From contig NZ_FNPB01000003.1 of assembly GCF_900107195.1 (NCBI RefSeq), positions 1 to 64,000 on the forward strand: DNA of 64,000 nucleotides, given 5' to 3'. Positions 1 to 64,000 of this stretch are shown here, piece after piece. The position numbers were made by a program, and so were the translations under genes. How positions within the stretch are numbered: the first letter of the stretch is position 1; each line of letters opens with the position of its first letter. The notes under the pieces are model-generated. The model was not told the DNA's origin. It ran no database searches and saw only the letters and a list, made by a program, of their open reading frames with translations. This stretch comes from Halobellus clavatus. GTDB lineage: Archaea; Halobacteriota; Halobacteria; Halobacteriales; Haloferacaceae.

Positions 1-261
1 CACAGTCTCGTCAAGAGCAACGTGATTCGGGCTTCGACCCTCTGTGGGCTGTAGATCGGCTTTCTGCACCCAATCGTGGATCGCTTTCGGCGAGCGCTCG
101 ACACCCCACTCTTCGAGAACCGGGACGGTATTCCGGAGCGACAGCCCCGCTAACTGCAACTGAATACCGAGCTTCATCGCACGCTCGGGTGTCCGCTGAC
201 GCTCCACAAAGTCCAAATCAATCCAGTCTGTACATCCGGTGAGGCGGGCGATTTCTGGCAT
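1..261 (-). CDS. IS6-family-like transposase, N-terminal 87 codons (runs off left edge)
   Basis: The minus strand reads from an ATG at 261 to the window edge without a stop. The protein begins MPEIARLTGC and contains a helix-turn-helix-like stretch (LGIQLQLAGLSLRNTV, then a segment around VERSPKAIHDWVQKADL). This is the arrangement of haloarchaeal IS6/ISH-type DDE transposases, where the HTH precedes the DDE core. The last visible residues, HVALDETV, contain what is probably the first catalytic Asp. Codon use is AT-richer than the neighbours, as expected for a mobile gene. Only the 5' part is in the window, so whether the element is intact cannot be judged. Confidence 0.75.
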   Translation of the reverse strand, partial: MPEIARLTGCTDWIDLDFVERQRTPERAMKLGIQLQLAGLSLRNTVPVLEEWGVERSPKAIHDWVQKADLQPTEGRSPNHVALDETV

Positions 262-321
262 AGATCACCAAGAAATCACTCCGCCTCACTCTTCATCCTT
301 AACTAAACACGACTTCCAGTG
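1..321 (-). mobile_element. End of an insertion sequence (boundary approximate)
   Basis: The transposase start and about 60 bp upstream of it look like one end of an IS. The exact terminal inverted repeat cannot be placed because the other end is outside the window. A 15-mer at 307-321 recurs at 5207-5221 and may mark the outer end, but it could be chance. Confidence 0.35.
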
Positions 322-362
322 GCTCCCACAGACTTATTCCCCCGTCCGGAAATGTACCGGAT

Positions 363-584
363 ATGTCTCTGCTGGTCTCGATCCACTCGTGGCTCGCGCT
401 CCTGCAACTCGGCGGCCTGCTCTCGCAACCGCTCGGGCAGGCGCTCGCCGTCATCGTGGGCGTGGGGATCGTCATCATCGTCGGGCGGATCGCGCTGAAG
501 ATCGCGTGGCGGCTCGTCACGATCGCCGCGCTGATCGTCGGCGTGCTCCTTCTGCTCTCGTTCGTCGGCCTCAGTCCGCTGTAG
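363..584 (+). CDS. Small two-TM membrane protein, unknown function
   Basis: The predicted 73-residue protein is almost entirely hydrophobic. Two membrane helices can be placed at about residues 25-45 (QALAVIVGVGIVIIVGRIAL) and 48-70 (RLVTIAALIVGVLLLLSFVG). It has no recognisable domain. GC-rich third positions match local genes. It converges on trpG and overlaps its 3' end by 14 bp. A TATA-like ACTTATTC lies about 30 nt upstream, which fits a leaderless start at this ATG. I do not recognise a family; the coding call rests on codon bias and the membrane-helix pattern. Confidence 0.6.
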   Translation: MSLLVSIHSWLALLQLGGLLSQPLGQALAVIVGVGIVIIVGRIALKIAWRLVTIAALIVGVLLLLSFVGLSPL

Positions 585-1233
585 GCTCGGCTGGCCCGTC
601 CGCCGACGTCCCGAGGACGCACTCCTCGATGAAGTTCCGCACGAGGTCGTGACCGACGCCCGTGAGGACCGATTCGGGGTGGAACTGCACAGCCTCGATC
701 GGGTACTCCCGGTGTCGAACGCCCATCACCAGGTCGACTGCCGCATCGCCGTCGTCGCTCGCGTGGGCCGTCGTCGCTGACACCTCGAACTCGTCGGGGA
801 CGCTCGTCGCTACGAGCGAGTGGTATCGACCGCCCTGAAAGCCCTGTTCGAGGCCAGCGAAGACCCCGCGACCGTCGTGATCGACGGGGAAGGCCTTGCC
901 GTGAATCGGCTCGGGCGCGTGACCGATCTCACCCCCGTACGCGTAGACCGCGGCTTCGAGTCCGAGACAGACGCCGAGCGTCGGAATCGTCTGCGACAGC
1001 GACGTCAACACGTCGTTGGTGACGCCGACGTCGCGGTCGTGTTTCGGGTGTCCCGGTCCCGGGCTGATCACGATCGCATCGGGATCGATCTCGCGGAGTT
1101 CCTCGAGCGAGGCCGTGTTCTTGCGGACGGTCACCTCAACCGGCCGCCCGTCGACGCGCTGCTCGGAGAAGTACTCCACGAGGTTGTAGGTGAACGAGTC
1201 GAAGTTGTCGAGGACGAGCAGCCGGACCGTCAT
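571..1233 (-). CDS. trpG: Anthranilate synthase component II (glutamine amidotransferase)
   Basis: TrpG releases ammonia from glutamine for TrpE in the first committed step of tryptophan synthesis. The 220-residue protein starts MTVRLLVLDNFDSFTYNL, typical of class-I amidotransferases. The nucleophile is Cys89 in GVCLGLE, and the His/Glu partners are His185 and Glu187 in FHPES. An HSL substrate-channel motif lies near residue 138. The loop after Cys89 reads LE where most TrpG proteins have HQ. The ATG overlaps the trpE stop by 4 bp, so translation is probably coupled. It is the last gene of the trpDFEG operon. The longer open frame upstream lies inside trpE and is rejected. Confidence 0.95.
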   Translation of the reverse strand: MTVRLLVLDNFDSFTYNLVEYFSEQRVDGRPVEVTVRKNTASLEELREIDPDAIVISPGPGHPKHDRDVGVTNDVLTSLSQTIPTLGVCLGLEAAVYAYGGEIGHAPEPIHGKAFPVDHDGRGVFAGLEQGFQGGRYHSLVATSVPDEFEVSATTAHASDDGDAAVDLVMGVRHREYPIEAVQFHPESVLTGVGHDLVRNFIEECVLGTSADGPAEPTAD

Positions 1234-2963
1234 CGGACCACCTCCTCGCCGTCCGAACTCGTCGGCGCGTCGGACTCGGCCTCGACGGCCTCGCGCTCGA
1301 TCTGCTCGATGGCCGTGAGGACGCCGTCCATCTTCTGTTCGGTCTCCTCGTACTCCGCGGTCGGATCGCTGTCGGCGACGAGTCCCGCACCCGCACGCAC
1401 GGCGATGACGTCCTCCTGGCCGCTTCTGTCCACCGTCGCCGTCCGGATGACGATCGCGAAATCGGCGTCGCCGGACCACGAGTAGTAGCCCACGCCGCCG
1501 CCGTAGACGCCTCTCGGAGTGGCTTCGAGGTCGTCGACGATCTCCATCGCGCGGACCTTCGGCGCGCCGGTCAGCGTCCCCGCGGGGAAGGTGGCTCGCG
1601 TGGCGTCGAACGCGTCGGCGCCGTCCGGGTACTCGCCGTTCCGGCTCTCTGAGCCCGCGAGCGTGCCGGTCACGGTCGATTCGATGTGCTGGACGTGACT
1701 GTATTTCAGGACGTTCATGAACTCCTCGACGCGGATGCTCCCGGGTTCGGAGACGCGCCGGACGTCGTTACGGGCGAGGTCGACGAGCATCGTGTGCTCG
1801 GCGCGTTCCTTCCCGTCGGCGAGCATCTCGCCGGCGAGTCGCCGGTCCTCGACGGGGCTGGTCCCGCGCGGACACGTGCCCGCAATGGGGTTCGAGACCA
1901 CGCGGTCGCCCTGGACGGAGACCAGCGTTTCGGGACTCGCACCGACGATGTGCCGGTCGTCGTGGCGCAGGACGTACATATACGGCGAGGGATTGACCTC
2001 ACGGAGTGCCGCATAGAGACCGAGCGGATCGACTTCGCCGCGGAGTTCGCGAACCCGCGAGATGACGCCCTGGTAGATGTCGCCGTCGAGAACGTGTTCT
2101 TTGGTCTGTCGAACCGCGGCCTCGTACGCTCCTTTCGCGCCCGCGGATTCGTCGTGACGGACGAACCCGCCGGTCTGTGGGGCGTCCGCATCCGCGAGCG
2201 TGCCGGCGACCGCCTCGGCCTCCGCCACGAGGTCGTCGTAGACGGCCCCGGGATCGTCGTCGGGCGTGACGACCGGTGTGAGAATCAGCGAGACCGACGC
2301 GTCGGCGTGGTCGAACGAGAGCGTCTTGGTCGTGAGGACGAACTGCGCGTCCGGCGTGTCGCTCTCCGGGCGCTCGACGCCGACCTCCGAGAGCCAGAGG
2401 TCGTAGACGGCTTCGTACGCGAGGAAGCCGACGAGGCCCCCACGGAGTTGCTGGCGGTCGTCGTCGGGGAAGCCGACGCGGGGGAGGTCGGGGAAGGCCG
2501 CCCGGAGGCGGTCGAGGACATCCGGGCCGTCGTCCGCTGTCCCGTCGGCACTCCCCTCGTCGCCGCCGACGCCGGTCTCGACGAACTCGGCCGCGCGCCC
2601 GCCGAGTCGGTCGACGCTCGTGCCGTCGGGATCGACGGTCACGACGGCGTCCGGGTCGTAGCCGACGAACGAGTATCGGGCGTGACGGTCGGCCGTGGCG
2701 TGATCCGGCGCGAACGCACCGGCGGGGTCGCTTGACGGCGTCTTCTCGGCGCTCTCGAGCAGGAAGCCGTACTCGCTCCGATCGGCGAGTGCGGCGTAGG
2801 CGGTCAACGGCGTCGTCTCCGGCAGTTCAGCCGTCACGTGAGCGACGACCGGTCCGTCGGCCTCGGCGGTCGCTGAGCCGATCTCCTCGACGAAGGACTC
2901 CCGGGACTGCGACAGCGTCCTCGCGGTCGACCCCGTCGGCGACGCGCGTCCGTTGGTCGTCAC
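1230..2963 (-). CDS. trpE: Anthranilate synthase component I
   Basis: TrpE converts chorismate plus ammonia to anthranilate. At 577 residues it is slightly longer than usual because of acidic insertions near residues 135-150 and 440-455. The C-terminal chorismate-binding domain is clear: SPETLVSVQGDRVVSNPIAG, then GTCPRG, EHTMLVDLARND, GTLTGAPKVRAMEI, and GVYGGGVGYYSWSGD near the end. The N-terminal part carries an LLESAE-type region, part of the site for tryptophan feedback inhibition in this family. It overlaps trpF by 4 bp upstream and trpG by 4 bp downstream, so the genes form one transcript. Confidence 0.96.
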   Translation of the reverse strand: MTTNGRASPTGSTARTLSQSRESFVEEIGSATAEADGPVVAHVTAELPETTPLTAYAALADRSEYGFLLESAEKTPSSDPAGAFAPDHATADRHARYSFVGYDPDAVVTVDPDGTSVDRLGGRAAEFVETGVGGDEGSADGTADDGPDVLDRLRAAFPDLPRVGFPDDDRQQLRGGLVGFLAYEAVYDLWLSEVGVERPESDTPDAQFVLTTKTLSFDHADASVSLILTPVVTPDDDPGAVYDDLVAEAEAVAGTLADADAPQTGGFVRHDESAGAKGAYEAAVRQTKEHVLDGDIYQGVISRVRELRGEVDPLGLYAALREVNPSPYMYVLRHDDRHIVGASPETLVSVQGDRVVSNPIAGTCPRGTSPVEDRRLAGEMLADGKERAEHTMLVDLARNDVRRVSEPGSIRVEEFMNVLKYSHVQHIESTVTGTLAGSESRNGEYPDGADAFDATRATFPAGTLTGAPKVRAMEIVDDLEATPRGVYGGGVGYYSWSGDADFAIVIRTATVDRSGQEDVIAVRAGAGLVADSDPTAEYEETEQKMDGVLTAIEQIEREAVEAESDAPTSSDGEEVVR

Positions 2964-3646
2964 GAGGACACCTCCTCTGCCTCGATCGGACCGTCGATGT
3001 CGGCATCGCGCTCACCCGCACGCTTCGCGTTCGCGACGAACGCGCGGACGGCGTCCGGATCCTTGTCCTCGCCGCTCGCCTCGACGCCGCTGGCGACGTC
3101 GACGGCGAAGGGCCGAACGGTTCCGACCGCGTCGGCAACGTTTCCGGGGTGCAGGCCACCGGCCAGGATCACGGGCGCGTCGAGTGTCGATGCCACCTCG
3201 GCAGTCGCCGTCCAGTCGTGTGTTTCGCCGGTGCCGCCTGCGCCCTCGCTATCGACGGAGTCGACGAGTATCCCGTCGACCGCCGGCGCCACCTCGCGAG
3301 CGCGCTCCGGGGCCGCGGCGTCGACGACGGCCACGACGCTCGCCTGGACGGACTCGCGAATCTCGGTGAACACGTCGGGCGCGAAGTCTCCGTGGAGCTG
3401 GAGGACGTCCGGACGGACGCGTTCGGACACCTCGACCGCGTCGGCCGGTGTCTCCGGCATCGTCACGAGCGTCGTCGTCAGGAACGGCGGCGCGCTGTCG
3501 AGGAGGCGAGTTGCCGTTCCGAGCGACACCTCCCGGGGCGTGTCGACGGGCACGGCCGCGATGACGCCGACGGCGTCCGCGCCGGCGCGCTCGACACCCC
3601 CGAGATCGGTCTCGTTCGTCACGCCGCAGATCTTCACTCTGACCAT
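2960..3646 (-). CDS. trpF: Phosphoribosylanthranilate isomerase
   Basis: TrpF isomerises phosphoribosylanthranilate to the CdRP intermediate. The 228-residue TIM barrel starts MVRVKICGVTNETDL; Cys7 in KICG is the conserved catalytic residue. Further family motifs are LQLHGD near residue 102 and ILAGGLHPGNVADAV followed by FAVDVASGVE in the phosphate-binding C-terminal part. A Gly/Glu-rich insertion (around SVDSEGAGGTGETHDW) is longer than in bacteria. It sits 3 bp after trpD and overlaps trpE by 4 bp. trpC, trpB and trpA are not in the window, in line with the haloarchaeal habit of a separate trpCBA operon. Confidence 0.95.
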   Translation of the reverse strand: MVRVKICGVTNETDLGGVERAGADAVGVIAAVPVDTPREVSLGTATRLLDSAPPFLTTTLVTMPETPADAVEVSERVRPDVLQLHGDFAPDVFTEIRESVQASVVAVVDAAAPERAREVAPAVDGILVDSVDSEGAGGTGETHDWTATAEVASTLDAPVILAGGLHPGNVADAVGTVRPFAVDVASGVEASGEDKDPDAVRAFVANAKRAGERDADIDGPIEAEEVSS

Positions 3647-3649
3647 TCG

Positions 3650-4672
3650 TCAGCGCTCCGCGGCGGTGTCGAGTGGTTCACAGAGCGCTTCGAACGTCGT
3701 CGCCGCGTCGCCGTCGTCGATGGCGTTTGCCGCCGCCGCGACCCCGTCTTCGATGCTGTCGGCGAGGTCGGCGACGTAGATCGCCGCGCCGGCGTTTGCG
3801 AGGATGATGTCCCGCTTCGGGCCGGTGATCTCGCCGGTCACGATCCCGCGGAGGTCCGTGGCGTTCTCCTCGGGACTGCCCCCGGCGACGGCCTCGATCG
3901 GGGCGGCGTCGACGCCGATCTCTTCGGGTGTGATGGTGTACTCTTCGATCGTGTCGCCGTCGACCTCCGCCACCCGAGTCTCGTCGTGCAGCGCAATCTC
4001 GTCCATCCCCGATCCGTGGACCACGAGCGCGCGGTCGACCGCGAGGTGTGAGAGCGACCGCGCGAGCACGGGAACGAGGTCCGGGTCGTAGACGCCGACG
4101 ACCTGCGCGTCCGCGCCGGCGGGGTTGGTCAGCGGGCCGAGCACGTTGAAGATCGTCCGCATCCCGAGTTCCTTGCGGGGGCCGATGACGGCCTTCATCG
4201 CGGGGTGGAACACCGGCGCGAGCATGAAGCCGATCCCGTCGCGCTCGATGGCCTCCTCCACCGCCGGCGGTTCGGCTTCGACGTCCGCACCGGCGACCTC
4301 CAGCACGTCCGCGCTGCCCGAGGACGAGGAGACCGAGTAGTTCCCGTGTTTCGCGACTGCGGCGCCCGCACCGGCGGCGACGATGGCACTCGTCGTCGAG
4401 ACGTTGATCGTGCTGTAGTCGTCGCCCCCGGTCCCGCAGGTGTCGACCAGCGGGTCGCGGTCGGGTTCAATTGTCCGCGCGGCGTCGCGCATCCCCTGTG
4501 CGAAGCCCGCGATCTCCGTCTCGGTCTCGCCCTTCGCGCGGAGCGCAGCCAGGAGCGCACCGATCTGGGCCTCTGTCGCGTCCTCGAAGACGGCGCTGGC
4601 CGCCTCGCGTGCCTCGTTCTGTGTCAGGTCCGTTCCCTCGGTCGCGCGTTCGATGTAATCTTGGAGTGTCAT
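3650..4672 (-). CDS. trpD: Anthranilate phosphoribosyltransferase
   Basis: TrpD joins anthranilate to PRPP. The 340-residue protein has the PRPP-binding DTCGTGGDD at about residues 77-85, STTSAIVAAGAGA next, and KHGNYSVSSSSGSADVLE for anthranilate/phosphate contact. I chose MTLQDYIERA at 4672. A possible start 39 nt further upstream lies at or before the transcription start predicted from the TATA box at 4725-4730, whereas the chosen ATG leaves a leader of about 30 nt. It is the promoter-proximal gene of trpDFEG. Confidence 0.95.
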   Translation of the reverse strand: MTLQDYIERATEGTDLTQNEAREAASAVFEDATEAQIGALLAALRAKGETETEIAGFAQGMRDAARTIEPDRDPLVDTCGTGGDDYSTINVSTTSAIVAAGAGAAVAKHGNYSVSSSSGSADVLEVAGADVEAEPPAVEEAIERDGIGFMLAPVFHPAMKAVIGPRKELGMRTIFNVLGPLTNPAGADAQVVGVYDPDLVPVLARSLSHLAVDRALVVHGSGMDEIALHDETRVAEVDGDTIEEYTITPEEIGVDAAPIEAVAGGSPEENATDLRGIVTGEITGPKRDIILANAGAAIYVADLADSIEDGVAAAANAIDDGDAATTFEALCEPLDTAAER

Positions 4673-4704
4673 CGTGGTCACCGATGTACGTCTTCGTGTT
4701 GTAG

Positions 4705-4730
4705 TGAACAAATCCGTTCATCAGTATAAG
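4705..4730 (-). promoter_or_regulatory. trpDFEG promoter with inverted repeat (candidate operator)
   Basis: On the minus strand a TATA box CTTATA lies at 4730-4725. Between it and the expected start of transcription (about 4700) is the inverted repeat TGAAC-N6-GTTCA (4705-4720). A repressor bound there would block the initiation complex. Assignment as an operator is inference. Confidence 0.5.
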
Positions 4731-4969
4731 CCTATCGGAGTACGGAATCGAGATCGAGAGACCAGGCGGTCGCCCCGCCTCGATTGTCGTTCACCGATTC
4801 TCGACAGTCGGGGTGACCCTCTCCAGCGAGCTGCGACGAGCAACGGATCCGCACTGACCCTCGGACGGGCGAAACCGACAGACGGCGTCCGATCTGCGAA
4901 ACGAAACCTTCAATTGTGTCCCCCGGGAACTGGTGAATGCGCTCAGACGGGCGCGATGTACGCCCAAGC

Positions 4970-5044
4970 GGGTTGGTGGTCTAGTCTGGTTATGACACCT
5001 CCTTGACATGGAGGAGGCCGGCGATTCAAATTCGCCCCAACCCA
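4970..5044 (+). tRNA. tRNA-Val (anticodon GAC)
   Basis: A complete 75-nt cloverleaf can be folded by eye. The acceptor stem is GGGTTGG with CCAACCC and discriminator A5044. The anticodon stem is CCTCC/GGAGG with loop TTGACAT and anticodon GAC at 5005-5007. The T-stem is GGCGA/TCGCC with loop TTCAAAT. No intron is present and CCA is not encoded. Confidence 0.95.
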
Positions 5045-5492
5045 CTCCCTTTTACACAGAATCGAACCGCGGAGCCCTTCGGTTGTTCCAGCGGCCTCGC
5101 CAGTCGGTGTCTCGGCTGAACAGCACACGCTGCACGGAGAGTCGATCGGTTCCCGGGACTCCGACTCGCTGTCCCTCCTGATCCGCACCACCCCCTTCGT
5201 GCCGGGACACGACTTCCAGTGACTGGGGAGGACCGAAGCCTCGGTCTGTCGGTAGGTTCCGTTCACGCAGCCGAATTCAACACCAGTCCGTATGGAGCAC
5301 AACTGCCTCGCTGGCGCACGCAGAGACGCCGTTATTCTTGACCCGCCAGTTACGGTGGCGTCCGCGTCGACGTGTCCAGAGTCTATGAGCCGTGACGAAT
5401 ACCGGGGATTCCTCTGACAGTTGCGGCCGGTCCCGCGGAGGGGCCACCGACTCCGCATCCTATAGGTACCGGGGGTCCTAAGAACGGAGGAG
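5045..5492. other. Intergenic region, no gene seen
   Basis: Open frames here have poor haloarchaeal codon bias and no recognisable domain. Near the right end a TATA-like CCTATAGG (about 5459-5466) lies 27-30 nt before the next ATG and a GGAGG lies just before it, so the right end is the promoter of the following gene. A 15-mer at 5207-5221 also occurs beside the IS end at 307-321. Confidence 0.5.
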
Positions 5493-7328
5493 ATGGGCAA
5501 CCAGCAGAACCCTGACGACGGTCCAGAACAAGTCCCTTCGACCGACGCCCCCGGTCCGGATCGGGGCACACTCCTGTACCTTGGATTTCGAACGCTCGTT
5601 CTGATCGCGGTGCTCGCTGTGGGCTACCTCACGCGGCCGATCTGGCACGGACTGGTCTACTCGGCGATGTACTCGCCGACCGGCCTCCTCGTCGTCGGCG
5701 GCGGGAGCCTCGCCGCGGTCGTCCTCTGGTACCTGCCGCCCGATCGGCTCAATCCGGAGAGTTCCGGACCGGGCGGTTCCGACGACCCCACGATGCTCTC
5801 CGATGACTTCGACCCGATGGGGGAGTTGTCGGGGCCGAGCGACGGCGCTGCCGGAGCGAAAATCCGGCTCCTGGCCGTGATCGTTGGGATCCTGATCGCG
5901 GTCTCGTTCCTTGTCGGCGGACTCAGCGGGACGCTCGAACAGCGCAGTCTGGCGCAGGAGACGATGGCAGAGGCCACCGAAGTCGAGGACTTCCCCGAGG
6001 CCAACCCGGAGAACCCGCGGGTCGTCCCCCGTCGGGTCTCTGAGATCACTACCCGCGGGGAGGTCTCCTACCGACAACACCGGCTGGGGACGAGCGACAT
6101 CGCCAGACGCGAAGACGGGTCGCTGGCGTGGTCCTACCCGATCGAACCCGACGGGTTCCGGAACACGCTCCTCCTGAACCAGCGCGGGGTGTTGCTCTCG
6201 GATATGACCCGGATCGACGAGCGCCGGACCGAGACGTTCGACGACACGCAGTTCACCTACGGCGAGGGGATGTTCCTCCACCGGTCGGCGGACTGGCAGC
6301 TCAAGAAGACCGATTACTTCGCGCGGTACACCGACGACGCCGTGGAGTTTACCCACGACGGCACGCCGTATATGTACTACCCGAAGACCGGCCACGAGTG
6401 GCGGCTGACGCCGTTCCCGCACACGGTTCCGGTGTGGGAGGGCGGCGCCTTGGTGTTCCCCGACGGAGAGATCAAGCATCTGACGCCCGAGGAAGCACAA
6501 CAAAACGAGATCGTCGACGGCCAGCGGCTCTACCCGGTCTCGCTCACCCGAGTCGAGATGGGGTCGCTTGGCTACCGCAACGGGATCGTGAACCAACTGC
6601 CCGTAGTTGGCGCCCACCGGGGTGAAATCGAGGTCGCAGAACTCCCGCCCGGTGCCGACAACAGACAGCCGTTCATCATCGACCTGGCGGGCGAGCGGAT
6701 GTCGTACGTGACCGCGATGGAACCGTACGGCGAAGACAGCCGAGGGCTTGACGAGGTGTGGTTCGCCGACGCCGAGACCGGCGAGTACACCTTCTTCGGT
6801 ACCGACCGCGAGACGCTCACCGGACCCGAGCGCGCGATGGGGATCGCCCGGTCGGAGGACTCACAGACCAACTGGGGGCAGAACTTCGTGGTCACCGAAC
6901 CCGTGCCGGTGATCGTCGAGGAGGATCTCTGGTGGCACATCAAGGTCTCGCCCACTGACTTCACCGACGTGACCCGGAACGTGTTCGTGAACGCCGACTC
7001 CGGGGCCGCAATCGCGGTCCGGACCGACAACGAGACCCGGGCGTTCATCCGAGGGGCCGTCGACGAGTCGACGACCGACGGTGGTCAGGACGCACCCGAG
7101 GACGGGACGGACTCCGACAGCGGAACGGACTCCGACGACGACATCATCTACTACATCGTCATCACCGACGAGAACGGTGCGGTGACCGATCGGATCCCCG
7201 TCAGGTCCGGCCAGGACACCTCGATCGTGCCTCCTGACGACGACCGTGTGACGGTCACCAACGAGACCACGACCAACGAGACCACGACCAACGAGACCAC
7301 GACCAACGAGACCACCGCAACCGCCTGA
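5493..7328 (+). CDS. Large membrane-anchored protein, unknown function, Thr/Asn repeat tail
   Basis: The 611-residue protein has an acidic N-terminus, three likely membrane helices (about residues 26-46, 61-80 and 125-145), and then a soluble domain of about 400 residues that should lie outside the membrane. The domain is rich in Tyr, Trp and charged residues (for example HEWRLTPFPHTVPVWEGG, DLWWHIKVSPTDFTDVTRN). An acidic DS-rich linker follows near residue 530, and the protein ends in four copies of NETT(T). NET fits the archaeal N-glycosylation sequon N-X-T, so the tail may be glycosylated. I know no named family. GGAGG just before the ATG and a TATA box about 27 nt upstream support the start. 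Confidence 0.75.
   Translation: MGNQQNPDDGPEQVPSTDAPGPDRGTLLYLGFRTLVLIAVLAVGYLTRPIWHGLVYSAMYSPTGLLVVGGGSLAAVVLWYLPPDRLNPESSGPGGSDDPTMLSDDFDPMGELSGPSDGAAGAKIRLLAVIVGILIAVSFLVGGLSGTLEQRSLAQETMAEATEVEDFPEANPENPRVVPRRVSEITTRGEVSYRQHRLGTSDIARREDGSLAWSYPIEPDGFRNTLLLNQRGVLLSDMTRIDERRTETFDDTQFTYGEGMFLHRSADWQLKKTDYFARYTDDAVEFTHDGTPYMYYPKTGHEWRLTPFPHTVPVWEGGALVFPDGEIKHLTPEEAQQNEIVDGQRLYPVSLTRVEMGSLGYRNGIVNQLPVVGAHRGEIEVAELPPGADNRQPFIIDLAGERMSYVTAMEPYGEDSRGLDEVWFADAETGEYTFFGTDRETLTGPERAMGIARSEDSQTNWGQNFVVTEPVPVIVEEDLWWHIKVSPTDFTDVTRNVFVNADSGAAIAVRTDNETRAFIRGAVDESTTDGGQDAPEDGTDSDSGTDSDDDIIYYIVITDENGAVTDRIPVRSGQDTSIVPPDDDRVTVTNETTTNETTTNETTTNETTATA
7260..7313 (+). repeat. 15-bp in-frame tandem repeat (NETTT)
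   Basis: The unit AACGAGACCACGACC starts at 7260, 7275, 7290 and, cut to 9 bp, at 7305. It encodes NETTT and keeps the frame of the host gene. Each unit supplies one N-X-T sequon. The copies are essentially identical at the DNA level, so copy number may vary by slippage. Confidence 0.9.
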
Positions 7329-7421
7329 GACGGCGGTGGGGTGGATCGCCCTGTTGGTCCCGTGCCCTCCGCGGGCGGGATGCCGTCGGCGAACAACGAG
7401 GGTCGTCGACTGACGCCCGGA

Positions 7422-7736
7422 TCACAGCGACTCGACAGTCACCGGACCGACCGCGGTGTAGACGCCGGCGAGCTCCGTCTCCGCGATCTGGGCGGTGATC
7501 TCGTCGCCCTCCGCGACGCTCTCGTGTCCCAGGTCGGCGACGACCGTCACCGGTTCGATGGGATCACGACGGAGTACCGCCCACAGGAGTTCAAAGAGCG
7601 ACGGGGCCCCCCCGCGGCGACAGATGAGAATGGACCGCGAGCCCGCCAACTCCTCGAGTGCCGGTTCGAGTTCGTGATCGGCGGCCTCCTCGGGAGTAAC
7701 GACGTGGAGCACCTCGCCGCGAACGGTCTCGGACAT
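7422..7736 (-). CDS. Conserved-type hypothetical protein, 104 aa
   Basis: A small acidic soluble protein beginning MSETVRGEVLHVVTPEEAAD. It alternates predicted strands and helices (SRSILICRRGG, FELLWAVLRRDPIEPVTVVADLGHESV), which suggests a compact alpha/beta domain, but I recognise no family. Codon bias is typical of the genome. A TATA-like TTTTAGAC on the minus strand at about 7767-7773 lies about 31 nt upstream of the ATG, supporting a leaderless transcript. It converges with the membrane-protein gene on its left. Confidence 0.65.
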   Translation of the reverse strand: MSETVRGEVLHVVTPEEAADHELEPALEELAGSRSILICRRGGAPSLFELLWAVLRRDPIEPVTVVADLGHESVAEGDEITAQIAETELAGVYTAVGPVTVESL

Positions 7737-8052
7737 CGTTGTACCGATCAGTGGGGCTGGGAGCGGTCTAAAACGACCGGTTTGGGCTGCTGCTCGTCAT
7801 CGAACGCTGACCGTCTGGATCGAGCGCGGAGGTGCGGACCCTGTCGGCGTCTGACACACCCGTCTCCCCAGTGGTGTTCTCGTCGAGTCCTGCGGACGAC
7901 GGACATCTCTCCCGGCGTCTGCGGTCGACCCGCTCACGACGCGGACGAAACAACAGGTTTGGGTTCGTCGGGCGCATTTTTGCGGTACACACAATGACTG
8001 CCGGACTCAGACGGTGGAGACGCGGGGCTGCCGGCGTCCGGGTGGTGGCCCA
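7737..8052. other. Intergenic region upstream of ABC transporter
   Basis: The left end carries the promoter of the minus-strand hypothetical gene. The open frames crossing the rest (for example 7768-8106 minus) show non-haloarchaeal composition and no domain. A short T-run near 7976-7981 could belong to the promoter of the ABC transporter gene. Confidence 0.5.
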
Positions 8053-9966
8053 GTGAGCGACGCCGACGGCGGATTCACGGACATTCGCGACTCCGTCGAC
8101 GGCCACCCGATGCGCCGGTTACTCGGATCGGCTCGACCGTACTGGCCGCGGATCACGCTCGGAGTGCTCGCGGCGATGCTGACGCGGTTCGCCCGGCTGG
8201 TGCCGCCGGTCATCGTCGCGACCACCATCGACCGAGTGGTGCTCGGATCGGCCGACCCCGGACTGCTGACCGAGGCCGGGCTGTTACCCGGCGGCGCGAT
8301 CACCGGAGAGGCCGCACGCCTCGCGTTCCTCCGCCAGTTGATCGTGATCGCGGCGCTGGCGTACCTGCTCCGATCAGTCACTCGCTTCGGGTCGCGGTAC
8401 CTCCTCCAGTCCTCGGCGCAGAAGATCCAGCGGGACCTCCGGAACGAGACCTACGACCACCTCCAGCACCTCTCGATGGACTTCTTCGCCAACCACCAGA
8501 CCGGGGGGATGATGTCGATCCTCAACAGCGACATCAATCGCTTAGAGCAGTTCCTCAACACCGAGTTCCGCCAGCTCATTCGGGTGGTCGCGACGGTCGG
8601 CGGGATCGCGGCCGTGCTGTGGTACTACGCGCCGACGCTGGCGCTCATCGCCCTCGCGCCCGTCCCGATCATCGGGCTGGCGAGCGTGGTCTTCCTCCGG
8701 TGGATCGAACCGCGGTACAAATCCCTCCGGGAGACAGTGGCCCGGCTCAACACGCGGCTGGAGAACAACCTCGGGGGCGTCGCCGTCGTGAAGGCGTTCA
8801 ACCGGTACGCCTTCGAGCGCGACCGGGTGGCCGAACGGAGCGAAGCGTACCACGACGAGAAGGTGGCGGCGCTCCGGATTCGCCGGGGATTCTTCGCCAC
8901 GCTCCGACTCCTCACGGGCGTCGTATTCGTGCTCATCCTGTTCGTGGGTGGGCGAGCGATCATCACCACGCCCCCCGGCGAGGCGGCGCTGATCTCGACG
9001 GGTGCCTTCGCGGCGTTCTTCCTCTACCTGCGGCGGCTCTACTCCCCGATGCGCCGGATCGGCCGGTCCGCGAACAAGTACCAACTCGCGAAGTCCAGCG
9101 CCGAGCGAGTGTTCGGGCTTCTCGGCCAGGATCCGACGGTCACCGAACCCGAGGACCCGCACGTCCCCGACCGGATCGACGGTGACGTCGCGTTCGAGGA
9201 CGTGTGGTTCGGCTACGACGACCGCGAGCCGGTGTTGAAGTCGGTGTCACTGGACGTCCCAGCCGGGGCGACCATCGGACTCGCCGGAGCGACCGGCGCG
9301 GGCAAGTCGACGCTCGTGAAACTCGTCCCCCGGCTCCACGACGTCGACGACGGACGGGTGACCGTCGACGGCCGCGACGTCCGGACGTACGACCTCGAGG
9401 CGCTCAGGGAGTCGATCGCGATCGTCGAACAGAACCCCTACCTCTTTTCGGGGACTGTCGCCGAGAACATCGCCTACGGTGACAGCGAGGTGTTGGCCGC
9501 GGAGGGGGGTGACGGGAACCCGGACGCGGGGCGCGAGCGGGTGGTCGCAGCTGCGGAGGCCGCGGCGGCCGACGAGTTCATCTCCGGGTTGCCGGAGGGA
9601 TACGACACGGAGATCGGCGAGCGCGGGATCAAGCTCTCCGGCGGGCAGCGCCAGCGGATCGCGATCGCGCGGGCGCTACTCAACGACCCCGCGATCATCG
9701 TCTTCGACGAGGCGACGAGCGACGTCGACACCGAGACCGAAGAAGAGATCAAAGAGAGCATCGACCGGCTGATCGAAGACCGGACCGCGTTCGTCATCGC
9801 CCACCGGCTGTCGACCATCCGTGACGCCGATCGGGTCGTCGTGCTCGACGACGGCGAGATCGTCGAGTCCGGCTCCCACGACCGACTCGTGGCTGACTCG
9901 GGCGAGTACGCCGCCCTGTGGGACGCACAGGTCGACGACGCGAGGACGGCCGACGCGAGCGACTGA
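8053..9966 (+). CDS. ABC exporter, fused membrane and ATPase domains
   Basis: This half-transporter should act as a dimer in the cytoplasmic membrane. Residues of about 35-320 form the six-helix type-1 exporter domain, including a coupling segment LQHLSMDFFANHQTGGMMS. The ATPase domain follows at about 355-600 with Walker A GATGAGKST, Q-loop IVEQNPYLFSG, signature LSGGQRQR, Walker B IIVFDEATSDVD and H-loop IAHRLS; all catalytic residues are present. Substrate cannot be told; the family includes lipid and drug exporters. The GTG at 8053 (VSDADGGFTD) is preferred because the acidic halophilic composition begins there. An ATG at 8014 would add 13 basic residues. Confidence 0.9.
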   Translation: MSDADGGFTDIRDSVDGHPMRRLLGSARPYWPRITLGVLAAMLTRFARLVPPVIVATTIDRVVLGSADPGLLTEAGLLPGGAITGEAARLAFLRQLIVIAALAYLLRSVTRFGSRYLLQSSAQKIQRDLRNETYDHLQHLSMDFFANHQTGGMMSILNSDINRLEQFLNTEFRQLIRVVATVGGIAAVLWYYAPTLALIALAPVPIIGLASVVFLRWIEPRYKSLRETVARLNTRLENNLGGVAVVKAFNRYAFERDRVAERSEAYHDEKVAALRIRRGFFATLRLLTGVVFVLILFVGGRAIITTPPGEAALISTGAFAAFFLYLRRLYSPMRRIGRSANKYQLAKSSAERVFGLLGQDPTVTEPEDPHVPDRIDGDVAFEDVWFGYDDREPVLKSVSLDVPAGATIGLAGATGAGKSTLVKLVPRLHDVDDGRVTVDGRDVRTYDLEALRESIAIVEQNPYLFSGTVAENIAYGDSEVLAAEGGDGNPDAGRERVVAAAEAAAADEFISGLPEGYDTEIGERGIKLSGGQRQRIAIARALLNDPAIIVFDEATSDVDTETEEEIKESIDRLIEDRTAFVIAHRLSTIRDADRVVVLDDGEIVESGSHDRLVADSGEYAALWDAQVDDARTADASD

Positions 9967-10397
9967 GCCGGCAATCCGGGCCGGTCTGGGGATGCAGATC
10001 GGCCGGAAAATGTCGGTCGGCCAGAGGGTGCAGGTCGCCGCCGTCTCAGAGCGACTCGGGACGGCCATAGACAGCAGCGAGACGCAGTCCCACCAGCCGG
10101 GGTCACTTTCGGCGATCCAACCGCGAGGGCTACGCCGTCGAACTCACGCGGTTGCACGGAGAGAGCGCACGACTCCACCCGTCAGCGGGGTGACTCCGAC
10201 CACCGCAACTCACTTTTCAGGACGGAATGGTGGGCAAGCGCCGATCGAGGGCGGCCGTCGAGTAAGCCCACCATACTTCCCACACGTCTCGGTCCGGATG
10301 TCCCGCCTCGCCAGTCGAGCCCGTCACGTCCACGGTCGGGGTTCCTCGGGGCTGTTCGCTCGGACGACTTTACTGTCTGCAGGCACGTGGTCGGAAC
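9967..10397. other. Intergenic region, no gene seen
   Basis: About 430 bp without a convincing frame. At the right end a TATA-like TTTACT (about 10368-10373) lies about 25-30 nt before the GTG of the DJ-1 gene. Nothing else is recognisable. Confidence 0.5.
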
Positions 10398-11090
10398 GTG
10401 CCATCAGCACTGTTCATCGTTAGCGAGCGCGGCTACTGGGGCGAAGAGTGCATCGAACCGCTGGAGACACTGGACGAGGCCGGATTCGACATCACCGTCG
10501 CCACGCCGACGGGCGATCCGCCGGTCGTCGACGAGCGGTCGATCGACCCCGAGAACGTCGGGGCGGAGACCGCCGCCCACGTCCGATCGGTCGACGAGAG
10601 CGACGAGCGTCTGAACGATCCGATCCCGCTGGCGACGGCGTCCGCAGACGGGTACGATGCCGTCGTGTATCCCGGCGGGCACGGGACCGAGTGGGACGTG
10701 AATCAGGACAGCGACGCTCGCGAGATCCTCGCCGACGCGGTCGCGGGGCCTGACGGCACGGCGCTCGTGGTGTGTCACGCTGTCGGCATTCTTGCGTTCA
10801 CCAGAGCAGAGGACGGGTCCTTCCTCGTCGAGGGACGCGACGTGACGGGCTTCCCCAACGACTGGGAAGCGGGCATCGTCGACGACCACGACCGGATGCC
10901 CGACGGTCGTAAACTCCCCTACTGGGTCGAAGACGAGGTCCGCGCTGCCGGGGCGAACTGGGACGCCGAACTCGACGCCGACACGAGCGTCACCGTCGAC
11001 GGTGACCTGGTGACCGCCCGCGGTCCCGGTTCCTCCCTGGCGGCGGCCGAGACCCTGCTGGCGGAGTTGGGGATCGAGCCAACGGCCTGA
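10398..11090 (+). CDS. DJ-1/PfpI-family protein (Hsp31-like)
   Basis: A 230-residue class-I glutamine-amidotransferase-like protein. It has the nucleophile elbow VVCHAVGI with Cys near residue 124 followed by His, and the motif YPGGHGTEWDV near residue 92, both typical of Hsp31/YajL/DJ-1 proteins. It reads MPSALFIVSERGYWGEECIEPLETL at its start. Members act as chaperones, glyoxalases or deglycases in stress protection; which activity applies cannot be told. The start is a GTG, with a TATA-like box about 27 nt before it, so a leaderless mRNA is likely. Confidence 0.85.
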   Translation: MPSALFIVSERGYWGEECIEPLETLDEAGFDITVATPTGDPPVVDERSIDPENVGAETAAHVRSVDESDERLNDPIPLATASADGYDAVVYPGGHGTEWDVNQDSDAREILADAVAGPDGTALVVCHAVGILAFTRAEDGSFLVEGRDVTGFPNDWEAGIVDDHDRMPDGRKLPYWVEDEVRAAGANWDAELDADTSVTVDGDLVTARGPGSSLAAAETLLAELGIEPTA

Positions 11091-11117
11091 GCGCAGTCCA
11101 GAACGCGCCGAGTGAGG

Positions 11118-11330
11118 CTACTCCAGATATCCGAGATCTTCGAGTCGACCTCGGAGGTCGTCGTCGAACTCCTCGTCGGCGAGTAGATCGATCGCCCGCG
11201 CCTCGCGGGTCTCCACGACGTCGAGCAACTGTAGCGCCGTGCGAAGTTTGTAGTTGATCTCTGGGTCTTCGGTCGATTCGATGCTGCTCCGCAACAGCGT
11301 CGCGATCGTCTCCATCGTCTCGTCGGCCAT
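11118..11330 (-). CDS. Small acidic helical protein, unknown function, 70 aa
   Basis: Starts MADETMETIATLLRSSIEST and is predicted to be mostly helical, ending in DDDLRGRLEDLGYLE. I chose the ATG at 11330. An upstream in-frame ATG at about 11363 would add 11 residues and is possible. The longer open frame continuing upstream is GC-skewed and overlaps the divergent promoter region. No family is recognised. It lies back to back with the J-domain ferredoxin gene. Confidence 0.6.
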   Translation of the reverse strand: MADETMETIATLLRSSIESTEDPEINYKLRTALQLLDVVETREARAIDLLADEEFDDDLRGRLEDLGYLE

Positions 11331-11478
11331 ACGTTCGATACGGTGTATTGGTTCAAAAACCATACTGATCTGTGGCGGCAGACGCTCTGCGGCCCCCGCC
11401 GCACCCGGGCGTCGACGCCGGTGCCACCCCGCTGGATCGAGGAGAGGACTTATTCCCGTCATCTCCCTAACCCCCTTC

Positions 11479-12219
11479 GTGGAGTCGCCGTACGACGTAC
11501 TCGGAATCGACCCCGACGCCGACACGGACGTCGTCGTTCGAGCCTATCGGGAACGGGTGAAAGAGGCCCATCCCGACCACGGCGGATCGGTCGCGGAGTT
11601 CAAGCGCGTTCGACGGGCCTACGAGCACCTCTCGGCCGGCCGCGACCCGTCGACCTTCGAGACCGACGGCCGCCAGCGCTCGTCCGATGCAGCCCAGGGT
11701 GGCACCCGTACCGACGACGGGGGTGCCGGAGACGGGCCGTCTGATCGGTCTGACGCGGACGATGCTGACGAAGACGACGCAGAGGAAGAGACGCTCGGTC
11801 CGACTGTCGAGTACCTCGACTACGGGGTCGTCGAAGCGCAGGGCTGGGAACTGACCGACGAGGACCTCTTCGAGAAGGCCGAAGCCGCGGACCTCGACGT
11901 CGACAGCCACGGTATTCTCGTCGTCGAGGACCGCGAATCCCTCCTGGAGGCCGCAGAGCGGTACGGCTTCTCGTGGCCGTACGCGTGCCGGGGCGGTGCG
12001 TGTGCGAACTGCGCCGTTGCGGTCGTCAACGGAGAGGTGGAGATGCCCGTGAGCACGGTCCTGACCGACGAGATGAAAGAACGCGGCATCCGACTCTCCT
12101 GTATCGGACACCCCGTCACGGACGACCTGCAGGTCGTGTTCAACATCGAGCACCTGCCAGGGCTGGCCGAACTTCGCCTGCCCGCCGAGCAGTTCGGGAA
12201 CGCGCGCGCAGACGACTGA
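11479..12219 (+). CDS. J-domain / 2Fe-2S ferredoxin fusion
   Basis: The 246-residue protein joins two domains. Residues 1-55 form a DnaJ J-domain with the HPD tripeptide at 31-33. A very acidic linker (about 65-105) follows. Residues of about 110-230 form a plant-type [2Fe-2S] ferredoxin with ligands in ACRGGACANC and a fourth Cys in LSCIGHP. The ferredoxin half includes the long halophilic N-terminal insertion (LTDEDLFEKAEAADLDVDS). The start is the GTG beginning MESPYDVLG; a TATA-like CTTATT about 29 nt upstream indicates leaderless translation. It may link electron transfer or Fe-S handling to an Hsp70 (DnaK) partner. Confidence 0.9.
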   Translation: MESPYDVLGIDPDADTDVVVRAYRERVKEAHPDHGGSVAEFKRVRRAYEHLSAGRDPSTFETDGRQRSSDAAQGGTRTDDGGAGDGPSDRSDADDADEDDAEEETLGPTVEYLDYGVVEAQGWELTDEDLFEKAEAADLDVDSHGILVVEDRESLLEAAERYGFSWPYACRGGACANCAVAVVNGEVEMPVSTVLTDEMKERGIRLSCIGHPVTDDLQVVFNIEHLPGLAELRLPAEQFGNARADD

Positions 12220-12234
12220 AGGGTCATCCGACTC

Positions 12235-14757
12235 TCACTCGCCGTCCACGAACCGCGATTCGACGTCGAGGTCCGGGAGGCGAGACCGATCTCCGGTCGC
12301 CGCCCCGGCGCTCGCGCGCTCGGCGAGCAGCCGGTGGACGCTGCGAGCCGATTCGCCCTCCGATGGCGCCCGCTGGACGTAGCTGCCGTCGGGTCGCATC
12401 TCCCAGGACTTCCGGTTGTCCGCGAGATAGCAGTCGAGCACGATTTCGAGTTCCTCGCGGATCTCAGGGTCGTCAACGGGGGCGACTGCCTCGACGCGCC
12501 GATCGAGGTTCCGTGTCATCCAGTCGGCCGATCCGATGAAGTACTCGGGATCTCCAGTACCGTCGACCTGGCCGGCTGACTGGCCGCTCTCCGAGTCCAC
12601 GCCGTTCTCGAAGTAGAAGATCCGCGAGTGTTCCAGGAACCGCCCCACGACGCTCGTCACCGTCACGGTGTCGGTGATCCCGTCGATCCCCGGTCGCAGC
12701 CGACAGATGTCGCGGACGATCAAGTCGATCTCGACGCCCGCGCGGGCCGCACGGTACAGTTCGGCGACGATCTCGGGATCCTCGAGCGCGTTCATCTTCG
12801 CAATGATCCGTCCCCCGCGGCCAGCGCGCGCGTGGTCGGCCTCGGCCCGGATCCGTTCGAGGAGCCCCGTCCGGAGGGTACCCGGCGCGACGAGGAGCCG
12901 CCGGTACTCCTCGTGGAACGAGTGGCCGGTGAAGAAGTTGAAGAGCTTCGTCAGGTCGTGGCCCACGTCGGGGTCGTTCGTCAGTAAGCCGAGGTCGACG
13001 TACCCCTTCGCGGTCTCCGCGTGGTAGTTGCCCGTGCCGACGTGAGAGTACAGCTGGACGCCGTCATCCTCGCGGCGGACGACGAGAGCGGTCTTGGTGT
13101 GAGTCTTGAGCCCGATGGTCCCGTAAGCGACGTGGATGCCCTCCTCCTCGAGTCGCTCGACCCAGCGGAGGTTGTTCTCCTCGTCGAACCGCGCCTTCAG
13201 TTCGACCATCACCGCGACCTGCTTTCCGTTCCGTGCGGCCTCGATGAGACTCTCGATCACCCGAGAGTCCCGCGAGGTCCGGTAGATGGCGGCCTTGATC
13301 GCGAGGACGTTGTCGTCGCGGGCGGCTTCCCGGAGGAGCGTCTGGACGGTCTTTTCGAACGAGTGATACGGGTGGTGGACCAGCACGTCGTCGTCGCGAA
13401 TCACGTCGAACACGTCCCGATCGGTCTCCTCGTCGACGACGCCGTCAAACCGGGGATGGGGCTGCGGGGTCCACGAGGGCAGCGAGTGCGCCGGCCGGTC
13501 GAGTTCGACCAGCCTGGAGAGGTGCCGGAGGTTCAGCGGCGGTTCACGCTCGAACACCTCGCGGTCGGTCAGGTCGAGCTGGTCCATCAGGAGCGATCGG
13601 ACCGCCGCCGGCGTATCTTTCGAGAGTTCCAGGCGCACGACCGTGGCGAACCGACGGTCCCGGAGAACGCCCTCGATCATCTCGATCAGACCCTCTGCGA
13701 CCTCCTCGTTCCGTCGCACCTCGGCGTTCCGGGTCACGCGGAACGTCGACCAGTCGAGCACCTCGACGTTCGGGAACAGGAGATCGAGATTGGCGGCGAT
13801 GAGGTCTTCGAGGAAGACGAACCGATCAACGGCGTCGCCGTCTCTCGATCTGTCGGTCGCTCCGGGGTTAGCGGTGGTGACGTCACCTGCCCCCGACTCC
13901 TCGCCGGTGTAGGTTCCAGGGTCGTCGACGACCGCGTCCACCTCCAGCAGACGGGGTTGATTCTCCGGGATCTTCACCCGGGAGAACTTCGGCTCCTCGC
14001 CCTCGCCTCTGGTCCTGACCGCGAGTGACAGCGAGAGGTTCGAGATGAACGGGAACGGGTGCGCCGGATCGAACGTCAGCGGCGTCAGCGTCGGGAGGAT
14101 CTCCGCCTCGAAGTGCGCCCGGAGCGCCTTCTGCTCCCGCTCGGAGAGAGAGTCGTGCTCGACGACCTCGATCCCAATCTCGGGGAGTCGCTCCCGGACG
14201 ACCGCACGGTAGCACGCATCCTGCCGCCGGAACATCTCTTCGAGGGTGTCGAGCGCGAGCCGCCACTGTTCTTCCGGCGTCTGACCGTCAGGCGTAAGAT
14301 CCGATACTTCGCCCGCCATCTGCTGTTTGAGCCCACCGATCCGCTTCATACAGAACTCGTCGATGTTCTTGGTGAACAGGCCGAGGAACCGGGTCCGTTC
14401 CAGCAGGGGATTCCGGGGATCCATCGCCTCGTGGAGCACGCGCTTCTGGAAGGAGAGTTCGGACAGCTCCCGGTTCAAATACCACTTCGGCTCCGCGAAG
14501 TCGACGTCGGTGCCGTCGAAATCCGGAACCGGTCCGGGGTCGGTCCCGTGGAGCACGCGCGTCGGACCACCTTTCGAGGGCTCACACACAGTCCCCACGC
14601 CCGAGCCGACGCTCGGTCCCGCACCGACGTCGTGGTCGTCTGCTCTGCTCGACCCGTCGTGGTCGCCCTCCTCACCCGACTTGTCGGATTTGTCGACGCC
14701 GTCCGCGTCCGCCGCCCCGTTGCGACCGTCAGTGTCGTCGGGAGGTGTTCCGCTCAT
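12235..14757 (-). CDS. ppk1: Polyphosphate kinase 1
   Basis: PPK1 reversibly polymerises the terminal phosphate of ATP into polyphosphate. The 840-residue protein starts with about 75 acidic, low-complexity residues, followed by the PPK N-domain (YLNRELSELSFQKRVLHEA, FTKNIDEFCMKRIGGLKQQM) and the two phospholipase-D-like catalytic domains. The probable phospho-accepting His is about residue 572 in SHVGTGNYH; KARFDEENN and the RDICRLRPG region follow the family pattern. The ATG is 12 bp after the stop of the phosphatase gene, so both are probably on one transcript. It is longer than bacterial PPK1 (about 690) mainly because of the acidic head and one insertion near residue 275-300. Confidence 0.95.
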   Translation of the reverse strand: MSGTPPDDTDGRNGAADADGVDKSDKSGEEGDHDGSSRADDHDVGAGPSVGSGVGTVCEPSKGGPTRVLHGTDPGPVPDFDGTDVDFAEPKWYLNRELSELSFQKRVLHEAMDPRNPLLERTRFLGLFTKNIDEFCMKRIGGLKQQMAGEVSDLTPDGQTPEEQWRLALDTLEEMFRRQDACYRAVVRERLPEIGIEVVEHDSLSEREQKALRAHFEAEILPTLTPLTFDPAHPFPFISNLSLSLAVRTRGEGEEPKFSRVKIPENQPRLLEVDAVVDDPGTYTGEESGAGDVTTANPGATDRSRDGDAVDRFVFLEDLIAANLDLLFPNVEVLDWSTFRVTRNAEVRRNEEVAEGLIEMIEGVLRDRRFATVVRLELSKDTPAAVRSLLMDQLDLTDREVFEREPPLNLRHLSRLVELDRPAHSLPSWTPQPHPRFDGVVDEETDRDVFDVIRDDDVLVHHPYHSFEKTVQTLLREAARDDNVLAIKAAIYRTSRDSRVIESLIEAARNGKQVAVMVELKARFDEENNLRWVERLEEEGIHVAYGTIGLKTHTKTALVVRREDDGVQLYSHVGTGNYHAETAKGYVDLGLLTNDPDVGHDLTKLFNFFTGHSFHEEYRRLLVAPGTLRTGLLERIRAEADHARAGRGGRIIAKMNALEDPEIVAELYRAARAGVEIDLIVRDICRLRPGIDGITDTVTVTSVVGRFLEHSRIFYFENGVDSESGQSAGQVDGTGDPEYFIGSADWMTRNLDRRVEAVAPVDDPEIREELEIVLDCYLADNRKSWEMRPDGSYVQRAPSEGESARSVHRLLAERASAGAATGDRSRLPDLDVESRFVDGE

Positions 14758-14769
14758 CGTAATCGAGGG

Positions 14770-15534
14770 TCAGGCGTTCACGTCGTCCGGCGCCAGCACC
14801 TTTCGGTCGGCGCGCTCCTCGTAGGTTTCGGTGGCGGGCACGCTCACGAAGCGGTCTCGGCGGTAGTCGTACGCCGTCAGCGAACCGCCGTAGACGCAAC
14901 CCGTGTCGAGGCCGACCGCCCACTCGGTCCGGACCGGCGCTTCGAGCACGGTGTGTCCGAAGAAGACGCGCGGCTGCCGGCGATACGTCTCGAACCAGAA
15001 CGGCCCGTCGTAACCCTCTCCGCCCGGCGATCGGCAGTTGAGCAGCGACTCGGCGTCCTGGTCAGTGAGCGGACAGCTTGGATCGACGCCGCCGTGGACC
15101 ACGAGCGCGCCGTCCCACGACAGTGCGACCGGGAGTGATTCGAGGTAGGTCTCGTCGGCCGGTCCCAGACTCGCCACCTGCTTGCGGTCGTGGATCAGTT
15201 TGTGCTCGTTGTTGCCGCGGACCGATACCAGATTGTCGCGCGATCGCACGTACTCGACGACTGCCGCGGTGTCCGGGCCTTTCCGAACCAGGTCGCCCAC
15301 GAAGACGACCAGATCGTCCGCACTCGGGTCCAGCACGTCCATCAGCCGGCGCAGTTCGTCGATACAACCGTGCACGTCGCCGACGACGTAGATGTCGTCC
15401 CACAGGGCGGCGTCGATCCGGCGATGGTGACCGGCGACCGACGGGTGGAAGTCCGCCTCAGTGAGCGAAACCGGCGACCCATCCGCTGGCTCTGCCGACC
15501 CGGCGGCTCGGTCCGATGTCGCTCCGATTTCCAT
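14770..15534 (-). CDS. PrpE/ApaH-like metallophosphoesterase
   Basis: A 254-residue calcineurin-like phosphatase with all metal motifs: GDVHG at 52-56, GDLVRKGP at 80-87, GNNEH near 106, and VVHGG near 146. The order and spacing match the PrpE/ApaH/bis(5'-nucleosyl)-tetraphosphatase and PPP-like bacterial phosphatases, so the substrate may be Ap4A-type dinucleotides or phosphoproteins. It lies directly upstream of ppk1 in the same direction. A TATA-like TCTATACA on the minus strand at about 15556-15563 is about 25 nt before the ATG, indicating a leaderless start. Its GTATATATT-rich upstream region is shared with the divergent CBS gene. Confidence 0.85.
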   Translation of the reverse strand: MEIGATSDRAAGSAEPADGSPVSLTEADFHPSVAGHHRRIDAALWDDIYVVGDVHGCIDELRRLMDVLDPSADDLVVFVGDLVRKGPDTAAVVEYVRSRDNLVSVRGNNEHKLIHDRKQVASLGPADETYLESLPVALSWDGALVVHGGVDPSCPLTDQDAESLLNCRSPGGEGYDGPFWFETYRRQPRVFFGHTVLEAPVRTEWAVGLDTGCVYGGSLTAYDYRRDRFVSVPATETYEERADRKVLAPDDVNA

Positions 15535-15781
15535 ATTGCGGTAATGGCTGATGATTGTATAGATGGTTGCTATGATTGCTTGGTCCGGCTACCCGCGACT
15601 ATATTGCGGTATATATTGCCACGGCTAGAGGATCCACCCACCAACGACCGATCGAAGACGGCCGGCTTGGGTCCGCTACCGCCGGTCAGTCGAACCTTCC
15701 CCCGGACGTCACGAACGGCTGAGAACGGGACGAAGTTTCAAGACAGCCCGAGGCGTACGTCCAGCAGGAGGCTACTCCGTT
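15535..15781. promoter_or_regulatory. AT-rich divergent promoter region with direct repeats
   Basis: This region is much AT-richer than the rest. The 11-mer ATATTGCGGTA occurs at 15533-15543 (overlapping the phosphatase start) and again at 15601-15611. The TATA box of the phosphatase lies between them. A GGAGG at 15767-15771 precedes the CBS gene. The repeats could be a binding site for a regulator of both divergent genes. Confidence 0.5.
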
Positions 15782-16927
15782 ATGGATATTACTGATATTG
15801 CCACTCCTGATTTCGTTGAAGTTGATGCCGGCAAGCGACTGGGGAAGATCCGCGCAATCTTCGAGCGGGAGAACCCTCGCGGGATCATCGTCACCGAAGA
15901 CGGCGACTACACCGGCGTGATCGGCGAGAAGCAGCTCGTTCGCTCTCGTATGGAAGACGACACGAAGGCCTCCGTCGTGATGAAGTCCGCGCCGCGAATC
16001 GACCGTCACGAGGACGTCCGCGAGACGGCGCGGATGCTCGTCGAAGGCGACGTGCAAATCGCCCCCGTCTTCGAGGGGGAGACGCTCTACGGTATCGTCG
16101 GCAGCGACGCGATCCTGCAGGCCGTCCTGGACAGTTTGGACGCGATCAGCGTCGAGGACATCTACACCGAGGATGTCGTCAACATCGGGGACAAGGCCCA
16201 CGTCGGGCAGGCGATCAACAAACTCCGCGAACACGGCATCTCTCGGCTGCCAGTCGTTGACGAGGACTCCGGGAACCTCTCGGGGATCGTCACGACTCAC
16301 GATCTCGTGGAGTTCGTCGTCCGCGACGACGACCGACAGGGACGCGGCGACCGACGCGGCGACATCGACCGGATGCTCGATCTGCCGGTGTACGATCTGA
16401 TGTCGTCGCCGGTCGTGACCGCCACGCCCGCCGAGAGCGTCGACGTCGCCGTCAGGCGGATGTTCGAGAACGACCTCTCCGGACTCGTCGTGACCCCGGA
16501 CGAGAACGACGACCTGGTCCAGGGGATCGTCACGAAGACGGACGTCCTGCGCGCGCTGACCTTCACCGAGGAGGAGAGTATGGACGTCCAGATCACCAAC
16601 GTCAGTCTGCTGGAGACGCTCACCCGCGAGGAGATCGTCGAATCGATCACGACGGTCGTCGACAAGTACCAGCAGATGCAGGTGCTCCACGCGCACGTGC
16701 GCTTTCACGAGCACAAAGAGAAGCTCCGCGGCACGCCGCTGATCCAGTGTCAGATCCGCCTCCGGACCAGTCACGGACAGGTCGCGGGCAGCGGGGAGGG
16801 CTACGGCGCAGAGCACGCCTTCCATGTCGCGCTCGACAAACTCGAACGCAACGTCCTCGAGATGAAGGGCCTCAACGCCGACGAGAAGTACCGCGGACAG
16901 CTCATCCGGAAGCTCGGCGAACTCTGA
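15782..16927 (+). CDS. Four-CBS protein with HPF/RaiA-like C-terminal domain
   Basis: The 381-residue protein has four CBS motifs (about 5-55, 65-115, 130-185, 210-265), which in this superfamily bind adenosine nucleotides. The last 100 residues follow the pattern of ribosome hibernation factors (HPF/RaiA/YfiA): MDVQITNVSLLETLTREEI, a helix VESITTVVDKYQQM, strands LHAHVRFHEHKEK and LIQCQIRLRTSHGQVAGSG, and the closing helix EHAFHVALDKLERNVLEMKG. This layout suggests an adenylate-sensing factor that binds ribosomes at low energy. The HPF assignment is by pattern only. A GGAGG about 10 nt upstream supports the ATG. It is divergent from the ppk1-phosphatase operon. Confidence 0.8.
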   Translation: MDITDIATPDFVEVDAGKRLGKIRAIFERENPRGIIVTEDGDYTGVIGEKQLVRSRMEDDTKASVVMKSAPRIDRHEDVRETARMLVEGDVQIAPVFEGETLYGIVGSDAILQAVLDSLDAISVEDIYTEDVVNIGDKAHVGQAINKLREHGISRLPVVDEDSGNLSGIVTTHDLVEFVVRDDDRQGRGDRRGDIDRMLDLPVYDLMSSPVVTATPAESVDVAVRRMFENDLSGLVVTPDENDDLVQGIVTKTDVLRALTFTEEESMDVQITNVSLLETLTREEIVESITTVVDKYQQMQVLHAHVRFHEHKEKLRGTPLIQCQIRLRTSHGQVAGSGEGYGAEHAFHVALDKLERNVLEMKGLNADEKYRGQLIRKLGEL

Positions 16928-16963
16928 TCGCAGCGCCCGCGCCGAGGGCTCGGCCGCCGCCCG

Positions 16964-17656
16964 TTACCGGTCGGTGCTCTCGATCCCCTCGTCGGTAATC
17001 TCGAACGTAACGCTCTCGCCGACCGCTTTCGCTCTGTGCTTTTCGAGCGTCGCTCGGCGGTTGCCGCCACGGAACCGTTCCAGTCGCACGACCGCGCCGG
17101 TCCAGTGTTCGAGGGTGTGGCCCCCAAGCGCCCGCGTGCGGTCTGCGTCCGGATCAGTGAACACCTGATTCGTGATGATGACCGCGAGGTCGTGTTTCCG
17201 CGCGAGCGAGAGTAGGTGCGTCACCTGGCTGGCGACCCGGCGGAGCGAGTCGCCGGCGTCGGTGTCGCCGGTGCGTTCGAGGCGGTAGAAGCCGGTCGCG
17301 CTGTCGAGGACGATCAGGTCGGCACGCGGGGCGAACTCCTCGGTGTCGCGGACGGCTTCCTCCTGTTCTTCGAAATCGTGTGCCTCCGAGACGATCAGCC
17401 TGGAGGTGACGTCCTCGACGGATTCCTCCTCGGCGACGGCCGCGGCGAGTTGGTGGAAGCGATCGATCGAGAGGCCCTCGGTGTCGATGTAGACGGCGCG
17501 CTCGCCGGCGGCGGCGACGCGGACGGCCGCCGACAGGGCGACGTTCGTTTTCCCGGCCGCGGGCGGCCCATAGAGCTGCGTGACGGTGCCGCGCTCAACT
17601 CCCCCTCCCAGCAGACCGTCGAGCGCTCGGCACCCCGTGGTGAGTGCGTCGGTCAC
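16964..17656 (-). CDS. radB: DNA repair/recombination protein RadB
   Basis: RadB is the short archaeal RecA/RadA paralogue that modulates homologous recombination. The 230-residue protein has Walker A GPPAAGKT at residues 30-37, Walker B in ADLIVLDSATG, and the RecA-core segment LAVIITNQVFTDP. It lacks the N-terminal HhH domain of RadA. It starts MTDALTTGCRALDGLLGGGVERG, the standard RadB opening. Its start faces that of the TctA-like gene across 124 bp, so the two share a divergent promoter region. Confidence 0.93.
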   Translation of the reverse strand: MTDALTTGCRALDGLLGGGVERGTVTQLYGPPAAGKTNVALSAAVRVAAAGERAVYIDTEGLSIDRFHQLAAAVAEEESVEDVTSRLIVSEAHDFEEQEEAVRDTEEFAPRADLIVLDSATGFYRLERTGDTDAGDSLRRVASQVTHLLSLARKHDLAVIITNQVFTDPDADRTRALGGHTLEHWTGAVVRLERFRGGNRRATLEKHRAKAVGESVTFEITDEGIESTDR

Positions 17657-17780
17657 GCGCCACTCTCGGGCGTCTCCGGCGAAAAACCCCCCGGTCCATC
17701 GGAGCCGACTGCCGACTGTGACCCGGATTCCCTTGACGACCGCCGAGCGTTGAAATACGAAGCCGGGACCATCCCCGGTG

Positions 17781-19040
17781 ATGGACGCCGCTGTGACGAC
17801 ACTGACGTACGCGCTGCTCGGAATCGGGGCCGGGACGGTGACCGGACTGATTCCGGGGCTTCACGTCAACAGCGTCGCGTTCGGAGCCGTCGGCGTCGCG
17901 ACTCACCTGCCCGGCCCGCCGGGGGCGGTCGTCGCGGCAATCCTCGCAGCGGGGGTGGTCCACACGTTTCTCTCGATCGTTCCCGGGCTGGTGCTGGGCG
18001 TCCCAGACGCCGCCACCGCGCCGGGTGCACTGCCAGGGCACCGGCTCGTCCTCGCCGGCCGGGGCCGGGAGACGATCCGGCTCTCCGCGCTCGGAAGCGG
18101 GATCGCGCTCGTCGCCGCGGTGGTCGTCGCGGTGCCGCTCGCCGGTCTGATCGGGGCCGGCCGTCGCTGGCTGCTCGCGGCACTCCCGGCGCTACTGGCG
18201 CTCGTGGCCGCGCTCTTGATCCTCGCCGAACCGACACGACGTCGTCGCCTCGGTGGCCTGTGTTGTCTGTGCGCGGCGACGCTCCTGGGTCTCCTGACGC
18301 TCGATCTCCCGGCGAGCGGGCCGGTGTCACCCTCGGGCGCGGCCTCGATGCTCGCGCCGCTCTTCGGTGGGCTGTTCGGCGCGCCGATCCTCCTCGACGC
18401 GCTGGACGTCCGGGGCGCGATTCCGCCGCAGGACGGGACCCGACTCGGGCTCTCGCGGTCCGAAACGCTCAGGGCCGCACTCTCGGGTGTCGGCGGCGGC
18501 GCACTCGTCGGCTACCTGCCGGGCGTCTCCGCCGGCGTCGCGGCCGTGCTGGCGCTCGGCGGTGCCGGGGGTAGCGGACCCGCCGGCCGCGGTTCCGATC
18601 GCGCCTACGTCGTCGCCACGAGCGGCGCTGATACGGCGACGGCGGTCTTTTCGGTCGCTTCGCTCGTCGTCCTCGGCGCTCCGCGGAGCGGCGTGACGGT
18701 CGCGGCCCAGGCGCTCTTGACTGACGGGAATGGTGACTTCGCACTCGCCGTGGCCGACACGGTCGTGCTGTTCGCGACGCTCGTCGTCGCGGCAGCCGTC
18801 GGCGTGGTGCTTCTGGTGACGCTCGGCGAGTGGTATCTCGGCGCGGTCCGCCGATTGCCGCGCCGGCCGCTCGTCGTCTCTGTCCTCTGTCTGCTGGCCG
18901 CGCTCTCGGTCGGGTTCGCGGGCGTCCTCGGCGGCGCCGTGTTCTGTCTCGCGACGCTGCTCGGGCTGGTGCCGCCGCGGGTCGGCGCGCGGCGCGTTCA
19001 CCTGATGGGGGTGTTGTTCGGACCGATCATCCTGGGATGA
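17781..19040 (+). CDS. TctA-like/DUF112 integral membrane permease
   Basis: A 419-residue protein with about ten hydrophobic helices. It shows two Gly-rich repeats typical of the TctA/DUF112 superfamily: GIGAGTVTGLIPGLHVNSVA at the N-terminus and GGALVGYLPGVSAGVAAVLA in the middle. TctA proteins are the large permease subunit of tripartite carboxylate transporters. No TctB or binding protein is nearby, so this archaeal type probably acts alone or has another role; the substrate is unknown. GTG (17778) and ATG (17781) are adjacent. A TATA-like AAATAC about 28 nt upstream supports a leaderless ATG. Confidence 0.8.
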   Translation: MDAAVTTLTYALLGIGAGTVTGLIPGLHVNSVAFGAVGVATHLPGPPGAVVAAILAAGVVHTFLSIVPGLVLGVPDAATAPGALPGHRLVLAGRGRETIRLSALGSGIALVAAVVVAVPLAGLIGAGRRWLLAALPALLALVAALLILAEPTRRRRLGGLCCLCAATLLGLLTLDLPASGPVSPSGAASMLAPLFGGLFGAPILLDALDVRGAIPPQDGTRLGLSRSETLRAALSGVGGGALVGYLPGVSAGVAAVLALGGAGGSGPAGRGSDRAYVVATSGADTATAVFSVASLVVLGAPRSGVTVAAQALLTDGNGDFALAVADTVVLFATLVVAAAVGVVLLVTLGEWYLGAVRRLPRRPLVVSVLCLLAALSVGFAGVLGGAVFCLATLLGLVPPRVGARRVHLMGVLFGPIILG

Positions 19041-19085
19041 ACGGGAAAGACAACCGTTAAAAGTCGCGGCCGGGTCCAGTAGTGT

Positions 19086-19265
19086 ATGAGCCAGTCCGAA
19101 CAGCGACACGCCCGACAGTGCGTGTCCTGTGGCATCAACATCTCCGGCATGAGCGCGGCGACGTTCAACTGTCCGGACTGTGGCCACGAGATCTCGCGGT
19201 GTGCGAAGTGCCGAAAACAGAGCAACCTCTATGAGTGCCCGGACTGCGGGTTTATGGGACCCTGA
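19086..19265 (+). CDS. Small zinc-ribbon RNA-binding-type protein, 59 aa
   Basis: The protein carries four CxxC knuckles: Cys12/15, 29/32, 39/42 and 51/54, in the form of two zinc ribbons (CVSCG, CPDCG, CAKC, CPDCG). The length, layout and position before aEF-1beta match the haloarchaeal micro-zinc-finger family typified by Haloferax HVO_2753, which has been linked to swarming and biofilm formation. A TATA-like GTTAAAAG about 27 nt upstream gives a leaderless mRNA. It is 3 bp upstream of the aEF-1beta gene, so the two are co-transcribed. Confidence 0.9.
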
Positions 19266-19268
19266 ACG

Positions 19269-19535
19269 ATGGGAAAAGTTGCAGCCAAAATCAAGGTGAT
19301 GCCGAACAGCCCCGAAATCGATCTTGACGAACTCCAAGAGCGACTCGAACAGTCGCTCCCCGAGGGCGCGAAGATCAACGGCTTCGAGCGTGACGACGTC
19401 GCGTTCGGACTCGTCGCGCTCCTGCCCACCGTCATCGTCCCCGACGACGCCGGCGGGACTGAGGCCGTCGAAGAGTCCTTCTCCGAGGTCGACGGCGTCG
19501 AGAGCGTGGCCGTCGAGAACGTCGGCCGTATCTGA
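19269..19535 (+). CDS. ef1b: Translation elongation factor 1-beta (aEF-1beta)
   Basis: The 88-residue protein corresponds to the guanine-exchange domain of aEF-1beta, which recharges EF-1alpha with GTP. It opens [20 protein letters not shown] and has the family core [20 protein letters not shown] and the end [18 protein letters not shown]. The length is typical for archaea. Three bases separate it from the zinc-ribbon gene; it therefore depends on that gene's promoter. Confidence 0.95.
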
Positions 19536-19637
19536 TTCTTCGGGCGAAGCGATTCCCCGACGCTCATCTGCCGCTGGAGAGCGGAGCGACCAGCGTGCAG
19601 ACGACAGCACCGACGGGACGACCCGTTCGAGCGGCGC

Positions 19638-19904
19638 TTACTCGCTCCGACGGAGGACGAGCACGCCGACGACCGGTGAGAAGATGAAACCGAGCCCGAG
19701 CGCGATGATCAGCGGGAGCGCCCCGCCGATCGACCACGAGGCCGCCACGCCGACCACGGCGCCTAGGAGAATGCTCGCCGCGACGCCGAGGCCGAACTGT
19801 TCCAGTCGAGTGCTCGAATCGTCGTGGGTCGACCCCCCGTCGCCTTCGAGGGCGCCCTCGACGTCCTCAGAGAGTTGTCCACCGGATGCGTATTCTTGTG
19901 CCAT
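19638..19904 (-). CDS. Small two-TM membrane protein, unknown function
   Basis: The 88-residue protein has a soluble acidic half (MAQEYASGGQLSEDVEG and a DGGSTHDDSS stretch) followed by two membrane helices, about 40-60 (GVAASILLGAVVGVAASWS) and 63-84 (LPLIIALGLGFIFSPVVGVL), ending in RRSE. It looks like a small AtpI/DUF-type two-helix protein but I assign no family. I chose the ATG at 19904, where the acidic composition starts; the open frame continues upstream into non-coding-like sequence. Confidence 0.65.
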   Translation of the reverse strand: MAQEYASGGQLSEDVEGALEGDGGSTHDDSSTRLEQFGLGVAASILLGAVVGVAASWSIGGALPLIIALGLGFIFSPVVGVLVLRRSE

Positions 19905-20035
19905 ACCGGGCCGTTGAACGCCCCGTGATTTAGACTTTGCCGAGACGGGTCGCGACCCGCCACCGTGCCCGCTGCGCTGGCACGGACGGAACGTGCGTTT
20001 TATAACTGCGTCCCAAGTATGGAACTCCAACGACT

Positions 20036-20326
20036 ATGCCGAGTTCCAATGGTCCACTTCACGGGACGCGAGGAAAGCTCTCGAACAAGCCACGTAACCG
20101 GGGCACGTCGCCACCGCAGCGCTCGATCGCCGAGTACGACGAGGGACAGAAGGTCCATCTGAAGATCGACCCGAGCGCCCAGGACGGCCGCTTCCACCCC
20201 CGGTTCAACGGGCACACCGGCGAGGTCATCGGCAAACAGGGCCGCGCGTTCAAGGTCCGGATCGTCGATGGCGGCAAAGAGAAGACGATCATCGCTCACC
20301 CCGCTCACCTGCGCGCACAGGAATAA
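20036..20326 (+). CDS. rpl21e: 50S ribosomal protein L21e
   Basis: The 96-residue protein begins [20 protein letters not shown] and contains the L21e signature [19 protein letters not shown]. It belongs to the large ribosomal subunit. A strong TATA box TTTTATAAC lies at 19995-20003, giving a short leader. It heads the canonical archaeal run L21e, Rpo4, DUF655, KsgA, HemK; the Rpo4 gene follows after 9 bp. Confidence 0.97.
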
Positions 20327-20335
20327 CCGTCCGCG

Positions 20336-20692
20336 ATGACCATCTTCAAAGAGAAGGTCGACGAGGAGTATCTGACCGTCTCGGAGGTCAAATCCCTCCT
20401 CGAGGACGTCGAAGCCGAGCGCGCCGCCGACGAGGAGCGGGAACTCCGCTACGAGCTCGCGCGAGCCATCGAACACGTCAATCGGTTCGCCCATCTCGAT
20501 CCCGAGGAGTCCCGCGACCTCGTCGAAGAACTTCTCGAACTGGAGAAGGTCGACCCCGTGACGGCCATCAAGATCGCGGACCTGCTCCCACAGAGCCGCG
20601 ACGAACTCCGCGCCGTCTACGCCCAAGAGCGCTACGCGCTCGACGGCGACGAACTCGACGACGTACTGAACGTCGTCGCGAAGTACGTCTGA
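20336..20692 (+). CDS. rpo4: RNA polymerase subunit Rpo4 (RpoF)
   Basis: The 118-residue protein is the archaeal Rpb4 homologue that forms the stalk of RNA polymerase with Rpo7. It begins MTIFKEKVDEEYLTVSEVKSL, and the C-terminal HRDC-like part reads VDPVTAIKIADLLPQSRDELRAVYA. Length and order of helices fit the family. It lies 9 bp after rpl21e and is very probably translated from the same mRNA. Confidence 0.95.
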   Translation: MTIFKEKVDEEYLTVSEVKSLLEDVEAERAADEERELRYELARAIEHVNRFAHLDPEESRDLVEELLELEKVDPVTAIKIADLLPQSRDELRAVYAQERYALDGDELDDVLNVVAKYV

Positions 20693-20774
20693 CGCCCCCG
20701 GACTCGTCTCCTGCCGCCCAAGGGCTGCCGATCGCGGCCCGGTCCGAGACCACGTCGCCACCCCGTCGGCCAAC

Positions 20775-20786
20775 TTTTTAAATACG
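20775..20786 (+). promoter_or_regulatory. TATA box of the DUF655-ksgA-mscS-hemK run
   Basis: A strong TTTTTAAATAC lies 22-32 nt upstream of the ATG at 20807, indicating a leaderless or near-leaderless transcript separate from the rpl21e-rpo4 promoter. Confidence 0.65.
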
Positions 20787-20806
20787 CCGTGGGCGTACGT
20801 GTGTGT

Positions 20807-21454
20807 ATGACTACGACCGACGGCGGGAGCGACGGCGATCCCCCCGAGGCGGCGACGGACGACGCCGATACGAGCGAGGGAACCGAATCCGAGGCCGTCG
20901 ACAGACGCTATGCGGTCGTCTTGGACTACCTCCAGCACGGCCGTGCCGACGACGACCGGCCGCGACACCGGAAGTCGCCGCTGGCGTACGCCCTCGGAGA
21001 GCGGGACTTCCGGCTGTTCGAACTGACGTTCACCGAAGACGCCGACGTGTCGATCGGCGACCGGGTCGTGATCGGCCCCACGGAGGCCAGAGACGTCGTC
21101 GACGGCTTCAAACAGGTCGAATACGAGGACCTCTCGAACACCGCGAACGCGGAACTGGAGTACGCGGTCGAAGAGATCATCGACGCCGACGAGGACCGAT
21201 TCGTCGACTTCTACAACGACGCCCAACCCATCACGCTCCGTCTCCACCAGTTGAACCTGCTCCCGGGGATCGGGAAGAAACTCCGGAACAACATCCTCGA
21301 TCAGCGCAAGCGCGGGCCCTTCGAGAGCTTCGAGGACCTCGAAGAACGGATCTCGGGACTACACAACCCCCGGGAGGTCCTCGTCGAGCGCATTATGGAG
21401 GAGCTGCGCGACGACGACCTGAAGTACAAGACGTTCGTCGGCCGCGAGTCGTAA
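20807..21454 (+). CDS. DUF655 putative nucleic-acid-binding protein
   Basis: The 215-residue protein has an acidic head and then the DUF655 domain: an OB-like part (RYAVVLDYLQHGRADD, DRVVIGPTEARD) and a helix-hairpin-helix region LLPGIGKKLRNNILDQRKRG. DUF655 genes sit between rpo4 and ksgA throughout Euryarchaeota, so a role in rRNA processing or tRNA/rRNA binding is plausible. The exact function is unknown. I chose the ATG at 20807 rather than the ORF start 18 nt upstream because the TATA box implies transcription begins at about 20800-20805. Confidence 0.88.
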   Translation: MTTTDGGSDGDPPEAATDDADTSEGTESEAVDRRYAVVLDYLQHGRADDDRPRHRKSPLAYALGERDFRLFELTFTEDADVSIGDRVVIGPTEARDVVDGFKQVEYEDLSNTANAELEYAVEEIIDADEDRFVDFYNDAQPITLRLHQLNLLPGIGKKLRNNILDQRKRGPFESFEDLEERISGLHNPREVLVERIMEELRDDDLKYKTFVGRES

Positions 21455-21547
21455 CCGGGCCGTCGGACGAACCGCCCCCGGGCTTGGGGGCTGACAGGAC
21501 CAGCCGAACCCGAGACGTTTACCCGCCTACGCGCGCACAGGACACTA

Positions 21548-22408
21548 ATGACTGAATCGACGCCTGACGCCACCGGTCGCGACCCCGACGCGTTGCGACG
21601 ACGCGCCGGCGTCCGCGGTGATCCCGATCGCGACCAGCACTTCCTGATCGACGATCGCGTGCTCGATCGGATCCCGGAGTACCTGCCTGCAGACGCCGAT
21701 CGTTCACACGTCCTCGAGATCGGCGGCGGGACGGGCGCGCTCACCGACCGACTGCTCCGGACCGCCGACCGCGTCACCGTCGTCGAACGGGATCCGTCGC
21801 TGGCGGCGTTCCTCCGCGAGGAGTTCGCCGACGCCGTCGACGACGGACGCCTCACGATCCGCGAGGGCGACGCGCTCTCGATCGACCTGCCCGCGTTCTC
21901 GGCGTGCGTCTCGAACCTCCCGTACGGGATCTCCTCGGAGATCGCGTTCCGACTCCTCCCGACGGGCCGACCGCTGGTGTTGATGTTCCAGCGCGAGTTC
22001 GGCGAGCGGATGGCGGCCGAGCCGGGGAGCGACGACTACGGCCGCCTGTCGGTCAGCGCCCAGCACTACGCGGACGTGGAGGTCGTCGAGATCGTCCCGC
22101 CAGACGCGTTCGACCCCGCTCCGGCCGTCGAGAGCGCGATCGTCCGGCTTCGCCCCCGAGACCCCGATTACGACGTCGACGACGAGGCGTTCTTCTTCGA
22201 CTTCGTGAAGGCGCTGTTCACACAGCGACGGAAGACGATCCGCAACGGCATCAGGAACACCGCCCACATCTCGGGACTTGAGGATCCAGCGGCGGTGATC
22301 GACGCGGTCACCGCGGTAGACGAAGACCTGTTGCGCAAGCGCGCAGGATCGCTCGCGCCGGCGACGTTCGCCAGGCTGACCGAACTCGCCGACGAGCACG
22401 GACGCTGA
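21548..22408 (+). CDS. ksgA: 16S rRNA dimethyladenosine transferase KsgA
   Basis: KsgA dimethylates two adjacent adenosines in the 3' hairpin of 16S rRNA during late small-subunit assembly. The 286-residue protein has the SAM-binding EIGGGTGALTDRLL near residues 57-70, the acidic loop VVERDPSLAAF, and the catalytic NLPYGIS at 123-129. QHFLIDDRVLDRI near residue 30 is the usual family opening. It forms an operon with DUF655 upstream and MscS downstream, with 10 bp between its stop and the next ATG. Confidence 0.95.
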   Translation: MTESTPDATGRDPDALRRRAGVRGDPDRDQHFLIDDRVLDRIPEYLPADADRSHVLEIGGGTGALTDRLLRTADRVTVVERDPSLAAFLREEFADAVDDGRLTIREGDALSIDLPAFSACVSNLPYGISSEIAFRLLPTGRPLVLMFQREFGERMAAEPGSDDYGRLSVSAQHYADVEVVEIVPPDAFDPAPAVESAIVRLRPRDPDYDVDDEAFFFDFVKALFTQRRKTIRNGIRNTAHISGLEDPAAVIDAVTAVDEDLLRKRAGSLAPATFARLTELADEHGR

Positions 22409-22418
22409 GGTGAGTGGG

Positions 22419-23636
22419 ATGCCCGGGCAACTCACCCTACAGACCACGACTGAAGGCGTGAACAGCACCCTTGAGACCGTCCCCCAGTTGATCCCGGGGC
22501 TTCCGGGCCGGATCGCCGCCACCTTTACCATCGGACTGCTGGTGATGGCGCTACTGGCGCGGACCGACAGGCTTCACGCGCTCGAACCCGAGCGGTTCCC
22601 CTCGGCGGTGTGGCACCTGTTCGTCACGCTGGCTACGATGATCACTGCCGCGACCGGCGGCGTCGCGATCGTCTCGGTCTGGGGGCTCTCCTCGGAACTG
22701 CTCGGTGTCTTCGGCGACAACCTGGGCCCCGAGGCGGCGGTTCGACTCGGGATCTCCATCCTGTTCCTGATCGGCGCGTACACGATGACGGGGCTGATCC
22801 GCCAGCTGGTCGAGGAGATCGCCCAGACGCGGTCCTCCCTCGGCGAGCACGAACGGGAGATCGCTTTCCGGGTCGGACAGGTGACGCTGTATCTCCTCTC
22901 GTTTATGATCGTCCTGTCGCTGTGGCAGGTGAACATCGGCGGCATCCTCGTCGGGGCGGGGTTCCTCGGCATCGTCGTCGGGATGGCCGCTCGACAGACG
23001 CTCGGAGCGCTCTTGGCCGGATTCGTGCTGATGTTCTCACGGCCCTTCGAGATCGGCGACTGGATCCAGGTCGAAGAGTATGAGGGCATCGTCACCGACA
23101 TCACCATCGTCAACACCCGCGTGCAGACGTTCGATGGCGAGTACGTGATGATCCCGAACGACGTCGTCTCGTCGAACAGCCTGGTCAACCGAAGCCGGAA
23201 GGGGCGGCTCCGGATCGAAGTCGAAGTCGGAGTCGACTACGACTCGGACCCCGAACGAGCCGCAAACGTCGCACAGGACGCGGTTTCGGGCCTCGACGAT
23301 CCGATGAACGTCCCCACGCCACAGGTCGTGCTCAAGCGACTGGGTGACTCCTCGGTCGTTCTGGGCGTTCGATACTGGATCGACAACCCGAGCGCGCGCC
23401 GAAAGTGGCGCTCGCAGACCGCAGTCATCGGGGCGGTAAAACGAGCGCTCGAAAGCGAGGGGATCAAGATTCCCTTCCCGCAGCGCGAACTGGCCGGCCG
23501 CGAGGAGGCCGGCGGATTCGTCCTCGCAGGCGACGACACGGGAGCGAGCGAGGCCCGCACGACCGAACCGACGGCAAGTCGAACCGACGGCGGGGCGAGC
23601 GGTGCCGAGGGCACCGACGGGGACGGATCCGCGTGA
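22419..23636 (+). CDS. MscS-family mechanosensitive channel
   Basis: The 405-residue protein has four or so membrane helices (about 30-50, 70-95, 110-130, 155-180) and the MscS core: GAGFLGIVVGMAARQTLG pore-lining helix TM3, then RPFEIGDWIQVEEYEG and the beta domain with MIPNDVVSSNSLVNRSR. It should release solutes on osmotic down-shock. The acidic tail after residue 360 is unstructured. A GTG at 22410 is possible, but GAGGTGA at 22407-22413 lies at proper distance for the ATG at 22419. The stop overlaps the hemK start by 4 bp. Confidence 0.92.
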   Translation: MPGQLTLQTTTEGVNSTLETVPQLIPGLPGRIAATFTIGLLVMALLARTDRLHALEPERFPSAVWHLFVTLATMITAATGGVAIVSVWGLSSELLGVFGDNLGPEAAVRLGISILFLIGAYTMTGLIRQLVEEIAQTRSSLGEHEREIAFRVGQVTLYLLSFMIVLSLWQVNIGGILVGAGFLGIVVGMAARQTLGALLAGFVLMFSRPFEIGDWIQVEEYEGIVTDITIVNTRVQTFDGEYVMIPNDVVSSNSLVNRSRKGRLRIEVEVGVDYDSDPERAANVAQDAVSGLDDPMNVPTPQVVLKRLGDSSVVLGVRYWIDNPSARRKWRSQTAVIGAVKRALESEGIKIPFPQRELAGREEAGGFVLAGDDTGASEARTTEPTASRTDGGASGAEGTDGDGSA

Positions 23637-24280
23637 CCGACGACTCGTCGTCGGCGTTAGCCGAACGCCGCGGGATGGAGACGCGGGTCTATCAGCCGGC
23701 GGAGGACTCGGGCCTCCTCGCATCGGCCGTCCTCGAGCGCGGCCGGGGTCGGCTGCTGGAGGTCGGCACCGGCTCGGGGTGGGTTGCAGCGCGGGCGGCC
23801 CGCGAGGCCGACGACGTGAGCGAGGTGGTCGCGAGCGACCTCAGTCCCCACGCCTGTCGGGCCGCGCGGGAGCGAGCACGTGAGGGCCCGGACGCGGACG
23901 AGGCCGGACGGACCCCGACGACGGCCTTCGAGGTGGTCCGCGGGAGTCTGGTCGAACCGTTTGCCGCCGAGACCTTCGATACGGTCGCGTTCAATCCGCC
24001 GTATCTCCCGACCGACCCGGACAACGAGTGGGACGACTGGATGGAGCGCGCGCTCTCGGGCGGCGAGTCCGGACGCGAACTGGTCGATCCGTTCCTCGAC
24101 ACGGTCGCTCGGGTTCTCACTGCTGACGGACTCGTCTTGCTTCTCGTGAGTTCGCTCACTGGCTACGACGAGGTGCTCTCCTACGCCGCGAACTGCGGAT
24201 TCGACCACGAAGTCGTCGTCGAGGAGTCCTACCCCTTCGAGACGCTCACTGTCGTCGGCCTGACACCGAAGAATAACTGA
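23633..24280 (+). CDS. HemK/PrmC-family release-factor glutamine methyltransferase
   Basis: The 215-residue protein is a class-I SAM methyltransferase with motif I LLEVGTGSGWVAARAA and the diagnostic FNPPYLP. The short form without an N-terminal domain is the archaeal/eukaryal HemK2 (Mtq2) type, which methylates the GGQ glutamine of aRF1, often with a Trm112-like partner. VYQPAEDSGLLASAVLE is a family hallmark before motif I. The GTG start overlaps the mscS stop (GTGA). Long open frame upstream of it is shadow sequence. Confidence 0.92.
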   Translation: MTDDSSSALAERRGMETRVYQPAEDSGLLASAVLERGRGRLLEVGTGSGWVAARAAREADDVSEVVASDLSPHACRAARERAREGPDADEAGRTPTTAFEVVRGSLVEPFAAETFDTVAFNPPYLPTDPDNEWDDWMERALSGGESGRELVDPFLDTVARVLTADGLVLLLVSSLTGYDEVLSYAANCGFDHEVVVEESYPFETLTVVGLTPKNN

Positions 24281-24335
24281 GAAAAATAAAACGGCATAGC
24301 AAATATTAAGCAGCGTCATTCCCTAGCGACTGGTG

Positions 24336-25346
24336 ATGACGGAGTACGTCTCGACCACGCCCGGGTTGTTCCCCCTCCCGGACTGGGCGAAATCGAAACT
24401 TGGAGACCTCAAAGGCCATCAAAAGGGCGATCTGATCGGCGGCGACGAATCGGCGGCGATCGCGAGCGCCTACGACCGCGCCCGCTCGGAGGTCGTCGAC
24501 GAACAGCGCGACGCCGGCGTCGACTGCATCGTCGAGGGCCAACTGCGCTGGGACGATATGCTCGCTCACCCCCTCACTGTCCACGACAACGTCGACACCG
24601 GCGGGATCGTCCGCTACTACGACAACAACAACTTCTACCGCGACCCCAGAGTGGTCGGCGATCTGACTCCCTCCGGCGACGTCGCAGCCGAACTGGATGC
24701 CACCGCCGAACTCCTCGACGGAGAGACGCCGCTACAGGCAGTCTTGCCCGGCCCGTACTCGCTCTCGGAGTTGGCGACCGACGAGCACTACGGCGACGAA
24801 GCCGAGTTCCTGGCCGCGATCGCGGACTTCCTCGCGAGCGAAGTGGCGGCCTTTCCCGACCACGAGACGCTCTTCCTGCTCGATCCCTCGCTGGTGACGT
24901 CGGCGCCGGGCGACGACCTCGCGCCGGGCATCCCGGAGGCGATCGACACGGTCGCGAGCGCCACCGATGCCGACGTCGTCGTCCACACGTACTTCGGCGC
25001 GCTCGAAGAGAAGACCTACGCCTACTTACTCGATGCCGAGTTCGACGCAGTCGGCTTCGACGTCGTGGCGGCGGACCGCGAACAGACAGTCTACAACGCC
25101 TCCGAGTACGGCTGTCCGAGTGATGTCGCCCTCGGACTCGCCGATGGCCAGAACACGCTTGTGGAGTCCGCGGAGACGCTCCGCGAACGCGCGACGTGGT
25201 TCACCGAACAGGTCCCCTCGACGGACTTCGAGACGGTCTATTTCACGACGAACACCGAACCGTTCTACCTCCCCGTGACCAAGTTCCGCGAGAAACTCGG
25301 CGCGCTCTCGGCCGCTGCCGACCTCGATCGGGAGGTGACGGTCTGA
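24336..25346 (+). CDS. MetE-like protein lacking catalytic zinc ligands
   Basis: The 336-residue protein is related to the MetE/core-MetE barrel: VSTTPGLFPLPDWAKSKLG at the N-terminus, VLPGPYSLSELA in the middle, and VYFTTNTEPFYLPVTKFREK at the end. In the place of the HxC zinc motif it reads HTYF (His217, no Cys), and the second conserved Cys is absent. It is therefore unlikely to bind the zinc needed to activate homocysteine. It is followed by a catalytic paralogue overlapping by one base, so it may act as a partner subunit, for example by binding the methyl donor. TATA-like AATATTAAG about 28 nt upstream gives a leaderless mRNA. Confidence 0.85.
   Translation: MTEYVSTTPGLFPLPDWAKSKLGDLKGHQKGDLIGGDESAAIASAYDRARSEVVDEQRDAGVDCIVEGQLRWDDMLAHPLTVHDNVDTGGIVRYYDNNNFYRDPRVVGDLTPSGDVAAELDATAELLDGETPLQAVLPGPYSLSELATDEHYGDEAEFLAAIADFLASEVAAFPDHETLFLLDPSLVTSAPGDDLAPGIPEAIDTVASATDADVVVHTYFGALEEKTYAYLLDAEFDAVGFDVVAADREQTVYNASEYGCPSDVALGLADGQNTLVESAETLRERATWFTEQVPSTDFETVYFTTNTEPFYLPVTKFREKLGALSAAADLDREVTV
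25331..25338 (+). promoter_or_regulatory. Perfect Shine-Dalgarno for second MetE-like gene
   Basis: GGAGGTGA inside the end of the upstream gene is fully complementary to the archaeal 16S 3' end and lies 7 nt before the ATG at 25346, fixing that start and arguing for coupled translation. Confidence 0.8.
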
Positions 25347-26410
25347 TGGCCCGAGACGCCGACAACCGCGCGCAGTTCCGCCCGGACGACCACGACGCCG
25401 AGCACTTCCTGTTGACGACGGTCGTCGGGAGTTACCCGAAACCGTCGTGGCTCAGCACCGTGCGCGACCTCGAAAGGGAGAGCGACGCCGGGTTCGCGGA
25501 GTCCGATCTGCAGGAGGCGTACGACGACGCCGCGCGGGTGATCACGCGCGAACACGAACGGGCCGGGCTCGACACGGTCGTCGACGGCGAGATGCGACGC
25601 GAGGAGATGGTGGAGTACTTCGCCCACCGGATTCCGGGCTACGAGTTCAACGGCCCGGTGAAGGTCTGGGGACACAACTACTTCAACAAGCCCTCGGTCG
25701 TCTCGACGGTCGAGTACGACGAACCGTGGCTCCTCGAGGAGTTCGAGTTCACTTCCGACGTGGCCGAGAAGCCGGTGAAAGTGCCGATCACCGGACCGTA
25801 CACGCTCGCGCGGTGGTCGTTCAACGAGGCCTACGAAGACGAGGCCGCACTCGCGTACGACCTCGCGGACCTCGTGAACGAGGAGGTGGAACGGCTCGTC
25901 GCGGCCGGCGCGCGCTACATCCAGATCGACGAACCCGCACTGGCGACGACGCCGGACGATCACGCCATCGTCGGTGAGGCCCTCGAACGCATCGTCGATG
26001 GGATCCCCGACGACGTCCGGATCTGCCTGCACGTCTGCTACGGCGATTACTCGCGGATCTACCCCGAGATCAACGACTTCCCGATCGACGAGTTCGACGT
26101 CGAACTCTGCAACGACGGCTACGAACAGATCGACGTCTTCCGCTCGCCGGAGTTCCAGCCGGACCTCGCACTCGGCGTCGTCGACGTCCACGACGCGGAA
26201 ATCGAGACCGTGGCCGAAATCAAATCGAACATCAGAGAAGGGCTGAAGATCGTCCCGCCCGAACGCCTCACCGTCTCGCCGGACTGCGGCGTCAAACTCC
26301 TGCCCCGCGAGGTCGCCTATCAGAAAATAGCGAATCTCGTCTCGGCCGCTCGCGAAGTCGAGGCCGAACTCGACGCCGGCGAGATCGATCTCGTCGCGCC
26401 GGAACCGTAG
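25346..26410 (+). CDS. metE: Methionine synthase, core-MetE type
   Basis: The 354-residue protein corresponds to the catalytic C-terminal half of MetE. It has TTVVGSYPKPSWL at the N-terminus, VPITGPYTLARWS, and the zinc ligands HVC (His229, Cys231) and Cys314 in SPDCGVKLLP, with an acidic residue near 250 as possible fourth ligand. It should methylate homocysteine to methionine. Short core-MetE enzymes often use a corrinoid or other non-folate methyl donor; the donor here is unknown. It is one base into the stop of the zinc-less paralogue and uses a perfect Shine-Dalgarno. Confidence 0.9.
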   Translation: MARDADNRAQFRPDDHDAEHFLLTTVVGSYPKPSWLSTVRDLERESDAGFAESDLQEAYDDAARVITREHERAGLDTVVDGEMRREEMVEYFAHRIPGYEFNGPVKVWGHNYFNKPSVVSTVEYDEPWLLEEFEFTSDVAEKPVKVPITGPYTLARWSFNEAYEDEAALAYDLADLVNEEVERLVAAGARYIQIDEPALATTPDDHAIVGEALERIVDGIPDDVRICLHVCYGDYSRIYPEINDFPIDEFDVELCNDGYEQIDVFRSPEFQPDLALGVVDVHDAEIETVAEIKSNIREGLKIVPPERLTVSPDCGVKLLPREVAYQKIANLVSAAREVEAELDAGEIDLVAPEP

Positions 26411-26422
26411 CGCGGTCCGGTC

Positions 26423-26731
26423 TCACTCCTCCGCGTCGGCGCGGTCGACCGCGTCGGCTTCCGCGTCTTCAGTGTCTTCGGCTTCCGCGTCTCCGCCGCG
26501 CGACGGGCCGTACTCCAGTGCGAGCACGATCGCGCCCGCGAGTGCCGACAGCGCCGACTTCCCGCGCACGGCCGAGACGTACCACCCTTCGGGTTCGAGA
26601 TCCTCGGGGTTCTCATAGCCCGCGAGCAGCAGCCGTCCGGCGACCTCGATCACCCGTCGAGGAACCAGCGCGCCCACAACGCCGAAGACCACTGCCGATG
26701 CCGCCATCAATCGCGTGCACGGTTTCTGCAT
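26423..26731 (-). CDS. Small membrane protein, unknown function, 102 aa
   Basis: Starts MQKPCTRLMAASAVVFGVVG; a first hydrophobic segment (about 8-27) and a second (about 60-80, SALSALAGAIVLALEYG) flank a short charged loop with GYENPEDLEPEGWYVSAVRG. The tail is acidic and Ala/Asp/Glu-rich. No family is recognised. I chose the ATG at 26731 over a TTG six bases upstream. It converges on metE with 12 bp between the ends. Confidence 0.7.
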   Translation of the reverse strand: MQKPCTRLMAASAVVFGVVGALVPRRVIEVAGRLLLAGYENPEDLEPEGWYVSAVRGKSALSALAGAIVLALEYGPSRGGDAEAEDTEDAEADAVDRADAEE

Positions 26732-26833
26732 ACTCAACTGTTTGTCGCGGGCCCCAAAGAGGGTAGCGATGGTTCTCCGTGGTGGAAAAATACGGAGACC
26801 GTCGCCGGCTGACGGCCCGCGGTCGCGGACCGA

Positions 26834-27313
26834 TCAGTGGTCTTCGCCTTCGTACAGCCAGGCCGCGTCGATCCGCTCGTAGTCGAGGAGTTCGTCCTCC
26901 TCGAAGAAGAGGTCGATCTCCCGTTCGTTCGCGCCTTCGTCCTCGTGGTCGGAGGCGTGGATGACGTTACGGCCTAGATCGAGGCCGAAGTCGCCGCGGA
27001 TCGTTCCCGGGGCGGACTCGGCGGGGTCGGTCTCGCCGACCATCGATCGGACCTGTCGGGTCGCGTCGGCACCTTCCCAGACCATCGCGAAGACCGGTCC
27101 GGCGGTGATGAACTCGACGAGGTCGTCGAAGAACGGCTTGTCTTCGTGTTCCCCGTAGTGTTCGTGGGCGAGTTCCCGGTCGATCTGGATGAACTTCCCG
27201 GCGACGAGCTTCAGACCGCGCTCTTCGAACCGAGAGACGATCTCGCCGATCAGCCCGCGCTGAACGCCGTCGGGCTTGACCATCACGAAGGTTCGTTCGT
27301 CGTGATGACTCAT
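26834..27313 (-). CDS. ndk: Nucleoside diphosphate kinase
   Basis: Ndk balances nucleoside triphosphate pools by phosphate transfer through an active-site histidine. The 159-residue protein starts [20 protein letters not shown] and has the NVIHASD motif with the catalytic His near residue 122. Near the C-terminus it has [20 protein letters not shown]. The chosen ATG overlaps the L24e stop by 4 bp. It is the last gene of the L7Ae-S28e-L24e-Ndk operon, an arrangement shared by many archaea. Confidence 0.96.
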
Positions 27314-27498
27314 TCGCCGGTGTCTCCGCTCCCCGCTTCCGTCCACTCCAGATCGCGCGGCTCGCGGCCGAGGCGGTAGTTCTTCTCGGCCTTCGAGTCC
27401 TTGAAGTGGAGGATCGTTCCGTCGTTCTTCACGAGCATCGTTCCCGTGCCGGGTTCGATCTCCTCACCGGTGTAATCGCAGGTGCGCGTCTCGACCAT
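27310..27498 (-). CDS. rpl24e: 50S ribosomal protein L24e
   Basis: The 62-residue zinc-ribbon ribosomal protein begins [20 protein letters not shown] and contains [20 protein letters not shown]. Only one Cys is kept of the four of the usual zinc ribbon, which is common in haloarchaea. It overlaps ndk by 4 bp and lies 3 bp after the S28e gene. Confidence 0.95.
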
Positions 27499-27501
27499 AG
27501 G

Positions 27502-27726
27502 TTATCGACCTCCGATGGAATCGGCGTCGCGCTGCGTCTCGCGGAGCTGCAGGATGTCGCCCTCGCGGACGGGACCCAGGACGTTCCGCGTGATGATGCG
27601 GCCCTGGTTCGAGCCCTCGCGGATGCGGCACTTGACCTGCATGGCCTCGCCGTGCATCCCTGTCTTGCCAACGATCTCGATGACCTCCGCGGACGTCGAG
27701 TCGCTGGCGGTCTCTTCTGCGCTCAT
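27502..27726 (-). CDS. rps28e: 30S ribosomal protein S28e
   Basis: The 74-residue protein has an acidic N-terminal extension and then the S28e fold: [20 protein letters not shown], and the near-invariant end [21 protein letters not shown] (trimmed here). It sits 6 bp after rpl7ae and 3 bp before rpl24e. Confidence 0.96.
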
Positions 27727-27732
27727 CGTCGC

Positions 27733-28095
27733 TTACCGCAGTTCCTCGACCTTCGCGGCGATGTCTTCGACCTGACTCTCCGAGTCGCCGGCGTCGACGA
27801 TCGCGGCGGCGGCCGAGCCGACTTCGAGGCCGGCGGCCTGTCCGACGTCGTCCTGCGTCTCGATGAAGACGTACGGGATGCCCTTCTCGTCGGCGAGTTC
27901 GGGCAGGTGCATCACGATCTCTTCGGGGGAGACGTCTTCGGCGACGAAGACGAGTTCCGCGGTGCCGCGCTCGACGGCTTTGGTCGTCTCGTTGGTTCCT
28001 TTCTTTACGGTTCCTGTGTCTCGGGCGACCTCGAGGGCCTCGAGGGCATCCTCTGCGAGGTCGGCTGGGACGTCGAATTCTACGTAGACTGACAT
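27733..28095 (-). CDS. rpl7ae: 50S ribosomal protein L7Ae
   Basis: L7Ae binds kink-turns in 23S rRNA and in box C/D and H/ACA guide RNAs and in archaeal RNase P. The 120-residue protein starts [20 protein letters not shown] and has the RNA-contact motif [14 protein letters not shown] near residue 31-44 and [19 protein letters not shown] strong GGAGAGGTGA at 28103-28112 precedes the ATG. This operon head has a leader of about 95 nt instead of being leaderless; the leader holds a kink-turn-like structure. Confidence 0.96.
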
Positions 28096-28221
28096 TGGTT
28101 GTTCACCTCTCCTGCTCGCGGGCTCGACTGCCTCGCCGGTCTGCTGGGTTTCCCTGACGGCGAGGAGTATCATCAACCCCGGGCAGGCTCTACACATCGG
28201 TAACCCGGGATCCCATAAAAG
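28096..28221 (-). promoter_or_regulatory. L7Ae operon promoter and structured leader (kink-turn-like)
   Basis: On the minus strand TATA box CTTTTATG is at 28221-28214, so transcription should begin near 28190. The leader contains stem GGGTT (28179-28175) paired with AACCC (28150-28146). Next to it lie a three-base bulge GAT and GA, facing GA at 28152-28151 on the other side. This is the C-stem, bulge and tandem G-A arrangement of a kink-turn, the ligand of L7Ae. The outer stem is weak. A Shine-Dalgarno follows at 28112-28103. Autoregulation is inference. Confidence 0.55.
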
Positions 28222-28327
28222 CGCTTTCAATGGCGTCGTGGCGTGCCACGGCGCCACACGCGGAACTGGGGGCGTGAGTCCGACTGTGAACGCAACCCCC
28301 TTGGTCGCCGGCCGTCTTCCCGCGGGT

Positions 28328-30664
28328 ATGGACGTCACCGCCCTCGCCGCCGACCTCCGCGCGGTGGCCCGACGCCGGAATCACCGACGGATGCTCGTCC
28401 TCGCCGGCGCGCGCGAGGCCGGCCTGGACGCCGCCTTCGACGCGATCGAGGGCGCTGAAATTCCGGACGCAGCGACCACGATCGTCACTGGCCGCGAGGG
28501 CTTCCGCTTCGACCGCGTCGCGCCCGAACACGCCGCCGAGCTCCTCGGCACCACGCAATCGGCGGTGATCTGCGACGCGCACGAGTCGTTCTCGCCGAAC
28601 GTCATCGGCCGACTCGTCGGCAGCGTCGACGGCGGCGGCCTGTTCGTCCTGCTCACGCCGCCGCTCGACGCGTGGCCCGATCGACCGGGGTCCTTCGAGG
28701 AATCGCTGGCGGTCCCGCCGTTCGGACTCGACGACGTCGGCGGGCGGTTCCGCGAGCGGCTGGTGGCGACGCTCCGAACGCACCCCGGCGTCACGATCGT
28801 CGACGTCGACGACGGGACCGTCGCACGGCGCGGTGACGGGGAGACGGCGATGGGCGAGGCCCCGGCGCGCTCGTCGCCGACCGTCCCGACAGAGGGGAGA
28901 CGCGTCTTCCCCCGCGCCGCCTACGAGGCCTGCCTGACAGCGGATCAGTCCCGAGCCCTCCGCGCACTGGAGGCCCTGGCCGGCGCGGAGAGATCGGACC
29001 GCAGCGACGGGGACGGTCCGGCGCCCCGGGCCGTCGTCGTCGAAGCCGACCGCGGGCGCGGGAAGTCGAGTGCCGCGGGACTGGCCGCGGGATCGCTCGC
29101 CGCCGCGGGGCGCGACGTGCTCGTCACCGCGCCCGAGCGTCGAAACGCGGCCGACGTGTTCGCCCGCGCCGAGACGGTGCTCGCGGACCTCGGCGCGCTC
29201 GAGGAATCCGTGGCCGAGAGCGGTCGCGACGGTCACAACGAGGGTCCCCTTTCGGCCACCGGCGGGGGACGCGTTCGGTTCGCGACCCCGACCGCGGCCG
29301 TCGACCGGCCGGGAGACCCCGATTGCGTCATCGTCGACGAGGCAGCCGCACTCCCGGTGCGACTGCTCTCCTCGTTCCTCGACGCCGACGCCGTCGCGTT
29401 CGTCACGACCGTCCACGGGTACGAGGGCGCCGGCCGGGGCTTCTCGGTCCGGTTCCGTGACGACCTGACGGCGAGTCCCCACGCGGTGACAGACGTCTCG
29501 ATGCACGAGCCGATCCGCTACGCGGCCGGCGACCCACTGGAGACGTGGGCGTTCCGAACGCTCCTGCTCGATGCGACCCCGCCCGTCGCGACGCTCCTCG
29601 AAGGGGCGTCGCCCTCGACGGTCGAGTACCGCGCGCTCGACCCGTCGGATCTCGCCGCCGATGAACACCTCCTGCGGTCCGTCTTCGGACTGCTCGTGCT
29701 CGCACACTACCGGACGGAGCCGAACGACCTCGCGCGACTCCTCGACGCGCCGAACCTCCGCGTCCGGGCGCTCGAACACGACGGACACGTGGTCAGCGTC
29801 GCGCTGCTCGCGCGCGAAGGCGGACTCGATGCACCGACGCGCGCGGCGATGTACGACGGGGCGCGGGTCCGGGGCAACATGCTCCCCGACGTCTTCACGA
29901 GCCAACTCCGCGACGAGGCCGCCGGCCGGCCGGTCGGCTATCGGATCGTCCGAATCGCAACGCACCACGCCGCTCGCTCGCGCGGGCTCGGATCGACACT
30001 GCTCGATGAGATCCGCGCGGAGTTCGCCGAGACCGCCGACTACCTCGGTGTCGCCTACGGGGCGACGCCGGAGCTACTGTCGTTCTGGGACGCCAACGGC
30101 TTCGACACCGTCCACCTCTCGACCACGCGGAACGAGTCCAGCGGCGAGTACTCCGCGCTGATGCTCGCTCCACTCTCTCCGGCGGGACAGCGTCTCCGGG
30201 ACCGCCACGCGCGGTGGTTCCGAGACCGGATTCCGGCCGTCCTCACGGATCAACTCAGCGACGCCGACGCCGACGTGATCCGCGGCGCGCTGGCGGCGTG
30301 CCCGCCGCCGGCAGAACCCCCCACCCTCTCCGAGCGGGAGTGGCGCGTCGTCGTCGGCGCGTCCACCGGTCCCGGCCAGTACACGACCGCCCCCGACGCG
30401 TTCCGCCGTCTCGCGCTCGCCGCTCTGCTCGGTGCACCCGCGACCGGCGAGGGGTCCTCGCGGCCGCTAACCGCCCGCGAGGAGCGGCTCCTGGTGCAGA
30501 AACCGCTCCAGACCCGACCGTGGACGGCCGTCGCCGACGACCTCGGCTACGTGTCGACGCGCGAGTGTATGCGCGCGTTCGGCGCGAGTTACGAGGCCCT
30601 CGTCGATCGGTACGGGAGCCACCGCGACGTCGTGGCTGCCGAGCGGGCGCGCTTCAAGGAGTGA
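28328..30664 (+). CDS. tmcA: tRNA(Met) cytidine acetyltransferase TmcA
   Basis: TmcA/NAT10-family enzyme that makes N4-acetylcytidine in RNA, using ATP and acetyl-CoA. The 778-residue protein has an N-terminal domain, a helicase-like ATPase domain with Walker [10 protein letters not shown] near residue 240 and [15 protein letters not shown] as Walker B, then a GNAT domain with [21 protein letters not shown] binding acetyl-CoA, and a C-terminal tRNA-binding domain ending in [16 protein letters not shown] chose [10 protein letters not shown] at 28328; the 30 codons upstream look non-coding. Divergent from the L7Ae operon. Confidence 0.93.
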
Positions 30665-30742
30665 CAGCGGCCGCGGTCGTACGAACCGCCGGCGCCGGGG
30701 GCGATCCACTGCGTTCATCACCCCTACGGTCGACGTTCGGGT

Positions 30743-31222
30743 ATGGATCCCGTCACGTGGGTTGCGCTCGGCCTCGCCGCGGTCGCGGTGATCGGTGCGG
30801 CCCTGCCGCTCCTTCCCGGCGGCGCGCTCTCAGTCGTCGCGGTCCTGCTCTACTGGTGGTCGACCGGCTATGCGGCGCCTTCGACCGCGCTCGTCGTCGT
30901 GTTAGTCGCCGTGGGCCTGCTCACGATGGTGGTCGATTACTTCGGCGGCGCGATCGCCGCCAGGGCCGGTGGCGCGTCGGCGCTCACGACCGCCGCGGCG
31001 GTCGTCGTCGGGGTGCTGTTGCTCTTCGTCGCGGGCCCGATCGGGTTCGTCGCCGGCGTCGCCGCGACCGTGTTCGCCGTCGAGTTCGCCCAGCACGCCG
31101 ACGCCGAGGCGAGCGGGCGAGTCGCGCTCTATGCCACCGTGGGCGTCCTCGCGTCGACCGCCGTCCAGATCCTCCTGACCGGCACGATCCTCGTCGCGCT
31201 CGTCGTCGTCGCGCTGCTCTGA
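30743..31222 (+). CDS. DUF456 family membrane protein
   Basis: A 159-residue protein with about four or five membrane helices. It has the DUF456 pattern: LGLAAVAVIGAALPLLPGG near the start (conserved PGLPG-like turn), VVDYFGGAIAARAGGAS after the second or third helix, and GPIGFVAGVAATVFAVEFAQ next. The function of DUF456 is unknown. Its stop codon lies at the very edge of a palindromic element that begins at 31222. Confidence 0.85.
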   Translation: MDPVTWVALGLAAVAVIGAALPLLPGGALSVVAVLLYWWSTGYAAPSTALVVVLVAVGLLTMVVDYFGGAIAARAGGASALTTAAAVVVGVLLLFVAGPIGFVAGVAATVFAVEFAQHADAEASGRVALYATVGVLASTAVQILLTGTILVALVVVALL

Positions 31223-31304
31223 TACTGATGACACGCACTTTTCATCGCCGAGTGCCACTCCCGGTGTCGGCGCTCGGCGGTAGAGAGACGAGAGTAATCA
31301 GTAT
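31222..31304. repeat. Palindromic repeat element, copy 1 (83 bp)
   Basis: Outer arms ATACTGAT (31222-31229) and ATCAGTAT (31297-31304) are perfect inverted repeats. Inside, GCCGAGTGCC pairs imperfectly with GGCGCTCGGC. The whole element is homologous to 34399-34480. It starts at the stop of the DUF456 gene and ends about 80 bp before the next gene. It could be a small non-autonomous mobile element, a terminator-like structure or an RNA element. Confidence 0.75.
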
Positions 31305-31353
31305 GAATCGATCAAGAGAACGCCTCCGGCAGAATGCCGATCCGACGGTGGAA

Positions 31354-31359
31354 TTATAT
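31354..31359 (+). promoter_or_regulatory. TATA box of acetyltransferase-oxidoreductase pair
   Basis: TTATAT lies 24-29 nt before the GTG at 31383, so the mRNA is probably leaderless and the palindromic element lies just upstream of the promoter. Confidence 0.65.
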
Positions 31360-31382
31360 CGGTCCTGCTCCAACGAGGGTCT

Positions 31383-31865
31383 GTGAGCGTCAACGTCGAG
31401 ACGAAGGAGGATCCCCCCGGCTCCGCGGCGTACGCGGAGGCCGCCTGGAACCTGAAGGAGGCGATCCGGGCACAAGAGGGCGTCCTCAAACAGCGCCGAA
31501 CCTTCTTCGTCGACGCCTATCGCCGTGCTCGCGACCATCTGCTTTTCGAGGAGGACGAACTGATCGGCTTCGCATCCGTCCGCCGGGACGGGTACATCCT
31601 GTTTCTCGCGGTCGCTCCCGATCGGCGGGGCGAGGGCCACGGCAAGCGCCTCGTCGCCGCGGCGCTTCAGGAACACGAATCCATCTCCTGTCACGCCCGC
31701 GCGACCAACGAGTCGGCGCTGTCGTTCTACGAGCACCTCGGTTTCGATATCCAACGGCGGATCACGGGCTACTACGAGGACGGCGGCGACGCGTACTACC
31801 TCCGGCTGGGCGACGGCGGGTCGCTCCGCGAGAAGTTCGCCGAGTTCTTCCGCCGCCGGAGATGA
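31383..31865 (+). CDS. GNAT-family N-acetyltransferase
   Basis: The 160-residue protein has the GNAT acetyl-CoA motif: AVAPDRRGEGHGKRLVAAAL (Q/RxxGxG/A type, about residues 79-98), followed by ATNESALSFYEHLGFDIQRR. The N-terminal 45 residues form a helical extension. It ends in REKFAEFFRRRR, a basic tail unusual for a halophile. The substrate is unknown. The start is GTG at proper TATA spacing. Its stop overlaps the next ATG by 4 bp, suggesting a functional link with the oxidoreductase. Confidence 0.88.
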   Translation: MSVNVETKEDPPGSAAYAEAAWNLKEAIRAQEGVLKQRRTFFVDAYRRARDHLLFEEDELIGFASVRRDGYILFLAVAPDRRGEGHGKRLVAAALQEHESISCHARATNESALSFYEHLGFDIQRRITGYYEDGGDAYYLRLGDGGSLREKFAEFFRRRR

Positions 31866-33031
31866 GCGGCGCCTCCGACCCCCTCTCGGTCGGCGTCCTC
31901 GGCTACGGATTTATGGGCCGAGCGCACGCGAACGCGCTGGCTCGCTTGCCGATGTTCTTCCCCGACGCCCCGCAGACAGAGCGAGCGGTCCTGGTCGGAC
32001 GCGACGGCGACGCGGTCGAGACGGCCGCGAGTCGGCTCGGGTTCTCCGCCACTGCGACCGACTGGCGCGAGGTCGTCGACGAGGTGGACGTGTTCTACAA
32101 CCTCGGGCCCAACCACGTCCACGCCGACCCCTCGATCGCCGCGCTGCAGGCTGACACGCACGTCCTGTGCGAAAAGCCCCTGGCGCGGACCCTCGGGGAG
32201 GCCGCAGCGATGCGCGACGCGGCCAGGGACGCCGGCGCGGTGGCGGGCTGCGGCTTCAACTATCGGTACGTCCCCGCCATCCGGCTCGCCAAGCGGTACG
32301 TCGAGGACGGACGGATCGGGGACGTCAGGCAGTTCCGCGGGCAGTACCTCCAGGACTGGCTGGCGGATCCCGATTCCCCCTGGTCGTGGCGACTCGACGA
32401 GGGCCTCGCCGGCTCCGGCGTCCTGGGTGACCTCGGCGCGCACACCATCGATCTGGCTCGCTTCCTCGTCGGCGACTCGGCCGGGGCGATCGAACGCGTC
32501 TCCGGGCACCTCCGGACCTTCGTCGAGGAGCGCCCGGCACCCGACGGCGAGGGGACGCGGCCGGTCACGGTCGACGACGCCTACACCGCGCAGGCCGAGT
32601 TCGAAACCGGCGCCGTGGGGACGTTCGAGGGGTCGCGGTACGCCCGCGGTCACGAGAACGACCACCGGATCGAGATTCACGGCTCGGCGGGCAGCCTCTC
32701 GTTCTCGCTGGAACGGCTGAACGAACTGCGGTACGCCGGCGCAGACGACCGGGGGTACGAGCGGATCCTCGTCACCGGCGAGGACGACCCCTACGGCGAG
32801 GCGTGGTGGCCCCCGGGGCACACTCTCGGATGGGAACACGCCGTCGTTCACGAGAACTACGAGTTCCTCCGCTCGATCGCTGGCGACGGGGCGTTTCGGC
32901 CGAGTTTTGCAGACGGGTACGCCGTCCAGCGGGTGCTCGAAGCGATCGAACGCGCCGACGAACGGGGTGAATGGGTCGCCGTGGACGAGATCTCCGGCGA
33001 GGGCGTCGCGGCCGGCAACCGAGAGGAGTGA
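31862..33031 (+). CDS. Gfo/Idh/MocA-family oxidoreductase
   Basis: The 389-residue protein has an N-terminal NAD(P)-binding Rossmann domain with GVLGYGFMGRAHANAL (GxGxxG), the family's EKPLARTLGEA (catalytic-type Lys in EKP, near residue 108), and LGDLGAHTIDLARFLVGD in the substrate domain. It probably oxidises or reduces a sugar or inositol derivative. It is coupled by a 4-bp overlap to the acetyltransferase gene. Confidence 0.92.
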   Translation: MSGASDPLSVGVLGYGFMGRAHANALARLPMFFPDAPQTERAVLVGRDGDAVETAASRLGFSATATDWREVVDEVDVFYNLGPNHVHADPSIAALQADTHVLCEKPLARTLGEAAAMRDAARDAGAVAGCGFNYRYVPAIRLAKRYVEDGRIGDVRQFRGQYLQDWLADPDSPWSWRLDEGLAGSGVLGDLGAHTIDLARFLVGDSAGAIERVSGHLRTFVEERPAPDGEGTRPVTVDDAYTAQAEFETGAVGTFEGSRYARGHENDHRIEIHGSAGSLSFSLERLNELRYAGADDRGYERILVTGEDDPYGEAWWPPGHTLGWEHAVVHENYEFLRSIAGDGAFRPSFADGYAVQRVLEAIERADERGEWVAVDEISGEGVAAGNREE

Positions 33032-33094
33032 TGTGGACGCCGGGGTCGGTGACGAGAGTGGCGATAGGGACACCGCCGCGGTCTCGCCCCCAGG

Positions 33095-33943
33095 TCAGCG
33101 GTTCTTTACGCCGTTGTCGGTGACGAGCTGATCGACGAGCTCCATCGGGGTCGCGTCGTAGGCCGGGTTCTCGATCTGGACGTTCTCGATCGGTTCGAGC
33201 GAGACTTCCGCGGGCGGGCGGTACTCGTTCTCGAAGACGAAGCCGTCGTCGACGACCTTCGCGGCCGACCCGACGATGGTGACGGGGACGTCGAGGTGGG
33301 TCGCGGTGGCGACGATCGGATACGTCCCGACGCGGTTGTACAGCGTCTCCTCGACGATGCAGTCCATCCCGAGTACCACCCTGTCGCACTCCGGAAGGAA
33401 CGACCCGACCGCGCCGTCGACTAACAGGTGCGGTTCGACGCCCTCGACCGTCGCCAACTGACGCGCGATCTTCCGACCGAGGTAGCGCGGCCGGGCCTCC
33501 GTCACGTACGCGGTCAGTTCGATCCCCGAATCGACTGCCGTCTCGATGGCTTCGAGGACCGTCGAGGAGTAATCGTGCGTGAGGATCGTCTCGCCGTCCT
33601 CGAAGGTCGGTGCCGCGTTCGCCGCCGCCCGGGACTTTCCGTGTCTCACGTCCTCAACGACACGGGCGGAGACCTCTTCGAGAAGCTCTTTCGCCTCGTC
33701 GACGGTGTCCTTTCGCCCGACGACGTTGACCAGAACCGTCTCCATCGCGTTGAACAGCGACGCGTGCGAGGGGTTCGCTCGCTTGAGCGCGCTCACGTTG
33801 CGTTCGAGATCCCGCTCGAACTCCTCGACCGTGGCGTGCTCTCGATCTAGCAGTTCCGAGAGCGACTGCGTCGCCTTCACGGCGACGACCGACGAACTGT
33901 GCGTCTGCATCTCTCGGATCTCCGCAATGGTCTCGTCGATCAT
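33095..33943 (-). CDS. eIF-2B alpha/beta/delta-like protein
   Basis: The 282-residue protein belongs to the aIF2B/MtnA/ribose-1,5-bisphosphate isomerase family. It has TILTHDYSSTVLEAI, VTEARPRYLGRKIARQLA, VVLGMDCIVEETLYNRVGTY and PVTIVGSAAKVVDD in order, typical of the C-terminal Rossmann-like domain. The N-terminal helical domain is also complete. In archaea such proteins may bind aIF2 or act in nucleotide-derived ribose metabolism; the active-site Cys and Asp of the isomerase are not clearly placed, so the role stays open. Confidence 0.85.
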   Translation of the reverse strand: MIDETIAEIREMQTHSSSVVAVKATQSLSELLDREHATVEEFERDLERNVSALKRANPSHASLFNAMETVLVNVVGRKDTVDEAKELLEEVSARVVEDVRHGKSRAAANAAPTFEDGETILTHDYSSTVLEAIETAVDSGIELTAYVTEARPRYLGRKIARQLATVEGVEPHLLVDGAVGSFLPECDRVVLGMDCIVEETLYNRVGTYPIVATATHLDVPVTIVGSAAKVVDDGFVFENEYRPPAEVSLEPIENVQIENPAYDATPMELVDQLVTDNGVKNR

Positions 33944-34010
33944 ATCTGAAGGTGGACGAGTCAGGTGAAAGACCTTCCGACGGCGCGGGTCTCGAACCCC
34001 CGGCGGTGGC

Positions 34011-34328
34011 TCACTCGGTCCGGCCGTCGCGGTCGAGCGCCTCGGGTTCGGCGTCTCCGCCGTCGCGGTCGATCGCGTCCGGGTCCTCCCCGCCGTCGCC
34101 GGCGTCGTAGCGCCGGGCGTACGCGAAGACCGAGATCGCGACGACGATCCAGACCACCGCGCCGACCCGGATCGCGAAGGTCACGCGGGACCCCCAGGTC
34201 GGCAGGGGTGTGCGGAGCGAGAGGGCGGCGACGACCGGTGCGCCGACGACGATCGTGAGCACGAACGTCGTCTGCATCACCCACCCGTAGTCGACGCCGT
34301 CTGGATCGGAAGTCTCGACCGGTTGCAC
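34011..34328 (-). CDS. Small two-TM membrane protein (DUF5822-like)
   Basis: The 105-residue protein begins (GTG) VQPVETSDPDGVDYGWVMQT, followed by two helices: about 18-38 (TFVLTIVVGAPVVAALSL) and 50-72 (VTFAIRVGAVVWIVVAISVFAY). It ends in an acidic DGGDAEPEALDRDGRTE tail. The N-terminal DPDGVDYGWVMQ pattern is one I associate with the haloarchaeal DUF5822 family; this is from memory. The open frame extends upstream to 34415, into the palindromic element, so the GTG is preferred. Confidence 0.7.
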   Translation of the reverse strand: MQPVETSDPDGVDYGWVMQTTFVLTIVVGAPVVAALSLRTPLPTWGSRVTFAIRVGAVVWIVVAISVFAYARRYDAGDGGEDPDAIDRDGGDAEPEALDRDGRTE

Positions 34329-34398
34329 GAGCGGGCCTTCGTTGGCAGACGCAAAGACGTGATGGTTTTCGACGGTGGTGTCACCGACGCAGGGTCTG

Positions 34399-34480
34399 AT
34401 AGTGTTTACTCTCACTTTTTACCGCCGAGCGCCACCCCCGTTGGCAGCGCCCGGCGGTACGAGATGAGAGTAAACACTAT
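34399..34480. repeat. Palindromic repeat element, copy 2 (82 bp)
   Basis: Perfect 16-bp outer arms ATAGTGTTTACTCTCA (34399-34414) and its reverse complement (34465-34480); inner ACCGCCGAGCGCC pairs with GGCGCTGCC/GCGCCCGGCGGT in a near-palindrome. The element is homologous to copy 1 at 31222-31304. It lies 15 bp past the stop of the hydrolase gene and 71 bp before the small membrane protein gene. Confidence 0.8.
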
Positions 34481-34494
34481 GAGACGGCGTGTCC

Positions 34495-35274
34495 TCACTC
34501 CTGCACGCGCCGGTCGAGGAAGTCCCGAACTGCGTCGTTGAACGCTGTCGGCTGTTCGAGCATCGCGAGGTGTGCCGCCTTCTCGATCACCGTCAGTTCG
34601 CAGTCGGGGATCCCCGCCTGTAGTTGCTCGTGAAAGTGCGGCGGCGTGAGCCGGTCGTACTCACCGACGACCGCGAGGGTCGGGACCCCGACCTCCGAGA
34701 GGTGATCGCGCACGTCGAATCCGTGGGCCGTCCGGAAGTCACGCTCGAGGATCTCACGTCCCGTCGTCCGCAGGGCGTCGCGAGACACGTCGCGTATCTC
34801 CTCGTCGACGTCGTGAAACAGGTGGTCCGGTTCGTGGAAGAATTCGATCACGGGATCGATGTCCTCAGAAACCCAGGCGAGGACGTCGTCGAGGACGGGC
34901 AGCCGCGGTCCCGTCCCGGCGAGGAGCAGCCCCGAGAGATAGAAGTTGCGCTCCAGTGCCGCGGTGAGAGCGACGGCCCCACCCAGCGAGTGGCCAAGAA
35001 GCACCTCGGCACCGACGGCCTCAGCGACTGCCACGACGTCGTCGACGTAGGCTGTGAGCGTCTCATAGCCCGGTTCCGCAGCGACGTCGTCGCTCTCCCC
35101 GTGGCCGCTGAGATCGACCGCGACGAGCGGCTGTTCGGTGGCCAATCTCGACTGCTGCGACCAGACTAGACGGCTCCCGCCGGTCCCGTGGATCGCCAGT
35201 AGCGGAGCGCCCGATCCCCCGCGATCGAACGTGCGGTAGGCCGTCTCCCGCTCGTGGTGTGTTACCGTTTTCAT
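34495..35274 (-). CDS. Alpha/beta-hydrolase
   Basis: The 259-residue protein has the alpha/beta-hydrolase fold: LLAIHGTGGSRLVWSQQ (oxyanion HG), nucleophile elbow LLGHSLGGAVAL with Ser near residue 95, an acid near VVGEYDRLTPP, and the catalytic His in KAAHLAMLEQP near residue 240. It resembles haloperoxidase/esterase-type hydrolases; the substrate is not known. A TTTATC box at about 35299-35304 on the minus strand fits a leaderless start. Confidence 0.9.
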   Translation of the reverse strand: MKTVTHHERETAYRTFDRGGSGAPLLAIHGTGGSRLVWSQQSRLATEQPLVAVDLSGHGESDDVAAEPGYETLTAYVDDVVAVAEAVGAEVLLGHSLGGAVALTAALERNFYLSGLLLAGTGPRLPVLDDVLAWVSEDIDPVIEFFHEPDHLFHDVDEEIRDVSRDALRTTGREILERDFRTAHGFDVRDHLSEVGVPTLAVVGEYDRLTPPHFHEQLQAGIPDCELTVIEKAAHLAMLEQPTAFNDAVRDFLDRRVQE

Positions 35275-35445
35275 ACCACACGATTCGCGGGCGTGGCAGA
35301 TAAACCCTCGATGCAGTCCTTTCGCCGGATTCGGCGCTCAGCCGAGACCCTCGAGACTCGTCGTGGCGGCGGTTTCGACGTCGAACTGCAATTCAACCGT
35401 TCGGATCCGGTGACCATCGCTGTATTGCGATTAGTCTGCGACAGA

Positions 35446-35477
35446 TTTATATAGTAAAGCGACTAACTTGGAGTTAG
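35446..35477 (+). promoter_or_regulatory. Promoter of Hsp20-like/cdc48 genes with palindrome
   Basis: TATA box TTTATATAG at 35446-35454. The perfect palindrome CTAACT-TGG-AGTTAG at 35463-35477 spans the region where transcription should start, about 10 nt before the ATG at 35487. This is a typical repressor position. Confidence 0.6.
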
Positions 35478-35486
35478 GAATCAACG

Positions 35487-35735
35487 ATGAGCACGATGCA
35501 ACTTTCCGGGGAAAACGAGCGAATCGTCCGCCGGTACGAGTACGACGACAGTTGGGTCTTCGTGACCGATCTTCAGGTGGCTGACGAGGACGTCAGCGTC
35601 GACGTCGTCGGATCGACCGCCATCGTCGTGGCCGACACCGACGAGGGCGTGTCCGAGGCGGAGTTCGAGCTCCCCGGGGCCGAGACCTCGATCACGACGA
35701 ACAACGGTGTGCTAACGATCACAGGAGACCGCTAA
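35487..35735 (+). CDS. Hsp20-like small protein (DUF7127-type)
   Basis: The 82-residue protein begins [20 protein letters not shown] and is all-beta, with an alternating pattern [20 protein letters not shown] and [14 protein letters not shown] at the end. The last strand resembles the small-heat-shock (alpha-crystallin) NGVLTI pattern. It is short for Hsp20 and lacks the long N-terminal arm. It is 2 bp upstream of cdc48, so both share one promoter; a role as Cdc48 adaptor or chaperone is plausible. Confidence 0.78.
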
Positions 35736-35737
35736 AT

Positions 35738-37999
35738 ATGAAACTCACTGTCAAACCCCTCAAGCAGAAGGACGCCGGTCGCGGACTCGCCGCGATCGAC
35801 CGACAGGCCGCCACGGAGATGGATCTCGAAGGCGGCGACTACATCAGGATCGACGGGAGCGACGGCACCGCCATCGCTCGCGTCTGGCCCGGCTATCCCG
35901 AGGACAGCGGCACGGGCGTCGTGCGGATCGATGGCCGACTTCGGCAGCAGGCGAACGTCGGCATCGACGACCACGTCGAAGTCGAGAAGGCTGACATCAA
36001 GCCCGCGAAGCACGTCTCGGTCGCCCTCCCGCAGAACCTCCGGATCAGCGGCAACATCGGCGCGCACCTCAGAGACAAACTCGCCGGCCAACCGGTGACG
36101 CAGGGCCAGAACATCCGCGTCCCGTTCGGCTTCGGCTTTATGTCCTCGGGTAATCAGCCGATCCCGCTGAAGGTCGCCTCGACCGAGCCCGAAGGCACGG
36201 TCGTCGTGACCGACTCGACGGAGGTCTCGATCAGTCAGACCCCTGCCGAGGAGATCCAGTCCGGCGAGGCGGAGGAGAGCGACACGCCCAACGTCGCCTA
36301 CGAGGACATCGGCGGTCTCGACAGGGAACTCGAACAGGTGCGGGAGATGATCGAACTGCCGATGCGGCACCCCGAACTGTTCCAGCGGCTCGGCATCGAG
36401 CCGCCGAAGGGCGTCCTCCTCCACGGTCCGCCGGGGACCGGCAAGACCCTGATCGCGAAGGCCGTCGCCAACGAGATCGACGCCTCCTTCCACACGATCT
36501 CCGGCCCCGAGATTATGTCGAAGTACTACGGGGAGTCCGAAGAACAGCTCCGCGAGATCTTCGAGGAGGCCGAAGAGGAAGCGCCGGCCATCGTCTTCGT
36601 CGACGAGATCGATTCGATCGCGCCCGAGCGTGGCGAGGCCGGCGGAGACGTTGAGCGCAGAGTCGTCGCGCAACTGCTCTCGCTGATGGACGGGCTCGAC
36701 GAGCGCGGCGAGGTCGTCGTCATCGGTGCGACCAATCGGGTCGACGCGATCGACCCGGCACTGCGACGCGGCGGCCGCTTCGATCGCGAGATCGAGATCG
36801 GCGTGCCCGACCGCGACGGCCGCAAAGAGATCCTGCAGGTCCACACGCGGAATATGCCGCTGGCCGACGGCGTCGACCTCGATCAGTACGCCGAGAACAC
36901 CCACGGCTTCGTCGGTGCCGACATCGAGAGCCTGGCGAAGGAGGCCGCGATGACGGCCCTCCGCCGGATCCGACCCGAACTCGATCTCGAATCCGACGAG
37001 ATCGACGCGGACATGCTCGACTCGATCGAAGTCACCGAGGACGACTTCAAGGAGGCGATCAAGGGCATCGAGCCCTCGGCCCTCCGCGAGGTCTTCGTCG
37101 AGGTCCCCGACGTCACCTGGGACGACGTTGGCGGCCTGGACGGCACCAAAGAGCGTCTCCGCGAGACGATCCAGTGGCCCCTCGACTACCCCGAGGTGTT
37201 CGAGCAGATGGATATGCAGTCCGCCAAGGGCGTGCTGATGTACGGGCCGCCCGGGACGGGCAAGACGCTACTCGCGAAGGCCGTCGCCAACGAGTCCGAG
37301 TCGAACTTCATCTCGGTGAAGGGGCCGGAACTCCTCAACAAGTACGTTGGTGAGTCCGAGAAGGGCGTTCGCGAGATCTTCCAGAAGGCCCGCGAGAACG
37401 CCCCGACCGTGGTGTTCTTCGACGAGATCGACTCGATCGCGACCGAGCGCGGCAGCAACACGGGCGACTCCGGCGTCTCCGAACGCGTCGTCTCCCAACT
37501 GCTGACCGAACTCGACGGGCTCGAAACGCTCGAAGACGTCGTCGTGGTGGCGACGACCAACCGCCCGGACCTGATCGACTCGGCGCTGCTGCGGCCGGGC
37601 CGACTGGACCGCCACGTGCACGTTCCCGTCCCCGACGAGGCGGCGCGCCGGGCGATCTTCCAGGTCCACACCCAGCACAAGCCCCTGGCTGACGATGTCG
37701 ACCTCGACTCGCTGTCGCGTCGCACCGAGGGCTACGTCGGGGCCGACATCGAGGCGGTCTGCCGTGAGGCCTCGATGGCCGCCAGCCGAGAGTTCATCAA
37801 CAGCGTCTCTCCCGAGGAGGTCGACGACTCCGTCGGTAACGTCCGCGTGACGATGGACCACTTCGAGCGCGCCCTCAGCGAGGTCGGTCCGAGCGTCACC
37901 GCCGAGACGCGCGAGCGCTACGAAGAGATCGAAGAGCGCTTCCAGACCAGCGAGGTCGAGCGCGAACCCGAGGCCGGCGTCGGTCGGACGTTCCAGTAA
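35738..37999 (+). CDS. cdc48: Cdc48/VAT-type AAA+ unfoldase
   Basis: The 753-residue ATPase unfolds proteins, probably for the archaeal proteasome. It has the N-domain (residues 1-190, double-psi barrel then beta clam), D1 with Walker A GPPGTGKT at 230-237, Walker B IVFVDEID and an Arg-finger region [13 protein letters not shown], and D2 with Walker A at 503-510, Walker [12 protein letters not shown] and [12 protein letters not shown]. All catalytic residues are present. The tail lacks the HbYX motif and ends in GVGRTFQ. It is co-transcribed with the Hsp20-like gene. Confidence 0.97.
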
Positions 38000-38098
38000 G
38001 GATCCGGCTTCGGGGCCGATATCGGTCGGCTCGGCCACGCTCCTTTAACTCCGAAATAAACCCGTTTATCGTTCACTTCATCAGAAACGTGGTGTCAC

Positions 38099-38572
38099 CT
38101 AGACGTCCGCGTCGAGGCCGTCCAGGTCGGTGAGGATCGTCGCCGCGTGGCCTTCGGCGTCCACGCCCTCGTAGGTGAGGACGATCTCGCCGTCGGGATC
38201 GATCACGTACGTGTTCCGGAACACGCCGTCGAAGGTGTTGCCGAACATGTTTTTCTCCCCGTAGGAGTCGTACGCGCTCGCGACCTCTCCGCCCTCGTCG
38301 GAGAGCAGTCGGAACGGAAGGTCGTACTCCGCCGCGAACGATTCGAGGTCTGAGACCGAGTCGTCGCTGATCCCGAAGACGCTGACACCGCGCTCGCCGA
38401 ACTCGTCGTAGGTGTCCCGGAAGCCGCAGGCCTCCGTCGTGCAGCCGGGGGTATCGGCCCGCGGGTAGAAGTACACGACGACGAACTCGCCGCGGTGATC
38501 CGACAGCGAGACCGTCTCGCCGTTCTGATCGGGCAACGCGAAGTCCGGCGCCTGCGTTCCTGTCTCCAGCAT
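38099..38572 (-). CDS. bcp: Thioredoxin-dependent peroxiredoxin (Bcp type)
   Basis: The 157-residue protein has the PRADTPGCTTEACGFRD motif with peroxidatic Cys44 and resolving Cys49 (atypical two-Cys Bcp/PrxQ). It reduces peroxides with thioredoxin-like donors. It begins MLETGTQAPDFALPDQNGET; the open frame upstream of that ATG is basic and unlike the family. It lies 47 bp after the GINS gene. Confidence 0.95.
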   Translation of the reverse strand: MLETGTQAPDFALPDQNGETVSLSDHRGEFVVVYFYPRADTPGCTTEACGFRDTYDEFGERGVSVFGISDDSVSDLESFAAEYDLPFRLLSDEGGEVASAYDSYGEKNMFGNTFDGVFRNTYVIDPDGEIVLTYEGVDAEGHAATILTDLDGLDADV

Positions 38573-38619
38573 ACGAATCGGGTTGCAGGGTCTGGTGCTT
38601 GAACGTACCGCTCTGGCCG

Positions 38620-39777
38620 TCACTCCAATCGCTCGGCGGCGTCGCGCTCGATGAGCGGCCCCGCGTTGGTGCTCGGGAGCGTCACGACGTCCTCGGCCGC
38701 GAGATCGTACTCCCGCTCGTCGACGCCGAAGATCCGGCCGACGTCCTCGGTGATACGGAGCGTCAACCGCTCGGTGTCGTCGCCGCTCCCGCCTCGCGCT
38801 TCGGGCCCCTCGGACCCGCCGGTCGGCGGCGAGGCGTCCGGCACGCTGTCTGCTGGCAGGCCGCCGTCCCGAGCGGTCCGCTCCCCGTGTTCCGTCTCGG
38901 TCGGTTCGCTCTCCGTGGCGTCCTCGGCCTCCGCACCGACGACCGGCGCTTCCGTCGCCGCCGCGTCCGGCGGGGCATCCGGCGGGACGGCCGGCCCGCC
39001 GCCGTCGGATGGGTGTCCGGCGTCCGGCTCTGCGGAGGGGTCGGACCGCCCCGCGGGCGGGTCCGGAGCCGTAGCCGACCCCGTTGTCGCCGCCGAGTCA
39101 CCCGGTGCCGGCTCCTCAGGCGCTTCCTGATCCGACTCCGACGACGGACCGCCCATCGCCTCAGCGAGCACGTCGTCGGGTGACGCGGTGTTTGTGGGAT
39201 CCGCGGGGTTCGCGGCATCTGTGGCATTCGCGGCATTCGTAGTAGCCGCGCTATCTGTCGTATCCGCTGTGGCCTCGGAGACGCCGGGCGCAGTCGTCGC
39301 CGGCGATCCGTGCTGTGCAGACGCGCGATCGCTCGCCGCCTGTCCAGGTGGCGCGTCCGCGGGTTCGGTCTGGTCGACGGCGGGACTTCCCTCTCCGGCG
39401 AGGACGTCCAGAATCGTCTGTCGGCTCTGCTTGATACGTCCGACGAGATCGTCGAAGAGCGCCCGTTCCTCGGCAGTCAGTCCGTTCGTGTCGGCACTCA
39501 TATCCGCGGCCGCGAACGACGCCAGTTTGACCACCTTCCCGACCCGGCGCTCGTAGATCGCCTCGACGACCTCTTCGGCGGTCTCGATCTCGTCAGTGAG
39601 TTCTCCGACTGCCGGATCGCCGAAGGGATCGTCCGCGTCCGCCGCCGCCCGTTTCCGTTCGGCTTTCCGCTCTTCGATGTAAGCGGCCACGTCCGCGTAG
39701 AACGAATCGCGGAGATGCTGGAGGCTGTCCTTCTGGCGCTCGGTCCGTTGGACGCTCCGCAACTCGTCTAGATCCAT
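38620..39777 (-). CDS. gins51: GINS complex subunit (Gins51-like)
   Basis: GINS binds MCM and GAN/RecJ in the replicative helicase. The N-terminal helical A-domain (about 1-140: MDLDELRSVQRTERQKDSLQ, AAYIEERKAERKRAA, EERALFDDLVGRIKQSRQTI) and C-terminal B-domain (about 333-385: RLTLRITEDVGRIFGVDERE, LPSTNAGPLIERDAAERLE) are separated by a linker of about 190 residues rich in Ala, Thr, Pro, Asp and Glu. The linker is likely disordered and makes this twice the size of most archaeal Gins51. It is 16 bp after priS, the usual archaeal pair. Confidence 0.9.
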   Translation of the reverse strand: MDLDELRSVQRTERQKDSLQHLRDSFYADVAAYIEERKAERKRAAADADDPFGDPAVGELTDEIETAEEVVEAIYERRVGKVVKLASFAAADMSADTNGLTAEERALFDDLVGRIKQSRQTILDVLAGEGSPAVDQTEPADAPPGQAASDRASAQHGSPATTAPGVSEATADTTDSAATTNAANATDAANPADPTNTASPDDVLAEAMGGPSSESDQEAPEEPAPGDSAATTGSATAPDPPAGRSDPSAEPDAGHPSDGGGPAVPPDAPPDAAATEAPVVGAEAEDATESEPTETEHGERTARDGGLPADSVPDASPPTGGSEGPEARGGSGDDTERLTLRITEDVGRIFGVDEREYDLAAEDVVTLPSTNAGPLIERDAAERLE

Positions 39778-39793
39778 ATCCGTTGTCTCCCGT

Positions 39794-40951
39794 TCACTCT
39801 TTGATCTTCTCCGCGCGTCCTCGGGCCATCAAGAAGATCCCGAGGCATTCCTCTACGGAGTGCTCACCCTCCGGGATACTAAACGTGTCGCCGTCGAAGT
39901 CTACCGGGCCCGGATCGGTGACGGTCACGGCGATGTCGCGGCCCCGAAAGCGGTCGGACACGGCGTCTTCCAGCGGCCGGAACGACTCGATCTCCGAGCG
40001 GTCCAGCGGCGTCACTGCCAGCCCCGAGCCCCCGTGGAGACTCCCGGGGAGCCGAATCAACCGCTTGGTGTCAGTCGTCACGGGTTCGTCGATGGGCGCC
40101 GTCTCGGCCTCGATCGCCTCGGACGCGAGCGCGTCGACGAGGATGCGCGTGCCCGGCCCGCCGGCCTCGACGTTCCCCTCGCGGATGGCCTCGAAGTTGT
40201 GCTGGATCTGCCCGAGGATGGTCTCCGCGCGGCCCGCGCCGATGCCGTCGAGCTCCTGCAGTCGGGCGAGTGCGTCCGCCTCGTCCATTTCGCGGAGCCG
40301 CTCGGCGAGGTCGACGAGTCGAGTGTGGACGCGCGCGCCCCACCCGCCGCGGCGGCGGAGTACCCGCCGCGTCGTGCCGCGGTTCGAGACCGTCTCGATC
40401 AGGCCGTCGCGATCGAGATCGATCGCGCGGACGTAGTCGACGATCTCCCGGCGGGCCTCGCTGTCGAGTCCTCTCACTTCCGGATCCCGGACGTGGACGT
40501 GGTAGCCCCGGCCGCCCGAGAAGACGACCGAGACGTCCGTGAAGCCGAAGTCGTCGTCGACGAACGAGAGCAGATTCAGCAGTTCCTCCTTGCAGGCGGC
40601 GAGCATCTCGGCGTACGACGTCTCATCGGGGTCCACGCCGGGGAGGTGGTCCGCGTCGAGGTCGAAGACCAGATCGGCGGACTGCCAGCCCTTCTCGTCC
40701 ATCGAACTCGCTCCCGGATCGGCGAACCGCGCCGAGGAGAAGTAGACGTGCCGCGGGGCCGTCCGGTGGAGGAAGTCGCCGAGGTCACCGACGTCCAAGA
40801 GGGACTGGTGGCGAACCATCGTCGTCGAGCCCGCGCTCCAGGGGATGTGCCCCCACTCGCGACGGTCGGCCGCAGGCGGGAGTGAGATGTCGCTCCGACG
40901 GTAGTAGTCGCCGAATCGACCCTCGAGATACGTCCGCGTACGCGACTCCAT
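39794..40951 (-). CDS. priS: DNA primase small subunit
   Basis: PriS is the catalytic subunit of archaeal primase. The 385-residue protein contains the metal-binding [11 protein letters not shown] near residues 92-102, [11 protein letters not shown], and [16 protein letters not shown], typical of the AEP fold, as well as a second acidic region later ([18 protein letters not shown]). It starts [20 protein letters not shown]. PriL is not in the window. It is upstream of gins51. Confidence 0.95.
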
Positions 40952-41016
40952 CAGTCAGATTCGATAGCGAAGGGAGGGCTAAAGCCGTTGTGACTCGGGC
41001 GAGCGCGAGCGCGTGC

Positions 41017-42078
41017 TCACTCGAACTGCTCGCGGTCCGGGATCCCGTCGCGCCCGAGGATGATCTCCTGGGCCTCGACGTCCTCCAGCGACGCGACGAG
41101 CCCGCCGATCTCCAGCGTTCCGTCGTCGGTCTCCAGCCTGAGCGAGGCGACCTCTTCTGTCTCCTCGAACGTCGTGGTCTCGATCTCGCCCTCGACGATC
41201 ACCGGGTCGCCGCTTTCGATGTCGCGGCCCGTGATCGAGGCGTAGAAGGGGCCGTCGAACACCCGGACGTCCTTCACGGCCCGGCGAATCGAGGCGTATC
41301 GGCGCGGGAACGGTCGGCGCTTGCCGTCCTCGGCGAGCGTCTCGGCGGTCGACCACAGGACCGTCCCGAAGAACCCCGAGACGAGAAAGCCCAGCGCCGA
41401 GCGGTTGAAGATGACGCCGTACCGGTCGCGGTCGTCGCGGAGCGCGTCCTGTGTGGCGTAGATCGAGTAGTTGCCGTCGGCGACGGCGAGGACGGGGGTC
41501 GTGATCCCCCGTCGCGCTCGGGCCACAGTCGCGACCTCCAGGTAGTCGAACGACGACGGATCGGGAGCGCGAGATCCGGGCGTGACCAGCAGGTCGATGC
41601 TCACTCCCGCGTCGATGGCGGTTGCGAGGTCGTCGCGGAAGCGACGGAGGAGTTCGGGCGTAAGCGAGAGGACGATCTCGTACTCGGCGCTCTCGATGAT
41701 CTCCTCAATGTACCGGAGGATCGTCGAGCGCGACTTCACCAGCGAGACCGCTTCGGTGTCTCGGGCCGGCGCAGTGTACCGCGCCTCGAGTTCGGAGACG
41801 AGATCGTCAAGCGACTGCTGTACGTCGCCGAACGCGTCGTCGGGATTGACGGCGACGACCTTCATCGGGCGGGACTCACGGAGTTCGACGAGTCCGCGAT
41901 CCGAGAGACTCCGGACCGTGTCGTACACCCGTGGCTGCGGGATCTCGCTCCCGTCGGCGATCTCGGAGGCCGTCAGCTCCCCGTGTTCGAGCACTGCGAG
42001 GTAGGCCTCGATCTCGTACTCGCCGAGGTTGAACCGGTCGCCGACGCGTTCGAGCGTCGTTCGAAGTTCGTCTGCCAT
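41017..42078 (-). CDS. trmB: TrmB-family transcriptional regulator
   Basis: The 353-residue protein has an N-terminal winged HTH ([43 protein letters not shown], about residues 10-70), a central phospholipase-D-like domain of the TrmB superfamily (about 115-245), and a C-terminal beta domain of the sugar-binding type. In Halobacterium TrmB controls gluconeogenesis and cofactor genes in response to sugar. I chose [10 protein letters not shown] at 42078; TATA-like TTTAGTAA on the minus strand at 42106-42113 lies about 31 nt upstream. Confidence 0.9.
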
Positions 42079-42112
42079 ACCAGTATCTCTGACCCCCGAC
42101 ACTTACAATTTA

Positions 42113-42322
42113 CTAAACTTCGAGTAGCACTCGATTGTCGAACCGAATCCCAGCCGAACGATTCTCATAGATCCAGCCGACCCACTGACAGCCCGCAATC
42201 GCCTTCCAGCGGGTGCCTCGCGGATGCTGCGGACCTTCGCCGACGATCCGGGCGATCGCCCGGCCCGTGCCCGTGGAACCGCCAGGATGCGGGATCGGGC
42301 TCCCGACCGACGTGCGAATCAC
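42113..42322 (-). CDS. Possible small gene, 69 aa, unknown
   Basis: An open frame from a GTG ends QWVGWIYENRSAGIRFDN and a short tail. The Trp/Tyr/Asn-rich C-terminal half reads more like a real protein than the usual shadow frames, and no convincing gene lies opposite. Against it: weak GC3 bias and a less acidic composition than neighbours. Its stop lies inside the TATA region of trmB. The rest of 42103-42450 holds the promoter of the MscS gene (TTTTTATG near 42422). Confidence 0.35.
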   Translation of the reverse strand: MIRTSVGSPIPHPGGSTGTGRAIARIVGEGPQHPRGTRWKAIAGCQWVGWIYENRSAGIRFDNRVLLEV

Positions 42323-42450
42323 TTCCGTCCGGCGAGCTGACTGCGATCCCACCGACTCCCGACCGCGAGAGCGATTCTCACCGACCGAGCGGGTGGTGTT
42401 TCCCCATCGGGTGACAACGCTTTTTATGTGCCCCCACGCTGGTCGGAGGT

Positions 42451-43509
42451 ATGCTGTCGCCATCGACGATCGTGGCTGCGGCGACGCCCACTGGATCGAC
42501 TGGGATAGTGTCGTCGTGGCTCCAGATTCCGGGCGTCCGGCCGCTGCTCGCCCTCCTCGTCGTGGGTCTGGGTGTCGTCGGCTCGCGGTACGTCGTCAGA
42601 CTCCTCGGTCGACCGGTGGCTCGCCAGTTCAAGCGACAGAGTGTCGCCCAGACGGTGCTGCGACTCATCCGCCTCGCGGTCGTCCTCATAGCTCTCGGCG
42701 GGGCCGCCCGGATCCTCGGTCTCGAAGTCGGCGATCTCGTGCTCTCGGTGACGGTGTTCTCGGCCGTCCTCGGTATCGTTCTCGCGCCGATCGTCGGCAG
42801 CATCATCAACGGCGTGTTCGTCCTCGCAGACCAGCCGTACGAGATCGGCGATCTGATCGAACTGGAAGACGGCCGGCGGGCGTTCGTCGACGAGATCACG
42901 ATCAACTACACCAAACTGCTCACCCTCGACAACACCTCGCTGGTGATTCCGAACTCCTCGATCCGCGACCGGCTGGTGACGAACTTCTCCGCAGAGGACG
43001 AACGTGTCCGGCTCGGACTCGACGTCCTCGTGACGTACGAATCCGACACTGAAGCGGCCCGTCAGCATATGCGCCGCGCCGCGGCTGCCGAAGCCGAGGT
43101 GGTCGAAGGGGGACCCGACATTCGTATCGGCGGGGCCAGATACCCTGCTGGCCCGACCGTCCATCGGGCGGACTTCGCTGACGACGGCGTCCTCCTCAGA
43201 CTTCGATATTGGGTGAAGAAACCCTACCGGATCGCGACCATCGAATCGCACATCCGCGATCGGATCTGGGACGCGGTCACGGATACCGACGCCGTGGAGT
43301 TCGCCTACCCGCATCGACATCTGGTCTTCGACGACACCAGCGGCACGCTGGACGCGACGGTGGACTCGCGCGCCGAGCGCGAGATCGAGGCCCACGCAGA
43401 ACGACGGGCAGGGGACGCCGATTCCCCGGGTACACCGTCCGAAACTCAAGATATGCCGACCGGCGGCGCGGAACCGACCACCGATGAGACGTCAGGCAGC
43501 GACGAGTGA
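42451..43509 (+). CDS. MscS-family mechanosensitive channel (second copy)
   Basis: The 352-residue protein has three or four membrane helices (about 30-50, 75-95, 105-130), the pore helix FSAVLGIVLAPIVGSIINGV, then QPYEIGDLIELEDG and the beta domain with SLVIPNSSIRDRLVTNF. It is shorter at the N-terminus than the MscS at 22.4 kb and is only distantly similar. The tail after residue 310 is acidic. TTTTTATG about 30 nt upstream and GGAGGT just before the ATG mark the start. Confidence 0.92.
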   Translation: MLSPSTIVAAATPTGSTGIVSSWLQIPGVRPLLALLVVGLGVVGSRYVVRLLGRPVARQFKRQSVAQTVLRLIRLAVVLIALGGAARILGLEVGDLVLSVTVFSAVLGIVLAPIVGSIINGVFVLADQPYEIGDLIELEDGRRAFVDEITINYTKLLTLDNTSLVIPNSSIRDRLVTNFSAEDERVRLGLDVLVTYESDTEAARQHMRRAAAAEAEVVEGGPDIRIGGARYPAGPTVHRADFADDGVLLRLRYWVKKPYRIATIESHIRDRIWDAVTDTDAVEFAYPHRHLVFDDTSGTLDATVDSRAEREIEAHAERRAGDADSPGTPSETQDMPTGGAEPTTDETSGSDE

Positions 43510-43519
43510 GGCCCCCAGG

Positions 43520-43927
43520 TCAGTTGTCGGCCCGGACGGTGATCACAGTGCACTCCAACTTTTTGCGAAGATACGACTCGATGTCCGGGTCGTCGAGGAT
43601 CCGCCGGAGCATCTGCCGCCAGCGACCCGCCTGTTTCGAACCGAGGACCACCACGTCGGCGGCCTGTGCGGCCACCTCTTCGAGGATCGCCTCTTCGACG
43701 ATGAACCCACGGCGGACGACGTAGCGTGTCCGATCCTGTGAGCCCACCGCCGACTCGACGGCGCGCTTCAACGCCGCCCGCGTCACCCCTCGGCTGTCCT
43801 GGTAGAGGTCGACGTGGAGGACCGTCAACTCGGCCTCCTGTTCCCGGGCGATCCGGACTGCTTCCGAGAGCGTCGCTCGCGAGTGCTTCGAGAGTGGGTA
43901 TCGCACGGGGACCACCACACGCGTCAT
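43520..43927 (-). CDS. Universal stress protein (UspA-like)
   Basis: The 135-residue protein starts MTRVVVPVRYPLSKHSRATL and has the Usp fold: LTVLHVDLYQ, VVRRGFIVEEAILEEVAAQA and AADVVVLGSKQAGRWRQMLR. The last segment replaces the usual GSHGR-G9-GS nucleotide loop; the ATP site is therefore incomplete. It converges on the MscS gene, 10 bp apart. Confidence 0.85.
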   Translation of the reverse strand: MTRVVVPVRYPLSKHSRATLSEAVRIAREQEAELTVLHVDLYQDSRGVTRAALKRAVESAVGSQDRTRYVVRRGFIVEEAILEEVAAQAADVVVLGSKQAGRWRQMLRRILDDPDIESYLRKKLECTVITVRADN

Positions 43928-44000
43928 TATAGGCCCCGACGCCCCCGCGGTTCCTGAACGTTTGCACTCCACGGTCGGCCAGCAGTCCAGGCCTCTCGAC

Positions 44001-45413
44001 TCATTCGTCCGCTCCCGTGGCGGTGTCTTCGCGCGGTGTCCGGTTCGTTCCGATCCGCCTGATGCGTCCGTCGGGCGCGGCGTCGATGCCGAATTTGCGG
44101 GCGTACGCCGCTAGCACCTCGAACTGGATACCGCCCTCCCCGATCCGGTGCTGCTCGCTGAGCGTCGGGAACTCGTGGTCCGTGTGGAGAAGATACGCCG
44201 ACGTGGCGATCGTGTATCGCCGATCGGAGTCGATCGGCTCGCCGGCGACAGTCGCATCGAGCAGTTCGTTCGCGTCGTCGTCCCACTGGATGGTCGCGCC
44301 CGAGACGTGCCCGTGCCACCACCCGGGTTCGCCGAAATCGACGACGGCGGCCGCGGACTCTCTGAAGATCTCCCGTAACTCCGCACCGGTCACTTCGGCG
44401 CGGACCACGTGCTCTTCGAACGGGATCACGCTCACGAGGTCGGCGACGGTCACGGCTCCGGCGAGCGGCGGGCCGTTACGGATCCCGCCGCTGTTCTGGA
44501 GGCCGACGTCCGCGTCCAGCGACCAGCGATAGGCGTCGGCGACGAAGTTCCCGATCCGACACTCGCCGCCGAAGACGGTCTCCTCGCTTCGATCGATCGG
44601 CTCCTCGAGGGTGGTGACCACTTCATCGAGACCCGCGGCGTCGATCCGTCCCTCCAGCGCGTCCACGACGTCCTCGGCGACCGGCGCCTGGGCCGTTTCG
44701 TGTCGTGTGACGTCGATTCCACCGTCGGCATCGCTGCCGATCTCGACCTCGAAGATCACGTGCCCGTTCGCCCCCGGCCGGAGCAGGCGCGCCCCAGCGA
44801 CCCGCTCGTCCCGCTCGGCGTGGACGTGCCCGCCGAGGATCACGTCGACGTCGACGCGGTGGGCGAGTTCGTCGTCGCCCCCGCCGAGGTGGGAGAGCGC
44901 GATCACGTGGTCGACGCCTCGGTCCCGGAGGTCGGCCACGGCGGCTTCGGCGGCGTCGTAGGGGTCGGTGAACACCAACTCTCCCGCCATCGGGTTCAGT
45001 GATGGCGTCGCCGGATCAGTCACGCCGAAGAACCCGAGGCGGACGCCGTCGACCTCCCGGATCGTCGTCGGGGTCACGTGCTCGGCCGCGAAGCGGTCGC
45101 CGTTGGCGTCGACCACGTTCGCCGCCACCCACGTCTGCGGCGCGTCGGCCACGACGCCGCGGGCCGCCGCCGGACCGTAGTCGAAGTCGTGATTGCCGAA
45201 CGTCTCCACGTCGGCGTCGATCGCCCGGAAGAGATCCAGGGCCTGACGGCCGCGTTCGATGAGCGCTAACACCCCGGGCGAGGTGTTGTCGCCGCTACCG
45301 CAGACCACGGCGTCCGCGCCGGATCGCGAGCGGATCGCGCCCGCGAGCCGGCCCACACGGACGGGATCGTCGTAGACGTTCTCGATGTCGGAGTAGTGGA
45401 GGAGACGCGGCAT
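44001..45413 (-). CDS. 5'-nucleotidase/metallophosphatase (UshA-like)
   Basis: The 470-residue protein has a calcineurin-like N-terminal domain: HYSDIENVYDDP, GSGDNTSPGVLALIERG, GNHDFDYGP, LSHLGGGDDELAHRVD and GGHVHAE, with metal ligands in order. The C-terminal substrate domain follows (LQNSGGIRNGPPLAGAVTVA, IPFEEHVVRAEVTGAEL). It lacks a signal peptide, so it probably acts inside the cell on nucleoside phosphates. I chose MPRLLHYSDI at 45413; 80 upstream codons are basic shadow sequence. Confidence 0.9.
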   Translation of the reverse strand: MPRLLHYSDIENVYDDPVRVGRLAGAIRSRSGADAVVCGSGDNTSPGVLALIERGRQALDLFRAIDADVETFGNHDFDYGPAAARGVVADAPQTWVAANVVDANGDRFAAEHVTPTTIREVDGVRLGFFGVTDPATPSLNPMAGELVFTDPYDAAEAAVADLRDRGVDHVIALSHLGGGDDELAHRVDVDVILGGHVHAERDERVAGARLLRPGANGHVIFEVEIGSDADGGIDVTRHETAQAPVAEDVVDALEGRIDAAGLDEVVTTLEEPIDRSEETVFGGECRIGNFVADAYRWSLDADVGLQNSGGIRNGPPLAGAVTVADLVSVIPFEEHVVRAEVTGAELREIFRESAAAVVDFGEPGWWHGHVSGATIQWDDDANELLDATVAGEPIDSDRRYTIATSAYLLHTDHEFPTLSEQHRIGEGGIQFEVLAAYARKFGIDAAPDGRIRRIGTNRTPREDTATGADE

Positions 45414-45483
45414 CGACGCTGTGTGATCGGGCGACAGAAAAGAACTCGTCGGTGTGGGTCGACGACGGGCGACCCCGGTCGGC

Positions 45484-45690
45484 TTACTCGCCGTCGCGGA
45501 GTTGGAACGCGACCGTGACTTCCGCCTGGTACTCTCGGTCCTCGACGGAGGCGATCTCGACCCCGAGTTCGTCCACTTCGATCCAGTGGACGTTGTCGAG
45601 CGTCTCGTTCGCTCGGTCGATCGCGTCGTCGACTGCTTCGTCGAAGCTCTCACCGCTCCGTCCGATTAGTGTTACTTTCTTGAAGACCAT
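45484..45690 (-). CDS. Dodecin (flavin-binding)
   Basis: The 68-residue protein starts [20 protein letters not shown] and has [18 protein letters not shown] and [16 protein letters not shown], closely like Halobacterium dodecin, which forms a flavin-storing dodecamer. The Trp in HWIEVD stacks on flavin in that family. An ATG six bases upstream (MAMVFKK) is an alternative; a TTATTTT box at about 45716-45722 on the minus strand suits either. Confidence 0.95.
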
Positions 45691-45757
45691 CGCCATACTG
45701 GGGTACAGCACGGACCAAAATAAGTCCCGGGGGCCGTCTCGGCGGGGCCGCCCCGAC

Positions 45758-46429
45758 CTACAACCGCGCGTCTCCGTCCCGGCCGTCGGCGAGGCGGTCG
45801 CTGAGCGCGTCCACCACCTCTGAGAGTTGCTCGCTCCCGTAGACCGCGACGAGGATCGCGCCGACGGTGTCGAAGACGAGATCCAGCATCGAATCCTCCA
45901 GTCCGTACTGCGTGAGGACGCCCTTCGTCCCCGTCATCGAGGCGGCGAGGCCGATGCCGAACTCGATGACCTCCCAGAGGACGCCGAACGCGACGACGAA
46001 GAGCAGGATGAAGACGAACTGGAACCGTGCCGGGAACGAGACGTGTTCGGAGTGGAGGTCGACCGCACGCGTCGTCGCGTAGCCGACGCCGGCCACGAGG
46101 CTCGCCGACAGCGCGTGCGTCAGATGATCCCACCACCAGATGTCGACGTAGGGCTTGCCGACGCCGGGGATGGTGATCGTCCCGAGTGCGTGGAGGAAGA
46201 CGGCCGCCGAGATCCACAGGGCCAACCCGGCGTCGATCGGGATCCCGAGGTCGCGTTCGAGGACGCCCGGCAGGAACGTCACGAGCAGTCCGACGAGCGC
46301 GTTGATCGCGACCCCGGCGTTGCGAGCGACGAGGCCGCCGACGAAGGCGAGGAGCAAGAAGAGTTGCATCCCGCGGGCGGCCTGCCGCTGTCGTCGCTCG
46401 GAGATGTGCAGCACGTCGCGGATCCTCAT
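45758..46429 (-). CDS. Integral membrane protein, YjdF/DUF2238-like
   Basis: The 223-residue protein has about six helices. The pattern [20 protein letters not shown] (central Asp and His), [17 protein letters not shown] and the end [17 protein letters not shown] matches the DUF2238/YjdF type in my judgement. The function is unknown. It overlaps the upstream membrane gene by 4 bp and forms a two-gene operon with it. Confidence 0.75.
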
Positions 46430-47091
46430 CGGCGAGGTACCTCCTCATCGGGCCGTTCACCCGGCGTGGCCTCCGGAATCCGACGGACCAGGCGCGCGTG
46501 TCGCCGGAAGTAGTACTCGAAGAGGACGCCGGCGGCGACGCCAGCCAGTGTCGCGGCGACGAAGTCCCACATCAGCGCCTCCTCGATCACCGCCTCGGCC
46601 CGGCCGTCGTAGAGGAACCGCGTGCCGATGAGGACGTCCGAGAGCCACCGCACGACGGCCCAGATGCCCGCCGCGGCCATCGTCGTCACGACGACGAACA
46701 CCACCGCGAAGCGGTGATTCATCTTCACGCGCGTGAACACGTCCAGCTCGACCGCGATCAACAGCGCCACCGCAGCGACGGCGACGTACGTGGTGAGTCG
46801 CCCCGAGAACGTCATCCCGCCGATCGACTCGCCCGCGACGAGCGCCCGCGAGACGATCGGGAGGGCGGCGAGCAGCACCACCTCCCAGGGGAGCATCGCC
46901 GTCACCTGGCGCTTTGCGACCGGCGGGACGAGAGTCACGACGAACACGCCGACGGTGAATCCCGCCCATTCGAGTTCACCGGCGAGGAACTGCCCGACTG
47001 CGGCGACAGCGAGAAAGACTGCGATCGCCCCGGCGAGCGCGGCGTTGATCCGCCGGCTCTCGACGACGCTCGACAGCCCCGAGTTCGACAT
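46426..47091 (-). CDS. Integral membrane protein, unknown function
   Basis: The 221-residue protein has about six helices; it begins MSNSGLSSVVESRRINAALA. Motifs such as LPWEVVLLAALPIVSRAL and EEALMWDFVAATLAGVAAGVLFEYYF recall its downstream neighbour (WEV, a final WDFxAxxxGxxxG helix), so the two may be divergent paralogues or two subunits. Promoter-like TTTTGTACC about 24 nt upstream. No named family. Confidence 0.7.
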   Translation of the reverse strand: MSNSGLSSVVESRRINAALAGAIAVFLAVAAVGQFLAGELEWAGFTVGVFVVTLVPPVAKRQVTAMLPWEVVLLAALPIVSRALVAGESIGGMTFSGRLTTYVAVAAVALLIAVELDVFTRVKMNHRFAVVFVVVTTMAAAGIWAVVRWLSDVLIGTRFLYDGRAEAVIEEALMWDFVAATLAGVAAGVLFEYYFRRHARLVRRIPEATPGERPDEEVPRR

Positions 47092-47217
47092 AGACGTGTT
47101 AGGTACCTACCGGTACAAAACGGTTCGTAGACGACGACCGCGAGCGCAGAATGGCCGCATAGCTGTCGGGGTCCATCGAGAGCGGATCCGAATCGCCAGC
47201 GACCGCGACCCCGGGAG

Positions 47218-47559
47218 TCAGGCGGCGTCGGGGAGGTGGACGTCGTAGTCGCCGTCGTCGGCGACGCCAATCACGGCCCATTCGTAGCCCGGATCGACGC
47301 TGGCGAGTCGATTCTGTACGGCCCCTGTCTCGGACGCCGGTGCGACGAAGCAGCGGAATCGATAGTCGTTCGACGGTTCGCCGCCGTCCGCGAGGAGTCG
47401 GCGGCCGTTGAGGTCATCGCCGTCCGAAAGCGCCGTGACGCGAACCGTGCGCCACTTCCGCTCGGCGACGAACTCCGGTCCGTCGCCCGAAACACTGTAG
47501 CCCAGCCGACTGAAGATCGCCCGGGCGTCTTCTGCGGGAGGCATGCTGACAGGGGGCAT
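47218..47559 (-). CDS. Haloarchaeal hypothetical protein, 113 aa
   Basis: The protein begins MPPVSMPPAEDARAIFSRLG and is a compact alpha/beta domain (FVAERKWRTVRVTALSDGDD, YRFRCFVAPASETGAVQNRL, YEWAVIGVADDGDYDVHLPD). No family is assigned. The first ATG (47559) is preferred because a minus-strand TATA TTTATG at about 47586-47591 lies about 27 nt upstream. Confidence 0.7.
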   Translation of the reverse strand: MPPVSMPPAEDARAIFSRLGYSVSGDGPEFVAERKWRTVRVTALSDGDDLNGRRLLADGGEPSNDYRFRCFVAPASETGAVQNRLASVDPGYEWAVIGVADDGDYDVHLPDAA

Positions 47560-47637
47560 GTATCTGGACGTACGGCAGCCGACCGCATAAATCTTGTTAC
47601 GGTATCACATACGTGAGAATCGGCCGGGGACAGCCGC

Positions 47638-47889
47638 TCACTCGTGCGCTGCGTCCCACTCCTCGGGCTTTCGGACGTTGCCACAGGCGTTGCACTCGAT
47701 CCGACCCATCGTGTCCATCGCGTTGTCCGTGGACTCGCAGTTCCCGCACACGTACCCCCAGCGCTCCTCGCCGTCCGCCGTCGTGTATGCGACGAAGAAC
47801 GGCCCCTTCATCCCTCGTTCGCCGTTGTGCCGGTCGACGTGGACGGTCCCGGCCTCGGGCGTGGTGAGCGGATCGAGTTCGACAGCCAT
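47638..47889 (-). CDS. Zinc-ribbon protein (DUF5816-like)
   Basis: The 83-residue protein contains a C-terminal zinc ribbon: VCGNCESTDNAMDTMGRIEC then ACGNVRKPEEWDAAHE, with two CxxC knuckles (GYVCGNC and ECNAC). The N-terminal part, FFVAYTTADGEERWGYVCGN, forms a small beta domain. I recall such haloarchaeal proteins as DUF5816; function is unknown. Confidence 0.8.
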   Translation of the reverse strand: MAVELDPLTTPEAGTVHVDRHNGERGMKGPFFVAYTTADGEERWGYVCGNCESTDNAMDTMGRIECNACGNVRKPEEWDAAHE

Positions 47890-47956
47890 ACCCGATACTT
47901 ACGAGTGTGCCAGTATAGTCCTCACGTTCGGGTCGCCGGCTGCGCGGGAGAATGCG

Positions 47957-48322
47957 TCAGGTACGGAAGGATTCGCCACACCCACACTCGCTCACGACGT
48001 TCGGGTTCTCGACGTGGAACCCCGCGCCCTGGAGGCCTCCTTCGTAGCGCAGCGTCGACCCGCCAACGTAGTTCTGGCTCGCTGGATCGACGAATACGCG
48101 AAGCCCGTGCTGTTCGACGATCGCGTCGTCGCTCTCGGGTTCGGTGTCGAACCGCATCCCGTAGGAGAGCCCCGCACAGCCGCCCTGTTGGACGAACAGT
48201 CGGAGTCCAGCAACGTCAGTATCGAGTCCCTCGGACTCGATGAGATCGAGGGCTTCCGCGGCGGCCTCCCGGGTGACGGTCACCGCGGTACCGGCGTCAC
48301 TTTCGGCCGATTCAGTGCTCAT
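47957..48322 (-). CDS. Iron-sulfur cluster assembly protein (IscA/ErpA type)
   Basis: The 121-residue protein carries the A-type scaffold cysteines: Cys49 in QQGGCAGLSYG, Cys113 and Cys115 in ECGCGESF. A-type proteins deliver Fe-S clusters to target enzymes. The length and spacing are typical of HesB/IscA proteins. It starts MSTESAESDAGTAVTVTREA and faces the Usp gene promoter on its right. Confidence 0.94.
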   Translation of the reverse strand: MSTESAESDAGTAVTVTREAAAEALDLIESEGLDTDVAGLRLFVQQGGCAGLSYGMRFDTEPESDDAIVEQHGLRVFVDPASQNYVGGSTLRYEGGLQGAGFHVENPNVVSECGCGESFRT

Positions 48323-48416
48323 ACAACCGGTTACAACACCGACGATGTTAATGCTAACGCTGTCGGCCGATGCGAAACCACAACTGGTTACATCTCACGC
48401 GCGATCCCCGACACGA

Positions 48417-48425
48417 CATATATCA
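48417..48425 (+). promoter_or_regulatory. TATA box of Usp gene
   Basis: CATATATCA lies 24-32 nt before the ATG at 48449, indicating a leaderless transcript. Confidence 0.65.
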
Positions 48426-48448
48426 TTCTCCTCCGCGAACGGTCCGGT

Positions 48449-48874
48449 ATGTACGAGATGATCCTCGTTCCAACCGACGGAAGCGATCAGGCGGCCGCCG
48501 CACTCGACCACGCCGTCGAACTTGCCCGGACCGCTGATGCGACGGTACATCTGTTGTACGTCGCCGACACCAACCGCGATAGTGTCACCACTCTCGGCGG
48601 TCAGGTCGTCGACGCGCTGGAGGCGGAAGGCGAGCAGATCCTCGAAACGGCGACCGATCGGGTCGGCGGCGTCAGGATCGTCGACAGCGTCGAGACGGGC
48701 GACCCCGTGGAGACGATCCTCGACTACGCCGACAGCGTCGACGCCGACGTCGTCGTGATGGGAACCCACGGCCGTCGCGGCCTGGATCGGTATCTCCTCG
48801 GAAGCACGACCGAACGCGTCGTCCGACACTCACAGAGACCCGTCTTGACGATCAGTGGGGCCGAGTCCGACTGA
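48449..48874 (+). CDS. Universal stress protein (UspA-like, ATP-binding type)
   Basis: The 141-residue protein has a complete nucleotide site: ILVPTDGSDQAAAALDHAV at the start, ADVVVMGTHGRRGLDRYLLG (GxHGR-RxxxxGS pattern) and STTERVVRHSQRPVLTI at the end. It should bind ATP, in contrast to the Usp at 43.5 kb. The start is set by the TATA box; the frame further upstream crosses other genes. Confidence 0.92.
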   Translation: MYEMILVPTDGSDQAAAALDHAVELARTADATVHLLYVADTNRDSVTTLGGQVVDALEAEGEQILETATDRVGGVRIVDSVETGDPVETILDYADSVDADVVVMGTHGRRGLDRYLLGSTTERVVRHSQRPVLTISGAESD

Positions 48875-48892
48875 GGGCGCTCACTCGTCCGC

Positions 48893-49726
48893 TCACTCGT
48901 CCGATCGATCGTCCGCCCATCCCCCGGTTTCCGCTGGGTCCAACGAGTGGGCCGTTCGGTCGCCGCCCGGCGGGCCGTTGTCGATCGGTCTGACGCCGGT
49001 CCCGACGACGACGCCCGGCAGATCGCTCTCCCCGGCGACGCGGACGTTCGTGAACCCCGCGGACCGGAGTGCTGCGGTGAGGCCCTCCGTCGAGGTGAGT
49101 TCGAGCGGCCGTTGCTCGCTCGTCACCACCGAGTCGCCGTCGCGCCGATCCGTGACGCGGTAGTCGATGCTGACGACGTCGTCGCTCCCGATGTCGACGG
49201 CGCGTTCGAGCCGGTATCTCGACCCGCGGTAGGTCTCTACCTCCGGATCGAACACCGCCTCGGGATCGGTGGGGGCGGCGAGGATCACGATCCCACCGGG
49301 CCTGAGCGCGACGTAGGCTCCGCCACAGACGTCGAAGGCCGAGTGCCGGGCCACTGCGGGTTCGAGGACGCAGACCGCGTCGAACGCGCTGTGGACCGGT
49401 GGCGCGACCGGCCGACCGCAGACGACTGACTCCCCACGGGCGGCCGGAAACCGGAGGTGGGCCCGTCGATCGTCGGCCCCGACGACTTCGTAGTGCGTCC
49501 CGAGTGGCGCCAAGAGCGCGCCGAGGCCACAGCCGAGTTCGAGGACGCGGTCGACGCCGGTCGGAACGCGACGCCGGACGAGCTGTGACCGACGCTCGCC
49601 CCAGTCCTCGGGGACGGTCCGGGCGTGCACAGGGGCCAGCGTCGTGTCCATCGAGTGCGCCGCCGCCGGGTCGGCCAGCACGGCCCGGCACGCGTCGGCG
49701 AACGTCAGCGGGCGGCGGCCGGGCAT
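48893..49726 (-). CDS. Class-I SAM-dependent methyltransferase
   Basis: The 277-residue protein has motif I RVLELGCGLGALLAPLG (about residue 60-76) and motif II VVGADDRRAHLRF, and a later VALRPGGIVILAAPTDPE. It belongs to the broad methyltransferase fold; the substrate is unknown. It lies 2 bp after hisD on the same strand, so is probably co-transcribed. The tail is acidic and unstructured. Confidence 0.82.
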   Translation of the reverse strand: MPGRRPLTFADACRAVLADPAAAHSMDTTLAPVHARTVPEDWGERRSQLVRRRVPTGVDRVLELGCGLGALLAPLGTHYEVVGADDRRAHLRFPAARGESVVCGRPVAPPVHSAFDAVCVLEPAVARHSAFDVCGGAYVALRPGGIVILAAPTDPEAVFDPEVETYRGSRYRLERAVDIGSDDVVSIDYRVTDRRDGDSVVTSEQRPLELTSTEGLTAALRSAGFTNVRVAGESDLPGVVVGTGVRPIDNGPPGGDRTAHSLDPAETGGWADDRSDE

Positions 49727-49728
49727 CG

Positions 49729-51048
49729 CTACTCCGAACCGGTGTCGAACCGCGCACGGACGCTCTCGGCGTGGGCTTCGAGCCCCTCGGCCTCCGCGAG
49801 CGTGGTGATCGTCTCCGAGAGGGACTCGAGCCCCGACCGATCGAGTCGCTGTACCGTCGTCGAGCGGAGGAACGTGTCCACGGAGAGTCCGCCCTCGCGC
49901 TTCGCGCCCCCCGACGTGGGGAGCACGTGGTTCGTCCCCGAGGCATAATCGCCCGCCGCGACCGGGGTCGACGGGCCGAGGAAGACGCTCCCGGCGTTCG
50001 TGATCCGATCGAGCAATGCCTCGTCGTCCTCGGCCTGGATCGAGAGGTGCTCTGCGGCGTACTCCTCGGCGAACAGCACCGCCTCGGACATCGACCGCGC
50101 GTGGAGGACACCGGAGGCGTCGTTCGCCAGTGCCTCGCGGATCACGTCGGCCCGCTCGCGGTCCTCGATCCGTGCACTCACCTCACTGACGATGTCCGTG
50201 GCGACCGACTCGCTATCGGTCACGGCGACCACCGAGGCAGCGGGGTCGTGTTCGGCCTGCGCGAGGAGGTCGGCGGCGACGAGGCCGGGATCGGCGGTCT
50301 CGTCCGCCAGCACCAAGATCTCCGACGGCCCCGCGAGGAAGTCGATATCGACGTCGCCGCGGACGGTGGCCTTGGCCGCAGTCACCCACTTGTTGCCCGG
50401 GCCGACGATCTTCTGGACCGACGTGACGCTCTCGGTCCCATACGCGAGCGCGCTGATCGCCTGCGCTCCGCCGACGCTGTAGATCCGGTCCGCGCCGGCG
50501 ACGTCTGCGGCCGCGAGCGTCACCGGGTTCAGTTCCTCGGCCGGTGGCGTCGCGAGCGCCACGTGGTCGACGCCCGCGACCGTCGCGGGCACGACGCCCA
50601 TAATCACACTGGAGGGGTACGCAGCGGTGCCGCCGGGCGCGTAGACGCCGACGCGCTCGAGGGGTCGGAACCGCCGGCCGAGTTCCCTGACGCCCGCCTC
50701 GGATCCCTTCGCGTCCCCCTCGGCGCCGAACGACGCCCGCCAGTCTTCGGGCATCTGCCGCTCGTGGAACTCCCTGACGTTGGCTGCGGCGGTCTCGATC
50801 GCCTCTCGGACGTCGTCGTCGATCTCGTCGTATGCCCGCTCGGCCGCGTCAGTCACGTCGAGATTCCCGACCTCGACGTCGTCGAACTCTCTGCAGAACT
50901 CGCGGACGGCGACGTCTCCCTCGGTCCGGACGCGCTCGACAATCTCCTCGACGTCGCTTCGGACCTCCGTCACTCCCGCGTCGCGCTCAAAAATTGCCGC
51001 GCGCTCGTCGGGGGAGAGCTCGGAGATGGCCCGAACTTCCAGATCCAT
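49729..51048 (-). CDS. hisD: Histidinol dehydrogenase
   Basis: HisD oxidises histidinol to histidine with NAD+ and zinc in the last two steps of histidine synthesis. The 439-residue protein has VYAPGGTAAYPSSVIMGVVP, IYSVGGAQAISALAYGT, GPGNKWVTAAK, AGPSEILVLAD and AEHDPAASVVA in the family order; conserved Gln, Glu, His and Asp zinc ligands are present. Start MDLEVRAISELSPDERAAIF is standard. No other his gene is in the window. Confidence 0.96.
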   Translation of the reverse strand: MDLEVRAISELSPDERAAIFERDAGVTEVRSDVEEIVERVRTEGDVAVREFCREFDDVEVGNLDVTDAAERAYDEIDDDVREAIETAAANVREFHERQMPEDWRASFGAEGDAKGSEAGVRELGRRFRPLERVGVYAPGGTAAYPSSVIMGVVPATVAGVDHVALATPPAEELNPVTLAAADVAGADRIYSVGGAQAISALAYGTESVTSVQKIVGPGNKWVTAAKATVRGDVDIDFLAGPSEILVLADETADPGLVAADLLAQAEHDPAASVVAVTDSESVATDIVSEVSARIEDRERADVIREALANDASGVLHARSMSEAVLFAEEYAAEHLSIQAEDDEALLDRITNAGSVFLGPSTPVAAGDYASGTNHVLPTSGGAKREGGLSVDTFLRSTTVQRLDRSGLESLSETITTLAEAEGLEAHAESVRARFDTGSE

Positions 51049-51146
51049 ACGGCTCGATTCGACGCGGGTGGGTAAGGACGTTCCGGAACGACAGGTCTCG
51101 CGTTCGGCGCGAAAGCCGCCGGTCGGGTGACCCGCGGCCGGTCGCG

Positions 51147-51683
51147 TTACGCGACCTGTCGCTCGTCGCTGAACGTCACGGTCTGGTCGGCCGTCTCCAC
51201 GGTCGTCTGGACGGTGATCCAGCCGTCGTCGTTCTGGATCTTCAGCGCTTCCGAGAACGATAGTTCGACCTGCCGCGTCGTCGTGTACGACTCGCCGGCC
51301 CCAAGCGTCCCGACGGACTCGTTCCCCTGCCAGACGACGTCGCCGTCGGTCCCCTGGCCGGCGAAGATCCGCGTGTAGACGGTGACGTCTTCGGCTGTCG
51401 TGTCCTGCTGGTTCCGTAGCGTCGAGGTGACGTCCCGGCAGGTCTGCCCGCAGTTCTCGATGTTCTCGATCGCGAAGCCGAACGGCGGCCGCGGCGTCGC
51501 CGTTGCCGTCGTTCCGTTCCCGTCAGTGGCCGTCTCGGTCGACGGTGTCGCCGTGGCCGTCTGCGTCGGGAAGGGCTCCGCGCTCGCCCCGTCTCCACCC
51601 GGCAGTAGGTCTCCGCCGACGACGGCGACGCCGCCGCCGATTGCCACGAGTAGCGCGATGACGATGATGAATTTTCCTTCCAT
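51147..51683 (-). CDS. Secreted or membrane-anchored protein, FxLYD-like
   Basis: The 178-residue protein has a single N-terminal helix (MEGKFIIVIALLVAIGGGVAV), a Thr/Ala-rich low-complexity spacer, and a beta domain of about 95 residues (FGFAIENIENCGQTCRDVTS, VTVYTRIFAGQGTDGDVVWQ, SFSEALKIQNDDGWITV) with a possible disulfide between the two Cys in NCGQTC. The domain resembles FxLYD/CARDB-like extracellular modules in pattern only. The function is unknown. Start at 51683 chosen because the TM segment begins there. Confidence 0.75.
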   Translation of the reverse strand: MEGKFIIVIALLVAIGGGVAVVGGDLLPGGDGASAEPFPTQTATATPSTETATDGNGTTATATPRPPFGFAIENIENCGQTCRDVTSTLRNQQDTTAEDVTVYTRIFAGQGTDGDVVWQGNESVGTLGAGESYTTTRQVELSFSEALKIQNDDGWITVQTTVETADQTVTFSDERQVA

Positions 51684-51782
51684 AGTGTTCGGGTGAGTGC
51701 CCGCCCCGGGGTCCCCGCGGACCGGCATTCCGCTGTGAGGCCAGGGCGGAACCGCTGTGTTTCGGTCTCGTGCCTCGTTCAA

Positions 51783-51805
51783 ATAGTGGTACCGGTCCGC
51801 ACTAT
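51783..51805. repeat. Short inverted repeat between two secreted-protein genes
   Basis: ATAGTG (51783-51788) and CACTAT (51800-51805) flank an 11-bp spacer that contains ACCGGT. It abuts the stop of the upstream gene; it may be a terminator or operator, or chance. Confidence 0.4.
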
Positions 51806-52134
51806 CACGAGGCCGACGTGGCGGTCGAGGTACCAACGTCCTCGTCGCCTGCGTCGTCGTTACCGGCCGCGTCGCTTACGCTCGGTCCGAGGCTATCCAG
51901 CGTGCCGTCGACGAACTGCTGGACCAGCCCGTGGATGTCGGAGACGAAGTCCGGAACCGGACCGGGGAGATCGTCCGGCGGCCCAGCCGTTCCGGCGTCC
52001 TCGGCCGCTCCGGGGTCCGCCTGAGCGGCCGTCCCGCTATCTGCCGCGCCTGTGCTACCGGGTACCGCGGCCGCAGCGCCAGTCGCAACGACGAGCGCTG
52101 CGAGTGCGGCGGCAAGTAGTGTGGTTCGGTTCAT
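51805..52134 (-). CDS. Small secreted protein with signal peptide
   Basis: The 109-residue protein has a Sec-type signal peptide MNRTTLLAAALAALVVATGA with cleavage after an AxA site (about residue 23). The mature part is acidic and low complexity (Gly, Ala, Asp, Ser), around a conserved-looking helix VPDFVSDIHGLVQQFVDGTL. No family is recognised. The two secreted-protein genes here are on the same strand. Confidence 0.7.
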   Translation of the reverse strand: MNRTTLLAAALAALVVATGAAAAVPGSTGAADSGTAAQADPGAAEDAGTAGPPDDLPGPVPDFVSDIHGLVQQFVDGTLDSLGPSVSDAAGNDDAGDEDVGTSTATSAS

Positions 52135-52325
52135 TGCTCTGCACTCGGATTGGGGCGGTGGAGCCCCCTAAACGGGCGACTTCCTGAACCGGGCTTGTCC
52201 CGGTTTTTCGCCCGAGTTAGCGACGTTTTATCCGGATTATCCGCCGATACGACCCATTCGGGCCGAACGAGCGCATCGCTCCTCCGGGGACGCCGACCAC
52301 ATTCCGGCGCGCGGGCCGCGACCGA

Positions 52326-54041
52326 CTACGGATGCGACCAGTACGCGACCGATTCCTCGTCTCCGTGGTCGTCGACGCGTGCGAACCCGATCCGCTCGAA
52401 CTGAATAACGTCGCCGTCTTCGGTCGCGCCGAAGTCCGGTTCCGCGACGCCGGAGACGTCGCCGTCGGGCGTCCGCAGTCGGACGGCGACGGTGTCCGTC
52501 GCGGGCGCCCAGTGGATCACGTCGACGTCGCCCGCCCGAACCACGTCGATGTCGTCACCGGTCGCGACGAGGCTGTCGCCCTCGCGCCGGACACACGCGT
52601 AGCCCTTCAGCCAGACGCGGTCTCCCTCCGCCGGCACGTCCTCCGGTTCGACGACGACGCCGTCGGCCGCGGGGACGGTCCGCTCACCGCGGGACTCGTG
52701 ATCGGGGTGTATCGGGGGGTGGCCGGCGTCCGGCCCACCCTCGATCGGGAACATCTCGCCGTCTCTGACCAGGAAGTACCGCTCGGCCTCGTCGTCGACG
52801 AGCTCTCTGTTCTCGGCGTAGACGGAACTCATCGAGAGGTCCACGTTCGAGGTCGAAGTGCCCAGCGCGGCCAGCGCTTCGACGACGGCTTCACCGCGAA
52901 TCCCGCGGCGTCGCAGACTCTTCAGTGTCGGCGCGCGCGGGTCGTCCCACCCGTCGAGGTCGCCCGCGTCGATCTTCTCTTTCAGCGTCGACGTCGAAAG
53001 TTGCACGTCGTAGGCGTCGACCTGCACGTGGCCCCAGTGGACCACCTCGGGGTACGTCCAGTCGAAGTAGTCGTAGACGAACCGCTGGCGCTTCGCGGAG
53101 TCCTGGAGGTCGATGCCGCGGATGATGTGGGTGACGCCGGTGAGGTGGTCGTCGACGCCGGACTGGAAGTCGAGCATCGGCCAGCACCGGTACTCGGAGG
53201 CCTCCTCGCGCGGGTGCGGCGTGTCGATCATTCGGAACGCGACCCAGTCGCGCAGCGCGGGGTTCTTGTGGTCGATGTCCGTCCGCACGCGGAGGACCAT
53301 CTCGCCGGCGTCGTACTCGCCGTCGACCATCGCCGCGAACTCCCGCCGGGTCGTCTCCCGATCCTTTTCGCGGTGGGGACAGGCCTCTCCGTCGTTCTTC
53401 AGTTCCGAGAAGGTCTCGCCCGAACACGAACACGTGTACGCGCCGCCGGCATCGATCAGGTCGCGGGCGTGCTCGTAGTAGGTCTCCAGGCGGTCGGACG
53501 CGAGGATGACCTCGTCCGGCTCGAATCCGAGGTAGTCGATGTCTTCGAGGATGGCGTCGTAGGCCTCCAGATCGGGCCGCTTCGTCTCGGGGTCCGTGTC
53601 GTCGAAGCGGACGACGAACGACCCGTCGTATCGCTCCTTGTACCGACCGATGACCGCCGGCATCCGGGCGTGACCGATGTGCCAGGGTCCGTTCGGGTTC
53701 GGCGCGGCCCGCATCCGCACCTCGTCGTAGTCGTCGACGTTCGGGAGATCAGGCAGGTCGTGCTCGTCGCCGTCGTCTTCGGCTTCGATCGCGGCGAGTT
53801 CCTCGGGTGCGAGCGTCTCCAGTCGCTCGCGCTTCTCCGCCGTCGAGAGGTCGTTGACGCGCCCGACCACGCCACCGATGATTCCGGGGATCTCGTCGCC
53901 GTGGGGGCGGAAGTCGGGATTCTCCCCCATCAGGGGGCCCATCACGGCTCCGACGTCGGCGTCGCTCTCGTATTTGACCGCGTTCAGGAGCGCGTGCTTT
54001 TCGGCCTCGCGCTCGACGCGTTCGCGTAAGTCCTCGTCCAT
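52326..54041 (-). CDS. gltX: Glutamyl-tRNA synthetase
   Basis: The 571-residue class-I synthetase charges tRNA-Glu, and in archaea probably also tRNA-Gln for later amidation. The HIGH motif is HIGH at 121-124 in NGPWHIGHARMPAV, the KMSKS counterpart is STSTLKEK near residue 340, and the C-terminal beta barrels are archaeal/GlnRS type. A Cys/His cluster YTCSCSGETFSELKNDGEAC near 190-210 is probably a zinc site. The N-terminal helical extension is typical of archaea. A minus-strand GTTTGATTA about 27 nt upstream serves as TATA. Confidence 0.95.
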   Translation of the reverse strand: MDEDLRERVEREAEKHALLNAVKYESDADVGAVMGPLMGENPDFRPHGDEIPGIIGGVVGRVNDLSTAEKRERLETLAPEELAAIEAEDDGDEHDLPDLPNVDDYDEVRMRAAPNPNGPWHIGHARMPAVIGRYKERYDGSFVVRFDDTDPETKRPDLEAYDAILEDIDYLGFEPDEVILASDRLETYYEHARDLIDAGGAYTCSCSGETFSELKNDGEACPHREKDRETTRREFAAMVDGEYDAGEMVLRVRTDIDHKNPALRDWVAFRMIDTPHPREEASEYRCWPMLDFQSGVDDHLTGVTHIIRGIDLQDSAKRQRFVYDYFDWTYPEVVHWGHVQVDAYDVQLSTSTLKEKIDAGDLDGWDDPRAPTLKSLRRRGIRGEAVVEALAALGTSTSNVDLSMSSVYAENRELVDDEAERYFLVRDGEMFPIEGGPDAGHPPIHPDHESRGERTVPAADGVVVEPEDVPAEGDRVWLKGYACVRREGDSLVATGDDIDVVRAGDVDVIHWAPATDTVAVRLRTPDGDVSGVAEPDFGATEDGDVIQFERIGFARVDDHGDEESVAYWSHP

Positions 54042-54108
54042 TACCCGTCGGTGGGTCCTCCCCGGTAATCAAACGAGGGATTTTCCTCCCGGCGGCCGTC
54101 TGGTCGCC

Positions 54109-54789
54109 GTGTTCGACGCAGACCGGGTCACGACGGTTACCTTCGATTCCTACAGCACGCTCGTCGACGTCGATGCAGCGGAAGCAGCGCTCGCCGACCG
54201 GGTTGCGGAGCCCGAACCGATCTCGAAGCACTGGCGGTCGCGCTCGCTGGCGTACACGTTCGTCGCGAACCAGATCGACGCGTAGCAGCCGTTCTACGAC
54301 ATGAACCGGGACGCGCTCCAGTACGCGCTCGATGCCCACGGGGCCGACGTCTCCACGGAGGAACGCGACGAGATCCTGGCGGTGTACCACGAGTTGGACG
54401 TCTTCGACGACGTTCGACGGGAGATCGAACGACTCCGCGAGGCTGGGTACGACTGCTACGTCCTCTCGAACGGCAACCCCGAGATGCTGGCCTCGATGGT
54501 CGAAAACGCCGGGATCGGGGACCTGCTCGTCGACACGATCAGCGCCGACGAGGTCCAGAGGTTCAAACCGAGTGCCGAACTCTACCGGCACGCGGCGGCC
54601 CGCACGGGGACGCCGATCCGCGAGACCGCGCACGCGACGGCCGCGTGGTTCGACGTGCTGGGCGCACAACACGCCGGAATGCAGGGCGTCTGGGTGGACC
54701 GGAAAGGGAACCCGTGGGATGGAGTGGCCGGGGACCCGGCCCTCACCGTCGAGACTCTGGACGCTCTGGCCGACGCGCTCGGGGCCTGA
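54109..54789 (+). pseudogene. HAD-superfamily hydrolase (haloacid dehalogenase type II) with in-frame amber codon
   Basis: The reading frame from GTG 54109 to the stop at 54787-54789 encodes a complete type-II haloacid-dehalogenase-like protein of about 226 codons. A single in-frame TAG at 54283-54285 interrupts it. Before the TAG: TVTFDSYSTLVDVDA with nucleophile Asp. After it, in the same frame: QPFYDMNRDALQYALD, then YDCYVLSNGNPEMLASMVEN (motif II), VQRFKPSAELYRHAA (motif III Lys) and AWFDVLGAQHAGMQGVW (motif IV). All catalytic residues remain. The residue at the TAG is Tyr in the consensus IDAYQPFYD, so one base change (TAC or TAT to TAG) explains it. It is divergent from gltX. Confidence 0.85.
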
Positions 54790-54821
54790 GAACGGAGCAG
54801 CAGAAGGCCCGACTCGCCCGC

Positions 54822-55868
54822 TCAGTACCCGCGGGTGATCAGGTAGTCCGCGATGTCCGCGAGGAGGTCTCGGGCCTCGTTGTCCGGCAGGACGTCGAGG
54901 TGTCGCTTGGCGTTCGCGGTGAGTTCTTCGGCCTTCGCTTCAGCGTAGGCGATCGATCCCGACTCCTCGAGCCGGGAGACCGCCGACTCGATCTCGGCCT
55001 CTGAGACGGTCTCGACGTCGGCAGCGGCGACCAGCCCATCGACGTCGACGCCGTGCTGCCGCGCGTGAAGCGTAATCAGCGTCTCCTTGTTTTCCACCAG
55101 GTCGGAGCCACGCTGTTTCCCCAGCGTCTCCGAGGGCACGGTCAGGTCGAGGACGTCGTCTTGGATCTGGAACGCCCGCCCGGAGTCGATGCCATAGCGA
55201 TACAGCGCGTCGACGGTGTCGTCGTCGGCGCCCATCAGGGTCGCCGCCGTCGCCGCCGCCGCGCCGTAGAGCACGGCCGTCTTCAGTTCGATCATCTCGA
55301 GGTATTCCTCGGGGAGGACCTCCGTCCGGCGCTCGAACTCGACGTCGAGCGCCTGTCCTTCGCAGATCTGCGTACACGTCGTCGCGAGGCGTCGGACGGC
55401 CTCGAGTCCGTTCTCGGGGGCGGCACCCGTCTCCGAGAGCAACTCGAAGGCCTTCGCATACAGCGTGTCGCCGGCGAGGATCGCCGTCTCGGTATCGTAC
55501 TCTCTGTGGACCGCCGGAACGCCGCGACGGAGGTCGTCGTCGTCCATGATGTCGTCGTGGATGAGCGTGAACGACTGGATGACCTCGATGCTCGTCGCCG
55601 CCGACATCACGTCGATCTCCGAGCCGTCGAGCGCGGGGAACGCGTGGTAGTCGACCGACAGCGGCTCGACGTCTGCGAGCGCTTCCGCAGTCAGGAGCGA
55701 GACCGTCGGCCGGAGGCGCTTGCCGCCGGCCTTCAGCAGGTAGCGCGTCGCCTCGTAGAGCCGCTCGGGCGACTTCATCGGGACGTCGTCGTCGAGCGCC
55801 TCGTTGACGAGTTCGCGTCGCTCTGCGACCGCCTCGAGCACCCGTTCCTCCGTCGCTTCCGAGTTCAT
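54822..55868 (-). CDS. idsA: Geranylgeranyl/farnesyl diphosphate synthase
   Basis: The 348-residue trans-prenyltransferase makes the C20 chains of archaeal lipids. It has LLKAGGKRLRPTVSLL, first Asp-rich motif HDDIMDDDD (Asp105 onward), and second motif FQIQDDVLDLTVP. It begins MNSEATEERVLEAVAERREL. It is 1 bp after RNase J on the same strand, a common haloarchaeal arrangement. Confidence 0.95.
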   Translation of the reverse strand: MNSEATEERVLEAVAERRELVNEALDDDVPMKSPERLYEATRYLLKAGGKRLRPTVSLLTAEALADVEPLSVDYHAFPALDGSEIDVMSAATSIEVIQSFTLIHDDIMDDDDLRRGVPAVHREYDTETAILAGDTLYAKAFELLSETGAAPENGLEAVRRLATTCTQICEGQALDVEFERRTEVLPEEYLEMIELKTAVLYGAAAATAATLMGADDDTVDALYRYGIDSGRAFQIQDDVLDLTVPSETLGKQRGSDLVENKETLITLHARQHGVDVDGLVAAADVETVSEAEIESAVSRLEESGSIAYAEAKAEELTANAKRHLDVLPDNEARDLLADIADYLITRGY

Positions 55869-55869
55869 C

Positions 55870-57228
55870 TCACTCCACCAGCTGGATCATATTCCCGTTC
55901 CGCGTGACGTGCAGGTCGCGTCCCATCGCGTAGCCCTGCGACTCCGCGAGGTCGACGTACGGCGCGAAGCCTTCGAGGTCCTGGTGAGCCGGGATGACGT
56001 GCTGCGGCTGGAGCGCGTCGAGCATCTGGTAGTGCCCCTCTTCACGGAGGTGCCCCGAGACGTGGACATCGTCGTAGATGCGCGCGCCCTGCATCTTCAG
56101 GAGGCGCTCGGACTGGTAGCGCTGGCCCTCGTTGGTCGGCTCGGGGATGACCCGCGCCGAGAAGATGACTTTGTCGCCGTCCTCGATTTCGTAGGGCGTC
56201 TCGCCGCGACCCATCCGGGTGAGCATCGCGCGCGGCTCGCCCTGGTGGCCCGTGACGATCGGCAGGTAGTTCTCCTTCCCTTCCTTCATAATCCGCTTGA
56301 ACGTCCGGTCGACGGACTTGCGGTGGCCGTACATTCCGACGTCGTCGGGGAAGTCGACGAAGCCGAGTCGTTCGGCGGTGCCGGAGTACTTCTCCATCGA
56401 ACGGCCGAGCAGGACGGGCTGGCGGCCGATGTCCTTCGCGAACTCGACGATCGAGGAGACCCGCGAGACGTGTGAGGAGAACGTCGTCGCGACGATCCCG
56501 CCGTCGTAGTCCTCGATCGAACGGATGGTGTCTTCGAGGTGGTTCCGCGCGTGCGACTCGGAGGGCGTCCGGCCCTTCCGGCCCGCGTTGGTACAGTCTT
56601 CGATGTAACAGAGGACACCGTTGCCCTCGCGGCCGATCTCGCGGAACCGCTTCATATCGATCGGATCCTCGAGGACCGGCGAGTGGTCCATCCGCTTGTC
56701 GAGCCCGTAAACGACCGCGCCCTCGGGCGTGTGGAGGACGGGGTTGATCGCGTCGATGATCGAGTGCGTCACGTGGACGAACTCGAGTTCGACTTCGCCG
56801 GAGTCGCCGATCGACATCGTTTCGCCGGCTTCCATCTTCACCAGGTCGTTGTTGAAGTTCCCGCTGAACTTACTCTCGCTCTCGACCTGCTGTTTCACTA
56901 ACTCGATCGTGAACGGCGCAGACACCACCGGGGCGTCGTAGCGGTGTGCGAGTTTCGAGATCGCCCCGATGTGGTCGAGGTGACCGTGCGTCGGCACGAT
57001 GGCCTGCACGTCGCCCTCGAGGTCGGACATCACCCGGTCGTCCGGGATGGCGCCCATATCGATCAGGTCGAGACTGTGCATCTTTTCGGTCTCCACGTTG
57101 TCGTGGATGAGGACCTGACTGAGGTTCAGGCCCATGTCGAAGATGACGACGTCGTCGCCCGCGCGAACGGCCGTCATCTGTCGACCGACCTCTTCGTATC
57201 CGCCGATTGTCGCAATTTCGATTTCCAT
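55870..57228 (-). CDS. rnj: Ribonuclease J (beta-CASP)
   Basis: RNase J is a metallo-beta-lactamase/beta-CASP nuclease, a 5'-3' exoribonuclease in archaea. The 452-residue protein starts [20 protein letters not shown], has the metal motif THGHLDH (His81-His86), [16 protein letters not shown] in the beta-CASP part, and [16 protein letters not shown] near the end. An open frame 18 codons upstream looks non-coding. It is followed by idsA, but the mevalonate/isopentenyl phosphate kinase genes that often precede it in haloarchaea are absent here. Confidence 0.95.
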
Positions 57229-57661
57229 AGTTGAATCCGAGCATCGAAAGCCACCGGGTGAGTGCCGCTGTTCCAGTCGCACTCACGATATGGCGAGGGT
57301 GCTCACGTAAACGTCCCGTCGAGTCCGCTGGCCCGCTGTGGGCGGGCTTCGGGACCGATCGGCCCCGGCGTCTTGCAGCACGTCGGTCGTCGGTCCCGCG
57401 TGCCCGAACCGCTCGGACACTTACCCGCGGGAGTCTTGGTACAGATGACTTCTCGGCCGGGTACTAAAAACTAACCGGGTTGGGCCGCACTCGTGTGTCC
57501 GACGCGATCAGTGTCGGAGAAACGCTCTGGCGTCGGGACGCGCGGTGTCGCCTCTCACCTGCGGACACCGACCCCCACGAGGGCACCGAACGGCCCGCCG
57601 AATCCGCTCCTCTCGGGGTCGGTCCGGCACATTTAATACCGAAACGAGAGGCGCTTGGGAT
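57229..57661. promoter_or_regulatory. Divergent region between RNase J and Lsm genes, with Lsm TATA box
   Basis: TTTAATA at 57632-57638 lies 24-30 nt before the Lsm ATG and marks its promoter. A minus-strand TTTTTAGT at about 57463-57470 could start a long RNase J leader of about 210 nt or a small RNA. The rest shows no gene; the frames across it have no domain or codon bias. Confidence 0.5.
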
Positions 57662-57895
57662 ATGAGCGGTCGACCCCTCGACGTTCTCGAAGCCGCGCTC
57701 GAAGATGTCGTCACGATCACATTGAAAGACGGCACTGCGTACTACGGCACTCTCGCCGGGTACGATCAGCACATGAACGCTGTCCTCGAGCCGGCAACGG
57801 ACGTCGACGAGACCGTCCGGGCCGAACTGGAAGTCACGGCGGTCGAAGACACAACGATTATACGCGGCGACAACGTCGTGACGATACAAGTATGA
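57662..57895 (+). CDS. lsm: Lsm (Sm-like archaeal) RNA-binding protein
   Basis: The 77-residue protein has Sm1 ([39 protein letters not shown]) and Sm2 ([14 protein letters not shown]) motifs. Lsm forms a heptameric ring that binds small RNAs and U-rich RNA. The ATG at 57662 fits the TATA box for a leaderless mRNA. Its stop overlaps the rpl37e start by 4 bp (ATGA), a widely conserved archaeal pair. Confidence 0.97.
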
Positions 57896-58068
57896 CGGGC
57901 GCAGGCACCCCTAGTCAAGGCAAGAAGAACAAGACGACGCACGTCAAGTGCCGTCGGTGCGGCGAGAAGTCCTACCACGTCAAGAAGAAGGTCTGTTCCT
58001 CGTGCGGATTCGGGAAGTCCGCGAAGCGTCGCGACTACGAGTGGCAGTCGAAGGCCGGCGACAACTGA
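57892..58068 (+). CDS. rpl37e: 50S ribosomal protein L37e
   Basis: The 58-residue zinc protein has the CxxC-x14-CxxC ribbon: [20 protein letters not shown] then [13 protein letters not shown]. It starts [20 protein letters not shown]. Basic composition is normal for a ribosomal protein. It is coupled to lsm by a 4-bp overlap. Confidence 0.97.
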
Positions 58069-58175
58069 TTTCTCGAGGTCTCTCGATTCCAGCGTTGCGA
58101 CCGAGGTTCTCTGACCGTTCGACCCACGAGCCCTCGCTGTAGCGTCTACGGCCGCACCATCGGCCCCGCCGAATG

Positions 58176-58211
58176 CTGGGGACCTTTGTCCGTCGAATTC
58201 GAAGTCCCCAG
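58176..58211 (+). promoter_or_regulatory. Inverted repeat directly before moaB start
   Basis: Perfect arms CTGGGGAC (58176-58183) and GTCCCCAG (58204-58211) with a 20-bp spacer that itself contains palindrome TCGAATTCGA. The right arm ends one base before the ATG at 58213. It could be an operator or an mRNA hairpin hiding the start. Confidence 0.6.
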
Positions 58212-58212
58212 T

Positions 58213-58869
58213 ATGAGCAGCGAGGACCCGTCCGACGCTCACGACCACGAGACCGATCACAGCGACGGAGACGACGAGCCCGCCGAAGGTGGGCACAGTC
58301 ACGATCGCGGCGGCCACGACCACGACCACGACGGTCACGACGGTCACGACCACGACCACGACGGTCACGATCACCACGCCCACGACGTTGGGTCGTTACA
58401 GGCCGCAGTGGTGACAGTCTCGTCGTCCCGGACGCTCGAGGACGATCCGGCCGGTGACGCGATCGAGGCGGCCTTCGAGCGCGAGGATCACGAGGTCAGC
58501 GTCCGTGAGGTCGTCGGCGACGACTTCGACGGCCTCCAGTCGGCCGTGGATCGCCTGGTCAGCCGCGACGACGTCGATGTCGTCGTGACGACCGGCGGAA
58601 CGGGCGTCACACCAGACGACGTGACCGTCGAGGCGCTGAGCGACCTCTTCGCCAAGCCGCTCCCCGGATTCGGCGAGCTCTTCCGCCGCCGGTCTGAGTC
58701 CGAGATCGGAACGCGCGTCGTGGGCACGCGCGCCAACGCTGGCATCACACAGGGCGTCCCGGTCTTCTGCCTCCCGGGGAGCGAGAACGCCGCTCGACTC
58801 GGCAGCGAGGAGATCATCGTCCCGGAGGCCCCGCATCTCGCGGGACTAGCGACGCGTCACGAGCACTGA
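58213..58869 (+). CDS. moaB: MoaB/MogA-type molybdopterin protein with His-rich N-terminus
   Basis: The 218-residue protein starts with about 65 residues that are extremely His/Asp/Gly-rich (repeats of GHDHDHDGHD), then the MoaB domain: LQAAVVTVSSSRTLEDDPAG, VDVVVTTGGTGVTPDDVTVE, ARANAGITQGVPVFCLPG (with R before it). The domain transfers adenylate to molybdopterin in Moco synthesis. The His-rich segment is like nickel/zinc-binding segments of metallochaperones and may store or sense a metal. ATG at 58213 chosen over a TTG 27 bases upstream. Confidence 0.9.
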   Translation: MSSEDPSDAHDHETDHSDGDDEPAEGGHSHDRGGHDHDHDGHDGHDHDHDGHDHHAHDVGSLQAAVVTVSSSRTLEDDPAGDAIEAAFEREDHEVSVREVVGDDFDGLQSAVDRLVSRDDVDVVVTTGGTGVTPDDVTVEALSDLFAKPLPGFGELFRRRSESEIGTRVVGTRANAGITQGVPVFCLPGSENAARLGSEEIIVPEAPHLAGLATRHEH

Positions 58870-58985
58870 CGCAGAGGGCTGCGGTTCGTCCGGCTATCCG
58901 TCCCGCGACGACTGCGACACGGCGATACTCTCCCGGCCGAGAGGTCAACCCACCCCGATCACCGTCGGAGCGCCGACCGCGGCTC

Positions 58986-59534
58986 CTATGGCCGCCACCG
59001 TCCGCCGATCTCTTCGCGCGGGTAGTCCTGATACGTCCCGTTCAAGAACGAACTGACGCGTCCGTTTTCCTCGCTCAGAGTCACCGCCCAGAGCACCTCC
59101 TCGCGGGTTGATGCCTCCAGTGCGCTCATATGCTTCGTGCCCATCCAGTCGGCGTATTCGATATCGATTCCGTCCATCGACTGGTGGCTCGGACTCCGGA
59201 CTCGGACCATCTGTTCTTGAATCGTCCCGTCGGCGGCGATGACGATCGCGCCGTCGCAGGTGAACGCCACGTCTCTCGCCGCTTCCACGAAGGCCTCGGC
59301 CGATTCCGAGATGACCCGACAGCGGTTCACCGGCCACTTGTTCGCCCCGAGCGGGTCGGTGTAACTGCTCACGTCGACGTCGGCGACCACGAGAAAGTAG
59401 AGACTGGGCCCGGATACGTGTTGTTCGTCCCACCGGTCGAACCCGAGGCTCAGTGACTCCGCGGTGTACCGAAGGAGGTCCATCAACTGCTGACTCGTCT
59501 CGTAATCTGTTCTGGATGCGTCGTGCTGGACCAT
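58986..59534 (-). CDS. dacZ: Diadenylate cyclase-like protein (DacZ type)
   Basis: The 182-residue protein matches the DAC domain that makes cyclic di-AMP: FTCDGAIVIAADGTIQEQMV with the DGA motif at residues 94-96, and DWMGTKHMSALEASTREEVL at the position of the GTRHRAA motif. The RHR triad reads KHM here. The N-terminal 90 residues form the helix and strands usual before the core (SLYFLVVADVDVSSY, NRCRVISESAEAFVEAARDV). Cyclic di-AMP regulates osmotic balance in Haloferax. The RHR change could be the haloarchaeal variant or loss of activity. Confidence 0.75.
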   Translation of the reverse strand: MVQHDASRTDYETSQQLMDLLRYTAESLSLGFDRWDEQHVSGPSLYFLVVADVDVSSYTDPLGANKWPVNRCRVISESAEAFVEAARDVAFTCDGAIVIAADGTIQEQMVRVRSPSHQSMDGIDIEYADWMGTKHMSALEASTREEVLWAVTLSEENGRVSSFLNGTYQDYPREEIGGRWRP

Positions 59535-59661
59535 ACTGAGTTGACAGTCGTATTAACATACGCCCACGTCGGTTTGATTGTATCGGCGCGTCCACACGAC
59601 GATCCGGGCCATCAGCCGGCCGAGCACACAGAGAAGCCCGGCGGTCGACCTATGCGTGGCC

Positions 59662-59669
59662 TTTTAATG
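59662..59669 (+). promoter_or_regulatory. TATA box of ilvD
   Basis: TTTTAATG lies 23-30 nt before the ATG at 59692; the mRNA is probably leaderless. Confidence 0.65.
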
Positions 59670-59691
59670 CCGCTGCGACTACCTGCCGTGT

Positions 59692-61449
59692 ATGAGCAAG
59701 CAGGAACCACGCGAACGCGAGGACGGTGCGGACGAACCGTTCTCCAGCGGGAAAGACCCGGACCTCCCCAGCACCGACGTGACGGAGGGCCCCGATAAAG
59801 CGCCCCACCGAGCGATGTTCCGGGCGATGGGCTTCGACGACGACGACCTCTCCTCGCCGATGGTCGGCATCGCCAACCCCGCAGCCGACATCACCCCGTG
59901 TAACGTCCATCTCGACGACGTCGCAGACGCGGCCATCGAGGGCGTCGAGGACGCCGGCGGGATGCCCATCGAGTTCGGCACGATCACGATCTCGGACGCC
60001 ATCTCGATGGGGACCGAGGGGATGAAAGCCTCGCTCATCTCCCGCGAGGTCATCGCCGACTCCGTCGAACTCGTCGCGTTCGGCGAACGGATGGACGCGC
60101 TCGTCACCGTGGCGGGCTGTGACAAGAACCTCCCCGGTATGATGATGGCCTCGATCCGGACGGATCTCCCGTCGGTCTTCCTCTACGGGGGGTCGATTAT
60201 GCCCGGCGAACACCAGGGGCGGGACGTCACGATCCAGAACGTCTTCGAGGGGGTCGGGACCTACGCCGAGGGCGAGATGAGCGCCGACGAACTCGACGAC
60301 CTCGAACGCCACGCCTGCCCGGGTGCGGGGTCCTGCGGCGGGATGTTCACCGCCAATACGATGGCCTCCATCTCGGAGGCGCTCGGGATGGCCCCGCTCG
60401 GCACCGCCGACGCACCCGCCGAGTCGCCGGAACGATACGACGTCGCACGGCGCTCGGGCGAGGCCGTCCTCAACGCTGTCGAGAACGACGTCCGCCCCTC
60501 CGACATCCTCACGAAGGAGTCCTTCGAGAACGCCATCGCACTCCAGGTCGCGATCGGCGGGTCGACGAATGCGGTGCTGCACCTGCTCGCGCTCGCCGCG
60601 GAAGCCGGGATCGACCTCTCGATCGAGGAGTTCGACGAGATCTCCCGCCGGACGCCGAAGATCGCGAACCTCCAGCCGGGCGGGACGAAGACGATGAACG
60701 ACCTCCACGAGGAGGGCGGCGTCCCGGTCGTGATCCGGCGACTCCTCGACGCCGGACTCTTCCACGGTGACGCGATGACGGTCACCGGGCGAACGATCGC
60801 CGAGGAACTCGACGAACTGGACCTGCCTGACGACGACGAGATCGAGGGCGAGTTCATCTACCCCGTCGACGACCCCTACCAGGAGGAGGGCGCGATCAAG
60901 ATCCTCACGGGGAACCTCGCGCCCGACGGGGCGGTGCTAAAAGTCACCGGCGACGACAAGTTCCACCATCAGGGGCCCGCCCGCATCTTCGAGGGCGAGG
61001 AGGCGGCGATGGAGTACGTCCAGCAGGGCCACATCGAATCGGGCGACGTCATCGTCATCCGGAACGAGGGCCCGCAGGGCGGTCCCGGAATGCGCGAGAT
61101 GCTCGGCGTCACCGCCGCGGTCGTGGGCCAGGGCCACGAGGACGACGTCGCGCTCCTGACCGACGGTCGCTTCTCGGGAGCCACCCGCGGGCCGATGGTC
61201 GGCCACGTCGCCCCGGAAGCCGCCGTCGGCGGCGCGATCGGACTCATCGAAGACGGCGACGAGATCACCGTCGACATCCCCGAACGGGAACTGTCCGTCG
61301 ACGTTTCCGACGAGGAACTCGAAGCCCGCCGCGAGGACTGGGAGCCCGCAGACCCGCAGTACTCCTCCGGTGTGCTCGCGAAGTACGGCACCGACTTCGG
61401 GACCGCAGCCAACGGCGCCGTGACGAACCCCGGCGCGAAGCAGGACTGA
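59692..61449 (+). CDS. ilvD: Dihydroxy-acid dehydratase
   Basis: IlvD dehydrates dihydroxy acids in isoleucine and valine synthesis. The 585-residue protein keeps the three Cys that bind the Fe-S cluster: Cys70 (TPCNVH), Cys143 (AGCDKN) and Cys215 ([15 protein letters not shown]). The C-terminal half has [20 protein letters not shown]. The last residues [20 protein letters not shown] are typical. About 20 acidic residues precede the conserved core. It is divergent from the DAC-like gene. Confidence 0.96.
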
Positions 61450-61487
61450 GCGTTTTCCCGGGGGGTTCTCACCCCGCCACTGTACGT

Positions 61488-62045
61488 TCAGACGGTCCGC
61501 AGGTCGTCGGTCGCCCGCCACCGGATCGCCGCGGCGGCCACCTCGTCGATGCGCCTGATCATCTCGGCTTCGATGGTGGCGGGTTCGACGTTCGTTCGAC
61601 TCGTGTGTGAGAGCACGATGTGTGCCAGTTCGATCGGGAGATCCACCTGCGCGACGAGGTGGACGCCGTAATAGGGGTGCCCGAGTAGGTCGGAGACCGC
61701 GGTGTCTTCCATCCCCGAGAACTCGGCCAGTTTGCTCACGTCGTGGACGAGTGCGCCCGCGATGAGTATGTCGGTGTCGATGTCGAGCACCGCATCACGA
61801 CGATCCAGAAATGCCGCGACGAGCGAAATGGCACCCGCGGCCACGTCACGCACGTGGTCGATCAGATACTCGTCTCGCAGCGACAGTTCGCGCTGTGTCG
61901 GTGGCAGCCACGGCACAGACCGCAGATCGTCGATATCGTTCTCGGCAATCGCCGTGGTCCACGCCTCGACGACGCCCGCGCGGAGGTCGTCGTCTTCGAT
62001 CGCGTCGAGCTCGGGGAGCGCGGCCCGAACTGCTTCTTCGCTCAT
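61488..62045 (-). CDS. HD-domain phosphohydrolase-like protein
   Basis: The 185-residue protein has the HD order: DHVRDVAAGAISLVAAF (first His), GALVHDVSKLAEFSGMED (HD pair near residue 100-101), HPYYGVHLVAQVDLPIELA, and a later His/Asp in HIVLSHTSRTN. These fit metal-dependent phosphohydrolases of nucleotides. The substrate is unknown. It converges on ilvD, 38 bp apart. Confidence 0.88.
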   Translation of the reverse strand: MSEEAVRAALPELDAIEDDDLRAGVVEAWTTAIAENDIDDLRSVPWLPPTQRELSLRDEYLIDHVRDVAAGAISLVAAFLDRRDAVLDIDTDILIAGALVHDVSKLAEFSGMEDTAVSDLLGHPYYGVHLVAQVDLPIELAHIVLSHTSRTNVEPATIEAEMIRRIDEVAAAAIRWRATDDLRTV

Positions 62046-62102
62046 ACGGTGGGTACGACGGTGGCGAGCAAGTAGGTTCCTTCGGCCCCGCCGGACCGCC
62101 GC

Positions 62103-62294
62103 TCACTCGTCGGCGACGGCCCACGTGGGGGTATAGACGAGGCTGCCGAAGAGAAAGACCAGCGCGAGCGCCGCCAACAGCAACGGACCCACGGAACTCG
62201 ATCTGACGACGCTTTCGGCGCCGACAGCGATCCCGATCACGATAACAGCCGTACACCGACGAATCGTCCGCCGGAGGGCAGGGGACGAGGACAT
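62103..62294 (-). CDS. Small two-TM membrane protein, 63 aa
   Basis: The predicted protein begins MSSSPALRRTIRRCTAVIVI and has two helices (about 16-34 and 38-55, GPLLLAALALVFLFGSLVYT). No family is recognised. It is on the same strand as the HD gene and the peroxiredoxin. Confidence 0.5.
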   Translation of the reverse strand: MSSSPALRRTIRRCTAVIVIGIAVGAESVVRSSSVGPLLLAALALVFLFGSLVYTPTWAVADE

Positions 62295-62345
62295 ACTCGC
62301 CGTTTGCCCGTCCGGGAGAAATCGGTTCCGCTCGGCGGGACCGGC

Positions 62346-62828
62346 TCAGACCGATTCGACCGCCGATAGGAGTTCCTCGTAGTCGGGTTCGTTCGTCGGA
62401 TCCTCGGCGACCCAACTGTAGGTGACGGTCCCGTCGTCGTCGAGGACGAACACCGCGCGGTTGGCGATCCCGTAGAGCCCCAGGTCGGCGATGTCCATCG
62501 AGAGCCCGTACGCCTCGATCGCGTCGCCGCCCATATCGCTCACCAGATCGAACCCCAGGTCGTACTCGTCGGCGAAGGCGCCGAGCGAGAACGCGGAGTC
62601 GGCGCTCACCCCGAACAGCGTCGCGCCCGCGTCCGCGAAGTCGTCGTAGCGCTCCTGCAGCGCGACCATTTCATTCGAACACGGCGGCGTGAACGCGCCG
62701 GGGAAGAACGCCAGCACGACGGGGCCGTCGCCGAGGTGGTCGGCGAGGTCGAACGTCTCGTGATCGCTGCCCTTGTAGGTCGCGGTGAACGCCGGTGCTT
62801 CCTCGCCTGCAGACGGTGTGTCAGACAT
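62346..62828 (-). CDS. Peroxiredoxin, one-Cys AhpC/TSA type
   Basis: The 160-residue protein has FFPGAFTPPCSNEMVALQER with the peroxidatic Cys50 (PxxxTxxC). There is no second Cys, so the resolving thiol must come from another molecule. Motif and length fit the Prx family of the thioredoxin fold. It is a second peroxiredoxin besides the two-Cys Bcp at 38 kb. Starts MSDTPSAGEEAPAFTATYKG. Confidence 0.92.
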   Translation of the reverse strand: MSDTPSAGEEAPAFTATYKGSDHETFDLADHLGDGPVVLAFFPGAFTPPCSNEMVALQERYDDFADAGATLFGVSADSAFSLGAFADEYDLGFDLVSDMGGDAIEAYGLSMDIADLGLYGIANRAVFVLDDDGTVTYSWVAEDPTNEPDYEELLSAVESV

Positions 62829-62957
62829 CTCGTCTGTCCGCTACGGGCCGGACGACCAAAATGTGATGGGGCACCGTGTTCGCGCGGTTCACGACCGTGG
62901 AGACGAATCCGGGAGCGACGTCCGCGATCGACGAATGCCGTCGCCGTCGAACGGGCC

Positions 62958-63992
62958 TCAGACCCAGCCTTCTTCGACGAGCAGTTCGCCGTTGAGCAGC
63001 GACGCGCCGGCCGCGCCGCGGATGGTGTTGTGCGCGAGGCAGTTGTACTTCAGGCCGCTCGGGGTCTCCTGGAGGCCCCCGGCGGAGATCTGCATTCCCT
63101 CGCCGCGCTCGCGGTCGAGTCGGGGCTGCGGGCGTTCGAGATCCTCGAAGACGTGGATGAGTTGCGCCGGCGAGGACGGGAGGTCGGCGCTCTCGTAAGT
63201 GCGCATCGCGTCTGCGGCCGCTTCGGGCGACACGTCGTCTGCGGTCTCGGCGAAGACGTTCTCCAGGTGCCCGTCGAGCGTCGGAATCCGGTTACACGAC
63301 GCCGCGACGTCCATCCCGTGAAGTTCGAGTTCCGCCCCGTCGAAGGTGCCCAGCAGTTTCCGCGATTCGGTCTCCATCTTCTCTTCTTCCCCGCCGATGT
63401 GTGGGATCGCGTTGTCGATGATTTCCATCGACGTGACGCCGGAGTAGCCCGCTCCCGAGACGGCCTGCAGCGTCGAGACCTGCACGGATTCGAGGCCGAA
63501 CTCGTCCAACGCCGCGAGCGTCGGAACCATCGTGATCGTCGAGCAGTTCGGGTTCTTCACGAGCGCGCCGTCCCACCCGCGCTCCTCGCGCTGGATCTCG
63601 ATCAGGTCCAGATGACCGGGGTTGATCTCGGGGATCGTCAGCGGCACGTCCGGTGCCATTCGGTCGTTCGAGGAGTTCGAGGAGACCACGTAGCCGGCGT
63701 CGAGGAAGCCTGGTTCGACGTCCGCTGCGACGCCCGAGGGGAGCGACGAGAACAGGAGGTCGACGTCGTCCGGAACGTCATCGGGAGTCGTCGCGGCGAC
63801 GGTCATCTCCGCGACGTCGTCCGGGATCGGCGTGTTCACGCGCCACTTCGCCGCCTCGCGGTACGACTTGCCCGCGCTCTCCTCGGACGCTGTGAGCGCC
63901 GCCAACTCGAACGTCGGATGGTCGTCGAGGAGTTGGATGAACCGCTGTCCGACCGCACCGGTCGCACCGAGAATGCCCACACGTACTGTCAT
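62958..63992 (-). CDS. asd: Aspartate-semialdehyde dehydrogenase
   Basis: Asd reduces aspartyl phosphate in lysine, threonine and methionine synthesis. The 344-residue protein has VGILGATGAVGQRFIQLLDD (NADP binding), the catalytic Cys in LVKNPNCSTITMVPTL near residue 150, SGAGYSGVTSMEIIDN and a substrate-binding region near CNRIPTLDGHLENVF. It is the archaeal/fungal subtype. A GTG lies three bases upstream of the chosen ATG; the window ends just beyond, so the promoter is not fully visible. Confidence 0.95.
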   Translation of the reverse strand: MTVRVGILGATGAVGQRFIQLLDDHPTFELAALTASEESAGKSYREAAKWRVNTPIPDDVAEMTVAATTPDDVPDDVDLLFSSLPSGVAADVEPGFLDAGYVVSSNSSNDRMAPDVPLTIPEINPGHLDLIEIQREERGWDGALVKNPNCSTITMVPTLAALDEFGLESVQVSTLQAVSGAGYSGVTSMEIIDNAIPHIGGEEEKMETESRKLLGTFDGAELELHGMDVAASCNRIPTLDGHLENVFAETADDVSPEAAADAMRTYESADLPSSPAQLIHVFEDLERPQPRLDRERGEGMQISAGGLQETPSGLKYNCLAHNTIRGAAGASLLNGELLVEEGWV

Positions 63993-64000
63993 CACCGTTG

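Follow-up and report, generated by a model that had tools for sequence, protein, structure and literature searches.

A probable HibA-type ribosome hibernation factor with four CBS domains and an HPF domain, encoded beside radB in Halobellus clavatus

The archaeal protein HibA joins a four-CBS module to an HPF/RaiA domain and occurs in 47% of archaeal genomes (PMC13324472), with reports from all major archaeal lineages. The P. abyssi protein on the 70S ribosome (PDB 9SR9, among other entries) was described in April 2026; it blocks 70S ribosomes, and most of the hibernating-like 70S particles of stressed P. abyssi carry it (PMC13324472). On the 50S subunit its CBS module is seen in three positions and, in P. 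abyssi, the loop between CBS3 and CBS4 enters the peptidyl-transferase centre (PTC) (PMC13324472). HibA binds AMP, ADP and ATP at CBS3/CBS4, AMP best with a Kd of 12 uM; its ribosome binding in vitro showed no clear change with AMP or ATP, and deletion of the gene in Thermococcus barophilus delayed regrowth and lowered the 70S pools (PMC13324472). The P. abyssi protein (Pab0961) also co-purifies with RadB. Among haloarchaeal proteins, a paper of 2025 describes HVO_2384 of Haloferax volcanii as carrying tandem CBS domains and a ribosome-hibernation domain (PMC12607858). In Haloferax it co-purified with an inactive variant of the acetyltransferase Pat2, and that it interacts physically with RadA and RadB has been cited as a personal communication.

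We analysed a window of 64,000 nucleotides of the Halobellus clavatus genome (contig NZ_FNPB01000003.1, positions 1 to 64,000), and the features of the CBS-HPF fusion gene, here called hibA, and of its neighbour are collected in Table 1. Between Halobellus orthologues, most hibA differences fell on third codon positions, with a dN of 0.02-0.06 and a dS of 0.28-0.61 for the HPF part (dN/dS of ~0.06-0.1) and a dN of 0.08-0.11 and a dS of 0.38-0.87 for the CBS part, so that purifying selection was stronger on the HPF domain than on the CBS part. Given the third-position excess and these values, hibA is a real gene whose C-terminal domain is the more constrained. Open reading frames running across it on the reverse strand were rejected as shadow ORFs of a GC-rich gene, as the selection fits the forward frame.

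Table 1. Coordinates of hibA, its parts and the adjoining gene in the window
Feature	Position	Strand	Basis or remark
Possible Shine-Dalgarno sequence, AGGAGG	15766..15771	+	Read in the sequence; ATG 10 bases on
hibA, 381-aa CBS-HPF fusion protein	15782..16927	+	ATG-start ORF; full-length match to P. abyssi HibA, PDB 9SR9 chain H
CBS1 and CBS2, ~residues 1-118, without TxxD nucleotide motif (GEKQ, GSDA)	15782..16135	+	Pfam CBS; alignment
CBS3, ~residues 119-182, TTHD motif (T171, D174)	16136..16327	+	Pfam; alignment
CBS3-CBS4 loop, residues 183-202, corresponding to PTC loop 190-207 of P. abyssi	16328..16387	+	Alignments; function from PMC13324472
CBS4, ~residues 203-262, TKTD motif (T251, D254)	16388..16567	+	Pfam 203-259; alignment
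HPF domain	16568..16924	+	Domain model and Foldseek; profile match to HibA 4.5e-17
radB, convergent, directly downstream of hibA, separate gene	16964..17656	-	NCBIfam RadB equivalog, 418 bits

A search of the hibA product against the PDB sequences returned two full-length matches, 9L96 chain a (E 1.5e-70) and 9SR9 chain H (E 1.8e-49). Its N-terminus contained four CBS stretches (Pfam, E 2.8e-35, above cut-off), and together with the CBS fold of the model these give the four tandem CBS domains of HibA. When the full AlphaFold2 model was searched with Foldseek, matches to CBS modules were obtained, with M. acetivorans SriA/SriB at rank 1 and Dri and AMPK gamma also present.

The S/T-x-x-D motif is typical of CBS nucleotide sites. 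In the Halobellus protein TxxD was found in CBS3 and CBS4 and in neither CBS1 nor CBS2, and across the 29 aligned sequences T251 and D254 of CBS4 were present in all (29/29), as were D174 and either T or S at position 171 of CBS3 (29/29 each). As far as the alignment can tell, this pattern fits the single adenine-nucleotide site of HibA at CBS3/CBS4, at which the Halobellus protein would also bind. The long CBS3-CBS4 loop of the HibA type was present as well, with a conserved GxGDRxGDxxRMLDLP that aligned to the P. abyssi loop and with R191, G193, R197, L199, D200 and P202 invariant among the 29 sequences; the confidence of the model (pLDDT) was lowest at residues 185-193, inside this loop.

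The first-pass annotation had read four CBS motifs followed by an HPF/RaiA-like C-terminus, and this architecture was borne out by the exact ORF, the Pfam CBS matches, AlphaFold2, Foldseek and the homology to HibA; all of the motifs that it quoted (MDVQIT, VRFHEHKE, QIRLRTSHG and ALDKLERNVL) were located. Its by-eye layout of the HPF domain was right in the overall fold and overlooked the fourth strand and the GEGYGA turn, as AlphaFold2 placed strands at residues 269-272, 301-315, 318-329 and 332-341 and helices at 282-295 and 343-380. The pTM of the full model was 0.58, a low value that leaves the arrangement of the CBS and HPF parts uncertain. Modelled alone, the HPF domain reached a pLDDT of 81, and the structural comparison with HPF/YfiA that had been proposed for the C-terminus came out positive: Foldseek ranks 1-27 were all YfiA, HPF, RaiA, pY or RafH, with query-normalised TM-scores of ~0.54-0.69.

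At the level of sequence, the profile of the HPF domain matched 9SR9 (HibA) at E 4.5e-17 and bacterial HPF chains at E 0.2, which is not significant. The Pfam family S30AE, whose gathering cut-off marks membership of the bacterial HPF/RaiA family, matched residues 283-362 at E 0.0014 with 19.8 bits, below the cut-off of 23.7, and the NCBIfam HPF match was also under its cut-off. S30AE matched 21 of the 29 aligned homologues at E 0.1 or better; its search of the Halobellus genome returned no match, so Pfam alone cannot find the HPF part. As the direct profile match is not significant and the Pfam match is sub-threshold, the connection to bacterial HPF is made through structure and through HibA as an intermediate. 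H311, E313, R316, G317, L320 and a GEG(Y/F)G turn were conserved in the alignment of the HPF part, and E-K-x-R-G and G-E-x-x-G-A were common to P. abyssi HibA and the Halobellus HPF part. The domain was not basic, with 15 K+R against 19 D+E, and the whole protein was acidic, with a computed mass of 42,405 and a pI of 4.75. Proteins of haloarchaea are generally acidic.

Relatives of hibA were matched at a threshold of E 1e-25 in 291 of the 292 genomes of the class and, outside it, at E 1e-40 in further families of the phylum. The one genome without any match (G131) perhaps has an assembly gap. While the Halobellus genome contained a single HibA, its remaining matches being weak and CBS-only, some genomes had up to four copies. 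The tree set a nearly universal type (99/99) apart from a second group of haloarchaeal sequences (100/99), which includes PDB 9L96 and is marked by a CBS3-CBS4 loop that is long and rich in Gly and by a tail with a conserved GWW/GWL, for example FGWLLEE. Members of this second subfamily (L050, L051, L053, L055-L059 and L061) gave genomes as many as three additional copies. The root of the split is uncertain because the single copies of three deep-branching genomes group beside the second subfamily yet lie within ~4 kb of radB. One genome, G129 (L049), seems to have the second subfamily only.

The radB gene was convergent with and adjoining hibA in 62 of 80 named Haloferacaceae loci (L091-L170), with a median gap of ~114 bases, and in 28 of the 39 loci of a first set from several families; in several genomes it lay elsewhere, away from hibA. 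This position is suggestive and does not prove an interaction, as inherited gene order can explain it. On the other side of hibA, divergent to it, genes for a polyphosphate kinase 1 and an ApaH-like calcineurin-type phosphatase were found (12235-15534, reverse strand). A stress or energy cluster made up of this pair and hibA was considered and dropped, as the pair was beside hibA in none of the 80 named relatives.

By every feature that can be tested from sequence and model, the Halobellus protein is a HibA. The full-length matches, the HPF profile, the folds of the domain and of the CBS module, the TxxD pattern and the near-complete distribution in the class make it very probable that it is a HibA orthologue and a ribosome hibernation factor, its binding of ribosomes and nucleotides and its physiology being expected from its homologues. 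What speaks against this is the identity of only ~30% to P. abyssi HibA, the sub-threshold Pfam score of the HPF domain and its non-significant profile match to bacterial HPF, the non-basic composition of that domain, though acidity is general among haloarchaeal proteins, and the pull-downs of homologues with recombination and replication proteins. By homology, the N-terminal four-CBS disc would sit in the empty tRNA sites of the 50S subunit, where the CBS3-CBS4 loop could extend into the peptidyl-transferase centre; this would block the idle 70S ribosome and protect it from decay, and growth could restart faster. One adenine nucleotide, preferably AMP, is expected between CBS3 and CBS4. The suggestion of the first-pass annotation that the protein senses energy state finds support in the preference of HibA for AMP, but not in its ribosome binding in vitro, which neither AMP nor ATP clearly changed. 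That the likeness of the C-terminus to HPF is a product of chance, in an ordinary CBS regulator of some other process, is hardly credible: HPF matches under the Pfam and NCBIfam cut-offs would be in keeping with it, but a protein whose structure was solved on the ribosome is homologous over the full length, and the fold search is topped by hibernation-type factors only.

The recurrent radB neighbour (62/80 and 28/39 loci, and ~4 kb away in the three deep-branching genomes), the co-purification of Pab0961 with RadB, the HVO_2384-RadA/RadB personal communication and the recovery of homologues in pull-downs with recombination and replication proteins could also be read as signs of a nucleotide-responsive RadB/RadA partner whose main work is DNA recombination or replication and which binds ribosomes secondarily or not at all. 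We consider this improbable, because HibA is present on most idle 70S ribosomes of P. abyssi and its loss lowers the 70S pools of T. barophilus, the HPF domain is the most conserved part of the protein and would have no evident use in a protein devoted to recombination alone, and convergent genes are not co-transcribed; moreover, the proposed regulation of HibA through sequestration by DNA-repair proteins would unite both activities (PMC13324472). In a related scheme, which extends the hibernation factor reading instead of replacing it, HibA would plug ribosomes under stress and be held by RadB or other partners during growth, with AMP at CBS3/CBS4 shifting it between them. The conserved nucleotide motif and radB proximity, the co-purifications with RadB (P. 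abyssi) and with the Pat2 variant (Haloferax) and the sequestration idea of the HibA authors (PMC13324472) speak for this scheme, but ribosome binding by P. abyssi HibA had no clear nucleotide effect, the haloarchaeal RadB interaction is unpublished and gene proximity by itself is no proof of interaction, and we regard it as a doubtful, if possible, extension. A bolder reading, unlikely as a whole, would make the two haloarchaeal subfamilies functionally distinct: the one with the long Gly-rich loop would be accessory, and the near-universal, radB-linked one would tie hibernation to RadA/RadB recombination by an AMP-sensitive hand-over.

The reading of the Halobellus protein as a hibernation factor is supported and not new. 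In the first-pass annotation, a CBS-HPF fusion in haloarchaea would have extended the CBS-domain ribosome dormancy factors of other archaea; such a fusion is not new for haloarchaea, as HVO_2384 had already been recognised as the haloarchaeal version (PMC12607858) and HibA is known from all major archaeal lineages. What is added here is the class-wide distribution, the TxxD pattern of CBS3/CBS4, the invariant loop residues, the second subfamily and the radB neighbour, of which the last two are worth keeping in view. The haloarchaea include tractable genetic models and nearly all carry the gene; HVO_2384 offers a route to the role of HibA in haloarchaea, the relevance of AMP in vivo and the reality of the RadB link, while the second subfamily lends itself to comparing how loops of different length act on the ribosome. 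No paper on PDB 9L96 or on the Sri proteins turned up in our literature search, and the keywords used brought up none that dealt with both haloarchaea and ribosome hibernation.

Among the known systems, P. abyssi HibA (Pab0961, UniProt Q9UYR4) shares with the Halobellus protein the four CBS domains, the C-terminal HPF/RaiA domain, TxxD in CBS3 and CBS4 and a CBS3-CBS4 loop of ~18-20 residues, and the two are collinear over residues 3-378; on the other hand, their identity is ~30%, the Halobellus form is acidic (pI 4.75) and its loop sequence is different (GRGDRRGDIDRMLDLP). HVO_2384 is alike by its published description of tandem CBS domains and a C-terminal ribosome-hibernation domain (PMC12607858, PMC3820547) and was reported with 42,521 Da and a pI of 4.87, compared with 42,405 and 4.75 in Halobellus, while other Haloferax orthologues showed 72-74% identity to the Halobellus protein and an adjoining radB. 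The 406-aa chain a of PDB 9L96, named 'CBS domain-containing protein', has the same architecture (E 1.5e-70) but belongs to the paralogous haloarchaeal subfamily with the long Gly-rich loop and an extended C-terminus. Dri of Pyrobaculum and SriA-D of Methanosarcina, solved on archaeal ribosomes, have a similar CBS fold; however, Dri consists of two CBS modules and lacks the HPF domain (PMC13324472), and the Sri chains of 270-340 aa lack HPF/RaiA and match the CBS part only. The bacterial HPF/RaiA/YfiA proteins lack CBS domains and are not significantly similar by sequence alone, but they share the fold of the C-terminal domain, which the Halobellus protein joins to a single four-CBS module.

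Follow-up and report, generated by a model that had tools for sequence, protein, structure and literature searches.

Known Short Mobile and Palindromic Repeats

The described elements closest to the hairpin family reported here are MITEs and the small mobile repeats (SMRs) of Haloquadratum, the latter compared by description only. SMR-A and SMR-B of Haloquadratum walsbyi (e.g. HqIRS41, 80 bp) reportedly show no target duplication and target other mobile elements, and their mobilization has been described as enigmatic (PMC3119063). The likeness between the SMRs and the hairpin family lies in haloarchaeal hosts, a length of 80–110 bp, multiple copies, and inverted ends unrelated to known transposons. 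In contrast to the SMRs as described, the hairpin family has TSA (TGA or TCA) on both sides and strikes gene ends.

Like MITEs, the members of the hairpin family are short (78–81 bp), non-coding and present in several copies (~19 in their own genome), with 14-bp inverted ends and a duplication of constant length, where TSA stands on both sides of 116 copies and a single TGA is found in empty sites. The family is classed as MITE-like only, no longer element with its ends having been seen in the places searched. Tourist-like MITEs, of the PIF/Harbinger-IS5 group, are likewise short and gene-less, with inverted ends and a 3-bp duplication; the PIF target is a 9-bp palindrome with a central TNA. 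The hairpin family differs from these elements in that no parent transposon was found for it and that a PF13359 (DDE_Tnp_4, PIF/Harbinger) transposase was detected in 0 of 243 haloarchaeal genomes. Moreover, the whole of the hairpin element forms one near-palindrome of fixed length, with covarying ends.

REP elements are dispersed extragenic hairpins with conserved mismatches, and in both respects the family resembles REP/REPIN elements with RAYT, and PATEs. These, however, need a Y1 transposase and a GTAG-like motif on one side, whereas in several hosts of the hairpin family no Y1 gene was detected. The palindromic elements of Rickettsia are similarly dispersed, but are found in-frame inside genes (PMC10969869), whereas the hairpin family spares genes or occupies the stop codon. 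No description of an ~80-bp hairpin family of this kind was found in the literature covered, a search that left most subscription journals outside its range.

Two Palindromes in the Window

The window, comprising the whole 64,000-nucleotide stretch of Halobellus clavatus DNA that was analyzed, contains two palindromes, reported in an earlier note, that are homologous along their full length and whose ends were refined here to those given in Table 1. No other inverted repeat in the window approaches element 2 in length (39-nt arms, 85%). As single-stranded DNA, element 2 folds 10–12 s.d. better than shuffled sequences. Element 1 is more decayed and folds just 1.6–2.9 s.d. better than shuffles, with a score of E 5.6e-19 against the covariance model R1. 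The outer arms are ATACTGAT/ATCAGTAT in one element and ATAGTGTT/AACACTAT in the other, and both of the compensated differences described earlier are present: position 4 changes from C-G to G-C, and position 7 from A-T to T-A.

Table 1. Positions in the window of the two palindromes, their flanking repeats and the adjoining genes
Feature	Position	Strand	Remarks
DUF456 protein gene, 159 aa	30743..31222	+	PF04306, E 4.6e-24; stop codon carries element 1
Left 3-bp direct repeat TGA of element 1	31220..31222	+	Stop codon of the DUF456 gene
Element 1, 81-bp palindrome	31223..31303	.	Decayed copy; 11/14 outer pairs
Right 3-bp direct repeat TGA of element 1	31304..31306	+	
Left 3-bp direct repeat TGA of element 2	34397..34399	+	
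Element 2, 80-bp palindrome	34400..34479	.	Well-preserved; 14/14 outer, 12/14 inner pairs
Right 3-bp direct repeat TGA of element 2	34480..34482	+	12 bp from the hydrolase stop codon
Alpha/beta hydrolase gene, 259 aa	34495..35274	-	PF12697, E 5.8e-25; just upstream of element 2 as read along the gene

The reported closeness of both palindromes to a stop codon was confirmed, with element 1 sitting on that of the DUF456 gene and element 2 just past that of the hydrolase gene. A location 70–80 bp ahead of a gene start, also claimed for both, was found for element 1, where a GNAT gene begins ~79 bp downstream, and is unconfirmed for element 2, where the start on the minus strand is uncertain. In the relatives compared, the place of the left repeat of element 1 is occupied by one single TGA stop codon.

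Conserved Architecture and Covariation of the Arms

All copies of the family share one plan, comprised of a 14-bp outer stem, an internal loop of 6+6 unpaired nt, a 14-bp inner stem and an apical loop of ~12 nt, and nearly all are 78–81 bp in length. The outer stem starts and ends with TA, with the conserved end pattern TA..G..T.CT.T, and the inner stem usually has TACCG at its start and CGGTA at its end. Inner-stem sequences are unrelated between groups, yet the plan and the length are kept, and the internal loop pairs in just 23% of cells.

A structure-filtered set of copies inflates covariation, and the fair test therefore used 26 Halobellus copies collected by BLAST with no structural filter. 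Ten pairs were changed on both sides in this set as compared with 4.6 in shuffles, the observed value being reached by 0 of 500 shuffles, and shifting the pairing partners abolished the covariation. At pair 3/78 (alignment columns 3 and 80) all of A-T, C-G, G-C and T-A occur within one genus. The interior of Halobellus copies is found in either orientation relative to TGA (53 vs 36 in one set), and of 52 classified copies, 9 have an apical loop that is inverted with respect to the internal one. The earlier proposal that the palindrome is preserved by selection or by a copying process is upheld by covariation above that of all shuffles, together with the loop inversions. As compared with copy L031, five copies of one genome (G006; L147, L148, L152, L153 and L154) have an inverted apical loop in common, with the outer loop in its usual orientation, and it seems that in this genome the flipped-loop form has itself multiplied.

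Polymerase template switching between inverted repeats has been described to homogenize their arms and invert their spacers (PMC8604942; see also PMC8794818). Judged from the aligned copies, such switching would explain the compensatory arm changes without any RNA function, and arm complementarity is probably kept mainly in this way. Template switching alone would not hold the loops unpaired or the length constant across families, and consequently we infer that selection for a shape or spacing required by an enzyme maintains the 14-6-14-12 geometry and keeps the internal loops unpaired.

Copy Number and Distribution

The source genome, a 3.75-Mb Halobellus draft, carries ~19 dispersed copies of the family. 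Element 2 as the query retrieved five further copies in this genome at 96–98% identity and ~12 more at 72–90%. Two copies (L020 and L022) are strongly decayed or halved, which suggests that old insertions decay in place and are not cleanly excised.

The exact pattern of the element has matches in H. inordinatus, and in H. limi the element is found at 14 places on one plasmid. Copies are present in 9 of 17 Halobellus genomes (E<=1e-3), several species having none, with a maximum of 58 matches, a count in which one copy may match on both strands. With the covariance model, full-length relatives were identified in 29 of the 243 genomes of the order, spread over 14 of 77 genera and five families. 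The pattern of a second sub-family matched 35 of the 243, with up to 121 matches in one genome and zero control matches. Sampling across the phylum gave 11 positive genomes of 294, all within the same order, and no match to the element was found in phage records and IMG/VR. One haloarchaeon outside the family of the window's host (G127, label f7) has 121 matches to the TACGG sub-family pattern.

In one Halobellus genome (G012), the copy at L036:~1501-1580 has the usual ends with a wholly different inner stem, TACCGGTGGTTCGC, like the type found in other families; horizontal transfer between haloarchaeal families is a possible origin of this copy.

Target Site and Insertion

Identical flanking triplets were observed for 117 of 151 candidates found by structure, and in 116 of these 117 the triplet was TGA or TCA. 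Copies occupy Y-TSA-R sites, with the central 3 bp on both sides of the element. Read along TGA, the triplet has G-W-C on either side, giving a dyad-symmetric 9-bp sequence, GWC-TSA-GWC, and the same symmetric target is seen for copies away from stop codons. At orthologous, syntenic places of elements 1 and 2, ~10 relatives are without the element. For three other insertions, sequences made by joining the two flanks with a single TGA align across the one TGA of the empty site in a relative. The suggestion that the palindromes belong to a family of small mobile palindromes is borne out by these empty orthologous sites and flanking 3-bp duplications, and by the copies in the source genome and the dozens in its relatives.

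On the strength of these sequence comparisons, elements 1 and 2 are probably (at a probability of about 0.7) insertions of an ~80-bp non-autonomous mobile element of a haloarchaeal family that would be moved in trans. The symmetric target and the 3-bp duplication are consistent with a dimeric transposase that cuts with a 3-bp stagger, and for this reason the best guess for the enzyme, which would be encoded elsewhere, is a dimeric DDE-type transposase. It may recognize the conserved ends (TA..G..T.CT.T) together with motifs of the internal loop.

The duplicated TSA is unusually invariant for a target duplication, and as it is always TGA or TCA, it could alternatively stem from a site-specific recombinase. 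The main rival to a DDE-type enzyme is a recombinase that would recognize the structure of the folded hairpin and move it, with the invariant TGA as a crossover sequence and not a target duplication, by analogy with an integron integrase and its attC hairpins or with a tyrosine or serine recombinase having a 3-bp TGA overlap. We consider this unlikely. It would account for the constancy of the flanking TGA/TCA, for pairing that is retained while the sequence of the arms varies, and for conserved internal-loop mismatches within a constant total length, but it should also impose one orientation of the element relative to TGA, and both orientations are common unless the loops flip later. Moreover, no candidate recombinase was identified.

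Placement at Stop Codons

As judged by frame and codon-position GC, a coding-like frame terminates at the TGA in 66 of 116 copies, as compared with 5% of random TGAs. Of 12 copies inspected on the annotated plasmid of H. limi, 6 lie exactly on an annotated stop codon, with lpdA, a CcdA-like gene, glyA and triose-phosphate isomerase among the hosts; another 3 of the 12 are <= ~21 bp past a stop codon and 0 of 12 are inside a gene. Since TGA or TCA stands on both sides of the element, an insertion on a stop codon retains a stop codon.

Stop codons make up 11% of the non-coding TSA sites on the H. limi plasmid and 22% of those in the window (unweighted). When weighted by the target motif, the expectation at stops rises to 28% and 51%, respectively, both being upper estimates since stop sites formed part of the motif's training set. 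A strict preference for stop codons was dropped, the motif-weighted null accounting for much of the placement. The placement would largely follow from the loss of harmful insertions, copies landing in gene interiors presumably being removed by selection, and from the resemblance of GWC-TGA to gene ends. An extra preference for stop codons beyond these two effects is possible.

The earlier note had also offered terminators or structured RNA as an explanation, in which the hairpins would be functional RNA or 3'-end structures (a terminator or an RNA stability element) acting in the 3' untranslated region. Placement directly after stops and the covarying stems are what such a function would lead one to expect, but the same placement is predicted for 28–51% of copies by the target motif and gene exclusion alone, many copies are distant from stops, the position is not conserved in relatives, and the strand relative to the gene is not fixed. 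Scanning against Rfam, at relaxed as well as gathering thresholds, gave no family match, the sole weak match, to the mir-3198 model (E 0.13), being attributable to chance. Positive support for an RNA function was thus not found, and we regard it as very unlikely.

Search for the Mobilizing Enzyme

A search of the source genome for an autonomous parent by its end pattern gave only matches that belong to short copies. Outside this genome, the non-exhaustive search covered one H. limi plasmid, on which no autonomous element with the family ends was seen, and 30 IS5-like loci, none of which carries these ends. At L092:1401-2960 of G127, two inverted, decayed relatives of the element flank an IS5-like element near one copy; this IS5-like element was considered as a parent and rejected as an independent neighbor.

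Movement as a PATE/REP-type hairpin by a single-strand transposase of the IS200/IS605 type (Y1, HUH) is the least probable of the alternatives. Haloarchaea commonly carry IS200/IS605 elements and PATEs (PMC3119063), and the hairpin adjoins a fixed short sequence. However, TSA stands on both sides of a symmetric target where such elements have a one-sided motif and no duplication, the orientation of the element is not fixed, and Y1_Tnp (PF01797) had no match in six element-bearing genomes (G003, G006, G007, G039, G040 and G244), several of them copy-rich, so that Y1 was rejected as the required mobilizer.

For the non-autonomous element moved in trans, terminal bases that vary and yet covary would be odd if the transposase were sequence-specific. 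It is tentatively possible that the family represents a novel transposition system, in which the enzyme would read the folded 14-6-14-12 hairpin by its shape and not its sequence, insert it at GWC-TGA-GWC and dock harmlessly on stop codons, and in which a copying step may regenerate the matched arms.

Implications

Covariation by itself is no proof of a functional RNA, and caution is called for where it is found. The covarying arms and inverted loops of this family would document template switching cleanly in a natural setting. Several families of haloarchaea commonly carry the element, which inserts precisely, often on stop codons without harm. As its hosts include the cultivated Halobellus limi and H. 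inordinatus, the movement of transposase-free haloarchaeal repeats becomes testable.
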